A stretch of DNA of 64,000 nucleotides from Frankia casuarinae (GTDB taxonomy: Bacteria > Actinomycetota > Actinomycetes > Frankiales > Frankiaceae). Numbering within the stretch: the first letter of the stretch is position 1; each line of letters begins with the position of its first letter. The position numbers were made by a program, and so were the translations under genes. The notes below the pieces were generated by a model that saw only the letters and a program-made list of their open reading frames with translations, had not been told where the DNA came from and made no database searches. The stretch spans positions 2,666,001-2,730,000 of the forward strand of contig NC_007777.1 of assembly GCF_000013345.1 (NCBI RefSeq), written 5' to 3'. Positions 1 through 64,000 of the stretch are shown one piece after another.

Positions 1-204
1 GATGACCGGGCCCACCAGCGTCGTGTGTGGGGCGGAGAACAGGGTCGTGGCGTACCGGTGCAGCCGGTCGTCGAGTTCGGTGAGCGTCACCGGATCGGGA
101 TCGGCGAAGGTGATCTCCCGGGAGAGTACCGCCGCGGCCCGTCCGGCGGACGCCAGACCGAGCCGGTCCGAGGCCCGGGTGGGCGACAGTTCCAGGCCGT
201 TCAT
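1..204 (-). CDS. Unknown protein, N-terminal 68 residues (runs off left edge)
   Basis: An open minus-strand frame enters the window from a start codon and stays open to the edge, so only the N-terminus is visible. It begins MNGLELSPTRASDRLGL. The downstream ATG of two in-frame ATGs is preferred because a GAGGGG ribosome site lies six bases upstream of it. The visible part has a mixed, mildly acidic helical composition (DPDPVTLTELDDRL) with no signal peptide and no motif I recognise. The clean frame and the ribosome site are the only support. The function is unknown. Confidence 0.5.
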   Translation of the reverse strand, partial: MNGLELSPTRASDRLGLASAGRAAAVLSREITFADPDPVTLTELDDRLHRYATTLFSAPHTTLVGPVI

Positions 205-210
205 GACCAT

Positions 211-775
211 CCCCTCACGTTCCGCACCGGCGCCTCGTGGCGCACCGGTCACAGCCCGGCGACGGATGTCCGACCGGGCGGGGACCATGCTTCGTTGCGT
301 CGTCCCGTGGCTGGGGCCGCCGCCGGTCGGCACGGCCGGCCGTACGCCGATGATGCTGATGAACCCGCACGGTTCACCCCAGTGCGTAGCTGATCCGGCA
401 AACACTGTGACCAGTCGCAAGCTACCGCGCAAGAGGGGGGTTGTGTACAGCGGTTTGACAGATTGATCAGAGTCTGCTCCTGGTCTGGCCCGGACAGCTC
501 GGACGTTCCCGATGATCGAGCTCGGGGTCCGTCCCCGCCGTGCCCGCCCCCGCCGGTGAGGTGGTCGCGGCGCAGGTCAGGCAGGTCGGGGGGTGCGGTG
601 TTCCCGGTCGTCGAGCCATCGGTCCAGATCCTGTTCCCTCGACGCCCCGCCGTCGCCGCCAATCCGCGATCCGTCGGATAACTCACAGGCGGACAACTCA
701 CCTGCCAGGGCAAGCCTCGCCTCCCCGTGGCCGGGCCACCCTGCCGATAGGGAGAAACTGTGGTAGGGAGAGGCA
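211..775. other. Intergenic stretch, no convincing gene
   Basis: About 565 bases lie between the divergent starts of the left-edge gene and the dehydrogenase fragment. Open frames exist on both strands but show arginine/proline/serine-rich shadow composition, no ribosome sites and no family resemblance. The stretch probably carries the two promoters. Confidence 0.5.
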
Positions 776-1005
776 GTGGATCTCCGCGGGCAGACCGCAC
801 TGATCATCGGTGCGTCGACGGGCATCGGCGCCGTCTTCGCCCGCGAGTTCGCCGCCCGGGGCGCCGACCTCGTGCTCGTCAACCTCGTGCTCGTCGCGCG
901 CGGCGAGGACCGGTTGCGCGCGAACGCCGCCGAGATCACCCGGCGCAACGCGCTGCTGGCCCGGGGTGGGCGGCTGCTGCCGCGGCGGGCGCTGATCCGG
1001 ATCCC
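776..1005 (+). pseudogene. Short-chain dehydrogenase, N-terminal fragment
   Basis: A GTG start with a GGGAGAGG ribosome site opens a Rossmann-fold N-terminus, MDLRGQTALIIGASTGIG. This matches the TGxxxGIG nucleotide-binding signature of short-chain dehydrogenases (family normally about 250 residues). Family similarity stops after about 70 codons near the GGATCC at 1006. The frame then reads antisense through the truncated Fe-S assembly gene and the amidohydrolase and has no dehydrogenase character. A 12-base direct repeat (CTCGTGCTCGTC twice) has added an extra LVLV stretch. The catalytic YxxxK part is missing, so this is a broken gene at a recombination junction. Confidence 0.75.
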
Positions 1006-1079
1006 AGCTCCGGGTCGACGACCTGGTCCAGCTGCCGTCGTACGTCGGCCTCGGTCAGGACGGCTGACGCGACGGTCAT
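1000..1079 (-). pseudogene. DUF59/MIP18 Fe-S assembly protein, N-terminal stub
   Basis: The start ATG overlaps the TGA of the amidohydrolase (TGATG), as in an intact operon. The product begins MTVASAVLTEADVRRQLDQV and reaches VVDPELG, the opening of the DUF59 signature DPELG. After that it turns into alanine-rich sequence antisense to the dehydrogenase fragment and stops at 936. DUF59 proteins are usually about 100 residues or more. In propane-monooxygenase loci this gene normally follows the amidohydrolase. Only about 26 residues look genuine. Confidence 0.7.
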
Positions 1080-2008
1080 CACGCGCCTGCCAGCCGCAGC
1101 TCGGCCGGCACCGGGAGGTCGTACATCTTGGCGGCGTTGAGCCCGAGGATCTTCTTCTTCTGCTCCGTGGTGATGGGTGCGTACCCCATGTCCTCGGGGA
1201 ACTGCCAGTCGACGAAACTCTCGATGAGCCACTTGGGCGTCCAGATCGCGTAGTCGGAGGAGAACTGGATCTTGTCCTCGCCGATCCAGTAGAGAAGTTC
1301 GCCCATGACCTGGGCGAAGTAGCGCGGCTTCGAGTACATGAAGTGCATGACCACCGCGAGTCCGCCGTATACGTTGGTCTCCTGGGTCGCGATCCAGCAG
1401 AAGTCCTCCAGCCGGGGCATCCCCACGTGCTCCACAATGAAGTTCAGGTCTTCGAAATCGCTTGCGACGTGGTCGATGTCGGCGACGTCGAACGCGTCGC
1501 GGTCCAGCGGCTTGATGGTCGGTCCCTTGTGGACGTGGATGTTCTTGATGCCTAACTCCTGGCAGGCCTCCAGGTACCGATAAGCCCAGGGATCGGTCAG
1601 CTTCCATCCGCGCGAGCCGCCTTTCCACTCCGCGGTGTAGAGCTTGACCCCCTTGAGACCGAACCTCTCGGCGTCGGCGCGGAGCTGGTCGAGGCCGGCC
1701 TCGCCGTTGCGCGGATCCCAGTTGTGGTTGTAGGTCAGCTTGTCGGGGTGGGCCTGGGTGAGCGCGAACGCCTCTTCGGTCTGCCCGAACCCGTTGGTGT
1801 AGAACTCCCCGAGGTAGGCGGGTTGGAAGATGGCGTGGTCGACGTACCCGGTCTCGAACACATCCTTCATCAGCCGCTCGCCGCCCTGGTAGTAGAAGCA
1901 GTCGATGAACTGCTTGCCGTGGACGTTGCGCTGGTTCTCCGGGCGCCCGTCCCACAACGCGATGTGGGCGTCCACGATGAAGTAGTTCTCACCGTCCTTG
2001 GCGTACAT
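1079..2008 (-). CDS. Amidohydrolase of propane/alkane monooxygenase loci
   Basis: This 309-residue protein starts MYAKDGENYFIVDAHIALWD. The start was chosen at 2008 because a GGAGGAGG ribosome site lies just upstream. It looks like an amidohydrolase_2 (TIM-barrel) protein, with the early metal-site-like DAH, an HVHKGP segment in the middle, and a late FSSDYAIW segment in the place of the usual catalytic aspartate. Close relatives sit directly downstream of the hydroxylase, reductase and coupling genes of actinobacterial binuclear-iron monooxygenases (Prm/Mim), where their exact job is unsettled. Here those genes are missing, and the gene faces a MimR-like regulator across a shared operator. 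I am confident of the family and not of the substrate. Confidence 0.85.
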   Translation of the reverse strand: MYAKDGENYFIVDAHIALWDGRPENQRNVHGKQFIDCFYYQGGERLMKDVFETGYVDHAIFQPAYLGEFYTNGFGQTEEAFALTQAHPDKLTYNHNWDPRNGEAGLDQLRADAERFGLKGVKLYTAEWKGGSRGWKLTDPWAYRYLEACQELGIKNIHVHKGPTIKPLDRDAFDVADIDHVASDFEDLNFIVEHVGMPRLEDFCWIATQETNVYGGLAVVMHFMYSKPRYFAQVMGELLYWIGEDKIQFSSDYAIWTPKWLIESFVDWQFPEDMGYAPITTEQKKKILGLNAAKMYDLPVPAELRLAGA

Positions 2009-2089
2009 CCTGGTCCTCCTCCGGCCCACGGCCATCGCGGGCCTGTCGGGAGGCTAGTGCCCACGTGGGGGGAGAGGTCCCGGGGTCGA

Positions 2090-2129
2090 TGTCTCATTGT
2101 GGGATGACCGAATGTCCCAAACTGAGACA
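2090..2129. promoter_or_regulatory. Paired dyad operators for the MimR/AcoR-like regulator
   Basis: Two consecutive dyads of the form TGTCYCA-N3-TGRGAYR lie between the divergent amidohydrolase and regulator genes. They are TGTCTCA-TTG-TGGGATG (2090-2106) and TGTCCCA-AAC-TGAGACA (2113-2129). The second is symmetric apart from its fourth base pair. The outermost half-sites also mirror each other. Paired inverted repeats upstream of the target gene are usual for this activator class, so they are the likely binding sites. Confidence 0.65.
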
Positions 2130-2204
2130 CGCGCGGCCGTGCCAGGGACGAGGCTGGCGCCTACGCTTATGACCTGGATCACAGCGGGGCTTTCAGGGAG
2201 TGTC

Positions 2205-3722
2205 ATGCCCGACGACGTCATCCCGGCACGTGCCCGCGGGTTCGCGGCCGAGGCGCGCGCGGGGCGCGACCACACCCGGTCGGACGTCTCCTGCCGGCTG
2301 ATGGCCTCCTGGCAGCGCAGCGAGGAGTACGGCGTCTCCCTCGACGACGTCGACCCGGTCTTCTCCGGCACGATCGACCAGAGCTCGCTGTTCTACGACA
2401 GCGGCCGCGAGGTGCTGGCCAGCCTCCACCGGACGCTGGCCGCGGAGCCCGTCAGCCTGATGTTGACCGACGCGGACGGCTTGGTGCTCAACCGTCTCAG
2501 CGGGGACACCAGCCTCCTGCGCGCGCTGGACCGGGTCCACCTCGCGCCGGGCTTCTCCTACGCCGAGCGGGTGGTGGGTACGACGGGACTCGGGCTCGCG
2601 CTGGCGGACCGCGCCCCGTCCCTGGTGCGGGCCGAGGAGCACTACGCCGTCGGGCTGTGCTGCTACACCTGCGCCGCGGCGCCGGTGCTCCACCCAGGGA
2701 CCGGACGCCTCGAGGGCTCGGTCAACCTGACGACCTGGTCGGAGTCGTCGAGCAACCTGCTGCTCGCGCTGGCTGAGTCCGCCGCGCAGCACACGACGGA
2801 CCTGATGCGGTTGCGGTCCGGGGGCGTCACGGGTGGCCGCCCGCGCCCACGCGGCGAGGTGTTCCGGGTGGAAAGCCCGCGCGCGGAGCCCGGGGCCGGC
2901 AGTCTGCACGACCTCTCCGGCTCCTGGCGCCGTGCGGTGTCACTGGCAGAGGCGGGCCTGCGCGACGGGCGGGTCGTGGCCTGTGTCGGCGAGCCGGGCA
3001 GTGGCCGTACGACGGCGCTCGCGCAGGCCCTGCGCCGGGCCTTTCCGCGCTACCGCATCCTGGCCGCGAGCAACCCGGCAGCGGCGGACGTCGAGCCGTG
3101 GCTGTCCCTGTGGACCCCGGAGCTGACGAAGGCGAGCACGGCGGTCATCGTGCGCGACGTCGACCTGCTCCCCCTGTGGGTGGCCGAACAGGTGCGGGAC
3201 CGGGTGCTCAGGGCCCGGGTCGAGGCGCGATCGGGCGCAGCCGACCCGGCGGGCTGCCTACCCTTCGTGATCACGGTAGAGCGGTTCGAGGATATCCCGG
3301 CCGCACTGCGCGCGATCGTTGACGGGATCGTCCCGGTCGCACCGCTGCGCCAACGGCCCGAGGACATCGGGCCGTTGGCGCGGGTGGCGGCCCTGCGGGC
3401 ACGGGGCCGCGAGGTGGATCTGACCCCGGCGGCCGAACGCGCCCTGTCCGACCATCGTTGGCCGGGCAACGTCGAGCAGCTGATGCAGGTCGTCAAGAAA
3501 CTGGCTCGCCGCCACGACCCGATCGACGTCGGACACCTCCCGGCCGAGGTGCTCTCGCACGGCCGCCACCGGCTGACGCGACTGGAGACGTTCGAGCGGG
3601 ACGAGATCGTGCGGGCTCTGAACGACCCGTCCCTCACCATGGCCGAGGCAGCCGAGCGGGTCGGCCTGAGCCGGTCCACGCTCTACCGGCGGATCGCCCA
3701 GTACGGCATCCGGGTCAGGTAG
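2205..3722 (+). CDS. GAF/AAA+/Fis-type transcriptional activator, MimR/AcoR-like
   Basis: This 505-residue regulator is read from ATG 2205, which has AGGGAG six bases upstream; an in-frame ATG at 2112 would lengthen it. A GAF-like sensor region fills roughly residues 70-200. A degenerate AAA+ core follows, with Walker A GEPGSGRTT near residue 262 and a Walker-B-like VIVRDVDLL near 315. A C-terminal Fis-type helix-turn-helix (AAERVGLSRSTLYRRI) ends the protein. The GAFTGA loop that contacts sigma-54 is not visible, as in actinobacterial relatives that work without sigma-54. It should activate the divergent amidohydrolase operon. In mycobacteria the homologue MimR activates the propane/acetone monooxygenase operon. 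Confidence 0.85.
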   Translation: MPDDVIPARARGFAAEARAGRDHTRSDVSCRLMASWQRSEEYGVSLDDVDPVFSGTIDQSSLFYDSGREVLASLHRTLAAEPVSLMLTDADGLVLNRLSGDTSLLRALDRVHLAPGFSYAERVVGTTGLGLALADRAPSLVRAEEHYAVGLCCYTCAAAPVLHPGTGRLEGSVNLTTWSESSSNLLLALAESAAQHTTDLMRLRSGGVTGGRPRPRGEVFRVESPRAEPGAGSLHDLSGSWRRAVSLAEAGLRDGRVVACVGEPGSGRTTALAQALRRAFPRYRILAASNPAAADVEPWLSLWTPELTKASTAVIVRDVDLLPLWVAEQVRDRVLRARVEARSGAADPAGCLPFVITVERFEDIPAALRAIVDGIVPVAPLRQRPEDIGPLARVAALRARGREVDLTPAAERALSDHRWPGNVEQLMQVVKKLARRHDPIDVGHLPAEVLSHGRHRLTRLETFERDEIVRALNDPSLTMAEAAERVGLSRSTLYRRIAQYGIRVR

Positions 3723-3729
3723 CCGCTCA

Positions 3730-3746
3730 GCCCGGACTCACCGGGC
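3730..3746 (+). terminator. Stem-loop just after the activator gene
   Basis: GCCCGG-ACTCA-CCGGGC forms a perfect six-pair stem with a five-base loop eight bases past the stop codon, between convergent genes. It has no T-tract, as is common in actinobacteria, so termination is plausible but not certain. Confidence 0.4.
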
Positions 3747-3764
3747 CGCGACCACGTAAGGATC

Positions 3765-3804
3765 ACTGTCACGGGAGTGCTAGAACTGTCACGGGAGTAC
3801 TAGA
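3765..3804. repeat. 20-bp tandem duplication between convergent genes
   Basis: ACTGTCACGGGAGTGCTAGA is repeated immediately with a single change (GTGC to GTAC). The second copy abuts the stop of the exporter gene. Function unknown. Confidence 0.8.
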
Positions 3805-5262
3805 TCAGCACCTGGCGCTGTTTTCCGTTCCGATGTTCCTCATGCCCCGGCTAGGGGTGAGGAGGGGGGTGAACAGGAGGAGGGATGCCGCGGTGAGGCC
3901 GACGATTGCCAGGCGGGGTCCGGTGGCGCCGGCGGCGAGGTGGACGGCGAGGGTGACCATGGCCACGCCGAGGGCGGTGCCCAGACCGCGGGTCATGTTG
4001 ACCAGTCCGCCGCCGGTACCCGACGCGTGGGCCGGGATCGCACTCATGATCGTGGTGTTGTTGGTGGGGGTGTAGACGCCGAGGCCGAGGCCGAGCATGG
4101 CCATCGGGGGGATCAGCCAGGGTGCGGACAGTGGCACGGCGAGTGCGGCGGCGAGTGCCATCGTGCAGGTGACGGCGCCGAGCGCGTAGCGGCGGCGGTC
4201 GCTCCACCGGTCGGGTAGGACCGCCCCGGCGCCGCTGGCGGCGAGCGCGAAGCCTCCGGGCAGGGCGGTGAGGACCAGCCCGGCGTGCAGGGGGGAGGTG
4301 CCGCGGTCGGTGAGGACGACGGGGACCAGGACGAGCGGGCCGAACAGGACGAGGTAGCCGCACAGCGCGCCGACGAGTCCCCCCGCGAGGGCAGGGATGC
4401 GAAGGAGGCGCAGGTCGATCAGGGGTGCCGGCGCGCGGCGTTCCCGTTGGACGAGGCCGTAGCCGGCGAGCGGGGCGAGGATGGCGAGGATGGCGGTGGC
4501 CGCGGAGGGCAGGTTCAGGCCGGAGACGGCCGAGATGGCCAGCAGCAGGGTGGTGGTGGCGGTGGCGAGGAGGGCCAGGCCCGGCCAGTCGAAGGGGGCA
4601 GGGTCGGTGCGCTGGCGGGTGCGGGGTAGCAGGTAGTAGCCGGCGATGAGGGCGATTGTCCCGACGGGGACGTTGATGGCGAACACCCAGCGCCAGCCGA
4701 GGGTGGTGACCAGGGCTCCGCCGAGGGTGGGGCCGAGAGCGAGGCCGAGGGCCTGGGCGGCGGCCTGGACGCCCAGGGCGGCGCGCATCCTCGGGCGGGG
4801 TGCGCTGGTGGCGACAAGGGCGACGCTGTTGGCCTGCAGCATCGCGGCGCCGACGGCCTGCGCGACGCGGGAACCGATCAAAGCGGCGAGGCTGGGAGCC
4901 AGGCCACAGGCGGCCGAGGTGGCGGTGAAGACGAGGAGTCCGTAGAGGTAGAACTGTTTGCGGCCGTGGGCGTCGGCGAGCCGGCCGACGGGCACCAGCA
5001 GGGCGACCAGGGTGAGCAGGTAGGCCAGGGAGACCCAGGTGACTGCAGCGAGCGGGGCGTGGAACTGTGCGCACAGCGGCCCGTAGGCCAGGGTGACGAT
5101 GCTGGCGTCGAGTTGGCCCATGAACGCGCCGAAGCACACGGTGGCGACCGCCAGCCACCAGCCGCCCGGCAGGTCGCGGACCGCGCGAGGGCGGGCCCGC
5201 TCGTGGGCCAGCAGCGACATCAGGGTGTTGCGGGATGCGGAGGTACGCACGCCCGGGTCCAT
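3805..5262 (-). CDS. MFS exporter, DHA2 (EmrB/QacA-like) family
   Basis: This 485-residue inner-membrane drug:H+ antiporter-type protein has about 14 predicted hydrophobic helices. The first helix carries the DHA2 signature LDASIVTLA, and the loop after helix 2 carries motif A (GRLADAHGRK). The helix 5 region ALGPTLGGALVTTLGWRW fits motif C. The start at 5262 is chosen for the GGAGGAGC ribosome site upstream. A MarR-family gene lies upstream in the same direction, and a paired inverted repeat sits between them, so repression relieved by an aromatic or drug-like ligand is likely. The substrate cannot be read from the sequence. Confidence 0.88.
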   Translation of the reverse strand: MDPGVRTSASRNTLMSLLAHERARPRAVRDLPGGWWLAVATVCFGAFMGQLDASIVTLAYGPLCAQFHAPLAAVTWVSLAYLLTLVALLVPVGRLADAHGRKQFYLYGLLVFTATSAACGLAPSLAALIGSRVAQAVGAAMLQANSVALVATSAPRPRMRAALGVQAAAQALGLALGPTLGGALVTTLGWRWVFAINVPVGTIALIAGYYLLPRTRQRTDPAPFDWPGLALLATATTTLLLAISAVSGLNLPSAATAILAILAPLAGYGLVQRERRAPAPLIDLRLLRIPALAGGLVGALCGYLVLFGPLVLVPVVLTDRGTSPLHAGLVLTALPGGFALAASGAGAVLPDRWSDRRRYALGAVTCTMALAAALAVPLSAPWLIPPMAMLGLGLGVYTPTNNTTIMSAIPAHASGTGGGLVNMTRGLGTALGVAMVTLAVHLAAGATGPRLAIVGLTAASLLLFTPLLTPSRGMRNIGTENSARC

Positions 5263-5315
5263 GGCTACCTGCTCCTCCAGCGGAAGCCGCTCACGGCAGG
5301 GCGCGGCTCCCCAGC

Positions 5316-5352
5316 TCTGTCTGTGACAGATAAACTCTGTTTCAGACAGAGT
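5316..5352. promoter_or_regulatory. Two abutting inverted repeats upstream of the exporter
   Basis: TCTGTC-TGT-GACAGA (5316-5330) is followed by ACTCTGT-TTCAG-ACAGAGT (5334-5352). Both dyads share the half-site TCTGT. They lie 54-90 bases upstream of the exporter start, where a MarR- or TetR-type repressor would bind. The nearby MarR protein is the obvious candidate. Confidence 0.6.
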
Positions 5353-5404
5353 AGGCCGGTGCGGGGGCGGATGCCAGGCCGGCCGCTGGAGGTGGGCACG
5401 CGGC

Positions 5405-5610
5405 GTTGGCAGCCGGCGGTGTAGGCCGCGACGTACAGGGCGAACAGCCTTCCCCGGCGAAAGGCCCAGCGCCGGTCGGCGGCGAGCAGCAGCACGCCGA
5501 GGTCCTGAAAGTAGTTACCCACCGTCCGATCGCCTGCGCCAGCACCAGCCCGGGCGCGGCGGCGTCCGCGAAGCCGGCGGGCGTGATCCCGCAGCGGCGG
5601 CAACCGGTTC
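5405..5610 (-). pseudogene. lgt: Prolipoprotein diacylglyceryl transferase (lgt) relic
   Basis: Minus-strand frames between the exporter and the MarR gene encode recognisable pieces of Lgt. One is AAPGLVLAQAIGRW. Then, after a frameshift and an internal deletion, comes GNYFQDLGVLLLAADRRW, followed by RGRLFALYVAAYTAG. Real Lgt has about 50 residues between GNYF and the GVLLL helix, and those are gone, as are the N-terminus and the C-terminal helix. No complete frame remains. It shows that this intergenic space is made of degraded DNA. Confidence 0.6.
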
Positions 5611-5635
5611 GGCACGCCTCCCGAGGAACCTGCGG

Positions 5636-6130
5636 TCAGGGTCCGCCGGTGGCGACGGAGGACGGGTCGGCCGGGCGGCGGTCATCGAGCTGTTCGACCA
5701 GGCGTGACAGGGCCGGCAAGGCTTCGACAATAACGGCCTGGTCGGCGGCGGCGAGCCGGCCCAGTGCGTCGCCGAGCCTGCGTTCGTGGGCCTCGCGCCA
5801 CCCCTGCAGATGGCGGGTACCGGTCTCGGTCAACGACACCCGGGCCGCGCGCCGGTCGGCCGGGTCGGTGACCCGCCGCAGAAGATCCGCGTCCGACATC
5901 TGTTGCACCAGGGTGCTCACCGTATTCGGGGCCAGGTGGAGCAGGCCGGCGAGCTCGCCCACCCGCGCGCCATCGCGTTCCTGCAGGCATTGCAACAACT
6001 CCACCTGGGCCATCGGCAGGGCCTCCCACGGGTAGTCGCTGCGGATACTCGTCCGCAGCACCCGCCGAAGTCGAGTGACGACCTCGGTCAACGCCCGCGC
6101 GTCCCGCTCCAGCCGTAGCTGCACCACCAC
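5636..6130 (-). CDS. MarR-family transcriptional regulator
   Basis: This 164-residue protein has the MarR winged-helix layout. A dimerisation helix is followed by QVELLQCLQERDGARVGELA, a recognition helix around APNTVSTLVQQM, and the wing residues TDPADRRAARVSLTETG containing the conserved D-x-R-A of the family. It lies upstream of the DHA2 exporter on the same strand but is separated from it by the lgt relic and the paired operator. The likely role is as a repressor of the exporter and possibly of itself. Confidence 0.85.
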   Translation of the reverse strand: MVVQLRLERDARALTEVVTRLRRVLRTSIRSDYPWEALPMAQVELLQCLQERDGARVGELAGLLHLAPNTVSTLVQQMSDADLLRRVTDPADRRAARVSLTETGTRHLQGWREAHERRLGDALGRLAAADQAVIVEALPALSRLVEQLDDRRPADPSSVATGGP

Positions 6131-6271
6131 CCCGACAGGATAGCTGGAAAAGGGCCGGTTTCACCGGTCGGATCAGCAGGTTCTCCACGACGAGGCCCAG
6201 ACCCCACCGCAGGCCTCACCCGCCCCTGCTCGGCCGGCGGGCTCGGACCCGCACCCGTGACCAATTCTTAT

Positions 6272-6291
6272 ACCGTTATTAGTATCACGGT
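6272..6291. promoter_or_regulatory. Inverted repeat in an AT-rich promoter region
   Basis: ACCGT (6272-6276) and ACGGT (6287-6291) flank TATTAGTATC in the only AT-rich patch upstream of the small HTH gene. It could be that regulator's own operator. Confidence 0.35.
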
Positions 6292-6332
6292 TGTGGTGCG
6301 GAGTCGGGTAGGGGCATGCCGGTACTACCATC

Positions 6333-6611
6333 ATGGCCATGGTGCGGACGCCGTTGACCCGGCTGGAACGCGAACGCGGGGAGCGGTTGGGCGCCCTGCT
6401 GCGCACCGCCCGGGGGGACCGCAGCATGGTCGAGGTCGCCGCGGCGGCCGGGCTGTCGGCGGAGACGCTGCGCAAGATCGAGACGGGCCGGATCGCGACC
6501 CCGGCGTTCTTCACCGTCGCCGCGCTGGCGCGGGTCCTCGGCCTGTCCCTGGACCTGATCGCCGACGCCTGCGCCGATGCGGCGATCCCGTCTGGCGTCG
6601 CATGGGGCTGA
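6333..6611 (+). CDS. Small XRE-type helix-turn-helix protein
   Basis: A 92-residue protein with one XRE/Cro-type domain filling most of its length. MVEVAAAAGLSAETLRKIETG is the helix-turn-helix with the usual LRKIE end of the recognition helix, and FTVAALARVLGLSLDLIAD is the following helix pair. There is no sensor domain. No clear ribosome site precedes either of the two neighbouring ATGs (6333, 6339), and a TACCAT hexamer lies just upstream, so a leaderless transcript is possible. The neighbouring MarR gene is divergent. Targets unknown. Confidence 0.75.
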   Translation: MAMVRTPLTRLERERGERLGALLRTARGDRSMVEVAAAAGLSAETLRKIETGRIATPAFFTVAALARVLGLSLDLIADACADAAIPSGVAWG

Positions 6612-6768
6612 GAAACCTCGGGAAGAAAGATTCGTGTTTGTCCTCCGTTCGGCTGAGTCGCTGAAGATTACCGGTGGCGGGGAGCCGCACGGCACGACCG
6701 TGGGCGCGGGGCGTATCACCCGGAGAACACGCGATCCCCGGCTCTGGTAGGTCAAAGCTGATGAGACG

Positions 6769-7320
6769 TCAAGGCCGCCGGCCGGTGGACCTGGTATTGA
6801 GCAGAGTTTCCCGGACTGTCTGCAGGAAGTGGGCTGGGCCGGCCTGGTCTGTCCAGCTGTCGCGGTAGGCCAGGGGAATGGGCGAGTTGCCGAGGTAGGT
6901 GGCGCGTAGGGCACGGGTGACCAGCGTCCCGGCACCGGCACCGGCAGAGCCGGCCGCGGCGGCTACGGTGTCGGCGGCGAGCTCCGTTTCTGTGCCGCCG
7001 GCGAAGGTGTAGGTGATGACGATGTGGACAGTGCCGTCGGCCGGGTCGGCGCTTATGGCGGGGTCGGTGGTCATCTGCCAGATGGCTCCGGGCTCGTCGC
7101 GGGTGACCGTCCACTCGACCTCGACGGTTGTGTCCGGGGCGACCTCGATGACGTCGACGAATCGTGCCCCCACCGGCACCGGGCGGTCGGTGTTCTCCCC
7201 GCGGACCGCCTTCGTCGCAGCGAAGGTGCCGACCCAGTTGTCGGGAGTTGCCATGAAGGCGTAAATCTCCGCTGCGGACAGTGGAATGTGCAGGCTGACT
7301 TCGAGCGTGGTGTCGAGCAC
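6769..7320 (-). CDS. SRPBCC (START/polyketide-cyclase-like) protein
   Basis: This 183-residue protein begins VEVSLHIPLSAAEIYAFMATPDNW, the usual first strand and helices of the SRPBCC fold, in which a hydrophobic pocket binds a lipid or aromatic ligand. A long strand region and a C-terminal helix follow. It is the last gene of a minus-strand set: carotenoid oxygenase, FAD oxidoreductase, then this gene (41 bases after the oxidoreductase stop). It may bind or cyclise the apocarotenoid-like product of that set, which is an inference from position. It starts with GTG. Confidence 0.7.
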   Translation of the reverse strand: MLDTTLEVSLHIPLSAAEIYAFMATPDNWVGTFAATKAVRGENTDRPVPVGARFVDVIEVAPDTTVEVEWTVTRDEPGAIWQMTTDPAISADPADGTVHIVITYTFAGGTETELAADTVAAAAGSAGAGAGTLVTRALRATYLGNSPIPLAYRDSWTDQAGPAHFLQTVRETLLNTRSTGRRP

Positions 7321-7361
7321 TGGATGATCTCGATTCCTGCCGGCTGGGGGCGGGGGTTGGT

Positions 7362-8585
7362 TCAGGGTTCAGGGTCAGGATTCGTTGGAGAGCATTTCGG
7401 TTCGGTCAGGTGCGCCGGGGCGAAGAACTCCGCCAGCGGAACGAAGCCGGCAACCATACCGAGAAACTTTTTCCGGGTTTCTGGACTGTTCGCCGCGGCC
7501 ACCAGCAGCGCGGCCAGTTCGGGGGGGAACGCCAGTTCGCCTACCGTGCAGGCAAGCCGGTAGGACGCGGCGGTCGCCTCGTCGCGATGCCGCTGGAAAT
7601 CCGCCAGGGCGGCGTTCATCGGCTGCTGCCCGGACAGGCCGCGGTCCACCGCGGCCGCCAGCAGGTCCGCCTGGGTGAAGGCGTCGAGCATGCCCTGGGC
7701 GGTCACGGGATCGCGGTGGTAACCGGCGTCGCCGACCAGCGCCCAGCCCGGCCCGTGGCCTGCGCGGTAGTAGTTGTCGGGGTAGAGGGAGCCGTGGAAG
7801 CGTTCCTCGCGCCGGCCGCGGGTGGCCAGCTCGTCGGCCAACTCGGGGAAGACGGCACGCACGACACCGAGGAAGTTTCCCGGCACGTCGGCCCGGAACT
7901 CGGCCAGGCGCTCCCGCCGCCGCATAACCGCAACCACGGTCAGGCCGTCGTTAGTCGGCCAGCAGCCGATCTGGGCCCCGTTGCGGAAGCGGGCGCTGTG
8001 CTGCCGGTCGAGGCCGCTCCAGTACGAGTAGTAGATGAAGCTGGCGGCCGGTACGACGTTGTAGAAGGCGGCGTTCATCGTCGCCGCGATCGTGGAGCGG
8101 GGGCCGTCCGCGCCGATGACAATGGCGGCCCGATCCTCGGCCGCGGCGCCGCCGGAGCGCCGGGTGCCACCGCGGATACCCACCGCGCGGCCGTCGGCTA
8201 CCAGTACGTCGGTCACCGGGTAGCCCAGGCGGACCTCGACGCCGGCGTCGAGCGCGGCGTCCAGCAGCATCGCGTCCAGCACGGTGCGCCGGGGTGCGTA
8301 GGCCGCGCTGATGCCGTCCACCGGATCGACGCCGCCGGTGATGACGCTGTCCTCCCAGGACAGCGTCATCTCGGTGATCGGCGGACACCCGGTTCGGACA
8401 AGTCGGTCAAGCAGCCCCCAACCGGCCGGCTGGTGTGCCCCGGCCTGGGGCAGATAGTGGGTGGACAGCGTGTCCGCCGGAAAGGTCGCGCGGTCGACCA
8501 GCAGCACCCGGTGGCCGCGCCGGGCCAGCAGCATGGCCAGCGGGGAACCGGCGCACCGGGCACCCACCACAATTGCGTCGTACAT
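7362..8585 (-). CDS. FAD-dependent oxidoreductase (geranylgeranyl-reductase/monooxygenase-like)
   Basis: A 407-residue flavoprotein. The start at 8585 (MYDAIVVGARCAGSPLAMLL) is chosen because the dinucleotide-binding GxGxxG-type motif GARCAG begins six residues in and GAAGG lies upstream. The second FAD signature, VLIVGADGPRST-like IVIGADGPRST, is near residue 160. The GD motif ALVGDAGYHRDPVTAQGM binds the ribityl chain. The length fits PHBH-fold hydroxylases and reductases. It lies 58 bases after the carotenoid oxygenase and probably acts on the same polyene substrate. Confidence 0.8.
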   Translation of the reverse strand: MYDAIVVGARCAGSPLAMLLARRGHRVLLVDRATFPADTLSTHYLPQAGAHQPAGWGLLDRLVRTGCPPITEMTLSWEDSVITGGVDPVDGISAAYAPRRTVLDAMLLDAALDAGVEVRLGYPVTDVLVADGRAVGIRGGTRRSGGAAAEDRAAIVIGADGPRSTIAATMNAAFYNVVPAASFIYYSYWSGLDRQHSARFRNGAQIGCWPTNDGLTVVAVMRRRERLAEFRADVPGNFLGVVRAVFPELADELATRGRREERFHGSLYPDNYYRAGHGPGWALVGDAGYHRDPVTAQGMLDAFTQADLLAAAVDRGLSGQQPMNAALADFQRHRDEATAASYRLACTVGELAFPPELAALLVAAANSPETRKKFLGMVAGFVPLAEFFAPAHLTEPKCSPTNPDPEP

Positions 8586-8643
8586 CCAGTCAACCCTTCT
8601 GAACGAGCGTCGCACACCCGTGCCGGTCAGCCCCGTCCACCGG

Positions 8644-10341
8644 TCAGCCGAGCCGGTCCAGGACGTCGGCGACGACCCTGCGCACGGTCGGCCCGAGACT
8701 TCTCCAGGCGGTACCGAGGTCGTCCGCGAAGAACCGGCGATATCCGGTGTCGACGGACCGGATGCTCGCCGCATACCCGGAATGGAACAGAACCGGAATC
8801 TTCAGCCCGGGCGCGGTGGCGACGGCGACGGGGCCGGCATCGAGCGCGAGCGCGTCGAAGACCTGGATCTCGGTGCGGTCGGCGTGCTTGAGGAAGACCA
8901 GCAGCCATCCGTCCCCGCTACCATCGCCGTTCTCTCCGCCGGGCGCGACGTCGCCGTCGCCGGTGACCGGCACGTACACCGGCGACTCGCCGATGGTGCC
9001 GGTCGGAAACGACCACGAGCACTTCTCCGTCATCGTCTCGAGGTCGATGCACACCACCGACGAGGCAGTCCCGCCGGCCGGCAGCTGATCCACCGGCACG
9101 ACCCGGTGCGGGTGGTCGCGGTACATCTCGACGACCCGGCTGACCAGGCTGTCCGGCGGTGCTCCCCAATACGCCTGCCACAGGTACCGGCCGCGTTCCA
9201 GGGCCGGGCGTCGCAGGTCCCTGGCGTAGAGCAGGGTGCCCCAGTGCCGCCGGGGCTCGAGGAAGTACCGGGTGGCGCGTACCTCGCCGGTGCGTCCGGC
9301 GATGACGTACCGACCCACCGGTGAGGCGTCGACCGGCGTCGGGAGAAATCCGCGCAGGCTGGCCGGGAAGTGCTTCCCGGACCCCCAGACGGTGTCGGTG
9401 TCGGTGATCGCGTAGTTGATGTCCCAGCCGTTCGAGTGGGCGACGTACAGGGTGATGTCGTCGCCGTCCTGGGCGTAGTCGGCGAACTCGTGGAACGACT
9501 CGTAGGGCACCCGGGCGTGCGCCACGGGGACAGCGCCCCCCACCCGCCTGGTGGTCAGATCCCTCTTCGCCACCAGATAGATATCGGTGAACGGCTGGTG
9601 CGGCCTGGTCCGGTTCCGGCCGGCGACGCTGCCCGGCTCGGGCCGGAAACCGATTTCGGTGAAGATGACGTAGTCCCTGGTCACCGTCACCTCGTGGGTG
9701 CCCTGCACGATGCGGGCGCCCGGTACATGCCAGCTTTCCAACGCGCCGCTGCCGTCCCAGCGCACCACCCACAGCGGCCCCTCGACATCGGCCGTCGAAT
9801 TTCCCCGGGGGCGTAGGTGGATGTTGCACCACCACAGGCAACCGTCGTCCAGGTCGACGACCGGATGGGACGTCGTCTGCACACCCGGGAACAGCGGGTG
9901 CGCGCCGACCTGCGGGTATTCGTCCACGCCACCGAGAAAACTCTTGAAATCAAAGGTGACCGGATCGAACTCCACCGGCCGCTGCCGATCGGAGGTCAAC
10001 AGCAGCCGGTCGCCGAAGAAATGCGGCGCGGTGTGGCTCACCGCCGGTCGCGCGCCCACCAGCAACCCGGCCAGCTCCGCCGGCGGCAGCACCGAGCGCA
10101 GCGCGCCGAGAATGGCCAGGTCCGGAGTGACGACCCGGCGCGTCTGCCAGCGCTGGGTGGCCAGGTCGACCCGGGTGAGCATGCCCGGCCCGGTCAGGAA
10201 GAAATCGAGCGCGGTCGGCTGGGACGGACCGACGACGAAGGCGTGTCCGCGCAGGCCGGCCGGCCACTGCCCGGCAGTTGTGGTCAGCTCGACGTCATAC
10301 TCGCGACTTGGTTCGAGGACATGGTAGAGCGCGTGATCCAT
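8644..10341 (-). CDS. Carotenoid oxygenase (RPE65/CCD family)
   Basis: This 565-residue protein starts MDHALYHVLEPSREYD behind an AAGGAG ribosome site. Carotenoid cleavage oxygenases hold a non-haem iron with four histidines on a seven-bladed propeller. Candidate ligands lie in SHTAPHFFGD (about residue 128), GTHEVTVT (about 253), the ESFHEFADY segment (about 335) and near the C-terminus in LFHSGYAAS. The length is slightly above the usual 480-550 owing to a glycine/aspartate-rich insertion near residue 500. It should cleave a carotenoid or apocarotenoid double bond. It is first in a three-gene set with an oxidoreductase and an SRPBCC protein. Confidence 0.82.
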   Translation of the reverse strand: MDHALYHVLEPSREYDVELTTTAGQWPAGLRGHAFVVGPSQPTALDFFLTGPGMLTRVDLATQRWQTRRVVTPDLAILGALRSVLPPAELAGLLVGARPAVSHTAPHFFGDRLLLTSDRQRPVEFDPVTFDFKSFLGGVDEYPQVGAHPLFPGVQTTSHPVVDLDDGCLWWCNIHLRPRGNSTADVEGPLWVVRWDGSGALESWHVPGARIVQGTHEVTVTRDYVIFTEIGFRPEPGSVAGRNRTRPHQPFTDIYLVAKRDLTTRRVGGAVPVAHARVPYESFHEFADYAQDGDDITLYVAHSNGWDINYAITDTDTVWGSGKHFPASLRGFLPTPVDASPVGRYVIAGRTGEVRATRYFLEPRRHWGTLLYARDLRRPALERGRYLWQAYWGAPPDSLVSRVVEMYRDHPHRVVPVDQLPAGGTASSVVCIDLETMTEKCSWSFPTGTIGESPVYVPVTGDGDVAPGGENGDGSGDGWLLVFLKHADRTEIQVFDALALDAGPVAVATAPGLKIPVLFHSGYAASIRSVDTGYRRFFADDLGTAWRSLGPTVRRVVADVLDRLG

Positions 10342-10405
10342 GCGACTCCTTGTCGGTGCCCCCGCGACGATGACCCACCATGTTTTGGGTTCAACGCTAT
10401 GTCGT

Positions 10406-10444
10406 TCTGAACAGCTGCTCTGAACAGCTGCTCTGAACGGTTGT
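10406..10444. repeat. 13-bp iterons upstream of the carotenoid oxygenase
   Basis: TCTGAACAGCTGC occurs twice head to tail and a third, diverged copy (TCTGAACGGTTGT) follows, 65-105 bases upstream of the oxygenase start. Such spaced direct repeats usually are regulator-binding sites. A GGTTCA half-site at 10388 could pair with the first TGAAC. Confidence 0.75.
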
Positions 10445-10672
10445 CCTGACACGGCCCGTTCACCGGCCACAGCCAGATTACAACAGCTCACCACGCCGAA
10501 AAACACCGGCCGTCCGTACCATTGTCCGCGTGTATAGATCTATAGGGGTCACGCTGAGATGCGGCAAAAAGGGGCAGTGGGGTGACCGCGTAGTACGTCA
10601 ACAACACCAGCGGCGCGAGCCGATGCTGATCAAAGGTGGTCCGCTCGGCCACCCAGCCGACCTGGTCCGCGG

Positions 10673-11149
10673 TCACGCGGAAGCGCCGCCATCCCGATCC
10701 GGCGTGCCATGCCGGGCGATCGCGACCGTCGCCCGCCGGCCGGCGCGTTTGGGTACGAGCAGGACCGGCTGTGGCATGGCCGTTGCCGGGGGCAGGGTGG
10801 CCGTTTCCGGGGACGGGGGGACAGCGAAGGGAATCAGACAGGCGGCCTCGGCGACGCTCGGGGTGCCGAGCGCGGCGTGGGCGGCGGCACCGGGATGGGG
10901 CACGTCGACGGTGGCGAGCAGGGCGGCGGGATGGCCCACCAGCGGCCAGCCGTGGTGGCGGGCGGCGGCGACGACGCCCGGTTCGTCCCGGCGGGCCTCG
11001 ACCGTCGCCATCCGGCGCACCGCGCTCGCCGGCGCCGCGAGGTCGTGCAGCGCCGCCTCGACCAGCTCCAGGATCTCCGCCGCCGTCACCCCGGGCCGTG
11101 CGCCGACACCGACGACCAGCCTCCCGTCCCCCGGTTCCGCTCCGGTCAC
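10673..11149 (-). CDS. cobE: Cobalamin biosynthesis CobE / CbiG C-terminal domain protein
   Basis: This 158-residue protein starts at a GTG that overlaps the cobB stop (GTGA). It shows the CobE/CbiG_C pattern: LVVGVGARPGVTAAEILELV at the N-terminus, then TVEARRDEPGVVAAA, then GTPSVAEAACL, the conserved G-x-x-S-V-x-E-A motif. In aerobic B12 synthesis CobE is a stand-alone accessory of the corrin-ring steps. It is the last gene of the operon, followed by about 330 bases with no gene. Confidence 0.85.
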   Translation of the reverse strand: MTGAEPGDGRLVVGVGARPGVTAAEILELVEAALHDLAAPASAVRRMATVEARRDEPGVVAAARHHGWPLVGHPAALLATVDVPHPGAAAHAALGTPSVAEAACLIPFAVPPSPETATLPPATAMPQPVLLVPKRAGRRATVAIARHGTPDRDGGASA

Positions 11150-12816
11150 GCCGCGCCGGGCTGGATCCGGCCGGGTGGGCCGGCGGGCTTCGGGGCGCGG
11201 ACGCGGGGTGCGGCGCCGGCGGTGTCCCGGCCGTCCTCCCGGCGGGCCGCGCGGGCGGCGGCGAGCAGGCGGGTGGCGGCGCCGGGCCGTCCAGCCCAGT
11301 GCAGATGCAGGTAGGAGGCGTGCACCCGGCGGTACACGAACCCCTCGGACATCCACGGCGACGCCGCCTGCTGCCCGCCGCGCCGGCCACCACCCGCCAC
11401 GCGTCCCGGTGCGGGTCGGGGCGCGGTTTCGGGTACCGGCAGCCACCACGCCGCCACCCACGACGACCCGGGGGGCGGGCCTGCGGCGCCGTGGGCGGGG
11501 GACGGCGACCGTGGGTCGCACGGCGCCCGGCCGGGTGGGGGCCGTAGGACCGTACGGTGGAACTCGTGGGCGTGCACGGTGGTCCCGGCCGCCGCCAGGG
11601 GGCTGTCCGCGGCGGCGATCGCGCTGCGGTAGCCGAGGGTGAGCCGCGGGCCCATCACCGCCTCCACGTCGAGAACCCCGCACATCGGCGCGCCGTCCAG
11701 GGTGCGGGCCAGGTAGAGCAGTCCGGCGCACTCGGCGGCGACCGGCCCGCCGCGGGCGGCGAACGCGGCGACCTCGGCGCGTAACCGGGCGTTGTCGGCG
11801 AGCGCGGCGACGTGCTCCTCGGGGAAACCACCGCCGATGATCAGGGCGTCGGTTCCCGGTGGCAGCGTCTCGTCGCGCAGCGGGTCGACGGGGACGACGT
11901 CGGCGCCCGCGGCGGTGAGCAGCTCGATGTGTTCGGGGTAGCCGAAGGTGAACGCGGCTCCCCCGGCGACCGCGACCCGCGGGGGCCGGTCGGGCATCGC
12001 GGGCATCGCCGGGTCCGCTGTGGTGACCGCTGCCGGTCCGGCCGCGGCGAGCACGGTGGCCGGCTCCCAACGTGCGACGCGCAACGGCGGCGCGGTGCGT
12101 GCCACCCGCAGCAGGGCGTCGAGGTCGCAGGCGGATCCGACCAGCGCGCCGAGCCGGTCGACGGCGGCGACGGCGGCGGGTCTGCGTTCCGCCGCCGGCA
12201 CCAGACCGAGATGCCGCGAGGGGGTGTGGACGGCCTGTTCCCGCGGCAGCGCGCCGAGCACGGGCACGGCGATGTCGTCGAGTGCCTCGGTGAGCAGGTC
12301 GCGGTGATGGGGGGAACCGACCCGGTTGAGGATCACCCCGGCCAGGCGGATCCGCCGGTCGAATCCGCGGAACCCGGCGACGAGCGCGGCGATCGAGCGG
12401 GCGGCGCCGGAGACGTCGACGACGAGCACGACGGGGGCGTCGAGCAGCCGGGCGACGTGCGCGGTGGAGGCATGGTCGGCCTGCTCACCGGGACCGGGAC
12501 GGGCCACCCCGTCGAACAGGCCCATCACCCCTTCGACGACGGCGAGGTCCGCGCCGCGGGCCCCGTGGGCGAACAGCGCGGCGATGCGCGCCGCGCCGCA
12601 GAGCACCGCGTCGAGGTTGCGGCCCGGCCGGCCGCAGGCCAGCGCGTGGTAGCTGGGATCGATGTAGTCCGGGCCGACCTTGTGCGGGGAGACGTGCAGG
12701 CCGCGGGCGGTGAACGCGGCCATCAGCCCGGTGGTCACCGTCGTCTTGCCGGCGCCGCTGGCCGGGGCGGCGAGAACCAGCCGGGGAATGTCGATCTCCG
12801 CCCGGGGCTCGCTCAC
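11146..12816 (-). CDS. cobB: Cobyrinic/hydrogenobyrinic acid a,c-diamide synthase
   Basis: This 556-residue glutamine-dependent amidase transfers NH2 from glutamine to the a and c side chains of the corrin ring, using ATP. The dethiobiotin-synthetase-like N-domain has Walker A ASGAGKTTVT and the family segment KVGPDYIDPSYH. The C-terminal type-1 glutamine amidotransferase domain has IIGGGFPEEH, the nucleophile in AAECAGLLYL, and a late VHASYLHLHW holding the catalytic histidine. A proline-rich insertion of about 60 residues sits just before that histidine and is unusual. It starts with GTG overlapping the cobO stop (GTGA), showing translational coupling. Confidence 0.92.
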   Translation of the reverse strand: MSEPRAEIDIPRLVLAAPASGAGKTTVTTGLMAAFTARGLHVSPHKVGPDYIDPSYHALACGRPGRNLDAVLCGAARIAALFAHGARGADLAVVEGVMGLFDGVARPGPGEQADHASTAHVARLLDAPVVLVVDVSGAARSIAALVAGFRGFDRRIRLAGVILNRVGSPHHRDLLTEALDDIAVPVLGALPREQAVHTPSRHLGLVPAAERRPAAVAAVDRLGALVGSACDLDALLRVARTAPPLRVARWEPATVLAAAGPAAVTTADPAMPAMPDRPPRVAVAGGAAFTFGYPEHIELLTAAGADVVPVDPLRDETLPPGTDALIIGGGFPEEHVAALADNARLRAEVAAFAARGGPVAAECAGLLYLARTLDGAPMCGVLDVEAVMGPRLTLGYRSAIAAADSPLAAAGTTVHAHEFHRTVLRPPPGRAPCDPRSPSPAHGAAGPPPGSSWVAAWWLPVPETAPRPAPGRVAGGGRRGGQQAASPWMSEGFVYRRVHASYLHLHWAGRPGAATRLLAAARAARREDGRDTAGAAPRVRAPKPAGPPGRIQPGAA

Positions 12817-13421
12817 CACTCGATGCCCCGCTGCCCCTTTTGCCCGGTGTCCATGGGGTGGCGGACCTTGGTCATCTCGGTGACGAGGTCGGCGGCGTCG
12901 AGCAGCTCCCGGGGGGCGCGCCGCCCGGTGACGACGACATGCTGGCGGCCGGGGCGGGAACGCAGGACCTCGACGACCTCGTTGACGTCGAGCCATCCCC
13001 AGCGCAACGGGTAGGTCAGTTCGTCGAGCACGTACAGCCGGTAGGTCTGGGCGGTGAGGTCCCGGGTGATCTGCGCCCAGCCCTCCCGGGCGGCGGCACC
13101 CGGGTCGCCGTCCGGGTCGACCCGTTCGCGTACCCAGCTCCAGCCCGCGCCCATCTTGTGCCAGGTGACCGGGCCGCCCTGGCCGGAGTCGGCGAGGACG
13201 TGCAGCGCGCGTTCCTCGCCGATACGCCACTTCGCGGACTTGACGAACTGGAACACTCCGACCGGCCAGCCCTGTGACCAGGCGCGCAACGCCAGACCGA
13301 ACGCGGCCGTCGACTTCCCCTTGCCGTCGCCGGTGTGAACCATCAGCAGCGGCCGGTCGCGGCGCTGGCGGGTGGTCAGCCCGTCGTCGGGGACGGTCTC
13401 GGGCTGTCCCTGCGGCGTCAA
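12813..13421 (-). CDS. cobO: Cob(I)yrinic acid a,c-diamide adenosyltransferase
   Basis: This 202-residue CobO/CobA-type ATP:corrinoid adenosyltransferase has the P-loop GDGKGKSTAAFG near residue 32, followed by the family segments VFQFVKS and DELTYPLRWGWL. It attaches the 5'-deoxyadenosyl group to the reduced cobalt of the a,c-diamide, the step after CobB and cobalt insertion. It overlaps the chelatase stop by four bases (ATGA) and is in turn overlapped by cobB, so the three are translated as one unit. Confidence 0.95.
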   Translation of the reverse strand: MTPQGQPETVPDDGLTTRQRRDRPLLMVHTGDGKGKSTAAFGLALRAWSQGWPVGVFQFVKSAKWRIGEERALHVLADSGQGGPVTWHKMGAGWSWVRERVDPDGDPGAAAREGWAQITRDLTAQTYRLYVLDELTYPLRWGWLDVNEVVEVLRSRPGRQHVVVTGRRAPRELLDAADLVTEMTKVRHPMDTGQKGQRGIEW

Positions 13422-15676
13422 CAGGCCACCTTTCCGGACGTCGCGCGGGGCGTCGCGCGGGGAGTGAGATGGTGCAGGGAGTCCAGCGGGATCGTGACGC
13501 CGCCGAGGGCGCCCGCGAGCCGCTGGGCCAGGCCCAGGCGCAGGAAACCGTTCTCGCAGTCGACGACGACGCTGCTCAACTCACCCCGGCCGCCGCCACG
13601 CCCCCCGGTACCGGCCCGTCCGCCCGTCGCCGGTCCGGCCGCGCCACCGGCGGCGCGCACCAGCGCGCGGGCCACCGGCAGCGGGTCGTCCCCGGCGGTC
13701 GCCCGGCCGTCGGTGACGACCACGAGCAGGGCCCGCCGCGTCGGATCACGGCGCCGTTCGGCGCGCAGGACCTCACCGGCGAGGCCCAGCCCGGCGGCCA
13801 GCGGGGTCCGCCCGCCGGTGGGCAGCGCGCGCAGCCGGGCCGCGCCCACCTCCACGCTCGAGGTCGGCGCGAGCACCACCTCCGCTCCCGACCCCCGGAA
13901 AGTGATCATCCCGATCCGGTCGCGGCGCTGGTAGGCGTCGACGAGCAGGGCCAGCACGGCCGTGGTGACCAGGGTCATCCGCGCGCGGGCGGCCATCGAC
14001 CCGCTGGCATCGACGACGAACAGCACCAGGTTGCCCTCCCGGCCGACGCGCACGGCGCCACGGCGGTCCGCCGGGACCAGCACGAGGCCGGGTCCGCACC
14101 GGCCGCGGGCGGCCTGGAACGGGGCGGCGGCGAGCAGGGTCGCCGGCAGATGCAGGCCGGGTGCGTCCGCGGCGGTGGTGACGAGCGCGCCGCGGCTGCC
14201 GCGGGCCGGGGATCGACGTCCGGTGGCTCCCGAGGAGGTTCCGAGGCCGGCGACGGTGAGCAGCCGCGGCCGGCTCGCCGCCGCCGGTGCGCCGGCGAGC
14301 CGGGTCGAAGACGCCGTCGCGGTCGAAGACGCCGACGGGGACGGTCGTGCCGACCACCGGTCCCCGCCGTCCCCGCTGTCCCCGCCCTTCCCGTCATCCC
14401 CGCCGTTCCCGTCATCCCCGCCGTTCCCCGCGCCGCGGTTCCCATCCCCCGCACCGTCGCAGCCGTGGGAACCGCCGTCACCACGGGGCGCGCCCCCCGA
14501 ACCGCCGCCGTCGGGCGGGTCGTCATCGGGGCGCGCATCGTTCACCGGTACCCCGGATTCCCCGGCACCGGATTCCCCGGCACCGGATCCGCCGGCTTCT
14601 TCGCCGGCTTCTTCGTCGGCTTCACATTCGCCGGCCTCGCGTTCGGCCCCGACGCGCTCGTCGAGAGCGGCCAGGGCCTCGTCGAGGACGGCGTCGAGGG
14701 TCTCGTCGTCCATTCCGGGGGCGTCGAACGGGCCGCGGCGGCGGCGATGCGGTAGCGCGAGACGGGCACCGGTACGGATGTCGGCGGCGAGCACCGTGGC
14801 GCGCCCCGCCCACGCGGCGAGTGCCATCGCGGTCTTGGCCAGCACCACGTCGGCGCGCATGCCGTCGACGTCGCAGCCGGCGCAGATGGCGGTGACGGCC
14901 CGCAGCGCCGCGTCGGTGAGCCGGACCGTGCCGAGCCGGCCGCGGGCGGCGACGACCCGGGCCGCGAGTTCCGCCTCCGCGTCCGCCCAGGTCGCGGCGA
15001 ACCCGGCCGGGTCGGCTTCGAACGCCAGCCGTCGGCGGACGACCTCCGCGCGCACCGCCGGGTCACGGCTGGCCGCGACGTGCACGGTCAGCCCGAACCG
15101 GTCGAGCAGCTGCGGACGCAGCTCGCCCTCCTCCGGGTTCATCGTCCCGACCAGCAGGAACACCGCCGGATGGCGCACCGACACCCCGTCGCGTTCGACG
15201 TGGGCGACCCCGAAGGCGGCGGCGTCGAGAAGCAGGTCAACGAGATGGTCCCCCAGCAGGTTGACCTCGTCGACGTAGAGCAGCCCGCGGTGGGCGGCGG
15301 CGAGCAGACCCGGGCGCAGAACGCTGACCCCGTCGGCCAACGCCCGGTCCAGGTCGAGGGAACCGGTTAGCCGGTCTTCGGAGGCGCCCACGGGTAGTTC
15401 CACCAGCCGGGCCGGACGGGTCAGTGACGGCGACGGCGCGGGATGCGGGCCGTCGGGGCAGTCCGGTAACGGCGCGTCGGGCGCGCAGGAGAACCGGCAG
15501 CCCTCCGTGACCGTCACCGGGGGCAGCAGGGCGGCCAAGCCGCGCACGGCGGTGGACTTGGCGGTGCCCTTCTCCCCACGCACGAGGATTCCGCCCAGCG
15601 TGGGGGAGACCGCGTTGAGCAGCAGGGCCAGGCGCAGGTCGTCCATGCCGACCACCGCCGACAGCGGGAAGCTCAC
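13418..15676 (-). CDS. Putative cobaltochelatase, fused ChlI-ChlD type
   Basis: This 752-residue fusion consists of an AAA+ ChlI-like half and a ChlD-like half with a von Willebrand A domain. Walker A is GEKGTAKSTA, Walker B LLYVDEVNLL, and the MIDAS motif is VVDASGSMAA near residue 540. A long Gly/Asp-rich linker joins the halves. Such proteins drive metal insertion together with a large CobN subunit, which is not in this window. I place the start at GTG 15676 (VSFPLSAVVGMDDL): family similarity begins there, and the codon overlaps the stop of the upstream small ORF as GTGA, like the other joints of this operon. A GTG at 15784 would add 36 residues but has no ribosome site. Confidence 0.88.
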   Translation of the reverse strand: MSFPLSAVVGMDDLRLALLLNAVSPTLGGILVRGEKGTAKSTAVRGLAALLPPVTVTEGCRFSCAPDAPLPDCPDGPHPAPSPSLTRPARLVELPVGASEDRLTGSLDLDRALADGVSVLRPGLLAAAHRGLLYVDEVNLLGDHLVDLLLDAAAFGVAHVERDGVSVRHPAVFLLVGTMNPEEGELRPQLLDRFGLTVHVAASRDPAVRAEVVRRRLAFEADPAGFAATWADAEAELAARVVAARGRLGTVRLTDAALRAVTAICAGCDVDGMRADVVLAKTAMALAAWAGRATVLAADIRTGARLALPHRRRRGPFDAPGMDDETLDAVLDEALAALDERVGAEREAGECEADEEAGEEAGGSGAGESGAGESGVPVNDARPDDDPPDGGGSGGAPRGDGGSHGCDGAGDGNRGAGNGGDDGNGGDDGKGGDSGDGGDRWSARPSPSASSTATASSTRLAGAPAAASRPRLLTVAGLGTSSGATGRRSPARGSRGALVTTAADAPGLHLPATLLAAAPFQAARGRCGPGLVLVPADRRGAVRVGREGNLVLFVVDASGSMAARARMTLVTTAVLALLVDAYQRRDRIGMITFRGSGAEVVLAPTSSVEVGAARLRALPTGGRTPLAAGLGLAGEVLRAERRRDPTRRALLVVVTDGRATAGDDPLPVARALVRAAGGAAGPATGGRAGTGGRGGGRGELSSVVVDCENGFLRLGLAQRLAGALGGVTIPLDSLHHLTPRATPRATSGKVAC

Positions 15677-15840
15677 CACGGTGTCGACGCCGTCGAGGCA
15701 AGCGGGTGTCGCCGGTGCGTCGTGTGCACCGGCTGCGGCTGACAGGATCGACAGGATCGACAGGATCGACACGACGGATACCACGGATGCCGATGCGGCG
15801 CGTGCGGCCGGGATGGCCGATGTGGCAGTGGTACGGGCAT
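15673..15840 (-). CDS. Cys/His-rich 55-residue leader ORF of the cobalamin operon
   Basis: An ATG with a strong GGGAGG ribosome site eight bases upstream opens a 55-codon frame directly after the B12 riboswitch. Its product is rich in histidine (seven) and cysteine (four). PHAPHRHPWYPS comes first, then SCRSCRSCRSC from three tandem copies of the DNA unit GACAGGATC. Its TGA overlaps a GTG at which the conserved part of the chelatase begins (GTGA). I recognise no family. It could be a cobalt-binding small protein or a leader that couples riboswitch control to chelatase translation. The alternative is a shadow frame of a longer chelatase N-terminus. Confidence 0.4.
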   Translation of the reverse strand: MPVPLPHRPSRPHAPHRHPWYPSCRSCRSCRSCQPQPVHTTHRRHPLASTASTPW

Positions 15841-15879
15841 GCCGGGGTCCTCCCAGGGTCCTCGCCCATGGTCATCACG

Positions 15880-16130
15880 GCGACGGCCGGAGTATCCTGG
15901 CTCCCGGATCGACGCGCACCTTCGGCCTTCCAGCCGCCGCTGCGGCCGTGGCCCGTCGCCCCGCCGGGGCGGCTCGGGGTTCCTCTCCGGACCCCTGGTC
16001 GGGCGATCGCCGGGCACGCCCGCCTCCTCGTCGGCGAGCCTGCCCAGGAAGGGTTCGCTTCCCGGTGACAGTGGCGGGACCGCGCCGGACTCGCACCGGC
16101 TTCCTCCCCCTGCTGTCGCGTCTGTCAGCA
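15880..16130 (-). ncRNA. Cobalamin (B12) riboswitch
   Basis: Read on the minus strand, the conserved core GGTGCGAGTCCGGCGCGGTC and then CCCGCCACTGT (complement of 16069-16080) is followed about 170 bases later by the B12 box GAGCCAGGATACTCCGGCC (complement of 15884-15902). These are the hallmark elements of the adenosylcobalamin aptamer in the right order and spacing. The B12 box ends about 30 bases before the ribosome site of the leader ORF, so control of translation initiation is likely. It governs the whole leader-chelatase-cobO-cobB-cobE unit. Confidence 0.9.
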
Positions 16131-16155
16131 TGACATATCCGTCGGCGACCAGTAC

Positions 16156-16186
16156 GTCGTCTCGACGACCAGGACGTCGAGACGAC
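16156..16186. promoter_or_regulatory. Perfect 12-bp hairpin between divergent units
   Basis: GTCGTCTCGACG and CGTCGAGACGAC pair perfectly around the seven-base loop ACCAGGA, between the riboswitch and the divergent pentapeptide gene. There is no T-tract. It may be an operator or a transcription insulator. Confidence 0.6.
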
Positions 16187-16216
16187 CCTCCCTCCCACCC
16201 AGATGACCATTGGGTG

Positions 16217-16243
16217 CTGACCGCTGACCGCTGACCGCTGACC
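16217..16243. repeat. 7-bp tandem repeat
   Basis: CTGACCG is repeated three times and followed by CTGACC, within the same divergent intergenic region. It is a short slippage-type repeat. Confidence 0.8.
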
Positions 16244-16409
16244 AGACGCCCTGTGCTCGTTGAACCGGCGCTGGTCGTGGGCGAGGATCGCGGGCGAACT
16301 GGTATCCCGGCCAGCCCGAGGCCGGTGGACACGGGGGTGGCGACGTCATCCTCCGCGGTCGCGTCTGTCAGAATGATGTCTCCCGTCGACGTTCAGAAGG
16401 GCACACACC

Positions 16410-17447
16410 TTGCCCGACGATCTCGATCCCGCCGCGGGAATCACCGGGGACGCCCGCGGCCGGCTGCGTGCCGACTGCGGGCGCTGTTTCGCGCTGTGCT
16501 GCGTGGCACCGGCGTTCTCCGCCTCGGTGGACTTCGCGATTGACAAACCCGCCGGCACGGCCTGCCCCAACCTGAACGCGGGCTTCCGCTGTGCCGTCCA
16601 CGAGCAGCTGCGGCCGCGGGGGTTCCGCGGCTGCGCCGTGTATGACTGCTTCGGCGCCGGGCAGCAGGTCTGCCAGGTCACCTACGGCGGGCGGGACTGG
16701 CGAGCGGCCCCGGACAGTGCCCGGCAGATGTTCGATGTCTTCGCGGTCATGCGGACGCTGCACGAGCTGCTGTGGTATCTGAGCGAGGCGCTGAGCCGGC
16801 CCGCCGCCGCCCCGCTGCACGCCGAGCTGCATGACGCCCGCGCTCGCACCATGCTGCTGACCTGCGCCGACGCCGACACGCTGCTCGCCGTGGACGTCCC
16901 CGCGCTGCGTCAGGCGGTCCATCTGCTGTTGCTGCAGGCCAGCGACCTGGTCCGCGCCGAGCTGCCGGGCGGTGCCGGGAACAGGCGTCCCCGGCGGCGC
17001 CCCCGCGGCGCCGACCTGCTCGGCGCGAACCTCGCCGGGGCGGATCTGCGCGGCGCGGCGCTGCAGGGAACCCTCCTGATCGGCGCGGATCTGCGGGGGG
17101 CGGATCTGCGCGGCGCCGACCTGCTCGGCGCTGACCTGCGCGACACCGACCTGCACGGCGCCAACCTGCACGGCGCCCTGTTCGTCGTTCAGGCCCAGCT
17201 CGACGCCGCCCGCGGGGACGCCACCACGGCGCTGCCCCCGGCTCTGACCCGCCCCGTGCACTGGACGCGCACGGCGGACCCGACGCGGCCGGACCCCAGA
17301 ACGCACCCCGTGGCGGGCTCGGGCCCCGGGCCCGGGACGGTGCCGATCCCCTCGTCGTCGCCCAGCGCGGCCCGGCCGCGGCGGTCGGCGAGTTCTCCTC
17401 GGTCGCCTCGTTCCCCTCGGTCGCCTCGTTCCCCACGCCGCCGCTGA
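16410..17447 (+). CDS. Cys-rich cluster plus pentapeptide-repeat protein
   Basis: This 345-residue protein starts at TTG with AGAAGG nine bases upstream. The N-terminal third has closely spaced cysteines (RADCGRCFALCCV, then C-P at about residue 53, FRCAVHE, RGCAVYDCFG). They resemble the zinc/iron-binding cysteine clusters found at the front of some actinobacterial pentapeptide proteins. Residues about 195-265 are A(D/N)LxG pentapeptide repeats forming a right-handed beta-helix (GADLLGANLAGADLRGA). The C-terminus ends in SPR tripeptide repeats that look like slippage. Pentapeptide proteins can mimic DNA or bind gyrase, but no target can be read here. It diverges from the cobalamin operon. 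Confidence 0.75.
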   Translation: MPDDLDPAAGITGDARGRLRADCGRCFALCCVAPAFSASVDFAIDKPAGTACPNLNAGFRCAVHEQLRPRGFRGCAVYDCFGAGQQVCQVTYGGRDWRAAPDSARQMFDVFAVMRTLHELLWYLSEALSRPAAAPLHAELHDARARTMLLTCADADTLLAVDVPALRQAVHLLLLQASDLVRAELPGGAGNRRPRRRPRGADLLGANLAGADLRGAALQGTLLIGADLRGADLRGADLLGADLRDTDLHGANLHGALFVVQAQLDAARGDATTALPPALTRPVHWTRTADPTRPDPRTHPVAGSGPGPGTVPIPSSSPSAARPRRSASSPRSPRSPRSPRSPRRR

Positions 17448-17548
17448 CCGGCAGACCAGTCGTCGCCGGCGCCGGGTCCGATCCCCCGGTCGGGTCACGG
17501 CGCGGAAATCACGTCTTCACCGGCGGGATGGCGCGTCAGGATGGGACC

Positions 17549-18148
17549 ATGGCACGCGAGGATACCGGCGACATCCGGCAGGACCCGGAACGGGACGCCT
17601 GCATCACCGCCACGAGCATGTTCGTGGGCATCACCGGGACCACCGACATCGGCAGAGGAATCGACCCGGAATCGCTGCAGGAGGTCCTGCGGCGGGCGTT
17701 CACCCTCGTGCGCACCATCGTCTCCACGCATGGCGGCTCGGTCGAGAGATTCATCGGGGACGCCGCGTTCGCGGTGTTCGGCGTTCCCGAGCCGCATGTG
17801 GACGACGCGCTGCGCGCCGTCCACGCCGCCCTTGAGATTCGGGCCGCGACGGAGGCGCTCAACACCGAACGGCACCACAACCGGGACCTGAGGCTGCGCG
17901 TGCGGATCGGGATCAACACCGGCGAGGTCACCGTCGCCGGTGGCGCCAGTGGCGACCCGGTGAACGTCGCCTCCCGGTTGGAACACGCCGCGCCCGCCGG
18001 CGAGATCTTCATCGGCGGCACCACTTATCATCTCGTCCGGGACAGCGTCACCGCGAGCGAGGCGGATCCCCTCGTCGTGCAGGGCAGGCCCGTCCCGTTG
18101 CGTGTGCACCGGCTGATCGGACTGGCCGCTCCGTCGCCGGCCGCCTGA
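17549..18148 (+). CDS. Class III adenylate/guanylate cyclase domain, metal site incomplete
   Basis: The product is essentially one cyclase homology domain of 199 residues. The segment SMFVGITGTTDIGRG occupies the place of the first metal-binding F-x-D-[IL]-x-G-F-T motif but lacks the aspartate. The second metal motif FIGDAAFAVFG is intact, and the transition-state pair in GDPVNVASRLEHAA (N and R) is kept. With one metal ligand missing, it may be inactive or work only as part of a heterodimer. The ATG at 17549 is preferred for the AGGATGGG before it; ATG 17528 would add seven residues. It lies about 100 bases after the pentapeptide gene on the same strand. Confidence 0.75.
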   Translation: MAREDTGDIRQDPERDACITATSMFVGITGTTDIGRGIDPESLQEVLRRAFTLVRTIVSTHGGSVERFIGDAAFAVFGVPEPHVDDALRAVHAALEIRAATEALNTERHHNRDLRLRVRIGINTGEVTVAGGASGDPVNVASRLEHAAPAGEIFIGGTTYHLVRDSVTASEADPLVVQGRPVPLRVHRLIGLAAPSPAA

Positions 18149-18220
18149 GCACTACCGGCCGCCGCCGGTGCTCCGGCCCCGGATCCGTGGGCGAGCGGGA
18201 CGAAGGGCGGTGCGGGACTG

Positions 18221-18397
18221 TCAGCGGCGCCGGACGCGACGTGAACCGGTCCGCGGGATGGCGGCCGGTTGGGGGCCGCGGCCCAGCCCGCCGTGGCGGA
18301 CCTGCATGTGGGTGGCGAGCAGATGGGACGCCTCGGCCTTGGTGGCGACCCGGTCCGAGGTGATACCGCAGTACGTGCAGGTGTATCTGGCCATCAT
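18221..18397 (-). CDS. 58-residue C2H2-type zinc-finger protein
   Basis: A short frame behind a GAAGGGA ribosome site encodes MMARYTCTYCGITSDR followed by KAEASHLLATHMQVRH. The arrangement C-x2-C-x20-H-x4-H is a compact zinc-finger layout, and the basic tail GSRRVRRR could touch DNA or RNA. It is too short for ordinary gene callers. It diverges from a small HTH gene across about 140 AT-richer bases. The family is unknown to me, and a role as a small DNA-binding regulator is inferred. Confidence 0.65.
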   Translation of the reverse strand: MMARYTCTYCGITSDRVATKAEASHLLATHMQVRHGGLGRGPQPAAIPRTGSRRVRRR

Positions 18398-18539
18398 GAG
18401 GTCCCTTCGGATGCTCGGGTAGGGCCAGAATGCGGCAATGCCGCGACAGACGCATCACATTCCCAGTTCGCATACCTATCTGAGACGCTAATCTTCCACG
18501 TGTTTGCATGTCAATCTGGTACGCCCATAAGGTGGGTGG

Positions 18540-18767
18540 ATGCCCCGCCCGCCGTGGACGCCGAGGACGCAGGCTCACCATGAGCTCATGGCCGCCCTGT
18601 CCGCCTCGGTCGACGCTGCCTGCGAGGCGGAGGAAAGAATGTGGGAGGCCGCCCGCGCCGCCCGCGCCGGCGGGGTGCCGATCGACCTGGTGGCCGCGCT
18701 CACCCGACGCGGACGGACCACCGTCTACCGCCATCTCCCCCTTGGACAGGATCTCGGCGACGCCTGA
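18540..18767 (+). CDS. Small helix-turn-helix protein
   Basis: This 75-residue basic protein begins with an alanine-rich helical region (HHELMAALSASVDAACEAEE). It ends in a compact helix-turn-helix, GGVPIDLVAALTRRGRTTVYRHL, whose last helix TVYRHL resembles recognition helices of resolvase- or sigma-like domains. No sensor domain is present. It diverges from the zinc-finger gene, so the two may share regulation. There is no strong ribosome site at ATG 18540. Confidence 0.5.
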   Translation: MPRPPWTPRTQAHHELMAALSASVDAACEAEERMWEAARAARAGGVPIDLVAALTRRGRTTVYRHLPLGQDLGDA

Positions 18768-18774
18768 ACGCGCA

Positions 18775-18865
18775 CCGCTTCGCCGGCGGTGGCCAGCAGT
18801 CGGCTGTCCGGGGCGAAGGCCACCTCGCGCACCGGCCCGACCCGCACCTGCATGCCGGGGACGCC
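18775..18865 (-). pseudogene. WD40 repeat remnant
   Basis: The minus strand encodes GPVREVAFAPDSRLLATAG and then EAVRV, a single WD40 blade (V-R-x-V-A-F-x-P-D-x-x-L-L-A-T-A). It has no start, no flanking blades and an abrupt end. It lies just past the stop of the integrase gene and is debris of a larger WD40 protein. Confidence 0.65.
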
Positions 18866-18908
18866 GCGTGCGCGGTTCCGTCCACGCCGGATCCCAGGCC
18901 GGTCGGGT

Positions 18909-19997
18909 TCACAGCCCGACGCGGCCGGAGGGGTTGTCGCGGTCGAACAGCCGTCCGGCGCGGACGTAGCCGTCGAGCGACGCTGAGGAGCGCCACCGGC
19001 CCTGGCGCATGATCGACCGGTCGGCGACACCGGCGCGGGCGGCGGCGGTGGCGAACCCGGAGCGCAGCGAATGCCCGGCGAAGTCGGCCGGGTCGAGTCC
19101 GGCGGCGGCCACCCGGCGCTGCACGATTCGGGCCACCGAGCCCGGGTAGAGCCGCCCCGGCGCGACCTGCCCGTGCCGGTTGACCGCGCGGAACGCCGGC
19201 CCGTCGGTCAGCGCGGCGGCGTCCACCCAGGCCCGCCAGGCCCGCACCGGGCAGGTCGGCCGGTAGGAGCCGTAGGCGACGCCGACCAGGGCACCGGCGG
19301 CCTCCTGGTCGGTCTTCGACGCCCGGATCGTCAGGACGACTCCGTCGGGGGTCTCCAGCAGGTCGGCGACGTCGAGGCCGACGAGTTCGGAGCGGCGCAG
19401 GCAGCCGGCGAATCCGATCAGCAGCAGGGCCCGGTCGCGGACGTCGGCGAGGTCGTCGTCGCGCAGCCCGGCGACGACCCGGGCCAGCAGGGAGGTGTCC
19501 AGCGCGGCCTTGCGGTTCGGGCGGACCCCGCGGGTGCGGCGGATACCGTCCCAGACGGCGCAGACCTCCGGTGCGCTCGCCGGGTTGGGATGGCGACCGA
19601 GCTGGTGGGAGACGGAGATCGCGGCGAGCCGGCGGCGGATCGTCGAGGGCTTGTACCCGGCGTCGGCGAGCGTGGCGAGGTAACCCGCGACCGTCGCCGG
19701 GGTCGCCGGCAGCGGGCACAGCGGCACCGTCTGACGTTCACACCAGGCCCGGAACTGACGCAGGTCACTGTCGTAGGCCCGCCAGGTCGCCGTGGAACGC
19801 GCGGCGCGGGCGTAGTCCCCTACCCGAGCGAGCAGATCGGCGGTGAGCTGTCCATCGGTGCCCGGCGCCAGGACCGGCACCGGCGGCTGTGCCGCGCCGG
19901 CGGAGCCGGCCGGTAACGCACGGGGGCCGGCGATCGGCCTGGTGGTCTCGTCGTTCACCGCCGGGGCGTCCGGGCATCCTGGGGCATCGAGATCCAC
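18909..19997 (-). CDS. Tyrosine recombinase / integrase
   Basis: This 362-residue phage-type integrase has a SAM-like N-terminal DNA-binding domain, roughly residues 50-140 (ARSTATWRAYDSDLRQFRAW). The catalytic domain contains the first arginine in GCLRRSELVGL, the HxxR box in FAGHSLRSGFATAAA, and the tyrosine in SASLDGYVRAG. The second box-III residue is a tryptophan (QGRW), which is common. GTG is the likely start. Its 3' end abuts a WD40 relic and its 5' side is next to tatA. No attachment repeat was identified, so it may be a degenerate island remnant or a stand-alone recombinase. Confidence 0.88.
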   Translation of the reverse strand: MDLDAPGCPDAPAVNDETTRPIAGPRALPAGSAGAAQPPVPVLAPGTDGQLTADLLARVGDYARAARSTATWRAYDSDLRQFRAWCERQTVPLCPLPATPATVAGYLATLADAGYKPSTIRRRLAAISVSHQLGRHPNPASAPEVCAVWDGIRRTRGVRPNRKAALDTSLLARVVAGLRDDDLADVRDRALLLIGFAGCLRRSELVGLDVADLLETPDGVVLTIRASKTDQEAAGALVGVAYGSYRPTCPVRAWRAWVDAAALTDGPAFRAVNRHGQVAPGRLYPGSVARIVQRRVAAAGLDPADFAGHSLRSGFATAAARAGVADRSIMRQGRWRSSASLDGYVRAGRLFDRDNPSGRVGL

Positions 19998-20049
19998 CCT
20001 AGTCCGCCGCGACTCGCCCGGCCTCGCCGCGGGAAACGCTCAGCGGGCC

Positions 20050-20334
20050 TCAGGCGGACCGGTTCCCGGATCCACCCGTGGCCGGCGTGGCCGGCTCGGC
20101 CGACGGCGGAGTGTGGGGTGCGGCGGGCGCGGGGCCGGTGACCTGGGTGGGCGCCGCGGCAACGGCCGCGGTAGGGGCCGGCGCCTCGTCGTCGTGCAGG
20201 CCCTTGATCTCGGACTTGAAGATCCGCAGGGAGCGGCCTAGGGAACGGGCGGCGTCGGGCAGCCGCTTCGAGCCGAACAGCACGACGACGACCAGGATGA
20301 TGATGATCAGTTCGGGAGCGCCGATGTCACCCAC
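20050..20334 (-). CDS. tatA: Sec-independent translocase subunit TatA
   Basis: This 94-residue protein has the TatA pattern: an N-terminal membrane helix ([17 protein letters not shown]), the hinge [18 protein letters not shown] with the conserved phenylalanine-glycine, then an amphipathic helix ([10 protein letters not shown]) and an acidic/proline-rich cytosolic tail. It forms the pore component of the twin-arginine export system with TatB/TatC, which are not in this window. GTG 20334 is preferred because GAAGGA lies nine bases before it. The ATG at 20343 overlaps that ribosome site. Confidence 0.9.
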
Positions 20335-20505
20335 GGGAACCATCCTTCGGACGGGATCCGACGCACGGTCGGCCTGGTCCACATGTTACGACCGGCCGCC
20401 GCCCCGTTCGCAGCCCCGTCCGGTGATCGGGCCACGGCCGGGCCGATGATGCGGTGGCGCCCGGCCCGGTCCGGGAGGGCGCTCGACGGGCATCTCGACA
20501 GTCAT

Positions 20506-20545
20506 CTCGACGGGCAGGCTGTCCGCTCGACGGGCAGGCTGTCCG
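20506..20545. repeat. Perfect 20-bp tandem duplication
   Basis: CTCGACGGGCAGGCTGTCCG occurs twice head to tail, with partial copies (CTCGACGGGCATCTCGACAG) just before. It lies between tatA and the GlsB-type gene. Function unknown. Confidence 0.85.
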
Positions 20546-20687
20546 CAGGACGACGTTTCGGATGTTGTTGGATGTTGTTTGACGAACCGGGTCGGTCGGG
20601 TATACGGCGGACGTCCTACTCCTCGATCATCGGTCGACCATGATCATAGGTCGGCCATCGATGATCATTATTGGTCGGAGGTCTTCC

Positions 20688-20966
20688 ATGGTCTGGACCC
20701 TCGTCAGTTGGATGCTGCTTGGTCTCGTTGCCGGCGCGGTCGCGCGCCTGCTCGTGCCCGGACCTGATCCGATGAGTATCCCTGCGACGATCCTGCTCGG
20801 CATCGTCGGCTCGTTCGTCGGCGGTTTCCTCGGCTACGTCCTGTTCAACCGTGATCTCAGCGAGGGCGCGCTGCAACCGTCCGGCATCGTCGGCTCGATC
20901 ATCGGGGGTATCGTCGTGCTGCTGGTGTGGCGGGCGGTGGGCCGCCGCCGTACGTTGCACCGCTGA
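20688..20966 (+). CDS. GlsB/YeaQ/YmgE-family (transglycosylase-associated) membrane protein
   Basis: This 92-residue protein has three hydrophobic helices with the family's glycine spacing: [19 protein letters not shown], then ATILLGIVGSFVGGFLGY, then GIVGSIIGGIVVLLVWR. It starts at ATG 20688 behind GGAGG. The family is linked to stress and cell-envelope maintenance but has no defined reaction. Upstream lie two imperfect copies of a GATCAT/GGTCGG pattern (20624-20680) that may be regulatory. Confidence 0.85.
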   Translation: MVWTLVSWMLLGLVAGAVARLLVPGPDPMSIPATILLGIVGSFVGGFLGYVLFNRDLSEGALQPSGIVGSIIGGIVVLLVWRAVGRRRTLHR

Positions 20967-21063
20967 CGCTCGTCCCCGAGGCCGCCTCACGGCAGCCCGG
21001 TGCGGTGGGTTGACGCGGCGATAACCGGCGGAACCCACCCGCACCGGATCCGGGGGAACGCAC

Positions 21064-21747
21064 ATGGCGGGGACCGCAGGGAGCACCGCGTCCGGGATCG
21101 TGGGGGCGCGCCTGTGCGCGCTCCTCGTGCGGGTTCTGCTGGGCGTGCCGGCGGTGGGGCTGCTCGCCGTCGCCTGCGGCCCGGACACCCCGGCCGGTCC
21201 GCACGCCATCGCGGGGGTGCATCCCCCGGGCGGCCCGACTCCCGCGCACAGCCCGAGCCCCAGCCCCGAGGCGACACACAGCCCGCGGGCCGCCGGTGCC
21301 AGCACGCCCTACTGCGGCCCGAGCCGCTACGTCGAGGAGATCGTCGTGCAGCAGTGGGCGGACGGCCGGTTTCGCATCCAGGTGCGCCCCACCCCCGAGG
21401 GGCGGCGCGCCGGGGACCCCGGCCAGGTTGCCGCCGAGATCTGGCAGGCCGTGCAGGGGTGTGTGACGGGCCTGCGCGGCGAGGTTGCCGACAGTCTGCG
21501 TGACCAGCTGGCGTGCCATCAGAACTTCGCGCAGCTACCGGCGCTGAACGGCGGGAAGGGCTTCGCCACCGGCGAGACCTACGACCTGGAAAGCTGGCGG
21601 CCGGCGCCGCGTCCCGGCGGCATCCGGACATGGATCTCCACCCGCTGCGGGAACACCCTCGGCACCGATCCCCCCGGGCCACCGGCCAGGATCTACCGGC
21701 CGGACGGCGTACGCCCCCAGCGGACGGTCTCCGGCGAGCAGGCCTGA
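21064..21747 (+). CDS. DUF2599-like lipoprotein
   Basis: This 227-residue protein has an N-terminal signal region ending in the lipobox LLAVAC (cysteine about residue 38), followed by a proline/serine-rich spacer. The C-terminal domain, about residues 85-205, has the DUF2599 features: VQQWADGRFRIQVRPTP, then DQLACHQNFA, then DLESWRP, then a late cysteine (STRCG). DUF2599 is found in secreted actinobacterial proteins, and its role is unknown. The protein should be anchored on the outer face of the cell membrane. Confidence 0.75.
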   Translation: MAGTAGSTASGIVGARLCALLVRVLLGVPAVGLLAVACGPDTPAGPHAIAGVHPPGGPTPAHSPSPSPEATHSPRAAGASTPYCGPSRYVEEIVVQQWADGRFRIQVRPTPEGRRAGDPGQVAAEIWQAVQGCVTGLRGEVADSLRDQLACHQNFAQLPALNGGKGFATGETYDLESWRPAPRPGGIRTWISTRCGNTLGTDPPGPPARIYRPDGVRPQRTVSGEQA

Positions 21748-21824
21748 CGGCGGGTTGACGACTTGGCGGTTGACGACTTGGCGCACGAGCCCGTGTGATC
21801 AGCCCCCACGTGATACTGCTGATG

Positions 21825-22406
21825 TCAGTTCCTCGGGGTCCAGCGGCGTCCGAGTGCGGCCAGGAGCCTGTCTTGGGGTGGGCTGTCGGCGGGCGCGGGC
21901 TGGGCGGCGGCATACATGCCGGTCGCGGCGAGCTGGCCACCGAGTGCTTCGACGGCGGGGAGCGTCGCGGTCACCGTGTCGGGATCGAGCTGGACGGTCT
22001 GCCCGATGGTGGTGGCCAGATCCCAGGCGTGGACGAGGGGCTCGATGACGGCGACGGTGAGGACCTCGTCCACGCTCCGGGCGCCCAGGGGGGTGTCCAC
22101 GACGGTGGCCGGGTCCAGGGCCGCGAGGGTGCGTTCGGTGTTCTGGTGGGTGCGCTGCCAGGATGCGCCCGGATCGGGGCCGGCGAGGGCGGTGAGGAGG
22201 GCGGGATCGGTGACGGGCGGGCGGGGGCCGTGCCCGGTGAGCAGGCTGACGATCTGCTGCTGGCCGTCGATGACGTGGCCGGTCAACTGCCGCCCGGTCC
22301 ACACCGGGCAGAGGGACGGGGCGTCCCACCGGTCGGCGGGCACGCGAGTGACGATGGTGGTGAACGTGTCGAGCGCACGGCGGTAGCACTGCAAGGAACG
22401 GGTCAT
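21825..22406 (-). CDS. TIGR03086-family (DinB/MDMPI-like) protein
   Basis: This 193-residue four-helix-bundle protein of the mycothiol-dependent maleylpyruvate isomerase-like group has NLCPVW-type VPADRWDAPSLCPVWTGRQL and GHVIDGQQQIV, where the histidine is a usual metal ligand, and a later EPLVHAWDLA with the second histidine. Members bind divalent metal, and some use mycothiol. The substrate is unknown. It follows the TetR gene by six bases, so the two form an operon. Confidence 0.82.
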   Translation of the reverse strand: MTRSLQCYRRALDTFTTIVTRVPADRWDAPSLCPVWTGRQLTGHVIDGQQQIVSLLTGHGPRPPVTDPALLTALAGPDPGASWQRTHQNTERTLAALDPATVVDTPLGARSVDEVLTVAVIEPLVHAWDLATTIGQTVQLDPDTVTATLPAVEALGGQLAATGMYAAAQPAPADSPPQDRLLAALGRRWTPRN

Positions 22407-22412
22407 GACTCC

Positions 22413-23009
22413 TTACTCCTTCCGCGGGGTGAGCAGGGGACCGAGCGTCCGCCAGGCGGCGTCGGCCAGGTCGTCGGCGACGAGCGTCGGGGAGCCCGCG
22501 GGGCGGGCGAGCCAGTGGCGGCTGTATTCCTGGGCGGGGCCGATCCACAGCGCGACGACGACCGCCAGGTCGGGCCGGTCGGACCAGCCGTGGCCACGCA
22601 GCCAGTCGGCCACCGCGGCGAAGAAGCCGCGGTTGTCCGCGGCGGTGCGCTCATCGATCGAGCCGCGCAGGACATCGACCGGCGCGGTCAGCAGCAGTCG
22701 GGCCAGCCGCGGATGCTCTTCCACCCACCGCAGATGGCGGGTGACCAGGCGGGTCACGCCATCACGGGGCCCGGTCGAGGTGTGCAGCTCACCCCACAGC
22801 GCGCCCTGATGATCGGCAAGACCCGCGCCCACCACGGCCGCGGCCAGGTCCCCCCGGGTGGGGAAGTAGTGAAACAGGCTGCCGTTACTGACACCGGCCC
22901 GACGCCGAACCGCCTGCATGGACGTGGCCTCCCAGCCCTGCTCCAGCACGCAGGCCACGGCCGCGTCCACCAGCCGGGCCCGACTGGGCGCTACCCCGAC
23001 ACCTCTCAT
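22413..23009 (-). CDS. TetR-family repressor
   Basis: This 198-residue protein has an N-terminal helix-turn-helix (AVRRRAGVSNGSLFHYFPTR, about residues 35-55) and a C-terminal ligand domain rich in tryptophan and aromatic residues. The start at 23009 is chosen because GGGAGG lies ten bases upstream, and because the alternative at 23027 would place the start codon inside the operator palindrome. A duplicated AGGTGTCGGGGT unit spans the start. It probably represses itself and the downstream DinB-like gene. Confidence 0.86.
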   Translation of the reverse strand: MRGVGVAPSRARLVDAAVACVLEQGWEATSMQAVRRRAGVSNGSLFHYFPTRGDLAAAVVGAGLADHQGALWGELHTSTGPRDGVTRLVTRHLRWVEEHPRLARLLLTAPVDVLRGSIDERTAADNRGFFAAVADWLRGHGWSDRPDLAVVVALWIGPAQEYSRHWLARPAGSPTLVADDLADAAWRTLGPLLTPRKE

Positions 23010-23025
23010 AACCCCGACACCTCCC

Positions 23026-23056
23026 ATAGAGCACCACTCTAGAGTAACACTCTATA
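23026..23056. promoter_or_regulatory. TetR-type operator palindrome
   Basis: ATAGAGYRCC-ACTCTAGAGT-AACACTCTAT: a perfect ten-base palindrome ACTCTAGAGT is flanked by the outer arms TAGAG and CTCTA. It lies immediately upstream of the TetR start, in the spacer to the divergent SUMF1-like gene, so it could control both. Confidence 0.7.
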
Positions 23057-23118
23057 CGGACGTCCCGCGATCCTACCGGGACTCTCCGTACGGACGAGCC
23101 TCGGTAGGATCGCCGGCC

Positions 23119-23793
23119 ATGGACGCGGGCGTGGGAAACACGTTGATCTCCATCCCGCCGGGGCGGGTGACGCTGTCCGACCGGCGAACGCAGCGCAGCT
23201 GGTCGGTCGAGCTCGCGCCGTACTGTCTCGCGGCGTTTCCGGTCACCCAGGAGCAGTACGCGGCGGTCGGCGGCCAGCGGCCGAGTTCGGCCCACGGGGA
23301 CCGGTTGCCCGTCGAGGGGGTTTCCTGGTGGGACGCGGTCCGGTTCTGCAACGCCCTGTCCCACCGCGACGGGATGGCGCCCGCGTACCGTGTCCAGGCC
23401 GACGGCGAGGGTGTCGAGTGGGACACCCGCGCCGAGGGGTACCGGCTGCCGACCGAGGCTGAGTGGGAGTACGCCGCCCGAGCCGGCACGAGCGGCCCGC
23501 GGTACGGGCCGCTCGACGACATTGCCTGGTACCGCGGCAACTCCCACGGGCGAATCCATGACGTGGGCGGCAAACAGCCCAACTCCTGGGGCCTGTACGA
23601 CATGCTGGGCAACGTGTGGGACTGGTGCTGGGACCTGTACGACACCGAGGTCTACGGCACCTATCGGGTGCTGCGGGGCGGCGGGTGGTTCGACGAGCAC
23701 TGGAGCTGCCGGGCCTCCGTACGCCGCCGCGGCCACCCGGCCTTCCACCTCGACGACGTGGGGTTCCGCGTCGCGCGTTGCGCCGTGCCCTGA
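23119..23793 (+). CDS. Solo FGE/SUMF1 (sulfatase-modifying-factor) domain protein
   Basis: A 224-residue protein made only of a formylglycine-generating-enzyme-type domain. Characteristic segments in order are FPVTQEQYAAVGG, PVEGVSWWDAVRFCNALS, YRLPTEAEWEYAARAG, NSWGLYDMLGNVWDWCWD, VLRGGGWFDEHWSCRAS, and the ending GFRVAR. True FGEs are longer (about 280-300), carry two active-site cysteines and mature sulfatases. Here the WSCRAS cysteine is present but a second catalytic cysteine is not obvious. No sulfatase is nearby, so it may modify another protein or only bind. Confidence 0.85.
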   Translation: MDAGVGNTLISIPPGRVTLSDRRTQRSWSVELAPYCLAAFPVTQEQYAAVGGQRPSSAHGDRLPVEGVSWWDAVRFCNALSHRDGMAPAYRVQADGEGVEWDTRAEGYRLPTEAEWEYAARAGTSGPRYGPLDDIAWYRGNSHGRIHDVGGKQPNSWGLYDMLGNVWDWCWDLYDTEVYGTYRVLRGGGWFDEHWSCRASVRRRGHPAFHLDDVGFRVARCAVP

Positions 23794-23870
23794 CCCACGT
23801 CGCATCCGTGCTCACGCACCGGTCCGTGTTGCCCGCCGGACGAGAGCGATCCTGATCAGGTGGGGCCTGA

Positions 23871-25298
23871 TCAGGTGGGGTCGGGGCGGGTGGGGCTGGC
23901 GCGCACGGCGCGAAGCTCCGCGGTCAGTTCGTCGACCTGGCGTTCGGCGCGTTCGGCGCGGGCCCGGGCCTCGGCGCGGGCCTCGCCGATCACAGTGAGA
24001 CGTTCGGCGGCGGCCTGACGTTCGCCGGCCAGGCGTGCCTCGCCCTCGAAGCGGACGCGGTCGAGTTCGGCCGCCGCCTCGGCACGCACGCGCTCGGCCT
24101 CGGCTGCCGCGGCGGCTCGGCCCTGGTCGAGCTGCGCCGCCGCCTCGGCACGCACGCGCTCGGCCTCGGCGCGTTCGCGGCGGATGTCCTCGCGCAGGGC
24201 GTCGCGTTCGGCGCGTAGCTCGGTGAGGGTGTGCGCGTCGCGTTCGGCGTCGCGCCGGGCCTCCTCCAGCCGCGTCGAGGCCTGCTCCCGGGCGGCGACG
24301 GCCTCGTCGATGCGCCGTGCGGCCTCGACGCGGGCCGCCTCGATCTCGGTGGCGGCGCGGGCGGCGGCGGCCTGGACCTGCGCGTCGGCCTCGACGCGGG
24401 CCGCCTCGGCGGCGTCGTTGGCCGCGCGGACCGTCTCGGCGGAGTGCTCGACCACCTGCCGCCTGGCCGCCTCGGCGGCGGCCAGGCGGGTCTCGGCGTC
24501 CTCCAGGGCGCTCACCGCCTCGCCGGCGACGGCCTCGGCCTCGGCGCGGGCCGCCTCGGCGGCGCGGGCCCGCTGCTCGGCGCGCACGGCACGGGCCACC
24601 GCCTCGGCGACCCGTTCGGCGGCTTCGGCCTCGGCCGCCTCGACGGCCGCCTCGACGGCGGTGACGTCGCCGAGGGCGGACATCTGCCGGCTGAAGGCGT
24701 CGAGGGTGCAGGTCAGCTCGGCGGCGAGGGCGCGCACCTGAGCGGCGAGGTCCTCGGCGCGCAGCCGACCGGCGGCCAGCGGCAGGGTGGCGAGGTCGGC
24801 CCGGGCGGCGGGCGTGCCGGCGGAGTCCGCACCGCCACGCCCGGCGAGCTCACGGCGGCGACGGTAGGCCGCGAGCCGGTTGTGCGCCGGGTCGTCGCAG
24901 TACGCCGGCGGGCGCCCCGGGCCTTCGGCGGGGGCGGCGGGTCGGGTACATCCCGGGAAGGCGCAGCGCGGCGCCGTCGCGGCGCGGGCCGCCGCACCCT
25001 CGGACCCGGCCGCACCGCCGGACGGCGCCGGGTGTCCGGACGGGGGCGCGCCGCCGGCCCCGCCGTCGTCCCCGCCGCCGCGGGCGCGGGTGCCTTCGGG
25101 GACCGCGTGGCCGGCCGCCGGGCCGGCGGTGGATCCCTCCGGCGTCGCCGGGCCGCCCCCAGCCCCCGGCGCTCCCCCCGAAGACGTGCCGGCCGCCGGG
25201 AGCACGGGTTCGCCGTCACGGGGACGCGGCGGCCGCATCGGCCCCACCGGTTCAGGCGGCTCCCGACGCTGGTGCGGCGGTCGTGGCACCCGAGACAT
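23871..25298 (-). CDS. Long alanine-rich coiled-coil protein with N-terminal Cys finger
   Basis: A 475-residue protein. The first 110 residues are proline/glycine-rich and disordered. A short putative zinc site follows, APRCAFPGCTRPAAP then PPAYCDDPAHN (C-x4-C ... C-x5-H). Residues about 210-470 form an almost uninterrupted heptad-rich coiled coil (EAERVRAEAAAELDRVR). The layout resembles KfrA-like or partition-associated coiled-coil proteins, which bind DNA at one end and assemble through the coil, but there is no recognisable helix-turn-helix. ATG 25298 has GGAGGGG upstream. A striking AACGTTT operator lies just before the gene. Confidence 0.75.
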   Translation of the reverse strand: MSRVPRPPHQRREPPEPVGPMRPPRPRDGEPVLPAAGTSSGGAPGAGGGPATPEGSTAGPAAGHAVPEGTRARGGGDDGGAGGAPPSGHPAPSGGAAGSEGAAARAATAPRCAFPGCTRPAAPAEGPGRPPAYCDDPAHNRLAAYRRRRELAGRGGADSAGTPAARADLATLPLAAGRLRAEDLAAQVRALAAELTCTLDAFSRQMSALGDVTAVEAAVEAAEAEAAERVAEAVARAVRAEQRARAAEAARAEAEAVAGEAVSALEDAETRLAAAEAARRQVVEHSAETVRAANDAAEAARVEADAQVQAAAARAATEIEAARVEAARRIDEAVAAREQASTRLEEARRDAERDAHTLTELRAERDALREDIRRERAEAERVRAEAAAQLDQGRAAAAAEAERVRAEAAAELDRVRFEGEARLAGERQAAAERLTVIGEARAEARARAERAERQVDELTAELRAVRASPTRPDPT

Positions 25299-25335
25299 GA
25301 CCCATCCCCTCCACTTACATATCGTCGCAAGCGAT

Positions 25336-25377
25336 GAAACGTTTGAAAAAACGTTATACCACGAAACGGAACGTTTC
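25336..25377. promoter_or_regulatory. GAAACGTTT operator cluster
   Basis: GAAACGTTT (25336-25344), AACGTT (25350-25355) and the dyad GAAACG-GAA-CGTTTC (25363-25377) lie 38-80 bases upstream of the coiled-coil gene, in the most AT-rich stretch of the area. Repeated ACGTT half-sites point to cooperative binding of a dimeric regulator, possibly the coiled-coil protein itself. Confidence 0.7.
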
Positions 25378-25403
25378 AGGGGAGCGCGTGGCATGGCGCG
25401 TCC

Positions 25404-25436
25404 TGACGCCCGATAAGCCTCCCTTCCCGGGCGTCA
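25404..25436. terminator. 9-bp perfect stem-loop
   Basis: TGACGCCCG and CGGGCGTCA pair around a 15-base loop and are followed by GAAAA on the plus strand. It could be a terminator or attenuator between divergent genes. Confidence 0.4.
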
Positions 25437-25709
25437 GAAAATGATCATCCCGGGATGGTTCCCTGTGACCGGCCCCGGTAGATGGCCGGGTTCCGGCCGC
25501 TTTGTTTGGCAGGGACCGCGCTGGCTCGGGTGCACATGGGCCTGGGGGGAATCGGACCAGCGCATGCGCCGACATGGTGATCCGGTCCGGTCCAACTTCA
25601 GTGGCACGAACTGCCGGTGGGCCACCTCGGACTGTTCCTACGGTGTGCTACAGCAGCGCAGCGCACCCGTGCGGTGTGGCTGTGGTCCGTGGAGTCCTAT
25701 CCTGTCAGG

Positions 25710-26516
25710 ATGCGCGAACCCACGGCGGGTCACGAACGCCCGGTGCGCGGCTTCGAGATGATCTGCGAGATCGAGCCGCCGACCCGGCCGGACCTGACCC
25801 ACGCCCGCCACCAGATCGGCGTCCTGAGCCCCGTCACCGACGCGTTCCTGATCCCCGACAACCACATCGGACGCGCGACGGTGTCGAGCATCGCCGTCGC
25901 CCACGAGGTGGCGACGATGGGGGGACGCAGCATCGCCTGCGTGAACTCCCGCGACCGTAACCTGCTCGGCTTCCGCCGCGACCTGCTCACCGCCGCGGCC
26001 TACGGCGTCGAGGAATTCCTGTTCGTCCACGGCGACAAACCCACCGCCGGGAACCGGACCGGCGACCTGACCGTGCGCGCGATGATGGACGAGGCCCGCG
26101 CGGCCAGCGAGGATCCGGTCTTCGCGGACATGCCGGCGTTCCGGGTCGGCGCCGCGGCTGGCCTACGTCCACTGCCCACCTGGAAACGAGCGGCCGACTT
26201 CCTGTTCGTACAGATCAGCTACTCGGTGGACGCCCTGCTGCGCTGGCGCGACGCCCATCCGGTCGAACTGCCGATCTACGCCGGCGTCATGGTCCTCGCG
26301 AGCGCCGGGATGGCCCGCCGCCTCGCCGCGGCCATCCCCGACATCGACATTCCCGACAACCTCGTCCAAGCAGTCGAACGGGACCAGGCGGCCGGGGTCG
26401 AAGCGGCCTGCGACCAGGTGCTACGGCTGCGCGACAGCGGCGCCTTCGCCGGTGTGCACCTCGTCCCGGTTAGCCGCTACCGCCAGGTCGCCACCCGACT
26501 TGAGGACCTTCTCTAA
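25710..26516 (+). CDS. Methylenetetrahydrofolate-reductase-like protein
   Basis: This 268-residue TIM-barrel protein of the MTHFR/MetF superfamily has the segment FEMICEIEPPTRPD near the N-terminus (catalytic-site glutamate in the P-P-type strand). LLTAAAYGVEEFLFVHGDKP is the family strand-plus-(H/T)GD motif, and ADFLFVQISYSVDALLRW is the FAD-side Q-I strand. It may transfer or reduce one-carbon units on folate or another pterin using a flavin. It is shorter than MetF and fits the actinobacterial MTHFR-like group. ATG 25710 lacks a ribosome site, but TATCCT lies at leaderless-promoter distance. ATG 25758 is the alternative. Confidence 0.75.
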   Translation: MREPTAGHERPVRGFEMICEIEPPTRPDLTHARHQIGVLSPVTDAFLIPDNHIGRATVSSIAVAHEVATMGGRSIACVNSRDRNLLGFRRDLLTAAAYGVEEFLFVHGDKPTAGNRTGDLTVRAMMDEARAASEDPVFADMPAFRVGAAAGLRPLPTWKRAADFLFVQISYSVDALLRWRDAHPVELPIYAGVMVLASAGMARRLAAAIPDIDIPDNLVQAVERDQAAGVEAACDQVLRLRDSGAFAGVHLVPVSRYRQVATRLEDLL

Positions 26517-26677
26517 CCGCCCGGGCCGGAGTGAGTGACACAGGGCACCCCGACAGTGATTATTAGTACGAAGAGATGTCGATCTGTCGCAGAGCAACAT
26601 CGTCGGGGGATGTGGTGGGTGGACGCCGAAACAGCAGGAGTGCCAGGAAAAGGGAGGGCTGGTGGAGGTGGACAGCT

Positions 26678-27049
26678 ATGTTCGTTGTGCTGCCCGTCAG
26701 TCTGATCGTCCTCGTGGCAGCGTGCAGATCATCTTCTCAATCTCATGTGCCTAGCCCATCCCCCACAACCTCCGGAACGGAAGAGCATTCGAGTACTCCT
26801 ACCGGCTTCGCGATCCCCACGCTACCCCAGCCGCATCCCACAATCGACCAGAAAAAATCAATCAATGGACAGATTCCTGGGGTCTCGGCAGCCGTTTCGC
26901 GCGGTGGTGGCGGCGGAATCCCGAGCGTGCGCCCCGAATCGGGGACTCCACCTCCTTCCAGTCCTCGGGTATCCCCGCCGGATGGCGATAATGCTCCCGC
27001 GGGAGGTGGGGGAACCGCGCCTTCCTCGCACATTTCCGGGGGCGGGTGA
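26678..27049 (+). CDS. Small proline/serine/glycine-rich lipoprotein
   Basis: This 123-residue protein starts at ATG 26678 behind GGAGG with a hydrophobic signal MFVVLPVSLIVLVAACRSS that ends in a lipobox (VAAC). The mature part is low-complexity, with Pro/Ser/Thr then Gly runs, and no domain is visible. It is likely surface-anchored with an extended tail. The frame is open to an upstream ATG at 26576. The AT content is higher than that of its neighbours, suggesting a different origin. Confidence 0.5.
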   Translation: MFVVLPVSLIVLVAACRSSSQSHVPSPSPTTSGTEEHSSTPTGFAIPTLPQPHPTIDQKKSINGQIPGVSAAVSRGGGGGIPSVRPESGTPPPSSPRVSPPDGDNAPAGGGGTAPSSHISGGG

Positions 27050-27117
27050 GACACTTTTCTCGCTTTCTTTTATATCGCACAATTCGGCCGGAAGAGTGGC
27101 CTGGCGGGAGTTTGTGT

Positions 27118-28047
27118 TTATGGGACGATGTCGACGCGGAGTCGGGTGGGGTCCTCGGTGAGGATGACGACGGGTGCGCCGTTGTCCTTCGTCCAGCTGG
27201 TGGGTAGCAGGAACCAGCGGTTGGCGCGGTAGGCCAGGACGTGCAGGCCGGTGTAGCGCCAGCGCCAGATGGTTTTGGCGGGTGTGAGGTCGACTTCGTC
27301 GACCTGGTAGTCCGGGCTTAACGGGAGTCGGTCGGTGCTGTAGACGATGGCTGCCGATCGTTGCCCGACGGTCGCGGCGATGCCGCGGGCAAGCTGGTTG
27401 CCTTGGCGATCGGCTTCGACGGAAAACCCCCAGAACAGGGCGATCAGCAGTGTCGCGGCGAGAGTGGCGCGGCGTAGTCGGGTCAGCGGGGCGGACATCA
27501 GCGGTGGGGGTGGTCCGCGGCGGGCGCGGCGGCGGCGTCGCCGGTGACACTGCTGTTCGGCTAGGTGGACGGCGTACTCGGTCAGCACGGCGGCCATGCC
27601 AAGCGCGACCGGCGCCACCCGCACAGGTATCAACTTCAGGTTGATCAGGTCGAGGCTGCCGGCTGCGGTCAGGAACAGCAGCATGGCAACCAGCCCGGTT
27701 GCGGGAGAGGCCCCCCGAGCGACGCGGGAGGTGGGGGGACGTCGGCGCAGCTGCCGGGTGAGCAGGGCGTGGCCAGCCAGGGTCAGCAGAACCAGGAAGG
27801 CGAGGAAGATCAGGGGACGGAAGACGACCTGGGCGCTGCGGAGCACCAGATCCTGGAAGGAGAAGTCCAGCTGGCTGACTTCGAGGCCGAAATAGCCGAA
27901 CAGGGCCTGCGCACGGACGAAACCGAAGTCGTAGAGCAGCGCGGTGAGTACCGTTACCGGAGCCAGAACAATCCCGAACAGCTCCCCGATCCGGGTAAGC
28001 CACGCACCCCCGCTGTCTCCCCCACTTCCGGGGGCCGTCGGCGTCAT
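27118..28047 (-). CDS. Multi-spanning membrane protein of unknown function
   Basis: A 309-residue protein with about five hydrophobic helices: IVLAPVTVLTALLYDFGF, the PLIFLAFLVLLTLAG region, ATGLVAMLLFLTAAGSL, VAPVALGMAAVLTEYAV, and ATLAATLLIALFWGF. A basic cytosolic loop (HRRRRRRARRGPPPP) comes before the last helix. The C-terminal 110 residues form a soluble extracytoplasmic domain with alternating strands. Its ATG overlaps the stop of the transposase tail upstream (ATGA), so translation is coupled. No family recognised. Confidence 0.7.
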   Translation of the reverse strand: MTPTAPGSGGDSGGAWLTRIGELFGIVLAPVTVLTALLYDFGFVRAQALFGYFGLEVSQLDFSFQDLVLRSAQVVFRPLIFLAFLVLLTLAGHALLTRQLRRRPPTSRVARGASPATGLVAMLLFLTAAGSLDLINLKLIPVRVAPVALGMAAVLTEYAVHLAEQQCHRRRRRRARRGPPPPLMSAPLTRLRRATLAATLLIALFWGFSVEADRQGNQLARGIAATVGQRSAAIVYSTDRLPLSPDYQVDEVDLTPAKTIWRWRYTGLHVLAYRANRWFLLPTSWTKDNGAPVVILTEDPTRLRVDIVP

Positions 28048-28559
28048 CGACGAATATCCACAGAGGTGGGAAGAGTGACGTCGAGGCGGGTGACGGTCTG
28101 CTCGGGTGGGGTGGTGTCGAGCCCCCATTCACCGAAGCGGCGGACGTTCTCGCGGATGTACGGGCTGATGGTGGCCAGGTCGTCGGGTTCGACCACCTGC
28201 CCTTCGGCGACGAGCTGGTTAACGACATCGGTGATGTCCAACGCGTTCTGGTGGATCACGCAGTTCGCGGTCAGCTCGTTGAACTTGACGATCTTCTCGT
28301 GATGGTCGGGATCGTTGTGGCCGATCAGGTCCCCGCCGAACATCAGCCAGTCGGCGAAGCCGTGGAAGGCCTCGACCTTGCCCAGACGGCGCAGCAGCGT
28401 GACCGAGGAGCGGACGCCTTCCCGGATCGAGATCGCGGCGCGGATCAGATTCTTCCAGCCGGCCTCCGCCAACGTTTTGATCACCAGCCGGCCGGCGCGT
28501 TCGGAGACCTCCCCGATCGGATCGGCCGCCCCCGCAGCCTCCTCCTCGATCGATGCCAC
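28044..28559 (-). pseudogene. Tn3-family transposase, C-terminal tail only
   Basis: A 171-residue frame from GTG 28559. Residues about 55-155 match the end of Tn3-type TnpA: LRRLGKVEAFHGFADWL, then VKFNELTANCVIHQNALD, then LATISPYIRENVRRFGEWGLD. The family consensus is N-x-V-x-x-N followed by LSPY-x-x-x-x-x-RFG. Full TnpA is near 950-1000 residues, so about 85% is missing, including the DDE catalytic core. Its stop overlaps the start of a membrane protein. It belongs to a different Tn3 subgroup from the intact TnpA near 55,000. It may be a domesticated piece because the frame is clean. Confidence 0.72.
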
Positions 28560-28932
28560 CAGCCACCCCGTACTACACCCCCGATAGTGATCGGCAGGAT
28601 ACCGAGCGACCCAACGCCGTACGCCACCGGGCTACAGCCGCCCGTTGCCCCTTTCTGCCGTATCTCGGTGGCCTCCCTACCAGGTCGGTTCCCCACAGAT
28701 CCTGGTCGAGTGCGTTCGGAGACGCGCAAGAACAACGGTGTGACTCCACGTCGGCAGGAGCGCGTACCCGCGGCCGTCAGCGCGCCCGCTGGCCGCCCGC
28801 CACGGCTCGCGGTCATCGTCGAGATCCTACCGCACCGCCCGCGAAGTCCTCGTCATCGGAACCTGACCCAACCCGCGCACCAGACTTGATCACTCTCAGG
28901 CCCCGTCTTCGCAGCGCGCTACGGTTGCCGGC

Positions 28933-29460
28933 ATGCAGCCGCCACCGCCACGCCCGCCGACACTGCGGGTCATGCAGGCCAGCACCGCAGGCGAACGTGA
29001 AACCCTGGAAGCGTTCCTCGACTTTTACCGGGATGTCCTCGTCCACAAGGTGCGCGGTGTCAGCGACCAGGACAGCGCACGCAGGATGCTGCCCTCGCTC
29101 ACCACCCTCGCCGGCCTCGTCAAACACCTGACCGTGGTGGAGCGAAACTGGTTCGGTCGGCTGACCGACGACCCCGACACACTCCCGACCGGCCAGGAAG
29201 ACACCAGCTGGGTGCTTGCCGACACCGACACCATCGACTCGCTGCTGGCGGCGTACGACCAGGCGTGCGCAGCCTCCCGAAAGGCCGCGGCCGGGTACGC
29301 GCTCGACGACATCGTCGCGACCCCTGTCTCCCGCCCCGACCTACCCCAGGTATCACTGCGGTGGATCTACATCCACATGATCGAAGAGACAGCCCGCCAT
29401 ACCGGCCACGCCGACATCGTGCGCGAGCTCACCGACGGAGCGACCGGCGTACTCGGGTAG
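28933..29460 (+). CDS. DinB-superfamily (DUF664) protein
   Basis: A 175-residue metal-binding four-helix protein. TTLAGLVKHLTVVERNWFG carries the first metal histidine and the NWF motif of the DUF664 group. RWIYIHMIEETARHTGHADIVRE carries the two C-terminal histidines (H-x3-E-x3-R-H-x2-H). Members are mycothiol- or bacillithiol-dependent transferases or of unknown role. It is flanked by mobile debris downstream. There is little sign of regulation. Confidence 0.88.
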   Translation: MQPPPPRPPTLRVMQASTAGERETLEAFLDFYRDVLVHKVRGVSDQDSARRMLPSLTTLAGLVKHLTVVERNWFGRLTDDPDTLPTGQEDTSWVLADTDTIDSLLAAYDQACAASRKAAAGYALDDIVATPVSRPDLPQVSLRWIYIHMIEETARHTGHADIVRELTDGATGVLG

Positions 29461-29616
29461 CAGACAGCCCGTCGCTCCACCGGCCCCCGCGGTCCGTCGC
29501 CGCCGACGAGCTGGGGGTGGCCGTCAACGACGAGCGGGTCCGCCGGCAGGTGACCCGCGGCGGCGCCCACCATCTCGCGAAGATCGGCATGCTGCGACAG
29601 CTGGCCGGACAGGCTA

Positions 29617-30165
29617 AGAGCGTGTCTCACGTCGAGTGCGGGAGCTTCTTCCAGCAGGTGATCGCGGCAGCCAGGCAGAGGAACCCGAGGAAGTTGTAGC
29701 CGTTACGTTCATAACGCGGGCTCAGGCGGCGGTAGCCACCGAGCCAGGCCAGCGTTCTCTCGACTTTCCACCGGTGCCGGCCGAGGCGTTCGGTACTGTC
29801 CACACCACGGCGGGCGATCCGCACCGCGATCCCGCGCCGGCGCAGGAAACGCCGTCGTTCCGGCTGGTCGTAGGCCTTGCCCGCACGCAGCGTGGCCGGG
29901 TGGCGCCGCCGCGGGCCACGTCGGGAACGGATCGCCGGGATGCTGGCCACCAGCGGGACGAAGGCCCCGCTGTCGTGCGGGTTCGCCGGGGAGACCGCCA
30001 CGACCAGCGGCAGCCCGCCCGCGTCGGTCAGGACATGGATCTTCGAGCCCGGTTTGCCGCGGTCGACCGGGTTCGGACCGGTCAGGCTTCCCCTTTTTTT
30101 GCCCGCAGGCTGGCCGCGTCCACGATCGCCGATGACCACCGGAGCGGCCACACGAGACACGCTCT
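29617..30165 (-). mobile_element. Internally deleted IS5-type element with 12-bp ends
   Basis: AGAGCGTGTCTC at 29617-29628 and its exact complement GAGACACGCTCT at 30154-30165 bound a 549-base unit. It contains only the C-terminal part of an IS5-family transposase, so the front of the gene is deleted while both ends are kept. The right side abuts the truncated IS110 gene. The left side abuts unrelated debris, so no target duplication can be defined. It could still be mobilised in trans. Confidence 0.7.
29627..30135 (-). pseudogene. IS5-family transposase fragment with slippery A7 frameshift site
   Basis: The frame reads KKRGSLTGPNPVDRGKPGSK, then IHVLTDAGGLPLVVAVSPAN, then RHRWKVERTLAWLGGYRRL and ends KKLPHST. 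This is the DDE half of an IS5 (IS427-group) transposase with the terminal E in RWKVERTLAW. The first part, IVDAASLRAKKGEA, is in another frame and joins through A7G4 (minus strand, at about 30095-30105), a typical -1 slippage site for OrfA/OrfB fusion in this group. The N-terminal half is missing. Confidence 0.75.
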
Positions 30166-31165
30166 ATGTGCAGGTGCTGGCCCGGTTGACCAGCAGGCTG
30201 CACTTTCAGCGCCGGGATCTTCCCGCGGAGCCGGCCGCGGGCCAGCTCCGCCAGATACTCGGGGTTCCGCTCCCCGGCGATCATCTTCTCCAGGATCGCC
30301 CGGCCGGAGACTCCCAGCGGCTGGGAGGCGACGCTGGTGAGTTTCACCCCGGCGTCCTGCATCAGCTTCTCCAGCCGCTGGACCTCGCGGGTCTTCTCCT
30401 CCACGACCGTGCGCCGCGCCCGGGTGAGGTCGCGCAGGTCCCGGAACGGCTTCGGGGGAACGAACGACGGCCGGACCAGGCCGTGCGCGACGAGGTCCGC
30501 AAGCCACGCGGCGTCGGCCACATCCGTTTTCCGGCCTGGTACGTTACGGACATGCGCGGCGTTGAGAAGCCAGCATTCGAACTGGTCTTCCAGCAGGCGG
30601 AAGACAGGTTTCCAGTAAACCCCTGTTGATTCCATTCCCACGACCGTGACCTTGTTCTGGGCCAGCCAGTCCGCGAGGAGACCTAACGAACCCCCGGTCG
30701 TGGTGAACGTGCGGACCTCGACTTTCGGATGCGCCGGGATAAACCGGCCTTAGGATAAGGAGTAGCGATCCACGACGACCCCGAGCCATGTGGCTGCTTC
30801 CGCAAGGGGGCGGCTGAAGCGTTGGTAGGGGCACGTGTAGGCCAGGCTATTGAGCCGCGAAATGAGAAGACCGGGTGCGCCGACGTGGTCGAAAGCACGG
30901 AAGGCAACACCGTCGCGAGCGCTAGACGCGAGTTCGGGACGGGCCCCGCGCGGTCGGAGAACCATGGCATGCACGGAATCCTCAGGCACGAGAACCGGGA
31001 GATCCCGTACCCGCCCGTCGGTGTGATGGCCGGCGGGCCGTCCAGGGAACGCCAAGGCGGTAATCCTGGGATGCACGGGTGCGGGAGGTCAGACACGCCC
31101 ATAGTACCTGTGAACCAGCCGAACAGAGCCGCGAGAGTGGTTGCGGAGGCGGGGGAGGAAAGGGC

Positions 31166-32356
31166 GTGGCCAAGGGGAACACGGCCAGCGAAACACGTTC
31201 CGGACGCAGAGCCGGGTCAGGCGTGTCAAACCCGTTGGTCCGTGTGCGCCAAGCCGCACGGCGGGACAGGAAGATGCGGTTCACCGCGCTGCTCCACCAT
31301 GTTGATCTGGCTCGCCTGGAGGCGGCGTTCCGGGCGGTTCGCCCGAAGGCCGCGCCGGGCGTGGATGGGGTGACGTGGGAGGAGTACGAGCAGGACCTCC
31401 AGCGCAACCTGGTCGGCCTGCACGACCGGATCCACTCGGGGCGCTACCGGGCGAGTCCCTCGCGGAGGGTGTACATCGCGAAGGCGGACGGGCGGCGGCG
31501 GCCGCTCGGCATTGCCACGCTGGAAGACAAGATAGTCCAGCGGGCCGTCGTCGAGGTGCTCAACGCGGTCTTCGAGGAGGACTTCGTCAACTTCTCGTAC
31601 GGGTTCCGGCCCGGGCGTAGCCAGCACATGGCGCTCGACGCGCTCGCGGTCGGTATCCAGCGGAAGAGGGTGAACTGGGTTCTTGATCTTGATATTAAGG
31701 AGTTCTTTTCGAGCCTCAACCATCAGTGGCTCGTCAGGTTCCTTGAGTACCGGATCGCGGACAAACGGCTCCTGCGCCTCATCGAGAAGTGGTTGCGTGC
31801 GGGAGTGGTAGAAAACGGCGAGTGGGCGGAGACGACGGTCGGATCACCGCAGGGGGCTTCGGCGTCGCCGTTGCTCGCTAACGTGTACCTGCACCACGTC
31901 TTCGACCTGTGGGCGCAGTGGTGGCGGAATCACAATGCGCACGGAGATGTCATAGTCGTACGTTTTGCCGATGACGCGATCGTCGGGTTTCAGGCCGAGG
32001 ACGACGCGCGGCGGTTCCTTGCTGATCTCCGTGAGAGGTTCGCGAAGTTCGGCTTGGAGTTGCACCCTGACAAGACCCGGTTGATCGAGTTCGGGTGGTT
32101 CGCCGCCGTGAACCGGTCGCGCCGTGGGGAGGGCAAGCCCGAGACGTTCAGCTTCCTGGGCTTCACGCACCTGTGTGCGACGGGGAAGAAGGGCTTCTTC
32201 TGGGTGAGGCGTGTCACGGACAAGCGGCGTATGGCGGCGAATCTCCGGGAGATCAACACCGAGGCGAAGCGGCGCCGTCACCAGCCCATCCCCGATCAGG
32301 GGCAGTGGTTGCGCAGCTTTGACGCCACTACCCAAGGCAGGAGCCCAGCGCGGTAG
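31166..32356 (+). CDS. Group II intron reverse transcriptase lacking its C-terminal domains
   Basis: A 396-residue intron-encoded protein from GTG 31166 (ribosome site GGAGGAAAGGG). The RT palm blocks are present: VRPKAAPGVDGVTWEEYEQD, KADGRRRPLGIATLEDKIVQ, FSYGFRPGRSQHMALDAL, DLDIKEFFSSLNHQWL, SPQGASASPLLANVYLH, and the catalytic VVRFADDAIVGF (FADD in place of YADD). After GQWLRS the family would continue into the maturase X domain. Instead the frame reads FDATTQGRSPAR and stops. The maturase and DNA-binding parts are therefore deleted, and splicing help would have to come from elsewhere. Confidence 0.85.
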   Translation: MAKGNTASETRSGRRAGSGVSNPLVRVRQAARRDRKMRFTALLHHVDLARLEAAFRAVRPKAAPGVDGVTWEEYEQDLQRNLVGLHDRIHSGRYRASPSRRVYIAKADGRRRPLGIATLEDKIVQRAVVEVLNAVFEEDFVNFSYGFRPGRSQHMALDALAVGIQRKRVNWVLDLDIKEFFSSLNHQWLVRFLEYRIADKRLLRLIEKWLRAGVVENGEWAETTVGSPQGASASPLLANVYLHHVFDLWAQWWRNHNAHGDVIVVRFADDAIVGFQAEDDARRFLADLRERFAKFGLELHPDKTRLIEFGWFAAVNRSRRGEGKPETFSFLGFTHLCATGKKGFFWVRRVTDKRRMAANLREINTEAKRRRHQPIPDQGQWLRSFDATTQGRSPAR

Positions 32357-32412
32357 TTCCGCTCGCTGGGATCTGTGCGGGGGCCGCCCGTAAGGGCGGT
32401 CCCCACCGCGAT
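32341..32412 (+). ncRNA. Group II intron domains V and VI
   Basis: GAGCCCAGCGCGGTAGTTCC followed by GCTCGCTGGGATC folds into the 33-34-base domain V hairpin. The next hairpin GGGGGCCGCCCGTAAGGGCG continues to CGGTCCCCACCGCGAT, with an unpaired A before the last CCGC, as expected for the domain VI branch point. The splice end is AT. Confidence 0.75.
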
Positions 32413-32766
32413 CGGTTTTCTTGCCCGGACTGGATCCGCACCGCCGCGGCCACCGTGTCCCGATGAACGTCGAGCCCCGCGCAGCGCGGGAACACAATCT
32501 CCACCCCTACCTCCCTTCCCAACCAGGAAACACCCTCCAAGGTGCGTTACCCGGGGAAGCCTGAACACGGAAACTGAGGAACGCGCTCACGGCAGCAGGA
32601 ACAAGTGCCCCAGGCCTCCGCCGCCATACTCAAACACGGGCTCGTCCGCACCAGAGACAGCCGACGTCGACCGGGCAACGCCCCACCATCATCCCAGACA
32701 CGGCCCGGCACCCAGCAAACAGCCCACCGCAGCCCCATCAAATTCTCAGACAAAATCATCCTGTGG

Positions 32767-32850
32767 CTATCCGACGTTCCACAGCCGCACGGTGCGCTCG
32801 TTGCCGCCGCTGGCCAGCGGTGTGCCCGTCCGGGCGAAACGCCCCCGACA
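32767..32850 (-). pseudogene. WD40 repeat remnant, C-terminal blade
   Basis: The minus strand encodes TPLASGGNERTVRLWNVG and a TAG stop, the end of a WD40 blade (LASG-x-D/E-x-TVRLWN). The first half of the same blade, SGAFRPDGH, is one frame away, so the relic is frameshifted. No start remains. Confidence 0.65.
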
Positions 32851-32920
32851 ACACCCCGTCGGTGCGTACGAGTGGCGGGCGGCACCCTGGAGCGTCTTCC
32901 AGGCCAGGCGAGCAGCCCGG

Positions 32921-33365
32921 TCAACGGTTCGGGAACCGGGTCACCCAACGGCGCTGCCAGGGGGTCTCGACGGCCCGGTGGTGATGGTGTTCCCGGGTCC
33001 AGGCGACAGCGTCCGGTGGGTCCAGTCCGGCCAGAACGGCGAGGCAGGCAAGGACGGTGCCGGTGCGGCCGACGCCGCCCCCGCAGGCGACTTCGACCGC
33101 CGTGCCGGCCCGTGCCTGCTCGTGCAGCGCCCGGATGTGCCGGGCGGCCTGGTCCTGGTCACGGGGACAGGAGGAAGTCGGGCCAGTCGATCCACGTGCG
33201 CGGCCAGTCCAGCTCCCCGTCGTGGCGGCGGCGAAGACGGCTGGTTCCCAGGTAGAGGCCGAAGTCAGGCACCGGTCCCCTCGGTAGCGGGCGGCGCAGA
33301 CCGCGGCCGCGTACCCGGCAGCCGTCCGGAAGCCGCAGGGCCCGCACGAGCGGCGGGCCGCTCAC
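32921..33365 (-). pseudogene. Protein-tyrosine-phosphatase-like gene with frameshift
   Basis: The first part (GTG 33365, VSGPPLVRALRLPDG, then PVPDFGLYLGTSRLR and WIDWPDFLLSP) stops at TGA near 33165. One base out of frame the protein continues DQDQAARHIRALHEQARAG. It reaches the phosphatase loop EVACGGGVGRTGTVLACLAV (C-x5-R signature) and ends ETPWQRRWVTRFPNR. Together they match a small actinobacterial phosphatase of about 150 residues. The CCCC run at the break suggests an indel. It lies amid WD40 and IS debris. Confidence 0.7.
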
Positions 33366-33903
33366 CGGGCCACGCCTGCGACCTGCCCGGCTGATCGAGA
33401 ACTCCACATCTGGCCCTCCGTCTGTCCGTCGCATCCCGCCACCCCGCCACCCCGCCACCGTCAACCATCCTGACACAGAGCGGTTCGACCAGGACGAGGC
33501 ACGCAGCTGACCGGCACCGGCTGCAAAAGGCAAAGGCAAGGAGGTTGCCCGCTCCTTGCATCCGACCCTACCCGAGCTGGAATACCCGAATCGGCGGATC
33601 CGGATCACGAAACCGGGCAGACTGGTGCCTTCACCGCCAGCCGGTCGAAGAACACGGGCCGGTAGATAGCGGAACGCTGGAAGAGCCCCTACGCAAAAAT
33701 CTGACAGGCTCTCACTGCTACATCAGGCTGGAAATCCTCGCCAAATCCGACCCGGCCGGCGACGGACTCACACGACACGCACAAGATAGCCGTGATACCA
33801 CGACCACTCACCGCATAACCTGAACACGGAGGATCGCGCAGGGACGATCTTCTAACACCACACCAGCGGACGTGACCCGAACATCGATCGGGAGAGGAAT
33901 CCG
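33366..33903. other. Intergenic debris without a recognisable gene
   Basis: About 540 bases are less GC-rich than the surroundings. They include CCGCCACC three times in tandem (33436-33459). A short frame (CYIRLEILAKSDPAG) has no recognised family. Confidence 0.5.
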
Positions 33904-34347
33904 ATGACGCGCAAGCACCTCGTCAGCACAGCAGCGAGCGCTGCACTTGCCGCCGGGCTGGCCCTGACCGGCGCAGCACCGGCCCGGGCAACTACCGCCC
34001 ACGTCGCCCGCAGCGTGGCCACTCCCGACTCCCGCGCCTCCTACCGGCTGTGGACCCAGCGCGGATACGGGTACGCCGACGTTACCAAGACCTGGTCTGC
34101 CCAAAAGGGCTACCCGGGCTTCTACCATGGCACCGTCTCAGGCTGGGTCTACCATTACCACGCTCCCGCCAACCGCAAGGTCGCGGTGCAGGTGAGCGCC
34201 GACGGCCGTGTTTTTCCCCCGGAGGGCGCGACATCGAGCTACCGGTACTTCTCCGTCAAGTACGCCTACACCAAGCGGGTTCTGGTCCGCGCCTGCCTGT
34301 ACCGCTCCGGCGCCAAGGGCGTGTCCTTCTGCGGCCCCTGGAAGTGA
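33904..34347 (+). CDS. Small secreted protein
   Basis: This 147-residue protein has a Sec signal peptide: positive MTRKHLV, a hydrophobic alanine/leucine core and the cleavage site PARA-TT near residue 29. The mature part, about 118 residues, is rich in tyrosine, tryptophan and glycine (RGYGYADVTKTW, GFYHGTVSGWVYHYH). It has two cysteines near the end (RACLYRSG, SFCGPWK) that could form a disulfide. The look is of a small beta-sandwich. The ribosome site is GGGAGAGG. No family recognised. Confidence 0.75.
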   Translation: MTRKHLVSTAASAALAAGLALTGAAPARATTAHVARSVATPDSRASYRLWTQRGYGYADVTKTWSAQKGYPGFYHGTVSGWVYHYHAPANRKVAVQVSADGRVFPPEGATSSYRYFSVKYAYTKRVLVRACLYRSGAKGVSFCGPWK

Positions 34348-34552
34348 CCAGCGGGCATTCCCCGTTGGCCGCCGTCAACTCCGCGCTCCGCGCGTCCTGC
34401 GACGCGCTGCCCGCGGCCAGGTGCGCGATCCACACCGGCCAGGTGAACCCGGGACAGGACGCCCGGGCGTGGAGTGGGTAGGCCTGTTGAGGTGGACGGG
34501 CGGGCCTCGCGTCCTCCTGCCCGACGATTAGCGTTAGCGTCGTTGTGCCTGC

Positions 34553-35782
34553 TCAGGGGCGGATGCGCCGGCTGGCCGCGAGGAGCGCCAGCGCCGCGAC
34601 CTGCACGGCGGCGGTGACGGCGATGAGGGCGGGGATGGACAGGTCGTAGAGCGCGCCGGCCAACGCGCCGCCGCCGGCGGTGGTCGCGCCGACCACGCCG
34701 GCGAAGACGCCGTAGGCGCTGGCCCGGCGGGCGGGCGGGACGAGGTCGGCGACGGTGGCCCGCAGGGTGGATTCCTGCACGCCGATGGCCGCTCCCCACA
34801 CCAGCGTCCCGGCGACGGCCAGCGCGGGGGTGTTGGTGAACGCCAGCGCCGGGACGGCGGCGGCCAGCGGCGGCAGCACGGCGAGCACACCGGGGCCGTG
34901 GCGGTCGTAGGCCCAGCCGGTCGCGAGCGCGGCGAGGGCGTCGACGCCCATGGCCGCGGCGTACACGACAGGCACCGCGGCCACCGGCAGCAGGCCACGG
35001 GTGACCGCGTGGAAGGACAACACGCCGAACGTCGCCAGCCCGGTGGTGGTCGCGGCCGTGAACCCGGCATACGTCCAGAAGGCCCGGGGTAGTCGGGCCC
35101 GGGGCGCGGCGGCCGGGCCGGTACGGGGGACGGGCACGGCCGGCGGCTCGTCCGGCTCGTAGCCGGCCGGGTCGGGCACGCGGGCCCGCAGCCAGAGCAG
35201 AACAGCAAGGACACCCAGGCCGGGCAGGGCCAGGACGCCGAGCGCCGGGCCGTAGCCGGCGCCGGAGGCGAGCACCGCGGCGACGAGCAGCGGCCCGGCC
35301 AGCGCGCCGAGCTGGTCCATCGCCTCGTGCACGGCGAACCCGCGGCCCCGGCCGGTGGCGGCGGTCGCGTGGGAGAGCAGCGCATCCTTGGCCGGGCTGC
35401 GAACCGCCTTCCCGACCCGTTCGGCGATCACCAACAGGCCGGCCGCCCACAGCACGCCGGTCACGCCGAGCAGGGGCACGGCGGCGACGGTCAGCGTGTA
35501 ACCGGCGATCGTCCACGCCCAGAACCGGCCGGTGCGCTCCGCCAGCGGCCCGCAGACCAGCCGGGGCAGCAGCGCCGCGGCCTCGCCCACCCCGGTGACG
35601 ACACCGACCACGACCGCCGACGCGCCGAGGGAGGCCAACAGCGGCCCGGTGACCGACCGGGCGCCTTCGTAGACGACGTCCGCCAGCATGCTGACCACGC
35701 CGAAGACCAGGACAAACCGCCACGGCCGTAGCCTGACCGCGGCGGCGGGCGCTGTGCTCGTGCCGTGCGCCGGTCGGATCAT
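34553..35782 (-). CDS. MFS transporter of the fluoride-channel operon
   Basis: This 409-residue, about 12-helix major facilitator has motif A-like GPLAERTGRFWAW after helix 2 and RVGKAVRSPAKDALLSH in the central region, and a second-half repeat with GWAYDRHGPG. The ATG overlaps the crcB stop by four bases (ATGA), making it the last of four overlapping genes. Position suggests export of fluoride or of another stress ion or metabolite. The family alone does not tell the substrate. Confidence 0.82.
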   Translation of the reverse strand: MIRPAHGTSTAPAAAVRLRPWRFVLVFGVVSMLADVVYEGARSVTGPLLASLGASAVVVGVVTGVGEAAALLPRLVCGPLAERTGRFWAWTIAGYTLTVAAVPLLGVTGVLWAAGLLVIAERVGKAVRSPAKDALLSHATAATGRGRGFAVHEAMDQLGALAGPLLVAAVLASGAGYGPALGVLALPGLGVLAVLLWLRARVPDPAGYEPDEPPAVPVPRTGPAAAPRARLPRAFWTYAGFTAATTTGLATFGVLSFHAVTRGLLPVAAVPVVYAAAMGVDALAALATGWAYDRHGPGVLAVLPPLAAAVPALAFTNTPALAVAGTLVWGAAIGVQESTLRATVADLVPPARRASAYGVFAGVVGATTAGGGALAGALYDLSIPALIAVTAAVQVAALALLAASRRIRP

Positions 35783-36168
35783 CCCCACACCGCCCGCGCC
35801 AGGGCCGCGCCGAGAGCGGCGGCGCCGAACGCGGCGAGCACACTGCCGGCGACGTTGGCCGCGGCCAGCAGCCGGGCGCCGTCCTCGGCCAGCCGCAGCG
35901 TTTCGTAGGAGAACGTCGAGTAGGTGCTCAACGCCCCGCACAGCCCGGTCCCCACCAGCGACACCACCTGCTCCGACGCCACCCACGCCGGCGGCGCGCC
36001 CGCGCCCGCGGCGCCGGCGACCAGGCCGAGGAGCAGACTGGCCGTGACGTTGACGGTGAACGTACCCCAGGGAAAGACCGTGTCGTGTCGGGTCTGCACC
36101 GCCCGGTCGGTCAGATAGCGCAGCGGCGCACCGGCCGCGGCCCCGGCGATCACCAGCAGCCAGTTCAC
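35779..36168 (-). CDS. crcB: Fluoride channel subunit CrcB/Fluc
   Basis: This 129-residue four-helix protein has the Fluc signatures [11 protein letters not shown] (arginine of the first helix), [16 protein letters not shown] (pore asparagine), and [16 protein letters not shown], the G-x-x-G-x-x-(S/T)TFSTF motif of the phenylalanine box. Fluc channels are dual-topology dimers that let fluoride leave the cell. A second crcB gene lies in the same operon, so a heterodimer is likely. It overlaps DUF190 upstream and the MFS gene downstream. Confidence 0.93.
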
Positions 36169-36509
36169 CGACTCGCCTCCCGGCCGACGTAGCGGATCAC
36201 TTCGACCTCGTCGAGGATGACCAGCCCCTCGGTGACGAGTTCATCGAGTTGCGGGAGGAAGGCCCGTACCCGTTGCTCGTCATCGACGATGACCACCGCC
36301 ACCGGCAGGTCCTCGCTCAGCGACAGCAGCCGGGCGGTGTGCACGATCGAGGATGCGCCGAACCCCTCCACGCCCCGGAACACGCTCGCCCCGGCCAGCC
36401 CGGCGCGGTGCGCCCGGTGCACGATCTCGCTGGCCAGCGGCCGGTGATGCCACACGTCGCTCTCCCCGACGAACACCGTCAGCCGCAACGCCCGGCCGCT
36501 CAACCTCAT
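36165..36509 (-). CDS. DUF190 protein of the fluoride operon
   Basis: This 114-residue PII-like-fold protein has [18 protein letters not shown] at the N-terminus, [17 protein letters not shown]-type [18 protein letters not shown] in the middle, and [19 protein letters not shown] towards the C-terminus, the full DUF190 pattern. DUF190 genes travel with crcB and may sense or tune the channel, but this is not established. Its ends overlap both crcB genes. Confidence 0.9.
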
Positions 36510-37030
36510 CACGCCCGCCTTCCCGCGACCCGTCGCGTCCTCGCCACGAACCATCGCATCGCAGCCGCCGCCGCCCACACCGCGCCCAGCGCGGCGAGGA
36601 CGCTCAGCACCAGGTACGCCAGTGCCAGCCCGGTCCGCCCGCCGTCCACCAGCCGCTGCGCGTCGAGCGCATACGTGGAGAAGGTGGTGAACCCGCCCAG
36701 CACCCCGGTGCCCAGGAACGGGCGGACCAGCGGATGCACCGTCCGCACGTCGGTGATCAGCACCATCAGCACACCGATCGCCGCGCAACCGGCCGTGTTC
36801 ACCGCCCAGGTGGTCCACGGGAACGTGCCCGGCATCGTCGGCCACACCAGCGACGCCCCGTACCGGGCACATGCCCCCACCGCCCCACCGGCCGATATCA
36901 CCGCCAGCAGCAGGACCGCGACCGGCGCGTGACGAAGCTGCCGGCGCCGCACCGGGACAGGCCCATCACCATCAGGGTCGGTGCCATCAGGGTCGGTCGG
37001 TGCACCGACCGTCTGCTCGGTGTCGTCCAC
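36509..37030 (-). CDS. crcB: Fluoride channel subunit CrcB/Fluc, second copy
   Basis: A 173-residue Fluc protein with a 35-residue acidic N-terminal extension ([14 protein letters not shown]) that the first copy lacks. Core motifs are [29 protein letters not shown], and [17 protein letters not shown]. It begins with GTG behind a GGTAGGGGGC ribosome site and is the first gene of the four-gene unit. The extension could act in regulation or interaction. I saw no fluoride riboswitch in the upstream 250 bases. Confidence 0.92.
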
Positions 37031-37037
37031 GCCCGCC

Positions 37038-37089
37038 CCCTACCTGCGCGACACCCGGGCCAGCCAGGCATGACTTGTCACAGGTAGGG
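37038..37089. promoter_or_regulatory. Inverted repeat upstream of the fluoride operon
   Basis: CCCTACCTG (37038-37046) and CAGGTAGGG (37081-37089) are exact complements 34 bases apart, immediately before the second crcB. They may be an operator pair or the arms of an mRNA leader stem. Confidence 0.5.
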
Positions 37090-37296
37090 ACCGTTGGCGG
37101 CGCGCTGCCGCGGTTCGGGTCCGGCGGGCCCCACCGCCGCGCGGTGACCGAAAGCCGCCGCCGTCACACCATACCGGCTTCACTGCCACCGGTTCACCGC
37201 CACCGGTTCACCGCTACCGCCGGACGTCGTCAGCCCCCACCAGGATGCCGGCAGCCGCCAGGCCGGGCGGGTGCCGGCCTGCCCGGCCTGGCGTGC

Positions 37297-37704
37297 TCAG
37301 GCGGCAGACAGGAGTTCCCCGATGAGTTTTTCGACGCGGGCGCGGATGTCGTCGCGGATGGGTCGGACGGCGTCGAGATCCTGGCCGGCGGGGTCGTCGA
37401 GTGCCCAGTCCTCGTAGCGGATGCCGGGGAAGACGGGGCAGGTGTCGCCGCAGCCCATGGTGATGACGACGTCAGAGGCCTCGACGGCGTCAACGGTGAG
37501 GATTTTCGGGGTTTCGGCGGTGATGTCGATGCCGACCTCGGCCATCGCGGCGGCGGCGACGGGGTTGATCCGGTCGGCGGGTATGGAGCCGGCAGAGCGG
37601 ACCTCGATCTTCCCGGCGGCGAGACGGGTCAGCCAGCCGGCGGCCATCTGGGAACGGCCGGCGTTGTGGACGCAGACGAACAGCACCGAGGGCTTCGCAG
37701 ACAC
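37297..37704 (-). CDS. arsC: Arsenate reductase / arsenate-mycothiol transferase-type phosphatase
   Basis: A 135-residue low-molecular-weight phosphatase fold. The P-loop VLFVCVHNAGRSQMAAGW (C-x5-R) is at the N-terminus, TMGCGDTCPVFPG carries two further cysteines, and DWALDDPAG holds the catalytic aspartates. In actinobacteria these enzymes reduce arsenate via mycothiol or thioredoxin. GTG 37704 is chosen for GGAAAGGA upstream. The frame is open to ATG 37743, which overlaps the aquaporin stop. It is third in the arsI-aquaporin-arsC set. Confidence 0.85.
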   Translation of the reverse strand: MSAKPSVLFVCVHNAGRSQMAAGWLTRLAAGKIEVRSAGSIPADRINPVAAAAMAEVGIDITAETPKILTVDAVEASDVVITMGCGDTCPVFPGIRYEDWALDDPAGQDLDAVRPIRDDIRARVEKLIGELLSAA

Positions 37705-37739
37705 GACGGTGTCCTTTCCGGTCGGGTTGCCCAGGTCGA

Positions 37740-38525
37740 TCACGAGACACCTCCAGGAAGACGTGAAGGGGCGGCGCCGTTGGGTGCCACGGCGCTGTCC
37801 GGGTGGGTGAGCAGCACCCCGGCGGCCTGCGCCGGGCCGGCGGGAGTCGGCGGGTAGAGCAGCCGCACCAGCCCGTAGCCGACCGCGCCGCCCACCGCCT
37901 GGGCGGCGATGAACGCGGGCACCGAGGCGGGGGCGATCCCGGCGAAGGTGTCGGAGAACATCCGCCCGATGCTGATCGCCGGATTCGCGAAGCTGGTGGA
38001 ACTGGTGAACCAGTAGGCCGCGCCGATGTAGGCGCCGACCGCGGCCGGTGCCCGCTCACCCCGCCCGGACCGCACCAGCGCGAAGATCAGCAGGATGAGG
38101 CCGGCGGTCGCGACGACCTCGGCGAGCAGATGCGCCCCGGACGCCCGGTGATGCGTGGAGATCGACACCGCCGACCGGTCGAATATCAGGTTCGCCAGCA
38201 CCGCCCCGGCGACGCAGCCGAGGATCTGGGCGGGCAGGTAGGCGACGGCGTCCCGCCACGACAGCCCCCCAAACGCGGCGTCAACCACCGTGACCACCGG
38301 GTTGACATGCGCCCCGGACACCGGCCCAACCATCAGAATGATCGCGTAGAGGCCGGCGGCGGTCGCCGCGGCGTTCTCGACCAGCTGCAGGCCTGTCTGG
38401 TCCGGGCTGAGCTGCGCCGCGGCGATCCCCGACCCGACAACCAACGCGGCGAGCAGCATGGCGCCCAGCGCTTCGGCGGCCAACCGCCGCACCAGCGGCG
38501 GCCGGCCCTCCCCGTTGTCTGTCAC
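37740..38525 (-). CDS. MIP-family channel (arsenite aquaglyceroporin-like)
   Basis: A 261-residue, six-helix aquaporin. The first pore loop is GAHVNPVVTVV (NPV instead of NPA) and the second is SFANPAISIGRMF (NPA followed by arginine of the selectivity filter). It sits between ArsI- and ArsC-type genes, as in operons where such a channel lets As(III) out after ArsC reduction. It begins with GTG, and its stop overlaps a possible early arsC start. The proline-rich C-terminal tail is probably cytosolic. Confidence 0.88.
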   Translation of the reverse strand: MTDNGEGRPPLVRRLAAEALGAMLLAALVVGSGIAAAQLSPDQTGLQLVENAAATAAGLYAIILMVGPVSGAHVNPVVTVVDAAFGGLSWRDAVAYLPAQILGCVAGAVLANLIFDRSAVSISTHHRASGAHLLAEVVATAGLILLIFALVRSGRGERAPAAVGAYIGAAYWFTSSTSFANPAISIGRMFSDTFAGIAPASVPAFIAAQAVGGAVGYGLVRLLYPPTPAGPAQAAGVLLTHPDSAVAPNGAAPSRLPGGVS

Positions 38526-38534
38526 CGTTCGCTC

Positions 38535-39056
38535 TCAGTGACCGGTGCCGGCGGTGGCCGGCTCGATCGTCACCGCCGGCACCGTGGCAGCGCACACCGG
38601 CCCACAGCCACACGCCGACCCGGGAGCACCCCCGGCCCCCGGTTCCACGGTGCGCAGCTGCGGGCCCGCGCCCTCGGCGATATCGGCGAGCACCGTGTAG
38701 ATCTCCCACGGCGCACCGTCCGGATCATCCACCCACACCTTGTCCTGCAGCGCGTAGCAGCAGGCGGTGTTCTCCTCCACCGCCGTCACCAGCCCCGCCT
38801 CCCGCAGCCGGCTGGCGGCGGCCGAGACCTCCTGCGAGGTCTCGATCTCCACCCCGAGATGGTTCAACGCCCCCGCCACCCCCGCGCCGCGGGCGTCCGG
38901 GTTCTCGATCAGCACCAGCTTCAACGGCGGCACGTCGACGGCGAAGTTCGCATATCCCGCCCGCCGCTTCGCCGGCCCGACCCCGAACAGCGTCGTGTAG
39001 AACTCCACCGCCGCGTCCACGTCCGAGACGTTCAACGCCAACTGCACCCTGGCCAT
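38535..39056 (-). CDS. arsI: ArsI/CadI-type glyoxalase-fold dioxygenase
   Basis: This 173-residue VOC-fold protein starts MARVQLALNVSDVDAAVEFY. It has metal ligands in NHLGVEIE (histidine) and PWEIYTVLAD (glutamate), and the cysteine pair of the organoarsenical site in EENTACCYALQDKVWV. ArsI cleaves the carbon-arsenic bond of methylarsenite; CadI homologues are cadmium-induced. The C-terminal tail has another Cys cluster (SACGCGPVCAA) that could bind metal. AAGGGG precedes the ATG. It heads the arsenic operon. Confidence 0.88.
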   Translation of the reverse strand: MARVQLALNVSDVDAAVEFYTTLFGVGPAKRRAGYANFAVDVPPLKLVLIENPDARGAGVAGALNHLGVEIETSQEVSAAASRLREAGLVTAVEENTACCYALQDKVWVDDPDGAPWEIYTVLADIAEGAGPQLRTVEPGAGGAPGSACGCGPVCAATVPAVTIEPATAGTGH

Positions 39057-39083
39057 CCAGCCCACCCCTTACATCGACACCCA

Positions 39084-39122
39084 TCTATGTTCTTGCGGGC
39101 CGAGGATGACCGCAAACATAGA
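39084..39122. promoter_or_regulatory. Nested inverted repeat upstream of arsI
   Basis: TCTATGTT (39084-39091) mirrors AACATAGA (39115-39122), with inner arms GCGG and CCGC. It lies 30-65 bases before arsI and fits an ArsR/SmtB-type operator, although no such regulator gene is in the window. Confidence 0.6.
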
Positions 39123-39414
39123 CGTCTGTCAATGGCTGGGGCATGTCGGCGGCACGGCGACCGCCTCCCCACCGGCGGGCCTCCCGGTCGTCGACCCGGT
39201 CATCACCCCCGCGGCGGCCGGCCCGCCCGGTCTCGCCGGGACGATCTTCGCGTGCCGCGCTCCACTCGCCCGCGCACCGGCGAAGTCGTCGCCTTTCCGG
39301 ATAATCCTCACGGTGAGCCTGAATCGCAAAGGCCCTGAATCACGAAGACGCTGAATCACGAAGACGCTGAATCGCGCAGACGCTGAATCGCGCAGACCGA
39401 GAGAAGACCGAGAC
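39123..39414. other. Intergenic, with short GAATC-type repeats
   Basis: No gene was seen. Near 39300-39400 the pattern CTGAATC(G/A)C(A/G)(A/C)AG(A/G)CG recurs about five times (for example CTGAATCACGAAGACG), a degenerate tandem repeat. Confidence 0.5.
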
Positions 39415-40147
39415 TCAAGAGCCCGCCGCTGTCGGGACGTCAGGGCAGATCGTACCGCGCTTCGGGAGTATCAGGTCGACCAGGTAACGCTCGACAGCCT
39501 GGCGGACGCAGCCACTGTCCTGGAAGTAGGCGGTGTGCGTGTAGGAGCGCCATGTCAACAGCACGCTGTTGGCGAGTTGACGGGCGAGGGACACAGCCCC
39601 GGAGTAGGGCGTTGCCGGGTCGCCGGTGCTGCCGACGAGGAGAATCGGCGCAGCGCCGGTGGCGTGGAACGGTCCGGTGTAGCGGGAGGCAGCCTTAACC
39701 GGCCAGACCACACAGGCAAGGGCACCGAGACCAGAAAGCAAGCCGAAATGGGGACTCTCGCGGTTGAGTTCGTCAGCAAGTCGCTGGTAGGCGCCCACGG
39801 TCGGGAAGACCTTGTCGGCGCAGGTGATGGCCGTATGCGCGGCGATGGCCGTATGCGCGACATCGGCGCTGGTGGAGGTGCTGTACGGCAAGGGGAGGAT
39901 GGCCCCGATCGGGTCCTGCGCTGCGAAGGAGAGCAGCTTGGAACCGTCGTTGTTGTCGTCGGCCAGTGCCAATGCTTCCGCGAGCCGCGGCCACATGGCA
40001 TGGGAGTACAGCGCGGACCGGACCCCGATCATGGCGGTCACCCAGTTGAGCGTGCGGGCGGCGCCGGTGTCCTTACCGCCGGCCGGGATCGGCTTCTCGA
40101 TGAGCCGTTCGACCAGGCGGTCGAAGGCGCCGGCCGGGTCGCCGTGG

Positions 40148-41782
40148 CAGGGTGACCCGCAAAGTCTGTTTGTGCAGGTAGACGGTGTGAGACGGGGTGC
40201 GGGGGGCTGGGGCCGGTGGTGGTGTGAGGATCCGGGCCCGGCTGCTGTTTCGTCGCTGTGAGTAGCGCGTGTGAGGGTGGGTTCCGGCGCCGGCGGAAAC
40301 GCCACCGATGACGTTCTGTGACAGCCGGTGGGGTGGGTGGGGCGGTGGGGCCGTGGGGTCCGGGGGAACAACGGCGGGCCACCACGGTGAGGGTGGCTGC
40401 GGTGAGGCAACGGGGTCCCGGTAGGACGGGGATTGCCTAGATCACCAGCCGTAGGGAGCCCCGTTGCCGGTCCAGTCTCGCATGCCCGTCACTCCCACCG
40501 ATCTCGGACAGGCCGGGTCGGGGCAGCTGGTCCGGATGCGGCGGTCGCTGCGGGTCCTGGGGGCGCACGGCGGTGAGGTGCAGGGGCTCGCCGACGTACT
40601 CGCCGGGGTGCCTGACCCGCGGGACCCGCGAGGGATACGTCACCGGCTCCCGGTGATCCTGGGACTGTCCGCCGCAGCGGTCGCCGCGGGGGAGAAGTCG
40701 GTGGAGGAGATCGCGGCCTGGGCTGCGCACGCCCCGACGCAGGTCCTGACCGCTCTCGGGGCGCGGGTCCATCCGGTGACCGGGCAGCCGCAGGCACCGT
40801 CGGTGGACACGATGATCCGGGTCCTGTCCGCGGTGGACAGCTCGGCGCTGGCGAGGGCGGTCGGGATGTTCGCCGCGGCCCGCGCCCGCCAGGCCCGTGG
40901 TGGTGGGCGGCGGGTGGTCGCGGTCGACGGGAAGACCCTGCGTGGCGCGGCTGGGCCTGAGGGGCGGGCACCGCACCTGCTCGCGGTCGCCGAACACGGC
41001 ACGGGTGTGGTGCTCGCCGAGCATGAGGTCGGCGCGAAGACGAACGAGGTCACCGCGTTCGCACCGCTGCTCCGCGAACTGCATTCCCATGATCCGCTGG
41101 ATGGGGTGGTGGTGACCGCTGATGCGTTGCACACGACCCGCGCCCACGCCGACCTGATCGTCACCGAGCTGGGAGCGCACTTCGTGTTCACGGTGAAGGC
41201 GAACACCCCGGCGTTGTCGGTCGACTGCCACCAGGCGACCGACTGGACGAAGATCCCGATCGGGCACAGCGCCGAGGGCAGGGCCCATGGACGGTTCGAA
41301 CGACGCACCATCCAGCTGGCCCAGGCCAGCGAGGCGATCCGTGCCCGCTATCCCCATGCCCGCACCGTGGCGCGGATCCGCCGTCATGTCCGGCGGACCG
41401 TGACCACCGGCACGGGCCGGGCCCGGGTCACCCGGACGATCCCGAGCACTGTCACGGTCCACGTCCTGACGAGCCTCACCCTCGACGCGGTCACACCCGC
41501 TGATCTCGCGGGCTACGCCCGAGGGCATTGGACGATCGAGAACAAGGTCCACTGGGTGCGCGATGTGACGTTCCGTGAGGATGCCTCGCGGGTTCGGACC
41601 GGCCCACTGCCCCGCATCATGACCACGCTCCGTAACCTGATCATCGGGCTGATTCGCCTCGCTGGCCATAACCGCATCGCCCCGACCATCCGCAGAATCC
41701 GACACGACAACGCCCTGCTCCTGGCCATCCTCACTCTCGACAACCCCGCTGACCTGCATCAATGACTTTGCGGGTCACCCTG
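40148..41782 (+). mobile_element. Complete ISAs1-type insertion sequence
   Basis: A 1,635-base element bounded by perfect 19-base inverted ends: CAGGGTGACCCGCAAAGTC (40148-40166) and its complement (41764-41782). The direct repeat GTCGCCGTGG flanks it on both sides (40138-40147 and 41783-41792), a clean 10-bp target duplication. It contains one transposase gene. Everything looks intact, so the insertion is probably recent. Confidence 0.92.
40464..41765 (+). CDS. ISAs1-family transposase
   Basis: This 433-residue DDE transposase has QGLADVLAGVPDPRDPRGIR near the front (the DDE_Tnp_1-associated domain). RRVVAVDGKTLRGAAG carries the first aspartate and DGVVVTADALHTTRAHADL the second. YARGHWTIENKVHWVRDV holds the last glutamate in the usual H-W-x-I-E-N context. 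TTG 40464 has AGGGAG six bases before it; ATG 40482 is the alternative. The stop lies within the right terminal repeat. Confidence 0.9.
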   Translation: MPVQSRMPVTPTDLGQAGSGQLVRMRRSLRVLGAHGGEVQGLADVLAGVPDPRDPRGIRHRLPVILGLSAAAVAAGEKSVEEIAAWAAHAPTQVLTALGARVHPVTGQPQAPSVDTMIRVLSAVDSSALARAVGMFAAARARQARGGGRRVVAVDGKTLRGAAGPEGRAPHLLAVAEHGTGVVLAEHEVGAKTNEVTAFAPLLRELHSHDPLDGVVVTADALHTTRAHADLIVTELGAHFVFTVKANTPALSVDCHQATDWTKIPIGHSAEGRAHGRFERRTIQLAQASEAIRARYPHARTVARIRRHVRRTVTTGTGRARVTRTIPSTVTVHVLTSLTLDAVTPADLAGYARGHWTIENKVHWVRDVTFREDASRVRTGPLPRIMTTLRNLIIGLIRLAGHNRIAPTIRRIRHDNALLLAILTLDNPADLHQ

Positions 41783-42661
41783 GTCGCCGTGGCCGAAGCC
41801 ACAGTTGGGCCGGGCCTTGCAGTCGGCGAGGAATGCGCCCAGCGCGGTCTCGAAGCCCTGCGCCATTCGGCGTAGGTCCTCCTGCGGTTGGTTCATCCAC
41901 ACGTTCGGATCTTCTACGCCGTCCAGCACCAGCGCCCGGATCCGGGTCGGGAACATGCTGGCGTAGGTGGCGCCCAGCACGGTGCCGTAGGATCCCCCGT
42001 AAGAGGTGATCTTGTCCTCGCCGAGCGCGGCTCGCAGCAGATCGAGATCCCGGGCCGCGGCCTCGGTCGACAGGTACGGCAGTTCAGCACCGCTGAACCG
42101 TACACAGCCCTGCGCCCACTGACGCCTGTCGTCAACCAGCTCCTGGTACACGTCGTCATCCTCACTCCCAGCGCGGGAAGCGCGGGAGTCGATCGCGAAC
42201 GGGGAGGTGGCGGCCGGCGGATCATTATCCTGCCCGCTGCTGCAACGGACCGGCGCGCTCCCACCGACACCCCGCTGGTCGAACCCGACGATGTCGAAAC
42301 GGTCGCGCAACGACGCGCCGAAGAAGCCCAGCCAGTCGCGGATGAACCCGACTCCCGACTGGCCCGGCCCACCGGCCAGCATCACCAGCGAGCCGATCCG
42401 CCGGTGTGGCTGGCGAGCCGGAGCACGGATCAACGCCAGGTTGATCGTGCCTGCGGCAGGCCTGGCGTGGTCCAACGGAACGGGCAGAGTCGCGCACTCC
42501 AACCCGTTCTCACACGGTTTCCAGGTTAGCTTTGTCCGGGTGGCCGCGGCGGCGGACCCAGACAAGCCCGACCCTGATATACCGGTCAGCAGCGGCAGGC
42601 TTACCGCAAGCACGGCAGCAAGGAATGGGCGTGGTATACGGGCTGATCGGGACGGGCGCAT

Positions 42662-43150
42662 CTGGCCTCCGCTCTCCGGTTCGGTCGAGTGCGTGGCGCT
42701 TGCGCCCACCTGCCAGCATGAGCATGCATATAGGCCTCGTTCCAGGAACTCGCCCTCACCCGGCCGGGTGGCGTCAGCGAGCTTTACCGCCGGAAATGTC
42801 GCGCAGCCCGTACCCGAGGTAGGTGAGCGAGCGTCTGCCGAACCCTCCCGGCTCCCCTTTTCGTCTTCTCGCCGTGACGGCGGCGGCCACGACCCGCCCG
42901 CGGGCGCCAAGACGGGTGTTGGCCGCGGTGGAGCCGCCGGGCCGGTGTGCTGCCCCGTCCCCTCGTTACCGTCGCACGGCATGCCGTCGGGTGCGACCGG
43001 GGACTGACACATCGTGGTTCCTCACCAGCTCACCCTGGCCTGGCGCCGTGACGATCGGCGCTAGATCGTGACCGACTGCCACTCCCGCGGCCCTCACGGA
43101 CCCGGCCGAGGCGACATCCGTCGTGCTCGCCCCATCCGGGCCGGACCAGC
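42662..43150. other. Intergenic, no gene seen
   Basis: The stretch between the hydrolase start and the PIN-domain gene. A long minus-strand frame continues upstream of the hydrolase ATG, but its proline/serine-rich product shows no family features. Promoter elements were not identified. Confidence 0.5.
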
Positions 43151-43531
43151 TCACGGGCGGAGATCCAACAGGCGCACCGGCTGACCCGCCCACCGGTCCG
43201 GCGCCGCCGTCGCGATCACCGCGCCCTCGGGACGCTCCGGGGCGGGCTCGGCCGCGTACCGCACGTGCGCCGGCGCCCACCCGGTATCACGGGCCACCGC
43301 GAGCGCGGCCGCCAGGTCCAGCTCCACGATCGTCACCGCGGGCAGCGCGGCGATGTGCTCGGCGGTCCCCGGCCGGGCCCGGTCCGCCTCCACCAGCGCA
43401 CACGCCGGCGCGTACAGAAAGTGCCCCGGCCCGGTGTGAGCGCGTTGGATCAGCCGGGAGGCCAGCACGTTGCCGTAGCCGGCCGAGACCATCGCGGTCT
43501 CGTCCAGCACCACATGCAGCGCGTCGCTCAC
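43151..43531 (-). CDS. PIN-domain toxin (VapC-like)
   Basis: A 126-residue protein with a PIN-like layout. LHVVLDETAMVSAGYGN has the first acidic residues (D, E), ALVEADRARPG the second, and ELDLAAALAVARDTGWAPAH the third cluster. The final acidic DR-type position is less clear. PIN toxins cut RNA, often tRNA. The GTG start overlaps the antitoxin stop by four bases (GTGA), the typical coupled arrangement. It is somewhat divergent, so activity is not assured. Confidence 0.75.
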   Translation of the reverse strand: MSDALHVVLDETAMVSAGYGNVLASRLIQRAHTGPGHFLYAPACALVEADRARPGTAEHIAALPAVTIVELDLAAALAVARDTGWAPAHVRYAAEPAPERPEGAVIATAAPDRWAGQPVRLLDLRP

Positions 43532-43785
43532 CGTCCCAACGCCCGTGCCAGCCGCCGGTCCAGCTCGGCGTCGGCCTGCGCGGCCTCCTCCTCCGTCGGG
43601 TCGTAACCACTCCACTCCCGCAGCACCGCCCGCGCCCGCTCGGCGCGCTCAGCCCGCTCCGCTGGCGTCAGCAGCGTGCTCGCCAACCGGGCCAGATACG
43701 CCCGCAACGACAGCCCCTCCGCCGCCGCCACCTCAGCCAGCCGATCCCGCGCCTCCGCCGGAATCCGCACATTCGCATCCGCCAT
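43528..43785 (-). CDS. Ribbon-helix-helix antitoxin (VapB-like)
   Basis: This 85-residue protein starts MADANVRIPAEARDRLAEVA, a ribbon-helix-helix N-terminus in which the first strand (NVRIPAE) would contact DNA and LSLRAYLARLAS forms the second helix. The acidic C-terminus (PTEEEAAQADAELDRRLA) would wrap the toxin. The ATG at 43785 has AAAGGAGG upstream. A 28-base palindrome lies directly before it and is the likely autoregulatory operator. Confidence 0.85.
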   Translation of the reverse strand: MADANVRIPAEARDRLAEVAAAEGLSLRAYLARLASTLLTPAERAERAERARAVLREWSGYDPTEEEAAQADAELDRRLARALGR

Positions 43786-43813
43786 GGACAGCCTCCTTTC
43801 ACCCACCCCACAG

Positions 43814-43841
43814 GATACGGGTACGTTCGCGTACCCGTATC
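43814..43841. promoter_or_regulatory. 28-bp perfect palindrome at the VapB promoter
   Basis: GATACGGGTACG-TTCG-CGTACCCGTATC: two exact 12-base arms around four bases, 29-56 bases upstream of the antitoxin start. This is the expected place for antitoxin/toxin complex binding. Confidence 0.85.
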
Positions 43842-43919
43842 GAACCCCGGCTACCTGGTAGCGGCGGCCAGCCAGATCAGGGGCGCAGAACTGCCAGCCC
43901 GGCCAGCATTTTCGCTGTG

Positions 43920-44249
43920 ATGATCGCGTTGGTGACGACAGTGAGGCAGCGGGCCTGGTCGGTCTGCTGCTCGGGCCCGGAAAGCCGCTACCCTCAAGGC
44001 CGTTATCCTCTGCTGCAACCGACCGGAGCGGGGGAAACGATCTTCACCTACGAGTTCGCCACGGTGGAATGGTTGTGGGACCAGGGGTCCATCCGGGTCA
44101 ACATGCCCCGGGGTAAGGAGCGGATGTTCCCCGGCAGCTACGACGAGCTGGTCACGGTACTGTCCGACCTCGGCGGCCAGGGCTGGGACGTGGCCACGTG
44201 CGCGGCCACCGGGAACTGGCTGTTCTGGACGCTGCGGCGGCAACGCTGA
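43920..44249 (+). CDS. Small protein of unknown function
   Basis: A frame of up to 109 residues. The C-terminal 75 look genuine: FTYEFATVEWLWDQGSI, then PGSYDELVTVLSDLGGQGWD, then ATGNWLFWTLRRQ. The pattern of a strand, a helix with G-x-x-GWD and a final tryptophan-rich strand is like small DUF4177-type domains. The true start is unsure: ATG 43920 is in frame, but GGAGCGGGGG lies much later (about 44025) without an ATG/GTG behind it. It diverges from the PIN/RHH pair. Confidence 0.5.
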   Translation: MIALVTTVRQRAWSVCCSGPESRYPQGRYPLLQPTGAGETIFTYEFATVEWLWDQGSIRVNMPRGKERMFPGSYDELVTVLSDLGGQGWDVATCAATGNWLFWTLRRQR

Positions 44250-44321
44250 TGTCGGGCTGAATGGGACGGGGGTTGACGTGGCGAACCTGCGCGGCTCGCC
44301 AGCCGTGCCCGCGGCGGCGGG

Positions 44322-44681
44322 TCAGCAGAAGGCGACCATCTCGCGTAGCCACTCGCCCAGCTTGGCGATTTCGGTGGCCGACGCGGTGCCCAGCGGTGTG
44401 GACCGGGTGAACCGTTGGGTGGATACCGCCGTGATCTCCTCGGTGCGCGCCCAGCTCGGCCGGTCCAGGCCGGACTCGGGCGAGTCGATGCGCACGTGAT
44501 GGTCCAGGCCCCGGTCCCGCGCGGTCAGGGGCACCACGAGGGCCATGTCGATCGGGAACCGGCAGTGCGTCGCCGAGCCGACCACCACGGCCGGGCGCGG
44601 GCCGCCCTGCTCGTGCCCGATCGGCTGACCGAAGTCCACCAGCCACACCTGCCAGGACGCGAGTCTCAGCGCCCGGCTCAC
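44322..44681 (-). CDS. MazF/PemK-type endoribonuclease toxin
   Basis: This 119-residue protein has the MazF beta-barrel motifs: VWLVDFGQPIGHEQGGPRPA (first strands and the G-x-x-RP loop), VVVGSATHCRFPIDMALVVP, and LTARDRG, then the conserved serine/threonine region PSWARTEEITAVSTQRF. MazF enzymes cut mRNA at short sites. The start overlaps the antitoxin stop (ATGA). Confidence 0.87.
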   Translation of the reverse strand: MSRALRLASWQVWLVDFGQPIGHEQGGPRPAVVVGSATHCRFPIDMALVVPLTARDRGLDHHVRIDSPESGLDRPSWARTEEITAVSTQRFTRSTPLGTASATEIAKLGEWLREMVAFC

Positions 44682-44947
44682 CGGTGGTACTCCGGATACT
44701 CCTCACGTGCATCCGGCAGGCCGTCGCCGGCCGCGTCGTCGGTCAGCCGCGCCTCGGCCCGGTAGCTGGCCCACTCCTCGGGGTCGGCGCGCAGCTCCTC
44801 GTACCGCCGCATGATGCGGCTGATCTTGTGTTCCTTGACCAGGCGCCGGACCGCCTCGCCCAGCGGCACGCCATGGAAGTCCCGCTCGGCGATCTCCGCC
44901 AGTTCGTCGCGTAGCCCGCTGTCCAGCTGCATAGATGTCGTAGCCAT
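44678..44947 (-). CDS. Antitoxin of the MazF-type module
   Basis: This 89-residue protein starts MATTSMQLDSGLRDELAEIA, a ribbon-helix-helix/AbrB-like short N-terminal DNA-binding part, with LGEAVRRLVKEHKISRIMRR as a second helix. The acidic tail (RADPEEWASY, DDAAGDGLPDAREEYPE) would mask MazF. Upstream, ACACT-CC-AGTGT (44948-44959) overlaps the start region and may be its operator. Confidence 0.8.
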   Translation of the reverse strand: MATTSMQLDSGLRDELAEIAERDFHGVPLGEAVRRLVKEHKISRIMRRYEELRADPEEWASYRAEARLTDDAAGDGLPDAREEYPEYHR

Positions 44948-45605
44948 ACACTCCAGTGTGGCACGTGCTATGGACCAAGCTATGGCCATGGGTCGAGCTG
45001 CGGCCGGAGGCCGACTCGGTCGTGGTCAAGGACGCTGGCCGCTTCGTGCTGTGGGTCGCCCATGTCGCCCGTGCTCGGCGCGATGGTGCCTACGGGGCTC
45101 GATGCCCGGCCGCAGGTCCCCGGCCGCACCAGCCTGATCGGGCACGGTTCGGATCGCCGTTCCCCGCGCCAGACATACGCTCGGACGAACGTTGACGTCG
45201 TCAAGCGTCGCCCGCGCCCGACCGGCCGATGCGCACCCGGCCGGCATTCCGGGTGACGTGCACCTGCTGTGACCAGCCACGTGCCCTGACCACTCACGTG
45301 CCCTGACCATCGGACCGGCTTCGGACAGAACGACGTATCGAGCTCCTGACCCGGGGAGGGACGGGGCCGCCGGCAGGACCACGCGGCACAGGGAAACGGT
45401 GGTCCGATCGGAACACGTCACCGGATGTTGCTTTCGTATACCTCATGACACACACAGTAAACACTACCCTTACGTTAGGGTTGAATGGTGTCGGTGCGTG
45501 ATCGCCCACGAGGCCGGCGATCGAGCAGCGTCACCGGCGCCGGATGTCCACGGAAAACGGATGTTCGGTGGGAAAGGAACGTCCGGAGGAAAGGGACCAC
45601 ACCGC
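44948..45605. other. Intergenic region with dyad and direct repeats
   Basis: No convincing gene, although a plus-strand frame at 44956 (WPWVELRPEADSVVVKDAG) reads like a protein remnant. CACGTGCCCTGACCA is repeated exactly at 45278-45292 and 45295-45309. ACCCT-TACGTT-AGGGT (45466-45481) is a dyad in the AT-richer stretch before the acyltransferase gene and may be part of its promoter. Confidence 0.5.
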
Positions 45606-46811
45606 ATGACCGATCAGCACCCACCGTTCGCCAGGTCTCCCCGCCGGGTCCCCCACCAGCGAAGCCCCACAGCGGAGCCGATACCCGTACCCACACCCAG
45701 GGCCGGCACGCTGGCCGCGGCCTTCGATCCTCACCGCAACAACCTCAACGCGCTGCGTCTCATCCTGGCCGGCGCGGTGCTCGTGTCCCACTCATGGCTG
45801 TTCGTCCGGGGAGAACCGGACCCGTTGACACGTCTGCCCGGTGCCCCCGACCTCGGCACGTTCGCCGTGGACGGCTTCTTCCTCCTCAGCGGCTTCCTGA
45901 TCATCCGTAGCCACCTGCGGGCACCATCCACCGCCCGTTTCCTCTGGCACCGGTTCCTGCGGGTCGTGCCCGCCTTCTGGGTCTGCCTCGCGCTGACCGC
46001 CGTCGCGATCGGTCCACTGCTGTGGCGCCTGAACCGGGGCACCACCGCCGGCTACCCCTGGACCGGCCATGACTCGGCGGTCCGCTACCTGCTCGTCAAC
46101 GCGGCGCTGAAGATGAACCAGTTCAACATCGGCGACCTACGCGCCGGGCAGGCCGTGGACGGCCCCCTGCACACCCTGTTCTTCGAAGCGCTGTGCTACC
46201 TGATGGTCGGCGTTTTCGGCACGGTGGGGATCCTGCGCCGCCGCCGCGGGCTCGTCCTCACCCTCGCCGTCGGCGGGTGGCTGCTCGCCGTCGGCGGGGC
46301 GCTCCTCGGCGCCAACCGGCTCACCGACTCCCACATCCTGAAGTACACGGCCGTCTTCCTCATCGGGGCGGCGATGTTCCTCTACGCCGACCGCATCCCG
46401 CGCAGCCGGGCCCTACTCATCGCCGCCGCCGCCCTGCTCGCCGCGGGCCTGCTCATCCCCCACGCCTACCGGCCCCTCGCCCTGGCCCCGCTGGCCTACC
46501 TGCTGCTGTACGCCGGAACCGGACGGGGGCTGTCGCGGGTGGGGGCGCGCCGCGATCTGTCCTACGGCATCTACGTCTACGCCTGGCCGCTGCAACTGCT
46601 CCTGCTCGAAGCCGGGGTCGATGCGGGTATCGGTACGGGTGCCGTCGTCGTGCACATCGCGGCCTCCCTCGCCGTCACCTCCCTCGCCGCCCTCGCAAGC
46701 TGGTATGCCATCGAAGCACCCGCCCTTGCGCTGAAATCCTGGCAACCGCCGTCGCCAAGACGTTCGACGGACGCGGGTGCGGCGCACCTGTTCGTCCCGC
46801 GGAGCCGTTGA
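45606..46811 (+). CDS. Membrane acyltransferase 3 family protein
   Basis: A 401-residue, about 10-helix integral membrane O-acyltransferase. The family opens with NNLNALRLILAGAVLVSHSW (R and the catalytic-type histidine in the first helix) and continues with FFLLSGFLIIRSHLR and RFLRVVPAFWVCL (the R-x-x-R-x-x-P loop). It should transfer an acyl group to an extracytoplasmic sugar or lipid. ATG 45606 is chosen for GGAGGAAAGGG upstream. A Pro-rich N-terminal 40 residues precede the first helix. Acceptor unknown. Confidence 0.87.
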   Translation: MTDQHPPFARSPRRVPHQRSPTAEPIPVPTPRAGTLAAAFDPHRNNLNALRLILAGAVLVSHSWLFVRGEPDPLTRLPGAPDLGTFAVDGFFLLSGFLIIRSHLRAPSTARFLWHRFLRVVPAFWVCLALTAVAIGPLLWRLNRGTTAGYPWTGHDSAVRYLLVNAALKMNQFNIGDLRAGQAVDGPLHTLFFEALCYLMVGVFGTVGILRRRRGLVLTLAVGGWLLAVGGALLGANRLTDSHILKYTAVFLIGAAMFLYADRIPRSRALLIAAAALLAAGLLIPHAYRPLALAPLAYLLLYAGTGRGLSRVGARRDLSYGIYVYAWPLQLLLLEAGVDAGIGTGAVVVHIAASLAVTSLAALASWYAIEAPALALKSWQPPSPRRSTDAGAAHLFVPRSR

Positions 46812-46867
46812 CCCCCCGCAAAGGCCGACGCAACGCCCTACCCCACAGATGGATCTTCTAAGTAGCA

Positions 46868-47300
46868 GATCGTCCGGGTCGACGCAGCGGCCGAAGGATC
46901 CACGGTCGTGATCGATCCGGTGCCGGCGGTCCAGGCGGCGGCACCGGCCGGCGGTGCCCACGAGCGACTCGCCGCGGCTGGTGCCGCCGGGCTGGTGCTG
47001 CTCAGCAGCGGCAGCACCGGCACCCCGAAGGCGATCTTGCACAACCTAGACGCGATCATGGAAGACAAGCTCGGGAAACGGGCGCGCACCGGCGGTCGGC
47101 CCGCCAACATCCTCATGTTCCTGCTGTTCGACCACATCGGCGGCATCAACTCGCTACTCGGCGCGCTGCGCGCGGGCAACACCGCGATCGTGCCGCGGCA
47201 GCGGACGCCGGAGGAGATCTGCGCGCTGATCGAGCGATACCGGATCCGGTTGCTGCCCACCAGCCCGACCTTCCTGAACCTGATCCTCATCGGCGGCTAG
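46868..47300 (+). pseudogene. AMP-binding (ANL) ligase fragment
   Basis: The frame carries the ATP-loop motif LVLLSSGSTGTPKAILHNLD (ANL motif A3) and MFLLFDHIGGINSLLGAL up to LLPTSPTFLNLILIGG, then stops. This is about 130 of the usual 500 residues, without the adenylation core motif or C-terminal lid. It ends where the halogenase fragment begins, so the two are fused by deletion. Such ligases load carrier proteins in NRPS/PKS pathways. Confidence 0.75.
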
Positions 47301-47324
47301 GGTGAGTCCCCCTGCGTGGTGTAG

Positions 47325-48224
47325 ATCGGGATCGGCTGGTCCTACGACTCCGAGGTGTTCTCCGGGGACCGGTTCTTCCTCTGCGGGGACGCCGCCTGCT
47401 TCACCGACCCGTTGTTCTCCCAGGGCGTCCACCTGGCCACCCAGTCCGCCGTCTCGGCGGCCGCCGCGATCGATCGGATCATCGCGCACGAGGACGAACT
47501 GGACGCCGTCCACCAGTGGTACGGGCGCAGCTACCGGGAAACCTACGAGCAGTACCACGAGTTCCTGGCGTCGTTCTACACGTTCGCCTCGTTCACCGAG
47601 CCGGAGTCGGAGTTCTGGCTGCGCCGCCGGATCAGCGAGTCGGACGACGACCGGCTGAACCGCAAACGATGGTTCGAACGGCTGGCCGCGGGCGACGACG
47701 ACACCGACACAGCCCGGTCGGTCGCGGGCTTCCGGGACCGTGCCGCCACGATGATCTCCATCGGTCGGCACAAGCGCATGGATCTCAGCGACGAGTTCAG
47801 CGACGACGAACTCAACGGCGCGCGGGTCCGCTGGATCACCCACCTGACCAAGCAGCTGAACCGCATCACCTGGCTGCGCTGGAACGGCGACGAGGTCCTG
47901 CTGCGGCCGTACTACAAGGTCGAGCCGCTGAGTTTCCGGCTGGAACGCAAGCTGGTGATCGGGAACGAGCTGGGCCAGGACATGATCAAATATCCGTTGG
48001 AGGAAGAACACCGGCTCGTCTTCGAGGAACTCCTCAAGGACCGGGTCGGTTACCGGGCCCTGATCCGGCAGCTTGGTGACGCCGGAAGGCAGGATGTGAG
48101 CAGCCAGATCGTCATCCGGCTGATGGAGACGGGTCTGCTGACCGGTTTCGACAAGAACGACAACCGGGTCCACATCCAGGACCGCCTGCGCTTCGACGGC
48201 GTGGGCACCGACTACGAGGTGTGA
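47325..48224 (+). pseudogene. Flavin-dependent halogenase, C-terminal part
   Basis: The frame opens mid-domain with WSYDSEVFSGDRFFLCGDAA, then CFTDPLFSQGVHLATQSAV. This is the FAD-binding GD motif and following helix of tryptophan-halogenase-fold enzymes that chlorinate carrier-bound or free aromatic substrates. About 290 residues follow to a normal stop. The N-terminal GxGxxG and the catalytic lysine region are missing. No ribosome site is present at the first ATG (47355). The stop overlaps the next gene's GTG, showing that the original operon continued. Confidence 0.78.
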
Positions 48225-48805
48225 GCATGGAGCCAGCGGACGGCATGGAGCCAGCGGGCGGCGGCGAGCCGGCGGTGACGTATGTCTTCATCGCCGGCAT
48301 CGGGAACTCGGGGCCGGAGCACTGGCAGTACATGTGGTACAAGCGGGCCGGCAACGGGGTCTGGGTGGACCACGAGTCCTGGGACAACCCGGTGCGCGAC
48401 GCCTGGGTGAAGGACCTCGACGACGTGCTCACGGCGATCGACGGGCCGAAGATCCTGATCGCGCACAGCCTCGGCTGCACGCTGGTCACCGAATGGGCGT
48501 GCGAGCATGCCGACGACGCCATCACCGGGGCCTTCCTGGTGGCGGTGCCGGACGTGGGCGGGCCGCGGTTCCCGACCGGCGCGGTCGGGTTCGGCACGCC
48601 GCGACACGACCCGTTGCCCTTCCCGACCGTCATTGTCGCCAGCGAGAACGACCCGTACGGCTCGCTGGCGCATTCCGTGGCGGCCGCCGGGAGGCTCGGC
48701 GCCCGACTGGTCAACGTCGGCTCGCGGGGCCACCTCAACGCGGACTCCGGGCTGGCGGACTGGCCGGCGGGCTGGTCCGTCTTCCGTGACCACTTCGCGG
48801 GCTGA
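48221..48805 (+). CDS. RBBP9/YdeN-family serine hydrolase
   Basis: A 194-residue alpha/beta hydrolase: FIAGIGNSGPEHWQYMW (the N-terminal G-x-x-x-S-x-x-x-HW motif of the RBBP9 family), nucleophile elbow LIAHSLGCTLVTEW, acid VIVASENDPYGS, and histidine NVGSRGHLNADSG. GTG overlaps the halogenase stop (GTGA), so it was co-translated with that enzyme. With its partner broken, it may be an orphan of a lost biosynthetic cluster. Confidence 0.85.
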   Translation: MSMEPADGMEPAGGGEPAVTYVFIAGIGNSGPEHWQYMWYKRAGNGVWVDHESWDNPVRDAWVKDLDDVLTAIDGPKILIAHSLGCTLVTEWACEHADDAITGAFLVAVPDVGGPRFPTGAVGFGTPRHDPLPFPTVIVASENDPYGSLAHSVAAAGRLGARLVNVGSRGHLNADSGLADWPAGWSVFRDHFAG

Positions 48806-49108
48806 CCGCACGCCGGCTGTAACGGCATCGGCCGTAACGGCATCGGCCGCTGTGAAACCGGGCCCCGGGGGCCGGGGGGAGAGAAGGCGGGCGTGAAGGT
48901 TCTGGACGCGGGGCAGCGCGACACCGGCACGGGGTTCCAGCGCTGGAGCAACGGTGATCTGGCGGCGGTGGTGGGGGCTGCGGGCGGGGTGGGGGTGTCG
49001 ACGGTGGTGGGCCTGCTGGCGCCACGGCCTGTGAGTAAGTATTCGGAAGTCGTGTGAGGGCATGGTTGTGGGCGGCGTGACTGTGGGTCACGCCGCGCCG
49101 GGTGGTGG
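48806..49108. other. Intergenic, short tandem repeat
   Basis: GTAACGGCATCGGCC is repeated twice at about 48818-48848. A short frame (FQRWSNGDLAAVVGAAGGVG) has no start or known family. No gene was called. Confidence 0.5.
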
Positions 49109-49805
49109 TCAGCCGGGTGGCTGTTTCCACGTGGCGAGGTCGTCGGGGCTGGCCAGCCAGGGCAGGAACCGGTCGAGGTCGGTTCCCTGTGGGGGTTTGC
49201 CGCCGGCTCGGCCGCAGGCGTCGAGGTAGGCGGTCAGGTAGGTCAGCGTGTTCAGTCCGTGCTTCTCGGCGGTGCCCAGGACGGTCCAGACGGCGGCGGC
49301 GAGGGCCGCGGCGTCGTCGGTGCGGGAGCCGTAGGCGTTCTTGCGGGTCACGACCGGGCGGCGCGGGGCGCGCTCCGCGGCGTTGTTGTCAAGATCTACC
49401 ATGGGGTAGTCGCGGTGCGCGACGACCCCGTCCCACTCGCGTTCGAGGGTGGCGAGGGCGTCCTTCGCTGCGGGCTGTAGCCCTGGGGAGGCCTGCTGCT
49501 CGCGGCGGGCGGTGTCGATCGCCTCGATCGCGCCGTCCCAGGCGGTGTAGGCCTCGGCCAGCCGGGTGTCGGCGTCGGGGCCGGGGGTGTCGCGCGCTCG
49601 CGCCCACGCCGTGGCCAGTTCCCGGTGGGCTGTGTAGAGCGCGCGGAACCGGTCGAGCCAGGCCTTCTCCCAGTACTCCAGCTGGACCGGGTTCGACAGC
49701 CTCGCCCGCAGGAAGTAGCGGCGAAGGTGGGCGACGCAGTAGAGGTTGACGAGGCCGGCGCAGCGGCGGCCGACGGAGACGTAGACCGGGTGCCGGTAAG
49801 AAACC
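49109..49805 (-). pseudogene. IS66-family transposase relic
   Basis: An open minus-strand frame without a start codon in its first half reads HPVYVSVGRRCAGLVNLYC, VAHLRRYFLRARLSNPVQ and LEREWDGVVAHRDYP, then the IS66 signature MVDLDNNAAERAPRRPVV-TRKN and ASPDDLATW at the end. The N-terminal half, including the first catalytic residues, is gone. It is bordered by the Nudix gene. Confidence 0.8.
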
Positions 49806-49926
49806 TGTCACCAGGTGCAAACGCGGATGATCTTGTGTTGGCTGGTCACGTGTCGCGTTGCGGGCGCGGTTCCTGGTCAGCCGTGGCTTCGGTGGTCGGC
49901 CGAGGGCGCCGTCCTACGATGGTGTG

Positions 49927-50403
49927 GTGACCGACACTGTGGGTGGCCGTGCGGCGTTTCAGGTTCTGGTCCTGCCCTACCGGCAGACCGGGCAGGGCAC
50001 GGAGTACGCCTTGTTCCGGCGTGCTGATGCCGCCTATTGGCAGGGTGTCGCCGGTGGTGGTGAGGCGGGTGAGTCCCCGGCGCAGGCAGCCCGGCGGGAA
50101 ACCGCCGAGGAGGCCGGTCTGGTCGGCGAACGTGAGTTCATCGTGTTGGACGCGCGGGCCACGATCCCCGTCGTCTACGTCACCGGGGAGTTCACCTGGG
50201 GGCCGGACGTGCTGGTGATCCCGGAGTACGCGTTCGGTGTCCGTGCGGAGGACGCCGAGGTGACGTTGTCGGACGAGCACACCGAGTTCGGCTGGTTCGG
50301 CCTCGACGACGCGGTGAAGGTCGTGCAGTGGGATTCCAACCGCACCGCTCTGTGGGAGCTGGACCATCGGCTACGCCACGGCATCGGTCACCGCGCCGCC
50401 TGA
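49927..50403 (+). CDS. Nudix hydrolase
   Basis: This 158-residue protein carries the complete Nudix box GGGEAGESPAQAARRETAEE followed by AGL (G-x5-E-x7-REUxEExGU) about residue 42. It follows a strand FQVLVLPYRQTGQGTEYALF, and a helix-turn ending ELDHRLRHG closes the protein. Nudix enzymes hydrolyse nucleoside diphosphate derivatives. The start is taken as GTG 49927, with only a weak ribosome site. Its 3' end overlaps the ATPase gene on the other strand by 16 bases. Confidence 0.85.
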   Translation: MTDTVGGRAAFQVLVLPYRQTGQGTEYALFRRADAAYWQGVAGGGEAGESPAQAARRETAEEAGLVGEREFIVLDARATIPVVYVTGEFTWGPDVLVIPEYAFGVRAEDAEVTLSDEHTEFGWFGLDDAVKVVQWDSNRTALWELDHRLRHGIGHRAA

Positions 50404-50999
50404 GCGACCAGGTCCGTGACCCCGCGGCCGAGCACTGTCGGGGTGTCCGTTCCCGACTCGCAGCGGGCGGCTGCGACCGACTTCGCGCACTCACGTAGTC
50501 GTCGACGATGCCCCCGCGCGTGGTCCGCGGTGAGGCGTGCGTGTTCGTGGGGATCGTCGAGGAGACCGTCGGGGAGACGCGCGGCGGTCAGAGCCGTGGT
50601 GCCCTGCCGGGTGTCCAGCCTCCGCCAGACCGCTGGTCTCGCCTCGCGGAACGCCATGTCGATGAACGCTGTGACCGGCCCGCCGGCGGCGCGTGCCACC
50701 GTGAACGCCGCTGCGACCGTGGCGGCGGGCAGGTAGGTACGGTTCTCCTCGTCGGCGAGGGTGCCGGTGGCACGGGTGAGGTCGCGGAGGGCGGGGAACA
50801 GGGCGATCGTGGGCGCGCGCAGCCCGATCGTGGTCGGTAGGGCGTGGACCTGGACCGGGCCGGCGGGGTTGAGGAACGCCAGCGAGTTCGCGACCAGTGC
50901 CACCGGCCCGGCGACGCCGGTCAGCAGGTGGAGCAGGGCGGTTGTCTTGCCGCTGCCTCGCCCGCCGAGCAGGCACACCGCGCCCGTCGGGGTCAGCAC
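50388..50999 (-). CDS. P-loop ATPase, 5' end cut by the Tn3-family transposon
   Basis: A 203-residue frame with Walker A CLLGGRGSGKTTALLHLL at residue 10 and a long C-terminal helical region with cysteines. Walker B is not clear (GGPVTAFIDMAFREA is a candidate). The P-loop is very close to the N-terminus, and the frame continues upstream (DPRIPLHAASVLTP) straight into the transposon's left end 24 bases away, so the true start was probably lost. It may be a nonfunctional stub. No family recognised. Confidence 0.55.
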   Translation of the reverse strand: MLTPTGAVCLLGGRGSGKTTALLHLLTGVAGPVALVANSLAFLNPAGPVQVHALPTTIGLRAPTIALFPALRDLTRATGTLADEENRTYLPAATVAAAFTVARAAGGPVTAFIDMAFREARPAVWRRLDTRQGTTALTAARLPDGLLDDPHEHARLTADHARGHRRRLRECAKSVAAARCESGTDTPTVLGRGVTDLVAQAAR

Positions 51000-51022
51000 G
51001 CTCGCCGCGTGTAACGGGATCC

Positions 51023-51060
51023 GGGGGTCGAGGAAGAACCGCGCAGGATTGAACGCTTAG
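51023..51060 (+). repeat. Left terminal inverted repeat of the Tn3-family transposon
   Basis: GGGGGTCGAGGAAGAACCGC followed by GCAGGATTGAACGCTTAG. It is identical to the right end except for three positions (bases 5, 6 and 34). Confidence 0.9.
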
Positions 51061-51073
51061 CGCCGTCCGGGGC

Positions 51074-52042
51074 TCACGAGTCGCCGGGCAGGAGTTCGAC
51101 GGCGCGCAGGCGGTCGGCCTCGGTGGGCTTGGTGTAAACGCGCGTGGTGTCAGTGCGCGCGTGGCCGAGGAGCTCGGCGACCAGGACGAGGTCGGCGCCG
51201 CGGCGGAGCATGGCGGTCGCGAAGGTGTGCCGCAGGACGTGCGGGGTCAGGTCGTCGATCCCGACGGAGCGGCCGAGGTCGGCGACGACCTGGTCGACGG
51301 TGCGGGTCGACAGGCGGCGGCCGTAGCGGTTGAGGAACAGCGCCGGGTCGGCCTCGGCGTTCGGCCAGGCGGCCCGGGCGGGTTTCCAGTCGGTCAGCGC
51401 CCGGCGGGCCCGGGGGTTGGCCGGGATGGTGCGCGGCTTGCCGCCGTCGCGGCCCTTGCCGGCCCGGACGTGGACGGCTCCGGTGCGGGCGGTGACGGGC
51501 ACGTCGTCGAGGTCGAGGGCGACGAGCTCGGCGCAGCGCACGCCGGTGTTGTAGAGCAGCTCGATGATCGTGCGGTCGCGTAGCGAGGGCAGCCGTTCGG
51601 CGGCGCGCAGCACGCGGCGGGCCTCGTCGTCGGTCAGGGCGCGAGGGGCCTGCTCGGGAAGGTCGGCGCGGTCGACGACGGCGCGGCCGAGGTGGCGCCA
51701 GGTGAAGAAGTGGTCGAGCGCGGTCAGGTGCGCGTTGATGGTCGCGGGCCGCTTCTTCGCGACCGTGAGCAGGTGGGCCCGGTAGTCGCGGACGGCGAAG
51801 TCGCGGGCGTGCGCGTCGGACAGCGGGTCGGCGCCGGTGGGGTCCGCGGCGGCGCCGTCGGTGTCGAGCCAGCGCAGGAACCCGGCGACCCGGGAGGCGT
51901 AGGCGCGCCGGGAGTGCTCGGCGAGCCGGACGTGGTCGAGCTCGGCGCGGTAGGCGGCGAACAGCTCGGCGTACCGGTCGGGCGGGCGTTCGCCGCCGCG
52001 CCGGCCGCGGCCGGTGGGTGGTGCGGTGGCGCTGGTCGTCAC
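51074..52042 (-). CDS. XerC/D-like tyrosine recombinase of the transposon (TnpI-type)
   Basis: A 322-residue recombinase with an N-terminal SAM-like domain (RLAEHSRRAYASRVAGFLRW). The catalytic residues are in order: R in YNTGVRCAELVALDLDD, lysine in VRAGKGRDGGKPR, HxxR in TPHVLRHTFATAML, H in ELLGHARTDTTRVYTKP and the tyrosine in the same segment. GTG 52042 is chosen for GAGAGGA. It is probably the co-integrate resolution enzyme of the transposon, using a site near its own gene. Confidence 0.88.
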   Translation of the reverse strand: MTTSATAPPTGRGRRGGERPPDRYAELFAAYRAELDHVRLAEHSRRAYASRVAGFLRWLDTDGAAADPTGADPLSDAHARDFAVRDYRAHLLTVAKKRPATINAHLTALDHFFTWRHLGRAVVDRADLPEQAPRALTDDEARRVLRAAERLPSLRDRTIIELLYNTGVRCAELVALDLDDVPVTARTGAVHVRAGKGRDGGKPRTIPANPRARRALTDWKPARAAWPNAEADPALFLNRYGRRLSTRTVDQVVADLGRSVGIDDLTPHVLRHTFATAMLRRGADLVLVAELLGHARTDTTRVYTKPTEADRLRAVELLPGDS

Positions 52043-52071
52043 CGACCACGTCCTCTCGGGGTAGCGGCGGT

Positions 52072-52365
52072 TCAGGCGTGCGGCTGATGGTCCGGGTCGT
52101 AGTCGGTTCGCGGTCCCACCACGATGTCGTCCTCGGTGGTGGCCGGGCCGGCGACGTGGCACCGGCAGCGTGCGATGACGCAGCCGTACCGGCCGTGGTC
52201 GTCCACGGGGTGGTCGCACCAGGGATCGACGCAGCGCTCGGCGGTCTCGAGTTCGGCGGCCCGGTCCAGGAACCGGCCGGCAGCCTCGGGCTGGCGGGTG
52301 GCCTCGGCGCGGAGCCAGGCGATGAGCTCCTCGGTGGTCGCGGGCGGAGCGACGTCGGTGGTCAT
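52072..52365 (-). CDS. Small Cys/His-containing protein in the transposon
   Basis: A 97-residue protein: an N-terminal acidic helix pair (EELIAWLRAEATRQPEAA), then a likely metal-binding patch CVDPWCDHPVDDHGRYGCVI with ARCRCHVAG (five cysteines plus histidines). I recognise no family. It starts at ATG 52365, which overlaps the divergent methyltransferase ATG (CATG). It lies 29 bases upstream of the recombinase in the same direction and may regulate either neighbour. Confidence 0.65.
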   Translation of the reverse strand: MTTDVAPPATTEELIAWLRAEATRQPEAAGRFLDRAAELETAERCVDPWCDHPVDDHGRYGCVIARCRCHVAGPATTEDDIVVGPRTDYDPDHQPHA

Positions 52366-53314
52366 GGGTTCTCCGGTCGGCCAGGCGGCGCAGGTCCTGC
52401 GGGGTCTGCCGGACGCCTCGGTGCACTGTGTGGTGACCTCGCCGCCGTACTTCGGGTTGCGTGACTACGGCGAGCCCGGCCAGATCGGCCTGGAGCCCAC
52501 GCCCGCGGCCTACGTCGCCCGGCTCGCCGAGGTGTTCACGGAGGTTCGCCGGGTGCTGCACCCGGACGGGACGTGCTGGCTGAACCTGGGCGACAGCTAC
52601 GCGGGCAAGGCCAACGGCGGCCCGTCGGTGGGCCTGACACGCCGCGCCGACCGGGCCGAGCTGATTCCGCCGCGGCGGAACACCACCGCGGCCGCGCCCT
52701 ACAAGAGCCTGCTCGGTATCCCCTGGAGGGTCGCGTTCGCGTTGCAGGACGCCGGCTGGACGGTCCGCAACGCGATCGTGTGGGCCAAGACGAACGCGAT
52801 GCCGGAGTCGGTGACCGACCGGTTCGCCTCGCGTACCGAGACGCTGTTCCTGCTGACCCGCTCGGCGCGCTACCACTTCGACCTCGACCCCGTCCGGGAG
52901 ACACCGGTCGACCCGACCGGCGGTGCTGAGTGGGCCCAGCGCAGGAAGCAGGGTGTGCCCGGCCGGCGGGGCCGCAACCCCGAGTCGTCGGTGACGGCCG
53001 CCGACCGCGACTTCGCCGCCCACCAAGCCGGCCGTAATCCGGGCGACGTCTGGCAGATCCCGGTCGCCAACTTCCCCGGCGCGCACTTCGCCGTGTTCCC
53101 GCCCGAGATCCCGCGGCGGGCGATCCTGACCGGCTGCCCGCCCGGCGGGGTCGTGCTCGACCCGTTCTCCGGGTCGGCGACCACCGGCATGGTCGCGCTG
53201 CAGCTCGGCCGCCGCTACGTCGGGATCGATCTCAACCCCGACTATCACCGCCTCGCGCTCCGTACCCGGCTGCTGGAGCGGCCGCTGCCCGGTATCGACC
53301 AGCCGGCCTCCTGA
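52364..53314 (+). CDS. Site-specific DNA methyltransferase (N4-cytosine/N6-adenine)
   Basis: This 316-residue enzyme has the beta-class order: motif IV TSPPY in HCVVTSPPYFGLRDYG near residue 25, the target-recognition region in the middle, then motif X/I at the C-terminal end in LDPFSGSATTGMVALQLG with RRYVGIDLNPDYHRLA. The ATG lies where family similarity begins and overlaps the start of the divergent small gene. No restriction endonuclease is adjacent, so it is an orphan methyltransferase carried by a transposon. Confidence 0.9.
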   Translation: MGSPVGQAAQVLRGLPDASVHCVVTSPPYFGLRDYGEPGQIGLEPTPAAYVARLAEVFTEVRRVLHPDGTCWLNLGDSYAGKANGGPSVGLTRRADRAELIPPRRNTTAAAPYKSLLGIPWRVAFALQDAGWTVRNAIVWAKTNAMPESVTDRFASRTETLFLLTRSARYHFDLDPVRETPVDPTGGAEWAQRRKQGVPGRRGRNPESSVTAADRDFAAHQAGRNPGDVWQIPVANFPGAHFAVFPPEIPRRAILTGCPPGGVVLDPFSGSATTGMVALQLGRRYVGIDLNPDYHRLALRTRLLERPLPGIDQPAS

Positions 53315-53346
53315 CCAGGCCCACGCGGCTCGATCGGCGCCGTTGA

Positions 53347-53664
53347 TCAGCGGTAGTAGGACATGTCGACCGTCATCGTCAGCCGCAGCTGCGGCGGTAG
53401 CTTGTCGCCGTCGTCGTCATAGCGCAGGTCCGCGAAGCCGAAGCCGAGGATCACCGCGTAGAGATGGTCGTTCATCCAGTCGCCGGCGGCGTGCAGCAGG
53501 TCGGACTCCTCGCTGCCGTAGAAGCTGACGACCTGGGTGGCGGAGCCTTCGTGGGCGATCTCGACCCGCACCGGGCCGTGGAAGGTTCGTGTGCGCCCGG
53601 TCGGGCGGCCAATCCGAGGCACCGCCGTGTCCTGCCCCGCTGGCCGGTCGCCATCCTCGGTCAT
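53347..53664 (-). CDS. Small protein coupled to TnpA
   Basis: A 105-residue protein, ATG overlapping the tnpA stop (ATGA). Basic N-terminus (RIGRPTGRTRTFHGPVRVEI), then beta-rich sequence (ATQVVSFYGSEESDLLHAAGD) and the tyrosine-rich end LTMTVDMSYYR. It has an even, folded-protein look but no known family. Translation after TnpA suggests a role in transposition or immunity, which is speculation. Confidence 0.7.
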   Translation of the reverse strand: MTEDGDRPAGQDTAVPRIGRPTGRTRTFHGPVRVEIAHEGSATQVVSFYGSEESDLLHAAGDWMNDHLYAVILGFGFADLRYDDDGDKLPPQLRLTMTVDMSYYR

Positions 53665-56411
53665 GACTCCTCCTGATCGTTCTCGCCCGGGTCACGCAGA
53701 GGGCGCAGACCCGTGCCGGTGGGCGGGGCGGCGAAGGCGTAGCGGCCGAGCATGTTGATGTGCCGGTCGGCCAGCGGGGACAGCCGGGCGACGTCGAGGT
53801 CGTGCACGTCGTGGCCTGCGGTGCGCAGTGCGGTGAGGGCGGCGTCGAGGTAGCGGGTGTTCCACAGCACGACACCGACGCGGGCGAGGTTGACCCGGTG
53901 CCGGGCAATGGCGTTCAGCGGCCCGTAGTCGCCCTCGGCGTCGCCGGGCAGGGTGGCACGCCACAGTCGCTGGTCGGACAGGTCCGCGATCCGCGGGGAG
54001 AACCGGTAGCCGAGCAGGCGGAACAGGCCGAAGACGATGTCGGAGTAGCTGGCGGTGTCGGTCGCGACCATCTCCGGCTTCGGCCCGGCGTCGAGGGTGA
54101 GCAGCGTGTCCAGGATGTAGAGCGAGTCACGGACAGTGCCGGGCACGACGACCGCGCCGATCCCTGCGACCTGGTCGTTGACCGCGTTCAGCCAGGTCAC
54201 GCCGCGTTTGAGCCCGAAGTAGCGGGGGCTGGGTCCTGCGTTGATCGTGCGGACCGGGACGACGAACCGCAGTCTGTCGACGGAGGCGACCAGCCCCCCG
54301 CCCCATGCCTGGGCGAGCCCGATCTGTGCCTGGGCGGTGATCAGAGCCGCGTTCGCCGCGGCGTGGGTGTCGGCGCGCAGGTAGTTCTGGTCGACGTGGG
54401 AGAGCCGGTCGCGGCTCAGCGCCGGCTCGCTCGGCTTGGTCACCGGGGTCAGCCCGACGTTGCATGCCTCGGCGACCAGCAGCGCTGCGAGGGAGATGTG
54501 CAGGTTCTCCATCCGGCTGCCCGACCCGCCCAGATGGGTGTAGGCGCCGAGGAACCCGGTCCAGGCGTGCACCTCCAGCAGCAGATCGGGCAGGTCGACA
54601 CGGGGCAGCATCGCCGCGGTTGTCGCCCGCAGCGCGACCAGGCTGTCCGGTTCCCCGAGCGCCTCCAGCCGGCTCACGGCCAGGCGCATCCGCCCGTCGG
54701 CCGCCGGCTCGACCCGCACCGGGCTGTCCGGTCCGGCCTCGGCGAGCCGGTCGACGGTCTGGCGCCACGCGGCGTCCAACGAGCCGGCGAGCTCACGCAG
54801 GTGGGTCTCGACCGGGGCGGCCAGGCCGAGACCGGCGAGCACCTCGCCGCGGACCCGATCCCATCCCTCGCCGGCGAGCAGCCGGGCCCGCGGGTCAGAC
54901 CATCGCTGCGAACGCACGGCGAACACGTCGCGCCGGCGCAGCGCCCGATGCAGCTGCTCCAGCACGCACAGCACGTAGCCGTCGCGGTCGACCGTGCCAG
55001 CCGGCAACGTCGGGTTGGCCAGCACCGCGCGCCGCCACACCGGCGGCACCAGATCGATGTCGACCTCGTCCGGGCGGATCCGGCGACGGCCGACCAGGTT
55101 CGGCAGTAGCCGGACCGCGTCGAGGACCGGCTGGCCGTCGCCGGTCGCTGCCAGCGGCAGCGCCTCGGCGAGCAGGAGGAGAAAAGGGCGGACCGTGCCG
55201 TAACGGCGGGCCAGCTCGGCGCGCATCACCGTCTCCAGGCCGGCGTCGCCGGGCACCAGCTCCTCGACCAGAGCGGCGGCCTCCAGCACCCGTTCCCGCG
55301 GCGCGACCTGCTCCACGACCGCCCAGGCTGCGGCGACGTCGAGCGCCTCGCCGGCCGTGCCGGCCAGCAGGCCCAGCAGCGCGGACGCCGCGCCGGCGAG
55401 GGTGACCGACGCCTTCTCCAGCTTCGGCAGGACGGCGAGGCGTTCCTGCTGCGCGGCGCGACGCGCCGGGTTGAGCAGCCGGGTGGCCATCAGCACGTCG
55501 AACAGGTCCAGGGCGTCGTCGACCGCCGCCGCTTCCAGACCGCGCACCGTCGCCAGCAGGGTCGCGGTACGCCGCGGCTCGGCGAGCTCGCGTAGCAGCG
55601 GCGCCTTGGCCGCCAGGCCGTAGCGGGCCAGCGTCGCCAGCCGGTTCGCTGGCACCCCCGACACATCCGCCGCGCCGGCGCCCACCACGATGACCTCGCC
55701 GGCCCGTGACAGCGCCCGCTCCAAGCCCGGCCCCGACGTCCGCGTCGGCCCCCGCCGCAGCCGCTCCAGCTCGCTTACCCGGGCACCCGGCGCCACCTCG
55801 AGGAGACTGCGCAGCCGTCCGGCCAACTGCGGATCGGCCTGCTCAGCCGCGACGGCGAGCTCCTGGTGCACCCGGTCGGTGGCCTCGCTGCGCACGGAGA
55901 CCACCAGACGGGCCAGAACACTCACCCCTGGCAACAGCACCCGGCTACGGCGCAGCCACGCCGTGGCCTGACCGAACAGCGCCACCGGACCCTCTGCCTG
56001 CGTCCACGCCCGGCTCGCCAGGAACGCCCGCAGCTCCGTGGCTGCCTGCGGGTCGGCGAAGTCCCGGTAGCCGTAGACCGACCGGATCTCCCGAGCATGC
56101 TCATGCTGCGTCGGCAGCCGCTCGGTGTACCGCTTCACCACCGACGAGTCCGCAACGTCCAGCTGGCCCGCGAGATAGTCCACCACCACCCACGGCACCT
56201 CCAGCGGATCGCTCAGGAACGTCCCAAGGAACCGCACCGTGCCCAGCTGAACGGCGAACCCCAGACGCGAGTGCTCGCCCCGGCGCCGGACGACGAGCTC
56301 CCGGTCGGCGTCATCCAGAAAGAAGAACCGCTCCAACTCAGCCCGCACAGGTTCACCATCGAACCGCCCGTACGCCGCAACCTGCTCATCCGTCAGGAAC
56401 TCCACCGGCAC
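53661..56411 (-). CDS. tnpA: Tn3-family transposase TnpA
   Basis: A 916-residue transposase, slightly shorter than the usual 950-1000. The N-terminal DUF4158-type region opens PVEFLTDEQVAAYGRFDGEP and includes RGEHSRLGFAVQLGTVRFLG. The DDE region contains MENLHISLAALLVAEACNVG, EMVATDTASYSDIVFGLFRL (catalytic aspartate) and LARVGVVLWNTRYLDAALTAL, then DVARLSPLADRHINMLGRYA at the end. ATG 56411 lies 80 bases inside the right end. It appears intact. Confidence 0.93.
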   Translation of the reverse strand: MPVEFLTDEQVAAYGRFDGEPVRAELERFFFLDDADRELVVRRRGEHSRLGFAVQLGTVRFLGTFLSDPLEVPWVVVDYLAGQLDVADSSVVKRYTERLPTQHEHAREIRSVYGYRDFADPQAATELRAFLASRAWTQAEGPVALFGQATAWLRRSRVLLPGVSVLARLVVSVRSEATDRVHQELAVAAEQADPQLAGRLRSLLEVAPGARVSELERLRRGPTRTSGPGLERALSRAGEVIVVGAGAADVSGVPANRLATLARYGLAAKAPLLRELAEPRRTATLLATVRGLEAAAVDDALDLFDVLMATRLLNPARRAAQQERLAVLPKLEKASVTLAGAASALLGLLAGTAGEALDVAAAWAVVEQVAPRERVLEAAALVEELVPGDAGLETVMRAELARRYGTVRPFLLLLAEALPLAATGDGQPVLDAVRLLPNLVGRRRIRPDEVDIDLVPPVWRRAVLANPTLPAGTVDRDGYVLCVLEQLHRALRRRDVFAVRSQRWSDPRARLLAGEGWDRVRGEVLAGLGLAAPVETHLRELAGSLDAAWRQTVDRLAEAGPDSPVRVEPAADGRMRLAVSRLEALGEPDSLVALRATTAAMLPRVDLPDLLLEVHAWTGFLGAYTHLGGSGSRMENLHISLAALLVAEACNVGLTPVTKPSEPALSRDRLSHVDQNYLRADTHAAANAALITAQAQIGLAQAWGGGLVASVDRLRFVVPVRTINAGPSPRYFGLKRGVTWLNAVNDQVAGIGAVVVPGTVRDSLYILDTLLTLDAGPKPEMVATDTASYSDIVFGLFRLLGYRFSPRIADLSDQRLWRATLPGDAEGDYGPLNAIARHRVNLARVGVVLWNTRYLDAALTALRTAGHDVHDLDVARLSPLADRHINMLGRYAFAAPPTGTGLRPLRDPGENDQEES

Positions 56412-56453
56412 ACACAGATCATCGACCCGGCGACCGCCAGCGACCGAACCGCC

Positions 56454-56491
56454 CTAACCGTTCAATCCTGCGCGGTTCTTCCTCGGACCCC
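56454..56491 (-). repeat. Right terminal inverted repeat of the Tn3-family transposon
   Basis: Read inward on the minus strand: GGGGTCCGAGGAAGAACCGC then GCAGGATTGAACGGTTAG, matching the left end over 38 bases with three differences. Confidence 0.9.
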
Positions 56492-56551
56492 TTACCGGCA
56501 CCCCAAGTAGGGCGACCGCGCCAGCAGCTGGTCAGCTCGGACGCGGGGGAC

Positions 56552-57030
56552 ATGACAGCCGATCACGAGCGCTGCTTGACCTCCCACGGTTTGTCTCGCT
56601 CTCCGAACTGGACAGTGCGCCACATCGTCACCCCCGCGCCTGGCCCGATCCCCGCCTCGTTCCTGGAGCGCGTCACCCGCAACCTGGCCGACCGGGACCG
56701 CGCCGCCGGCGTGTTCGCCGGGCAGGATCCCCCCGGTACCTCTGCGAGCTGTACGGAATTGATCGCACTCTGTACCGGACCTACGACCTTCCCGCCGAAC
56801 CCCGCCTGACGGGCGTGCGTGGTCTGCTCGGCGCGGCCTACCCCGCCTCCTCTCAGCCGAGTGTCCGGCCCCCGACGTCGGCGCCCGTACCCCGTACGGG
56901 CGTCTCACCCGGGCCAGAGACGGCCGGGCCGCGGCGGCCGGGCCGCGGCGGTCTGGCCGGTAGACCCGCCGGCTTCACCGGGTTACATGGTGATCTATCT
57001 AGATCATCTTCATCGGTGGGGCCGCGGTGA
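56552..57030 (+). pseudogene. Frameshifted relative of the mobilisation-region two-repeat protein
   Basis: From ATG 56552 the product reads MTADHERCLTSHGLS, NWTVRHIVTPAPGPIPASFL and GVFAGQDPP. There a C6 run breaks the frame, and one base over it continues RYLCELYGIDRTLYRTYDLP, AEPRLTGVRGLLGAAYPASS, with a Pro-rich tail to a stop at 57030. The same block GQDPPRY-x2-ELYG-x-DR-x-L-x-RTY-x2-PAEPR followed by GLLGAA(Y/F)P ends the 530-residue protein at 60250-61842. It is therefore a truncated, frameshifted paralogue next to the transposon. Confidence 0.6.
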
Positions 57031-58044
57031 GTTCCCCGTCTCCGGGGGAGGCTGCGGCCGACGCCTGCCATCCTGTCCAGGGGGTGTCCTCTCCGGGGGA
57101 GGGAAAGCCCGCCGTATGATCTTCGCCGCGTCCGGCCGGGCAATACGCTCTCGAAGAGCTCCGTGTGTAGCGGTGTCGTGCACGACGCGGCCGGGAAACT
57201 CGGTCGTGTTGATGACGATGATGCGTCCGGTCTGGCCGCTTTGCTCAAGAACGGCGAGCCGGTGGCTGCTCGCCGGCGTTGTCGTTGTCGATCCATTCTG
57301 GTCGCGGAAGGCACTCGACAGCCCGGCGCGGGTGACCCAATGGCGGCCAAGAGTGTCGCGGCCGGCCTCTACGTCACGGCGTCCGCTTTCCCACCGCTGG
57401 TAGGTACGGTCGAGGAGAACTTGCTCGGATGCCTCCAGGCAGATGGCCTGTGGTGGTCCGTATCCGGCCCGACGGAACTCCGCGATACCGGCCTGCATTC
57501 CGCTTAGATCTCCGAGGGTGTTCTGCCATCCGACATTCCAGTCCTGCATCCGTGCGACGGCGGCGACTCTGTGCGCGAGATAGGTTCCTTCGGCGTTGAT
57601 CAGATCATGGAGTTCGGCGGGTACGACAGGTATTCCGTCGAGGCCGTCACGTAGCTCGTGAGGGACAGGCAGAGTCCCCTGCGTAGCCAGCTCGTGTAGA
57701 AGTATGCGCATCAGCTCGTCGCGTTCGAGCATCAGTGTCCCGGACAGCTCCATCCCCTGGGCCCCGGCAGCGGTCAGGGCTGAGGATTTGCCGGCACCAG
57801 GCGGCCCGACGATCAGGCTAAGCTGTCGGCCAGGATGGGGCAGTTGGCCGTGCTGGGCGACGTGAGCTGTCAGGTAGCGGTCGACGACCCGGTCATAGAT
57901 CGCGGCACGTTGCTCGCTGGGAACACCACCGGGCAGGGCCTGGTCTGCGGTGGCGTAGGGAGATCTGGTCGACAGGATCCCGCCGGGCGCAAGCAGAGTT
58001 TCCAGCGTGTGGGCGTAGCTCCGGTACTCGTCCGAGGAGGCCAT
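57010..58044 (-). CDS. Zeta-toxin-like kinase
   Basis: A 344-residue protein with the zeta/PezT-type P-loop SLIVGPPGAGKSSALTAAG near residue 80, DELMRILLHEL, and GWQNTLGDLSGMQAGIAEFR with the arginine of the second half, then CLEASEQVLLDRTYQRWESG. Zeta toxins phosphorylate UDP-N-acetylglucosamine. The last 40 residues are Pro/Arg-rich. It lies seven bases after an unknown 154-residue gene rather than after an epsilon antitoxin, so that protein may be the neutralising partner. The operon's first gene is a histidine phosphatase. Confidence 0.82.
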   Translation of the reverse strand: MASSDEYRSYAHTLETLLAPGGILSTRSPYATADQALPGGVPSEQRAAIYDRVVDRYLTAHVAQHGQLPHPGRQLSLIVGPPGAGKSSALTAAGAQGMELSGTLMLERDELMRILLHELATQGTLPVPHELRDGLDGIPVVPAELHDLINAEGTYLAHRVAAVARMQDWNVGWQNTLGDLSGMQAGIAEFRRAGYGPPQAICLEASEQVLLDRTYQRWESGRRDVEAGRDTLGRHWVTRAGLSSAFRDQNGSTTTTPASSHRLAVLEQSGQTGRIIVINTTEFPGRVVHDTATHGALRERIARPDAAKIIRRAFPPPERTPPGQDGRRRPQPPPETGNSPRPHR

Positions 58045-58051
58045 CTGTCTA

Positions 58052-58516
58052 TCAGGTCAGGTCGCTACGGTGGCGGCGTACTTGGGCGACGAGCGGCCGC
58101 GGCAGCAGGCCGGCATCACCAGCCGCCTCCACGACAGCGAAGCTGTCCGACCATGGCTGAGCCTCATCCCGGTGAGGGTCATGGGCTTGGTATGGCCAGA
58201 TAGCGAGGATCTCTACCAGCCGTTCACTGGGAAGGTCGCCGCACACATACAGATCGATGACATCGGCGAGTTCCCACCGTCCCTCGTGAAGATACGGGCC
58301 GGGGGCATGCAGCCGCGCCGCGTCCAGTGCACCACGCACTGTCGGATCGCTCAGGATGACCAGGGGCAGGCCCATCGCGGCATCCTCGCGAGCCGCGGCC
58401 AGTGCTACACGGCCAAGCGAACGGTCGGCGATACGCAGTCGTGCCTGGCTTGCCGTCCGTTCCTGCCAGGCATGACGAACGCGCTCAGCCGATGACGATG
58501 AAGCAGAAGGAGTCAC
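58052..58516 (-). CDS. Unknown 154-residue protein between phosphatase and zeta toxin
   Basis: GTG start overlaps the phosphatase stop (GTGA). Largely helical: SSAERVRHAWQERTASQARL, DRSLGRVALAAAREDAAMGL, then LVILSDPTVRGALDAARLHA, ELADVIDLYVCGDLPSERLV and LLPRPLVAQVRRHRSDL. No helix-turn-helix, membrane segment or metal motif. Position between an enzyme and a zeta-type toxin makes an antitoxin role possible. I recognise no family. Confidence 0.7.
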   Translation of the reverse strand: MTPSASSSSAERVRHAWQERTASQARLRIADRSLGRVALAAAREDAAMGLPLVILSDPTVRGALDAARLHAPGPYLHEGRWELADVIDLYVCGDLPSERLVEILAIWPYQAHDPHRDEAQPWSDSFAVVEAAGDAGLLPRPLVAQVRRHRSDLT

Positions 58517-59220
58517 GAGTCGCCGTCCTGAACGTCGTCGAAACCCGTCGTCGGTAAGGCGATGAGATGGGCGGTGTCGTTGTGGGAAACCAACGTCCAC
58601 CGAGCCGAGCCGATCTCGGGAGTACGGTGCACCCAGCGGGTCAAAGAAGCATGCGCCACAGTGAAGGCCACCCGCGCCGAGGACCCGGCGGGTAGACCCA
58701 GCAGCAGGGTATGCATCGCCTCGACGGTTTCCGCATGCGCGAGGATGAGAATCCGCTCGCCAGCGTGACGCGTGACGATGTTCTGCAAACAATCGGTCGC
58801 CCGGGCGAGAAACGCGTTCCAGCTCTCGGCACCGGCAGCGAACGGGCGGTCCGGCTGGTCAGCAGGACTCGAGCCGAACGCCTCCCAGATATCCGTCCAC
58901 GGCTTGCCGTCGGCGTCACCATGCGCCGGGCCGGACAGACGTGGCTCAATGTGCGGCGTCAAGCCAAGGCGTGGGGAGATCACGGCGGCGGTCTCACGGA
59001 CCCGTCGCCGCGGCCCGGCATACACCACATCGAACTGGCGGTCGTGGTGCATCCATTCCAGCCGCCGGCCCGCCTGGTCTACTTGGCCACGCCCCCGCAG
59101 CGTCAACCCGGTGCAGCCCCGGTCGCCGCCAGCGATGCCCGCGAGATTGCAGTGCGCCTCTCCGTGCCGAACCAGCACAACATCCGTGTCCACCCGCACC
59201 CCCGTTCCACTGCCATACAT
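58513..59220 (-). CDS. Histidine-phosphatase (phosphoglycerate-mutase-like) family protein
   Basis: A 235-residue enzyme with the catalytic motif DVVLVRHGEAHCN about residue 15, the paired arginine in YAGPRRRVRETAAVI, glutamate region EPRLSGPAHGDADG, and the second histidine in ILILAHAETVEAMHT. It removes phosphate from an unknown small molecule. ATG 59220 is in frame; a GTG about ten codons later (VRVDTDVV) has a better purine-rich leader. It is first in a tight operon with the 154-residue protein and the zeta toxin. Confidence 0.82.
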   Translation of the reverse strand: MYGSGTGVRVDTDVVLVRHGEAHCNLAGIAGGDRGCTGLTLRGRGQVDQAGRRLEWMHHDRQFDVVYAGPRRRVRETAAVISPRLGLTPHIEPRLSGPAHGDADGKPWTDIWEAFGSSPADQPDRPFAAGAESWNAFLARATDCLQNIVTRHAGERILILAHAETVEAMHTLLLGLPAGSSARVAFTVAHASLTRWVHRTPEIGSARWTLVSHNDTAHLIALPTTGFDDVQDGDS

Positions 59221-59369
59221 GATCAAACCGGCACAATCCGCGTTTCCAGCACACAACCCTATTACGGCCTGTGCGCACCTGCTGACTGAACGGGCCGGTG
59301 AATGCGAGTCAGGGGTTCGGAGGCCCGCGCGGCCGCGAGACCATCACCCATCCCACAGACCGACCGCTG

Positions 59370-59460
59370 GCGAGACAACCCGATGGACGGCGCACTGTGC
59401 GCTACCACCACCGTGATGTCATCGCGTTCGTCGAGGCTCGCCACGCCGCAGCCAGCCCCC
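59370..59460 (+). pseudogene. Excisionase/HTH_17-type remnant
   Basis: The plus strand encodes RQPDGRRTVRYHHRDVIAFV followed by EARHAA, the C-terminal half of a small MerR/excisionase-like DNA-binding domain (GRRTVRY-x-x-RDV-x-AF). The front helix-turn-helix is absent and the tail reads into noise. It suggests a former excision module beside the resolvase. Confidence 0.45.
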
Positions 59461-59542
59461 GGACAGAGGGCGGATTGGCGTCGGCGGTTTCGCGTCCGGT
59501 TGGGGTACACCCCAACACCACACGATCAACTAGCGCGAGAAG

Positions 59543-59611
59543 TGTCAGGTTAGAGTCCGTCGCAGCGTTTCTTGACGTATGTCTACTTGGTTCTTAGAGT
59601 CCATCCTGACA
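59543..59611 (+). promoter_or_regulatory. Promoter and res-like repeats before the resolvase gene
   Basis: TTGACG (59572-59577), 17 bases, then TAGAGT (59595-59600) form a good -35/-10 pair. Around them TGTCAGG (59543) mirrors CCTGACA (59605) and TTAGAGTCC is directly repeated (59550 and 59594). Such a layout fits resolvase subsites overlapping its own promoter. Confidence 0.55.
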
Positions 59612-59639
59612 TTTCAGGGTGCGGAAGGGGTCAGGGCGG

Positions 59640-60347
59640 ATGCGGGTCGGCTACGTCAGAGTCAGCAGTGCCGACCAGAACACGGTGAGGCAACTTGACG
59701 GGGTGGACGTCGAGCGGGTGTTCGTCGACAAGGCGTCCGGGAAGGACAGCGACCGGCCGAAGCTCGGCGAGATGATCGCGTTCGTCCGCGACGGCGACAC
59801 CGTGCTCGTGCACTCGATGGACCGCCTCGCGCGCAACCTCGACGATCTGCGCAGCACCGTGCGGATGCTGACGGGCAAGGGCGTGCGGGTCGAGTTCGTC
59901 AAGGAGGGCCTGACCTTCACCGGTGAGGACTCGCCGATGGCGACCCTGCTGCTGTCGGTCATGGGCGCGTTCGCCGAGTTCGAACGCGCCCTCATCCTCG
60001 AACGCCAGCGCGAGGGCATCGCCGCCGCCAAACAGCGCGGCGTCTACACCGGCCGCAAACCCGCCCTCACCCCCGACCAGGCGCGTGATCTGCGCGAGCG
60101 CGCCGCCGGCGGCGCGCGGAAGTCCGACCTGGCCAAGGCGTTCGGCATCAGCCGCGAGACCGTGTACACCTACCTGCGGGCCGCACGCCCGGCCGGATGT
60201 GGCAGCGGATCTCCACCATCTGACTCACGTGACCGCGCCGACGGCGCTGTCACCTGCCGGTATGGGGCGGCCTGCCCGGGATCGTCGGCGACGCCGGGAT
60301 CGTCGATGCAGCCGAGTCGGACGGTGACGGGGGCGACGCCGGCGTGA
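59640..60347 (+). CDS. Serine recombinase (resolvase/invertase)
   Basis: This 235-residue protein opens RVGYVRVSSADQNTVRQLDG with the catalytic serine at position 9-10. HSMDRLARNLDDLRSTV (R-x2-R) is followed by FTGEDSPMATLLLSVMGAFA and EFERALILERQREGIA, then a C-terminal helix-turn-helix (KAFGISRETVYTYLRAA). Core length (about 185) is normal for Tn3-type resolvases. About 50 extra residues overlap the convergent gene and may be untranslated drift. It belongs to the mobilisation island rather than the TnpA transposon. Confidence 0.88.
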   Translation: MRVGYVRVSSADQNTVRQLDGVDVERVFVDKASGKDSDRPKLGEMIAFVRDGDTVLVHSMDRLARNLDDLRSTVRMLTGKGVRVEFVKEGLTFTGEDSPMATLLLSVMGAFAEFERALILERQREGIAAAKQRGVYTGRKPALTPDQARDLRERAAGGARKSDLAKAFGISRETVYTYLRAARPAGCGSGSPPSDSRDRADGAVTCRYGAACPGSSATPGSSMQPSRTVTGATPA

Positions 60348-61842
60348 CGCCCGCCCGGGTGGGAGGGAAAGCAGCGCCGAGCAGGCCGGCCACGGCGGGC
60401 GGACGGGCGGGGGCCGGGCGGGGCTCTGCGGGATGCTCGTAGGTACGCCGTAGGGCGCGGTCCGGCCCGTACAGCTCGCCGCGGTAGCGTGGTGGATCCT
60501 GTCCCTCGGCCGGCACTGTCCCCGCCGCGGTCGCGTTGACGTCGCCGCGCAGATCCCGGCTGTCGACGGCGACGATCTGGCGGTCCGGGCTGTACATCTC
60601 GCAGCGGACCAGAAGTGCCGCATCGTCCCCGACCTGCCCGCGCAGGCGGGCGATCTCGTGTGCCACGACGCTTTCGGCCACACGGTGCGGGTCGGCGTCA
60701 GCCCGGGGCGTTCCGACGCCGTACAGCACCCAGCTCTGTCCACCGTCGGCGGAGACGAGCAGCTGCCCACGTGGCCCGGCGGTCGGACCTGCCGCCGGCG
60801 CTGGGGCGTCGAACTCCCACCGTCCGCGCCGCAACTGCAGCCAGTCGACCGGCGGCGCCGGTTGCCCGGTGTGCAGACTGACCCAGTCGCGCAGCATCTG
60901 CCGGTTCTCCGTCGACGCCCTGCCGGGGTCGATGCGCACCCGGGCTATCTCCACGTCGTTCTCGGTCAGGACCAGGGGAGCGGTCGTCGCGCTGCGGCTC
61001 AGGGCGTAGCGCACGGGTTCCGCCGGCCCGGCCAGCGCCGGCGCGGCCCCCTGCGTACCGGTAGCGGCATGCTCGGGATCGTCGGGCAGGTAGGGCAGGT
61101 CTTCGACGTCGAGCCCTGCTGCTGCGGCCGGTACGCCGGCCACCGCCAGCGGTGCGTGGTCGTGGACCGCGACGACGAGAAGACCGCTGGCGTCGCGGTC
61201 AAAGATTTCGACGCGGTAGTGCGCCCGATCATGCAGATCCGTGCCATCGCGGCGGTCCGCCTCGACGGCCTTCTCAGCCTCATGCATGGCGAAGTCGGCC
61301 GCATCGCCCTCGCGCAAGACGATGCGTAGGCCACGCAGTGTCCAGATCTGCCTGTCGGGCGAGGTGGACACCAGCACCGTCCAGGCCGCCGCGGGAAACG
61401 GGGGAGCGGTTTGAATGCGGCGCAGACCAGCGTGGACAGGTGCCCAGTCGGATAGTGGTGTCCTGACGTCGGTGTGCAGAGTGATCCACTTGTCGAGGAG
61501 GCCTTCCTCGGCTGATGCGGCCACATCCAGTCGGACTGCGGCAGCCTGCTTGCCGTCGATGGCCAGAGTGGCGTCGAGAATATTGCCGACTCGGGTGGTA
61601 GCGACATCGACGGTGATTCGTTGGCCGACGCCGGCGGTCGCCAGGGAGGCGGTCAGCACACGTTGTTCGGTCAGGGCGGCGGCGAGGGCGGATACATGTC
61701 GTCGAACGACATCTGCCCCAGCAGGGCCGAGATCGGCACCGTCCGTCGCCGTCGTGCCACGATAGCCGCCTCCCTGGACCGCTTCCGAACCCGTCGTCTG
61801 CCGTGCACGTTTTGCGTTGTCCGTGACGCTAACGGGTGACAT
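60250..61842 (-). CDS. Unknown protein with two tandem homologous domains
   Basis: A 530-residue protein with an internal duplication. Repeat A (about residues 65-225) contains LLDKWITLHTDVRTPLSDWA, PAAAWTVLVSTSPDRQIWTL and HYRVEIFDRDASGLLVVAVH. Repeat B (about 270-430) contains MLRDWVSLHTGQPAPPVDWL, GQLLVSADGGQSWVLYGV and LVRCEMYSPDRQIVAVDSRD. A conserved end block (PPRYRGELYGPDRALRRTYE) follows, then a Pro-rich tail. Both repeats pair a W-(I/V)-(T/S)-LHT strand with an S-x-D-x-Q-x-W strand. There are no signal, helix or catalytic motifs I know. It lies in the mobilisation module, upstream neighbour of a small helical protein. The start is uncertain (61842 or 61860). Confidence 0.75.
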   Translation of the reverse strand: MSPVSVTDNAKRARQTTGSEAVQGGGYRGTTATDGADLGPAGADVVRRHVSALAAALTEQRVLTASLATAGVGQRITVDVATTRVGNILDATLAIDGKQAAAVRLDVAASAEEGLLDKWITLHTDVRTPLSDWAPVHAGLRRIQTAPPFPAAAWTVLVSTSPDRQIWTLRGLRIVLREGDAADFAMHEAEKAVEADRRDGTDLHDRAHYRVEIFDRDASGLLVVAVHDHAPLAVAGVPAAAAGLDVEDLPYLPDDPEHAATGTQGAAPALAGPAEPVRYALSRSATTAPLVLTENDVEIARVRIDPGRASTENRQMLRDWVSLHTGQPAPPVDWLQLRRGRWEFDAPAPAAGPTAGPRGQLLVSADGGQSWVLYGVGTPRADADPHRVAESVVAHEIARLRGQVGDDAALLVRCEMYSPDRQIVAVDSRDLRGDVNATAAGTVPAEGQDPPRYRGELYGPDRALRRTYEHPAEPRPAPARPPAVAGLLGAAFPPTRAGVTPASPPSPSDSAASTIPASPTIPGRPPHTGR

Positions 61843-61922
61843 GCTCACATGGCGGAGCATTATGGGGGAAACAGCAGGTCCGAGGGGAGATCATGCACTT
61901 CTCTGGCTGCGTGACGTCACGA

Positions 61923-62357
61923 TCAGGCCGAGGTTTCCGCACTGTCCGTCGCAGGGATGTCCTGCGTGGGCAGGCGGCTGTCCGCGCTGGTGGGGCGGCC
62001 TGTCGGCGCCGCCGTAGGGGTGGACGGCGAGGTACGTCGGCGCCGGGACAGCGGCGGGTAGTTCAGCGCGGCGAGCTCCTGCTCGGTCCATCCGGCGTCC
62101 ACCGCGGCGGCGCGTCTGGCCGCGTAGTCGTCGTCCGCGGCCGCGATTTCCTCGACGGCGGCGTCGGTCAGAGCGCGTCCTTCGGCGCGGGCGGCGGCGA
62201 GCAGCTCGGCCGTGCGGGCCTTTGCCCGCGCGGGCCCGTCGGCGGCGTCGGCGCGCCGGGCCGCCGCGAGACCGAGGTCGCCGATCGCGGCCACCCGCCC
62301 GCCCAGTGCCTCAAGCGCCGCCTGTTCCGCGGCCTTTCGGGTTGCCTGGGTTGCCAT
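61923..62357 (-). CDS. Small helical mobilisation-module protein
   Basis: A 144-residue, alanine-rich, largely helical protein (MATQATRKAAEQAALEALGG, DDDYAARRAAAVDAGWTEQE). It has an ELAALNYPPLSRRRR segment and an acidic/serine C-terminal tail. The ribosome site GGTGAGG lies before ATG 62357. It is divergent from mobC. No family recognised. It may be an accessory relaxosome factor, judged only by place. Confidence 0.6.
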   Translation of the reverse strand: MATQATRKAAEQAALEALGGRVAAIGDLGLAAARRADAADGPARAKARTAELLAAARAEGRALTDAAVEEIAAADDDYAARRAAAVDAGWTEQELAALNYPPLSRRRRTSPSTPTAAPTGRPTSADSRLPTQDIPATDSAETSA

Positions 62358-62530
62358 CGCCTCACCGTCTCCTGCCGTGAAAACGCGGCGACCGCCCCGT
62401 CCAGCCGCCGCTTTGGACCGGGCCACGCTGGCAGCCGCCGCCGGGCCCTGTCACCTCAGATCGCGGCAGCAAGATATCCATCCGTCCCACGGATGGAGGG
62501 TCCGCGCCGGCGGGCGCGGACAGGGCGGCC

Positions 62531-62947
62531 GTGACCGGCACGAGTGGGGACGGCAGCGGCCTGTCTGCGCGGCCGCGCCGCTACCGGCCCCCGGGACAGG
62601 GCCGGGCGGTGTACCGGATACGGCTCGCGGACGACGAACTCGCCGAGTTGCGCGAGGCAGCCGGACGCGTCCAGATGAGCCTCAGCGGCTACATCGCCGA
62701 GGCAGCCCTCACCGTGGCACGCAACACGCGACCGCCGACCCAGACGCCGTGGCGGGACGCCCTGGTCCATCTGGCCGAGGCATCCGCTCAGCTACGCCGC
62801 GTGGGAGGAAACCTCAACCAGCTCGTCGCCCGCTTCCACACCGTCGGTGAGCCTCCCGCCCGGTTGGAGGAAGTGCTGCGGATCGTGCTCGCCCACGCGG
62901 AACGGGTGGAGCGGGCCGCAGACCGGACCGCCGCGAAACTTCCATGA
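62531..62947 (+). CDS. mobC: Plasmid mobilisation protein MobC
   Basis: A 138-residue relaxosome accessory protein: basic N-terminus, then a ribbon-helix-helix part (VYRIRLADDELAELREAAGR, MSLSGYIAEAALTVA). The MobC C-terminal signature follows, EASAQLRRVGGNLNQLVARF (RRxGxNLNQ). MobC helps the relaxase open the origin of transfer. The start is GTG. Its TGA overlaps the relaxase ATG (ATGA). The transfer origin is likely in the divergent spacer 62358-62530. Confidence 0.88.
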   Translation: MTGTSGDGSGLSARPRRYRPPGQGRAVYRIRLADDELAELREAAGRVQMSLSGYIAEAALTVARNTRPPTQTPWRDALVHLAEASAQLRRVGGNLNQLVARFHTVGEPPARLEEVLRIVLAHAERVERAADRTAAKLP

Positions 62948-64000
62948 TCGGGAAGGTGGTGCGGGGGAAGGAGGTCCACGGCCTGCTCTACTACCTGTTC
63001 CGCGAGTCGGAGGAGCACGTGGACCCACATCTGGTCGGCGCCTTCGACGACCACGAACTCCTCGAACCACCACGCCTGCCTGACGGAAGCCGCGACATAG
63101 GCCCGTTGGGCCGGTGGATGAACCAGTTCATCAAACTCACCCCACCGCAGATCCGTCCGAAGGCGATCGTGTGGCATCTGTCGATCTCCGCCGCACCCGA
63201 GGACCGGACGCTCACCGACGCCGAGTGGCGGCAGGTGTGCGCGGACATGGTCGTGCGCACGGGTCTGGCCCCGGCCGACGATCCACACGGCTGCCGGTGG
63301 GCTGCGGTGCGCCACGCTGACAACCACGTCCACCTCGTCGTCGTACTGGCCCGTGGCGACGGGCGACGGGCTCATCCGGACTCCGACTACCACCGGGTAG
63401 GGGAGGTGTGCCGGGACGCAGAGATCCGCCACGGCCTCCGCCGCACCCGGGCACGTAACCGCACCGCCGAGCCGCGGCCGACCCGTGCCGAGCAGGAGAA
63501 GGCCGCCCGGCATGGACAGGAGGAGCCGGTGCGGGTCCGGCTGGCCCGCACGGTGCGCGCGGCCGCGGTGAGCGCGCATGACCGGGACAGTTTCGCCGCC
63601 GCGCTCGAACGGGACGGGCTGCTGGTCCGCTGGCGGCACAGCGACCGGAACCCCGGCGAGATCACCGGCTACGCGGTGGCGTGGCCCGGTGATCTGACCG
63701 GCGACGGGCAGCCAGTCTGGTACGGCGGGTCGAGGCTCGGCGCTGACCTGTCCCTGCCGAAACTCGCCCGCCGCTGGACCCCACCCGCGGACGGCGACGT
63801 TCCGGAGGGGCAGCGGATCGTCGATCCGGCCGCCCGCCGGCAGACGGTCGCCGACGCGGCCCGCGCCGCCCGCGTCGCTGCCGGCCATATCCACACCGCC
63901 GCCACCGATCCGGCCGCCGCGGGGACGGGGGAACCGGCCGCGCATGCCGCCGGCGACCTCGCCGGCGCCGCCGCCCACCTGTTCGGCGGAGGCGGGCCGG
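62944..64000 (+). CDS. Relaxase, MobA/VirD2-like (runs off right edge)
   Basis: The first 352 residues of a conjugative relaxase. The N-terminal nuclease region begins MIGKVVRGKEVHGLLYYLFR. The histidine triad is in WAAVRHADNHVHLVVVLARG (H-x-H-x-H type), preceded by VWHLSISAAPEDRTLTDAEW. The catalytic tyrosine should be in the first 30 residues (LLYYLF). After residue about 180 the chain is basic and alanine-rich, as in relaxase tails. It nicks and carries the DNA strand during mobilisation. It is coupled to mobC by ATGA overlap. Confidence 0.88.
   Translation, partial: MIGKVVRGKEVHGLLYYLFRESEEHVDPHLVGAFDDHELLEPPRLPDGSRDIGPLGRWMNQFIKLTPPQIRPKAIVWHLSISAAPEDRTLTDAEWRQVCADMVVRTGLAPADDPHGCRWAAVRHADNHVHLVVVLARGDGRRAHPDSDYHRVGEVCRDAEIRHGLRRTRARNRTAEPRPTRAEQEKAARHGQEEPVRVRLARTVRAAAVSAHDRDSFAAALERDGLLVRWRHSDRNPGEITGYAVAWPGDLTGDGQPVWYGGSRLGADLSLPKLARRWTPPADGDVPEGQRIVDPAARRQTVADAARAARVAAGHIHTAATDPAAAGTGEPAAHAAGDLAGAAAHLFGGGGP

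Follow-up and report, generated by a model that had tools for sequence, protein, structure and literature searches.

A cobalamin (B12) riboswitch in Frankia casuarinae is separated from a cobaltochelatase gene by an open reading frame of 55 codons, which raises the question of what this short frame is for: a peptide with a task of its own, the delivery of ribosomes to the chelatase, or nothing at all. The locus lies on the minus strand of the window, that is, of the whole stretch of 64,000 nucleotides that was analysed, in a genome made up of a single contig of 5,433,628 bases. The best explanation, given a probability of roughly 0.8, is that the short frame is a riboswitch-gated relay of ribosomes and that its peptide is a by-product.

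Layout of the locus

The riboswitch covers positions 15885 to 16140 (ends approximate, set by alignment) and consists of a core matching RF00174 at 16103-16007, a variable arm and a 3' B12 box AGCCAGGATACTC. The core scored 32.3 bits in the window, above the Rfam gathering score of 31.5; scores in other genera of the Frankiaceae were 72 to 83 bits, and some chelatase leaders of the same genus fell just under the gathering cut-off. In an alignment of ten Frankia relatives the aptamer ran past the Rfam match, through the variable arm, to the B12 box at 15902-15890, and the Rfam match of one relative (G010) extended as far as the box. The box was invariant across all Frankia relatives aligned. 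It is followed by an expression-platform element, GGGCGAGGA (15859-15867), of which GGGCG was invariant in 24 aligned platforms, and by the Shine-Dalgarno (SD) sequence GGGAGG (15849-15854), whose GGAGG ends 8 nt before ATG 15840. Counted from the B12 box, the SD begins some 36 nt and the ATG some 50 nt downstream. Consensus folding of the platform for sequestration of the SD found no pairs, and single-sequence estimates of SD pairing probability were mixed. B12 binding and the switching of expression are assigned from the riboswitch class and would be those of a cobalamin riboswitch. At the other Frankia B12 riboswitches retrieved, the ORF under direct control is a longer one, and a crude scan of them saw no relay.

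The short frame (15673-15840; MPVPLPHRPSRPHAPHRHPWYPSCRSCRSCRSCQPQPVHTTHRRHPLASTASTPW) runs from ATG 15840 to a TGA at 15675-15673 and holds seven His and four Cys in its 55 codons. The TGA overlaps a GTG within the tetranucleotide GTGA (15676-15673) at the onset of chelatase homology: the match to TIGR02442 sets in two codons downstream of GTG 15676, at residue 39 of the form that starts at 15784. The coordinates, the SD, the residue counts and the joint had been given by the initial annotation, and all were correct on re-reading of the sequence. From GTG 15676 to 13418 the gene codes for a cobaltochelatase of the fused BchI/BchD type. TIGR02442 was its best model by far (710.4 bits); because this score is below the curated hypoth_equivalog cut-off (779.45), the chelatase is treated as TIGR02442-like. 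Joints downstream are also of the NTGA type, with TTGA (13418-13421) between the chelatase and cobO (12813-13421; cob(I)yrinic acid a,c-diamide adenosyltransferase), GTGA (12813-12816) between cobO and cobB, and GTGA between cobB and the next gene, the last two in agreement with the claim that the GTGA joint is reused there. As an upstream partner of the chelatase, cobN was ruled out here, being unlinked to it in this genome (G000:C1:1815021-1818851).

A 34-nt stretch (16107-16140) that forms the 5' end of the riboswitch recurs (79%) at 16350-16383, 243 nt away, where the second copy adjoins the start of the divergent gene; a promoter or part of a leader may have been duplicated. The divergent gene (16410-17447, plus strand) codes for a pentapeptide-repeat protein with a Cys-rich N-terminal part, and the 7-mer GCTGACC stands in four perfect tandem copies (16216-16243) between the divergent genes. 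Elsewhere in the window, a group II intron RNA was matched at 30740-30963 on the plus strand (RF02005, 159.6 bits).

Comparison within the Frankiaceae

A close homologue of the chelatase was present in 9 of 12 other genomes of the same genus, in Frankia torreyi CpI1 and in most of 35 genomes of the family. Twenty loci were examined, 19 of them distinct, the CpI1 stretch being identical to that of G011; at locus L224 (G022) the relevant stretch was masked by N. An SD followed by ATGCC was found at all 20 loci, with 50-55 nt from the B12 box to the ATG and with GGAGG or GGGGGGAG as the SD. At 16 of the 19 distinct loci the stop of the short frame and the start of the chelatase share an exact NTGA overlap, which is GTGA in g1 and g5 and ATGA in genus g6. 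The other three loci (G007, G008, G014) carry an in-frame fusion, in which the chelatase reads from this same ATG, and the third frame occurred at none of the 19. The short frame and its joint, which the initial annotation had proposed to compare across related genomes, were in this sense conserved.

A different leader, with the chelatase started directly, was found in genus g7 and in two g5 genomes. At L138 to L147 (genus g7, G018 and G020) the chelatase lies behind a shorter B12-type leader, GCCACTGTGAGCC...AGCCAGAACACCTC, and is started directly from an SD-GTG; at the gathering score Rfam did not report the leaders of the three loci tested (L138, L141, L144).

Distances from the ATG to the chelatase start at the 16 relay loci were 164, 68, 50, 71, 98, 107, 95, 116, 128, 104, 77, 77, 80, 77, 50 and 50 nt, and all of them equal 2 modulo 3. 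A maximum-likelihood tree of the chelatase N-terminus gave at least 15 length changes and two switches between relay and fusion. Between neighbours, the ATG-to-start distance changed by a multiple of three in 12 of 14 cases, and the two exceptions were the relay/fusion switches; in control spacers of the same leaders, multiples of three made up 2 of 11 changes (variable aptamer arm) and 1 of 9 (box-to-ATG spacer). The P values for 12/14 against the pooled 3/20 (Fisher P = 5.7e-5; binomial P = 8e-5) are guides only, the neighbour pairs being partly dependent and the 9-bp repeats contributing. Part of the length variation consists of repeat units in multiples of three (9 bp in the genome of the window), which could inflate the modulo-3 count. 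As judged from the alignments, the short frame is selected, because length changes between the ATG and the chelatase are nearly always multiples of three and the non-coding spacers are unbiased. The relay locus is very probably real, selected and functional.

Ribosome entry and rival explanations

Neither GTG 15676 nor GTG 15784 is preceded by an SD, and GTG 15784 has no counterpart in the aligned Frankia relatives; the chelatase start is placed at 15676, as the initial annotation had suggested against the usual call. Outside the Frankiaceae, 73 of 79 homologues have an SD match of at least 4 nt ahead of the start near FPF. At the relay loci of the same genus no such match occurred at the chelatase start, and GGAGG stood 8-9 nt before the short-frame ATG in all of them. 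Other genera showed a weak GGTG at some g5 chelatase starts and GGAG at 4 nt at two g6 loci. Starts in g5 carry a GGGGGTGG stretch, a possible weak SD by which some ribosomes may enter at the chelatase directly, and the coupling may be partial there. The in-frame fusions suggest that ribosomes enter this gene at the ATG next to the riboswitch, which is the putative chelatase start wherever the frame allows it.

The aptamer, the conservation of SD-ATG and frame, the NTGA joint, the missing chelatase SD and the natural in-frame fusions underlie a model in which translation of the short frame in vivo, termination-reinitiation and an OFF response to B12 are predicted. The riboswitch would decide whether ribosomes can load at a single strong site, the SD of ATG 15840. 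With B12 bound this SD would be closed, as expected from the riboswitch class. Without B12, the short frame, whose sequence and length are free, would be translated as far as the TGA of GTGA, where ribosomes would terminate and then start again on the GTG that overlaps it. The chelatase, with no SD of its own, would be reached through the short frame, and B12 would shut off the chelatase-cobO-cobB operon by way of it. Ribosome delivery would be the only conserved job of the frame, and the peptide a by-product.

A short frame due to chance, with GTG 15676 or 15784 as an independent start of the chelatase, is very unlikely. The openness of the frame is uninformative because GC is so high that long open frames are common (58% of shuffles of the own locus reach this length), which leaves room for chance; the relation between the frames nevertheless survives repeated length changes, the SD-ATG is conserved, and neither GTG has an SD. 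Hardly credible is a functional Cys/His-rich peptide that binds cobalt or senses a metal, either as a nascent sensor of the CruR kind or as a cobalt chaperone. Such a peptide would sit suitably before a cobalt-inserting enzyme, and 11 or more His plus Cys were reached in about 1.7% of shuffles (P about 0.017). However, peptides of the Frankiaceae relay loci are 17-55 aa long, with low identity and no shared motif beyond the start; His number 0-7, and Cys number four in the window genome, none at every other relay locus of the same genus and 0-2 elsewhere. Three of the four Cys are explained by a 9-bp tandem repeat (15741-15771, 3.4 copies) that accounts for SCRSCRSCRSC and was found only here. 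Differences by codon position (57/81/97) are far from those of the chelatase in the same genomes (94/69/340), and neither a conserved Cys motif such as the CXXC of CruR nor its RAPP motif (PMC9426467) is present in the peptides. There is no sign that the peptide is selected, and its length and identity appear unconstrained. The initial annotation had joined riboswitch, short frame and chelatase through a possibly cobalt-binding peptide; that peptide was dropped for want of conserved Cys and His, and entry at the SD-ATG with coupling at NTGA is, by comparison, the most likely form of the remainder.

The chelatase might also be made mainly as a fusion to the short peptide, with a longer N-terminus, if ribosomes slip by -1 at TGGTGA and so suppress the stop, and this too is unlikely. 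A fused N-terminus is tolerated, because natural in-frame fusions exist, from the same ATG at three Frankiaceae loci and also outside the family (L080, L046); a minor frameshift fusion is known for uPPE2-PPE2 (PMC11260477). Against a slip as the main route, TGGTGA aside there is no conserved slippery site, codons before ATGA are others in g6, and a start codon is retained at the joint of every uORF locus, which reinitiation needs and a slip does not.

Known systems and other lineages

A riboswitch-gated uORF relay has already been demonstrated by experiment at ppe2 of Mycobacterium tuberculosis, and the Frankia chelatase locus, known from sequence, is very probably a further example. Loss of the uORF SD or start severely cuts PPE2 expression (Kipkorir et al. 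2024, PMC11260477), and PPE2 is made mostly by termination-reinitiation at AUGA, the fusion being minor (PMC11260477). By analogy, expression of the chelatase would depend on translation of the uORF and on B12. Common to uPPE2-ppe2 (PMC11260477) and the Frankia locus are a B12 riboswitch, an SD found only at a short out-of-frame ORF that begins right after the aptamer, a downstream gene with no SD (in Frankia, at the loci of the same genus), a 4-nt NUGA stop/start overlap (GTGA in the window, GTGA or ATGA at 16 of 16 distinct relay loci) and a B12-related operon. Unlike ppe2, the downstream gene in Frankia is cobaltochelatase-cobO-cobB, the overlap is GUGA instead of AUGA, the peptide sequence is not conserved and some lineages are fused in frame. 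A literature search of limited scope found nothing that links such a relay to cobaltochelatase or to Frankia.

The Mbox-controlled uORF Rv1805A upstream of pe20 (PMC12810186) is similar in that a small actinobacterial ORF is under the direct control of a riboswitch with a translational platform; it differs in that the Mbox senses Mg2+ and that the Rv1805A sequence is highly conserved, whereas that of the Frankia short ORF is not. The copper-sensing uORF CruR (DUF2946; PMC9426467) likewise heads a metal-related operon but senses Cu via a conserved CXXC and stalls on RAPP, and the Frankia peptide has no conserved motif.

With the Frankia locus, a single mycobacterial observation becomes a comparative case, in which a biosynthetic operon would be gated via a tiny ORF whose sequence is free and whose frame is not. 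Relay, fusion and direct start are natural experiments for termination-reinitiation, and the locus shows that gene finders may misplace starts behind riboswitches.

Beyond the Frankiaceae, 147 homologous loci were surveyed, and a B12 riboswitch was directly upstream in about 27. Nine of these, from other families of the Actinomycetia, are candidate relays, in which a short frame runs up to an NTGA shared with the start of the chelatase (L072 and L085, Blastococcus and Modestobacter; L157, L159, L160, L166, L167, L171 and L178); they were picked out by eye, by looking for NTGA. All nine aptamers pass Rfam gathering. L157, closest to L072, is ambiguous in that an in-frame GTG fits too, and at L171 a GAGG also precedes the chelatase ATG. 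The remaining riboswitch loci outside the Frankiaceae use an SD at this position for the chelatase itself, whose N-terminus is extended in some of them. Direct-start leaders of other Actinomycetia (e.g. L082, L091, L030) have the same platform element, SD distance and gene as the Frankia locus; unlike it, they start the chelatase at the first start codon and have no short ORF. It is tentatively proposed, at odds just short of even, that sequence-free relay ORFs are common and repeatedly evolved in Actinomycetia, that only SD, start, frame and NTGA are kept, and that lineages interconvert relay and fusion.

The relay may have taken over an existing joint that coupled cobN, or another long ORF, to the chelatase. 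In genus g2 a gene that we take to be cobN, from its position and from operon knowledge, precedes the chelatase and overlaps it in NTGA. The ORF directly upstream of the chelatase in many Streptomyces is a long one, presumably cobN by operon knowledge, and is again joined to it by an NTGA overlap.

Follow-up and report, generated by a model that had tools for sequence, protein, structure and literature searches.

The epsilon/zeta system of pSM19035 and PezAT are the known model systems for toxins of the zeta type. According to PMC6356619, residues D67, E116, R158, and R171 of zeta are all required for toxicity, and the E116A and R171A exchanges lose it. Zeta-type kinases are widely annotated in actinobacteria, and the partners that we found described in the open-licence PMC literature are epsilon, PezA, and ribbon-helix-helix proteins. 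The nearest described actinobacterial case is Rv0366c-Rv0367c, a noncanonical PezAT. As presented in excerpts of PMC6362051, Rv0366c, a zeta-like toxin, is listed with His at the Arg171 place and is without the UNAG motif; it still stopped growth, and this effect was relieved by Rv0367c.

We analyzed a window of 64,000 nucleotides (bases 2666001 to 2730000 of one 5,433,628-base contig) that holds a zeta-like kinase gene at the end of a set of three minus-strand genes. A previous sequence-only reading had placed a GTGA overlap and then a 7-base gap between these genes, and we confirmed this layout from the sequence. The genes are as follows.

58513..59193, minus strand: histidine phosphatase, branch 1, 226 aa from the GTG at 59193; outside the conserved pair
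58052..58516, minus strand: predicted antitoxin, 154 aa (profile built without the 154-aa protein, E 5.6e-11)
57010..58044, minus strand: zeta-like P-loop kinase, predicted toxin, 344 aa (profile and AlphaFold2 model fold)

The GTGA lies at 58513-58516, where the GTG of the 154-aa ORF overlaps the TGA of the phosphatase, and bases 58045-58051 are the 7 that separate the 154-aa ORF from the kinase. Alternative starts for the phosphatase are the ATG at 59220, which was the limit used by the sequence-only reading, and the beginning of the mechanical ORF at 59256.

The last gene had been called a zeta-type P-loop kinase, and both profile and model fold proved zeta-like despite a Pfam Zeta_toxin score below the cut-off (0.0053, 16.7 bits versus 22.3), which is a library threshold and no biochemical trait. 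The Pfam AAA_33 match was above its cut-off (8.4e-7). Five of six relative kinases checked passed the Zeta_toxin cut-off, the sixth, which is truncated, fell below it, and all 52 of the 52 aligned kinases matched Zeta_toxin at E<0.01. The kinase is 24.6% identical to a Streptomyces plasmid-encoded relative that bears the name "zeta toxin family protein," and a profile built from seven relatives matched it with E 2.5e-22 across 237 columns. When the 52-kinase profile was compared with the PDB by sequence, streptococcal zeta (1gvn, 2.7e-7) and PezT (9.9e-6) ranked first. An AlphaFold2 model of the kinase (mean pLDDT 84.8) had zeta 3q8x as its best solved fold match (Z 18.2, rmsd 2.9, 224 residues), with 1gvn (Z 18.0), PezT (17.2), AvrRxo1 (15), and other kinases (at most 12.6) behind it. 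By profile and modeled fold, the protein is classed as a divergent member of the zeta superfamily.

Used as the sole query in a first scan of genome contigs, the kinase found no relative. A later search with a limit of E<=1e-3 returned 28 places, spread over 26 of 393 genomes and including the window itself; relatives were taken from seven of these places (L006-L010, L013, and L031), and L011, L019-L030, and L032 were left out. The frames at L012 and L014-L018 resemble ABC-type ATPases and were rejected as kinase relatives. A phage origin of the kinase was likewise discarded, with no match in phages or viral contigs.

Next, we located the positions of the kinase that can be compared with zeta.

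57784..57807, minus strand: P-loop GPPGAGKS, residues 80-87, with invariant G80, P82, G83, G85, and K86
57718..57720, minus strand: Asp109, at the zeta Asp67 place by alignment to 1gvn; invariant in 52 of 52 kinases
57523..57525, minus strand: Gln174, at the zeta Glu116 place by alignment to 1gvn; E or D in relatives
57394..57396, minus strand: Arg217, at the zeta Arg158 place by alignment to 1gvn
57340..57348, minus strand: Gly-Arg-His, residues 233-235; Gly-Gly-Arg in 51 of 51 relatives

The P-loop pattern of the Zeta/PezT superfamily, GxxGxGK[ST], is present at G80 to S87, and the Asp that deprotonates the substrate (D67 in zeta) is present as D109. The Arg of the relatives' GGR motif, which is GRH here, probably takes the zeta Arg171 place, an indirect placement in that the alignment to 1gvn stopped short of it. 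The kinase has NTLG in place of the UNAG-binding GTxR motif, and its relatives mostly deviate too; the phosphorylation of UDP-GlcNAc, which the sequence-only reading gave as established for zeta toxins, is therefore not transferable to this kinase.

We then defined 39 conserved columns by at least 80% agreement among the 51 other kinases. The kinase deviates at 16 of these 39 columns, and the next worst relative does so at 8. Six of the 16 are invariant in all 51 others (T78I, A79V, D107E, K112M, G234R, and R235H, relatives' residue first); T78 and A79 fall within the pattern that was used to find the relatives, and therefore their invariance is partly built in. K86, D109, R217, and R222 are retained. 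The altered residues are no proof of inactivity, because Rv0366c, with His at the Arg171 place, stops growth. This copy of the pair may be retuned or decaying, and by its sequence it appears to be an unusual, worn or retuned example of its family.

To see which genes accompany the kinase, we surveyed a species-genome collection with the kinase alignment alone as the query. This returned 61 loci, nearly all of them actinobacterial (Streptomyces, Rhodococcus, Mycobacterium/Mycolicibacterium, Arthrobacter, Curtobacterium, Nocardioides, and others), plus one in a Bdellovibrio MAG. An antitoxin-domain gene was present in 58 of the 61 by a profile that excluded the 154-aa protein and was absent by that profile in L118, L119, and L133. 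The count is 55 of 58 when L082, L091, and L104, which re-find members of the antitoxin profile, are removed. Under a strict distance limit, the antitoxin gene lay just upstream of 59 of 66 kinase frames; for three of the remaining seven (L090, L091, and L106), the locus does contain the gene, but beyond that limit because the open frames are long. In an earlier set of 15 loci, the antitoxin gene accompanied 16 of 16 kinases, and the phosphatase accompanied none. The antitoxin stop and the kinase start share an exact 4-base overlap in 21 of 58 pairs, with starts picked mechanically. Eight of the 58 antitoxins (L079, L083 [wrong frame], L085, L090, L093, L114, L115, and L122) and 10 of the 61 kinases (L085, L090, L093, L094, L115, L117, L118, L119, L132, and L133) were left out of the alignments. 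Relatives are found on Streptomyces, Rhodococcus, and Arthrobacter plasmids, where annotation already names the kinase a "zeta toxin family protein."

The position directly upstream of a zeta-like kinase is held in the window by the 154-aa gene, at a gap of 7 bases. That its product is the neutralizer, as the sequence-only reading proposed, is well supported by this comparison: the 154-aa protein is very probably the neutralizer, given that the gene immediately before a zeta-like kinase encodes one of its relatives in 58 of 61 loci and for 16 of 16 kinases. A profile of the window's phosphatase and six sister-genus relatives had no match within 6 kb in any of the 61 kinase loci, and a less strict scan for the RHG motif across 10404 ORFs from 78 loci picked out 14 frames; on inspection by eye, we took none of these for a phosphatase. 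With no match to the phosphatase profile in the 61 loci or in the earlier 15, conservation of the trio as a block was rejected. The same reading had held that a kinase found mostly without both partners would speak against its proposal; this is the case for the phosphatase (0 of 61) but not for the 154-aa family (58 of 61).

The 154-aa protein had no match in Pfam, NCBIfam, PADLOC, or PHROGs, and a single-sequence tblastn with it for plasmid relatives found none. The genes immediately upstream of relative kinases do align with it. A profile of eight such genes, with the 154-aa protein excluded, gave an hhalign match of 34% identity over 88 columns (p 2.4e-5). The 50-member antitoxin profile, which also excluded it and which covers the whole protein, more than the C-terminal domain, matched at E 5.6e-11 versus a best value of 0.073 among 1000 shuffles. 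Run alone against 2832 ORFs, the 154-aa protein gave eight matches at E<1. Two were Frankiaceae relatives that it had itself recruited, and six were antitoxin genes adjoining kinases; among these six, L039 had likewise been recruited by it. On these sequence comparisons, its match to the antitoxin family is more than chance.

The usual architecture of this family is a helix-turn-helix followed by a C-terminal domain, and the corresponding parts of the 154-aa protein are as follows.

58322..58378, minus strand: eroded helix-turn-helix, second helix missing, remnant SDPTVRGAL (alignment and model)
58070..58270, minus strand: C-terminal antitoxin domain, residues 83-149 (family profile)

The helix-turn-helix is kept, by eye, in 44 of 50 relatives, and the six others, from Streptomyces, are without the entire element. 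In the 154-aa protein, about six residues of its second helix are gone and the C-terminal domain is retained. The model (pLDDT 87.5) has a single helix at residues 5-47, then helices at 53-56 and 58-69, and no normal helix-turn-helix. A solved-fold search with this model gave a best Z of 3.5 over 71 residues, from which we claim no relative. The earlier view that the gene before the kinase is no epsilon-type antitoxin is supported in that neither epsilon nor PezA chains were among the PDB matches listed for the antitoxin profiles or for the 154-aa model, although such an absence proves nothing. No library model naming the family's C-terminal domain was among the matches listed. A resemblance of one tandem-domain relative to VbhA/SHOCT was weak (E 0.046 and 0.078) and was set aside.

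The first gene encodes a branch-1 histidine phosphatase (Pfam His_Phos_1, E 1.1e-30) with alpha-ribazole and phosphoserine phosphatases as its nearest PDB relatives, and it has matches at E<=1e-15 in 10 of 58 related genomes, its own included. Relatives in sister genera, 50 to 60% identical, have no kinase or antitoxin in the stretches read; their neighbors, named from translations, are, for example, biotin-carboxylase-like or phosphotransferase-like frames. In a second genome of the genus, remnants of the phosphatase and antitoxin genes (92 to 94% DNA identity) are fused by a deletion; neither gene is whole there, and a search of the same genome gave no match to the kinase. The fusion of these remnants implies that both genes were neighbors before. 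Because its relatives are in other company and the second genome has remnants without whole genes or a kinase, the phosphatase is best read as a local neighbor, perhaps a promoter source. Its proposed role as an enzymatic antitoxin is unsupported: it is absent from kinase loci, and its close relatives stand alone.

The trio is flanked by genes of a transposon.

53661..56411, minus strand: Tn3-family transposase, 916 aa, with an internal deletion (library matches and comparison with a homologue)
59539..59615, no strand: imperfect inverted repeat with 19-nt arms, a possible res site, just before the resolvase
59619..60347, plus strand: serine resolvase (Pfam Resolvase, 5.8e-36)

Compared with a 1046-aa Streptomyces homologue, the transposase is missing about 110 residues between two well-aligned parts. 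The trio sits between this damaged transposase (tnpA) and the resolvase (tnpR), as Tn3 passenger cargo would. A search for Tn3 terminal inverted repeats gave no convincing 38-bp pair; the element is perhaps broken. Genes for a relaxase, a primase, a TraD/TraG-type coupling protein, and an AbiEii protein are located at or past the window edge, and there is a tyrosine recombinase gene at about 51.1-52.0 kb; given these genes, the region is probably an integrated mobilizable element. Third-codon-position GC is 0.65 to 0.78 in the trio versus 0.88 to 0.96 in the transposase, resolvase, recombinase, and methylase. Elsewhere in the window, two genes have values of 0.77 and 0.83 and one hypothetical frame has 0.78. 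The contrast is thus confined to the mobile genes, and it therefore only suggests an origin of the trio separate from them.

Taken together, we favor, at a probability of about 0.62, the reading that the last two genes are a working type II toxin-antitoxin pair of the actinobacterial zeta branch and that the phosphatase is a neighbor. In such a pair, the 154-aa protein would bind the kinase and hold it inactive, most simply by way of the C-terminal domain, since this is the sole part kept in the shortest relatives. Upon loss of the antitoxin, the kinase would phosphorylate a small-molecule substrate, presumably other than UDP-GlcNAc, with ATP, and growth would stop, which could help to maintain the mobile element. 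The phosphatase gene would head the operon here and supply its promoter, so that the antitoxin could lose its DNA-binding helix-turn-helix. Counted against a working pair were the 16 of 39 changed columns, Q174 and H235 (the latter at its presumed place), the broken helix-turn-helix, and the 3 of 61 loci without the antitoxin profile. A pair of the same toxin-antitoxin origin that has since been retired, with kinase toxicity and antitoxin DNA binding lost and the genes drifting or in a new role, would also account for the altered kinase columns and the broken helix-turn-helix. It would further fit the phosphatase and antitoxin remnants without a kinase match in the second genome, a remnant-looking antitoxin frame without a kinase in another genus, and the loss of about 110 internal residues from the adjoining transposase. 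However, none of the three frames is interrupted and their coupling is tight, the kinase retains K86, D109, R217, and R222, its model is confident (pLDDT 84.8), and Rv0366c is toxic despite His at the Arg171 place (in the excerpts of PMC6362051), and we consider decay less likely than a working pair.

The tight GTGA coupling, together with the phosphatase-antitoxin neighborhood that survives as a remnant in the second genome, could instead point to a three-gene system in which the phosphatase reverses the kinase reaction and so acts as an enzymatic antitoxin. Such a system is improbable given that the phosphatase profile matched in none of the 61 kinase loci or the earlier 15, that the RHG-motif scan yielded no frame judged to be a phosphatase, and that the phosphatase relatives stand alone; moreover, we found no open-licence paper linking a zeta toxin-antitoxin system with a histidine phosphatase. 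Equally far-fetched is a more elaborate form, in which a zeta-type toxin retuned by Gln for Glu116 and Gly-Arg-His for Gly-Gly-Arg would act on a new substrate, be held by an undescribed antitoxin family, and have recruited the coupled phosphatase to remove its product as a second antidote. Metabolic roles are common among histidine phosphatases and AAA_33 kinases, and the best PDB relatives of this phosphatase are alpha-ribazole and phosphoserine phosphatases, as might be expected of a metabolic salvage operon in which a kinase and a phosphatase work with a small helper protein and no toxin is involved. Two findings make such an operon very improbable: the kinase and the antitoxin family occur as pairs, both on plasmids and on chromosomes, and the ranking of the fold matches is zeta-specific.

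For a working pair of kinase and antitoxin, the unit to take is the pair and not the trio. A partner with a helix-turn-helix and a C-terminal domain, adjacent in 58 of 61 kinase loci, is a defined, testable antitoxin family, and it seems to be a previously undescribed one of soil actinobacteria; in the open-licence PMC literature, we found no description of it, nor of the annotated actinobacterial pairs as pairs. Its natural variants, from the short Streptomyces antitoxins without a helix-turn-helix to the eroded copy here, could separate neutralization from autoregulation.

Compared with epsilon/zeta and PezAT, the kinase here is alike in fold (Z 18.2 and 17.2), P-loop, and the Asp67 and Arg158 places and unlike in having Gln at the Glu116 place, GRH for GGR, and no GTxR. 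The antitoxin family is like PezA, as the latter is outlined in excerpts of PMC6362051, in joining a helix-turn-helix to an antitoxin domain, although PezA, like epsilon, is missing from the listed PDB matches. AvrRxo1-ORF1:ORF2 has a similar kinase fold (Z 15, below zeta and PezT), a likeness from fold alone. Rv0366c-Rv0367c shares an actinobacterial zeta-like toxin without the UNAG motif and with His at the Arg171 place (PMC6362051, in part) and a nonepsilon antitoxin gene upstream (passages of PMC6362051 and, for TASmania, PMC6504116). The same passages describe Rv0367c as a ribbon-helix-helix or ParD-like protein of 129 aa, whereas the family here has a helix-turn-helix and another C-terminal domain; the two are set apart by description, not by sequence. 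The actinobacterial "zeta toxin family protein" genes with an upstream hypothetical gene (e.g., NZ_CP108162 of Streptomyces, pAL1 of Arthrobacter, and pDND3A) are the same two genes in the same order. Unlike the locus here, those plasmid pairs have no phosphatase; their Rhodococcus and Arthrobacter antitoxins keep the helix-turn-helix, and the Streptomyces ones are short and without it.

The surroundings of the phosphatase, antitoxin and kinase genes contain the following features.

About 51074-52000, minus strand: tyrosine recombinase, adjoining the Tn3 remnant
52124-53314, plus strand: N6/N4 DNA methylase, adjoining the same remnant
53661-56411, minus strand: Tn3-family transposase with an in-frame internal loss
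60250-61860, minus strand: open frame of 536 amino acids, overlapping the resolvase end
62531-64000, plus strand: NikA-like mobilisation protein, then MobA/VirD2-type relaxase

Compared with a 1,046-amino-acid Streptomyces homologue, the transposase lacks about 110 residues near its C terminus, and a genome search found it to be the sole match within its own genome. The 536-residue frame had no match in a Pfam search.

The relaxase frame runs past the window end (64000), and at or past that edge, in locus L139, it is followed by genes for a primase, a TraD/TraG-type coupling protein and an AbiEii protein. Together with the NikA-like gene, this set is probably an integrated mobilisable element.

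In relatives, the antitoxin-kinase pair occurs twice, in tandem, at three Streptomyces loci (L038, L096 and L097). Another Frankia genome carries two phosphatase copies (loci L040 and L049), both broken and at contig starts, one of them fused via a deletion to an antitoxin fragment.
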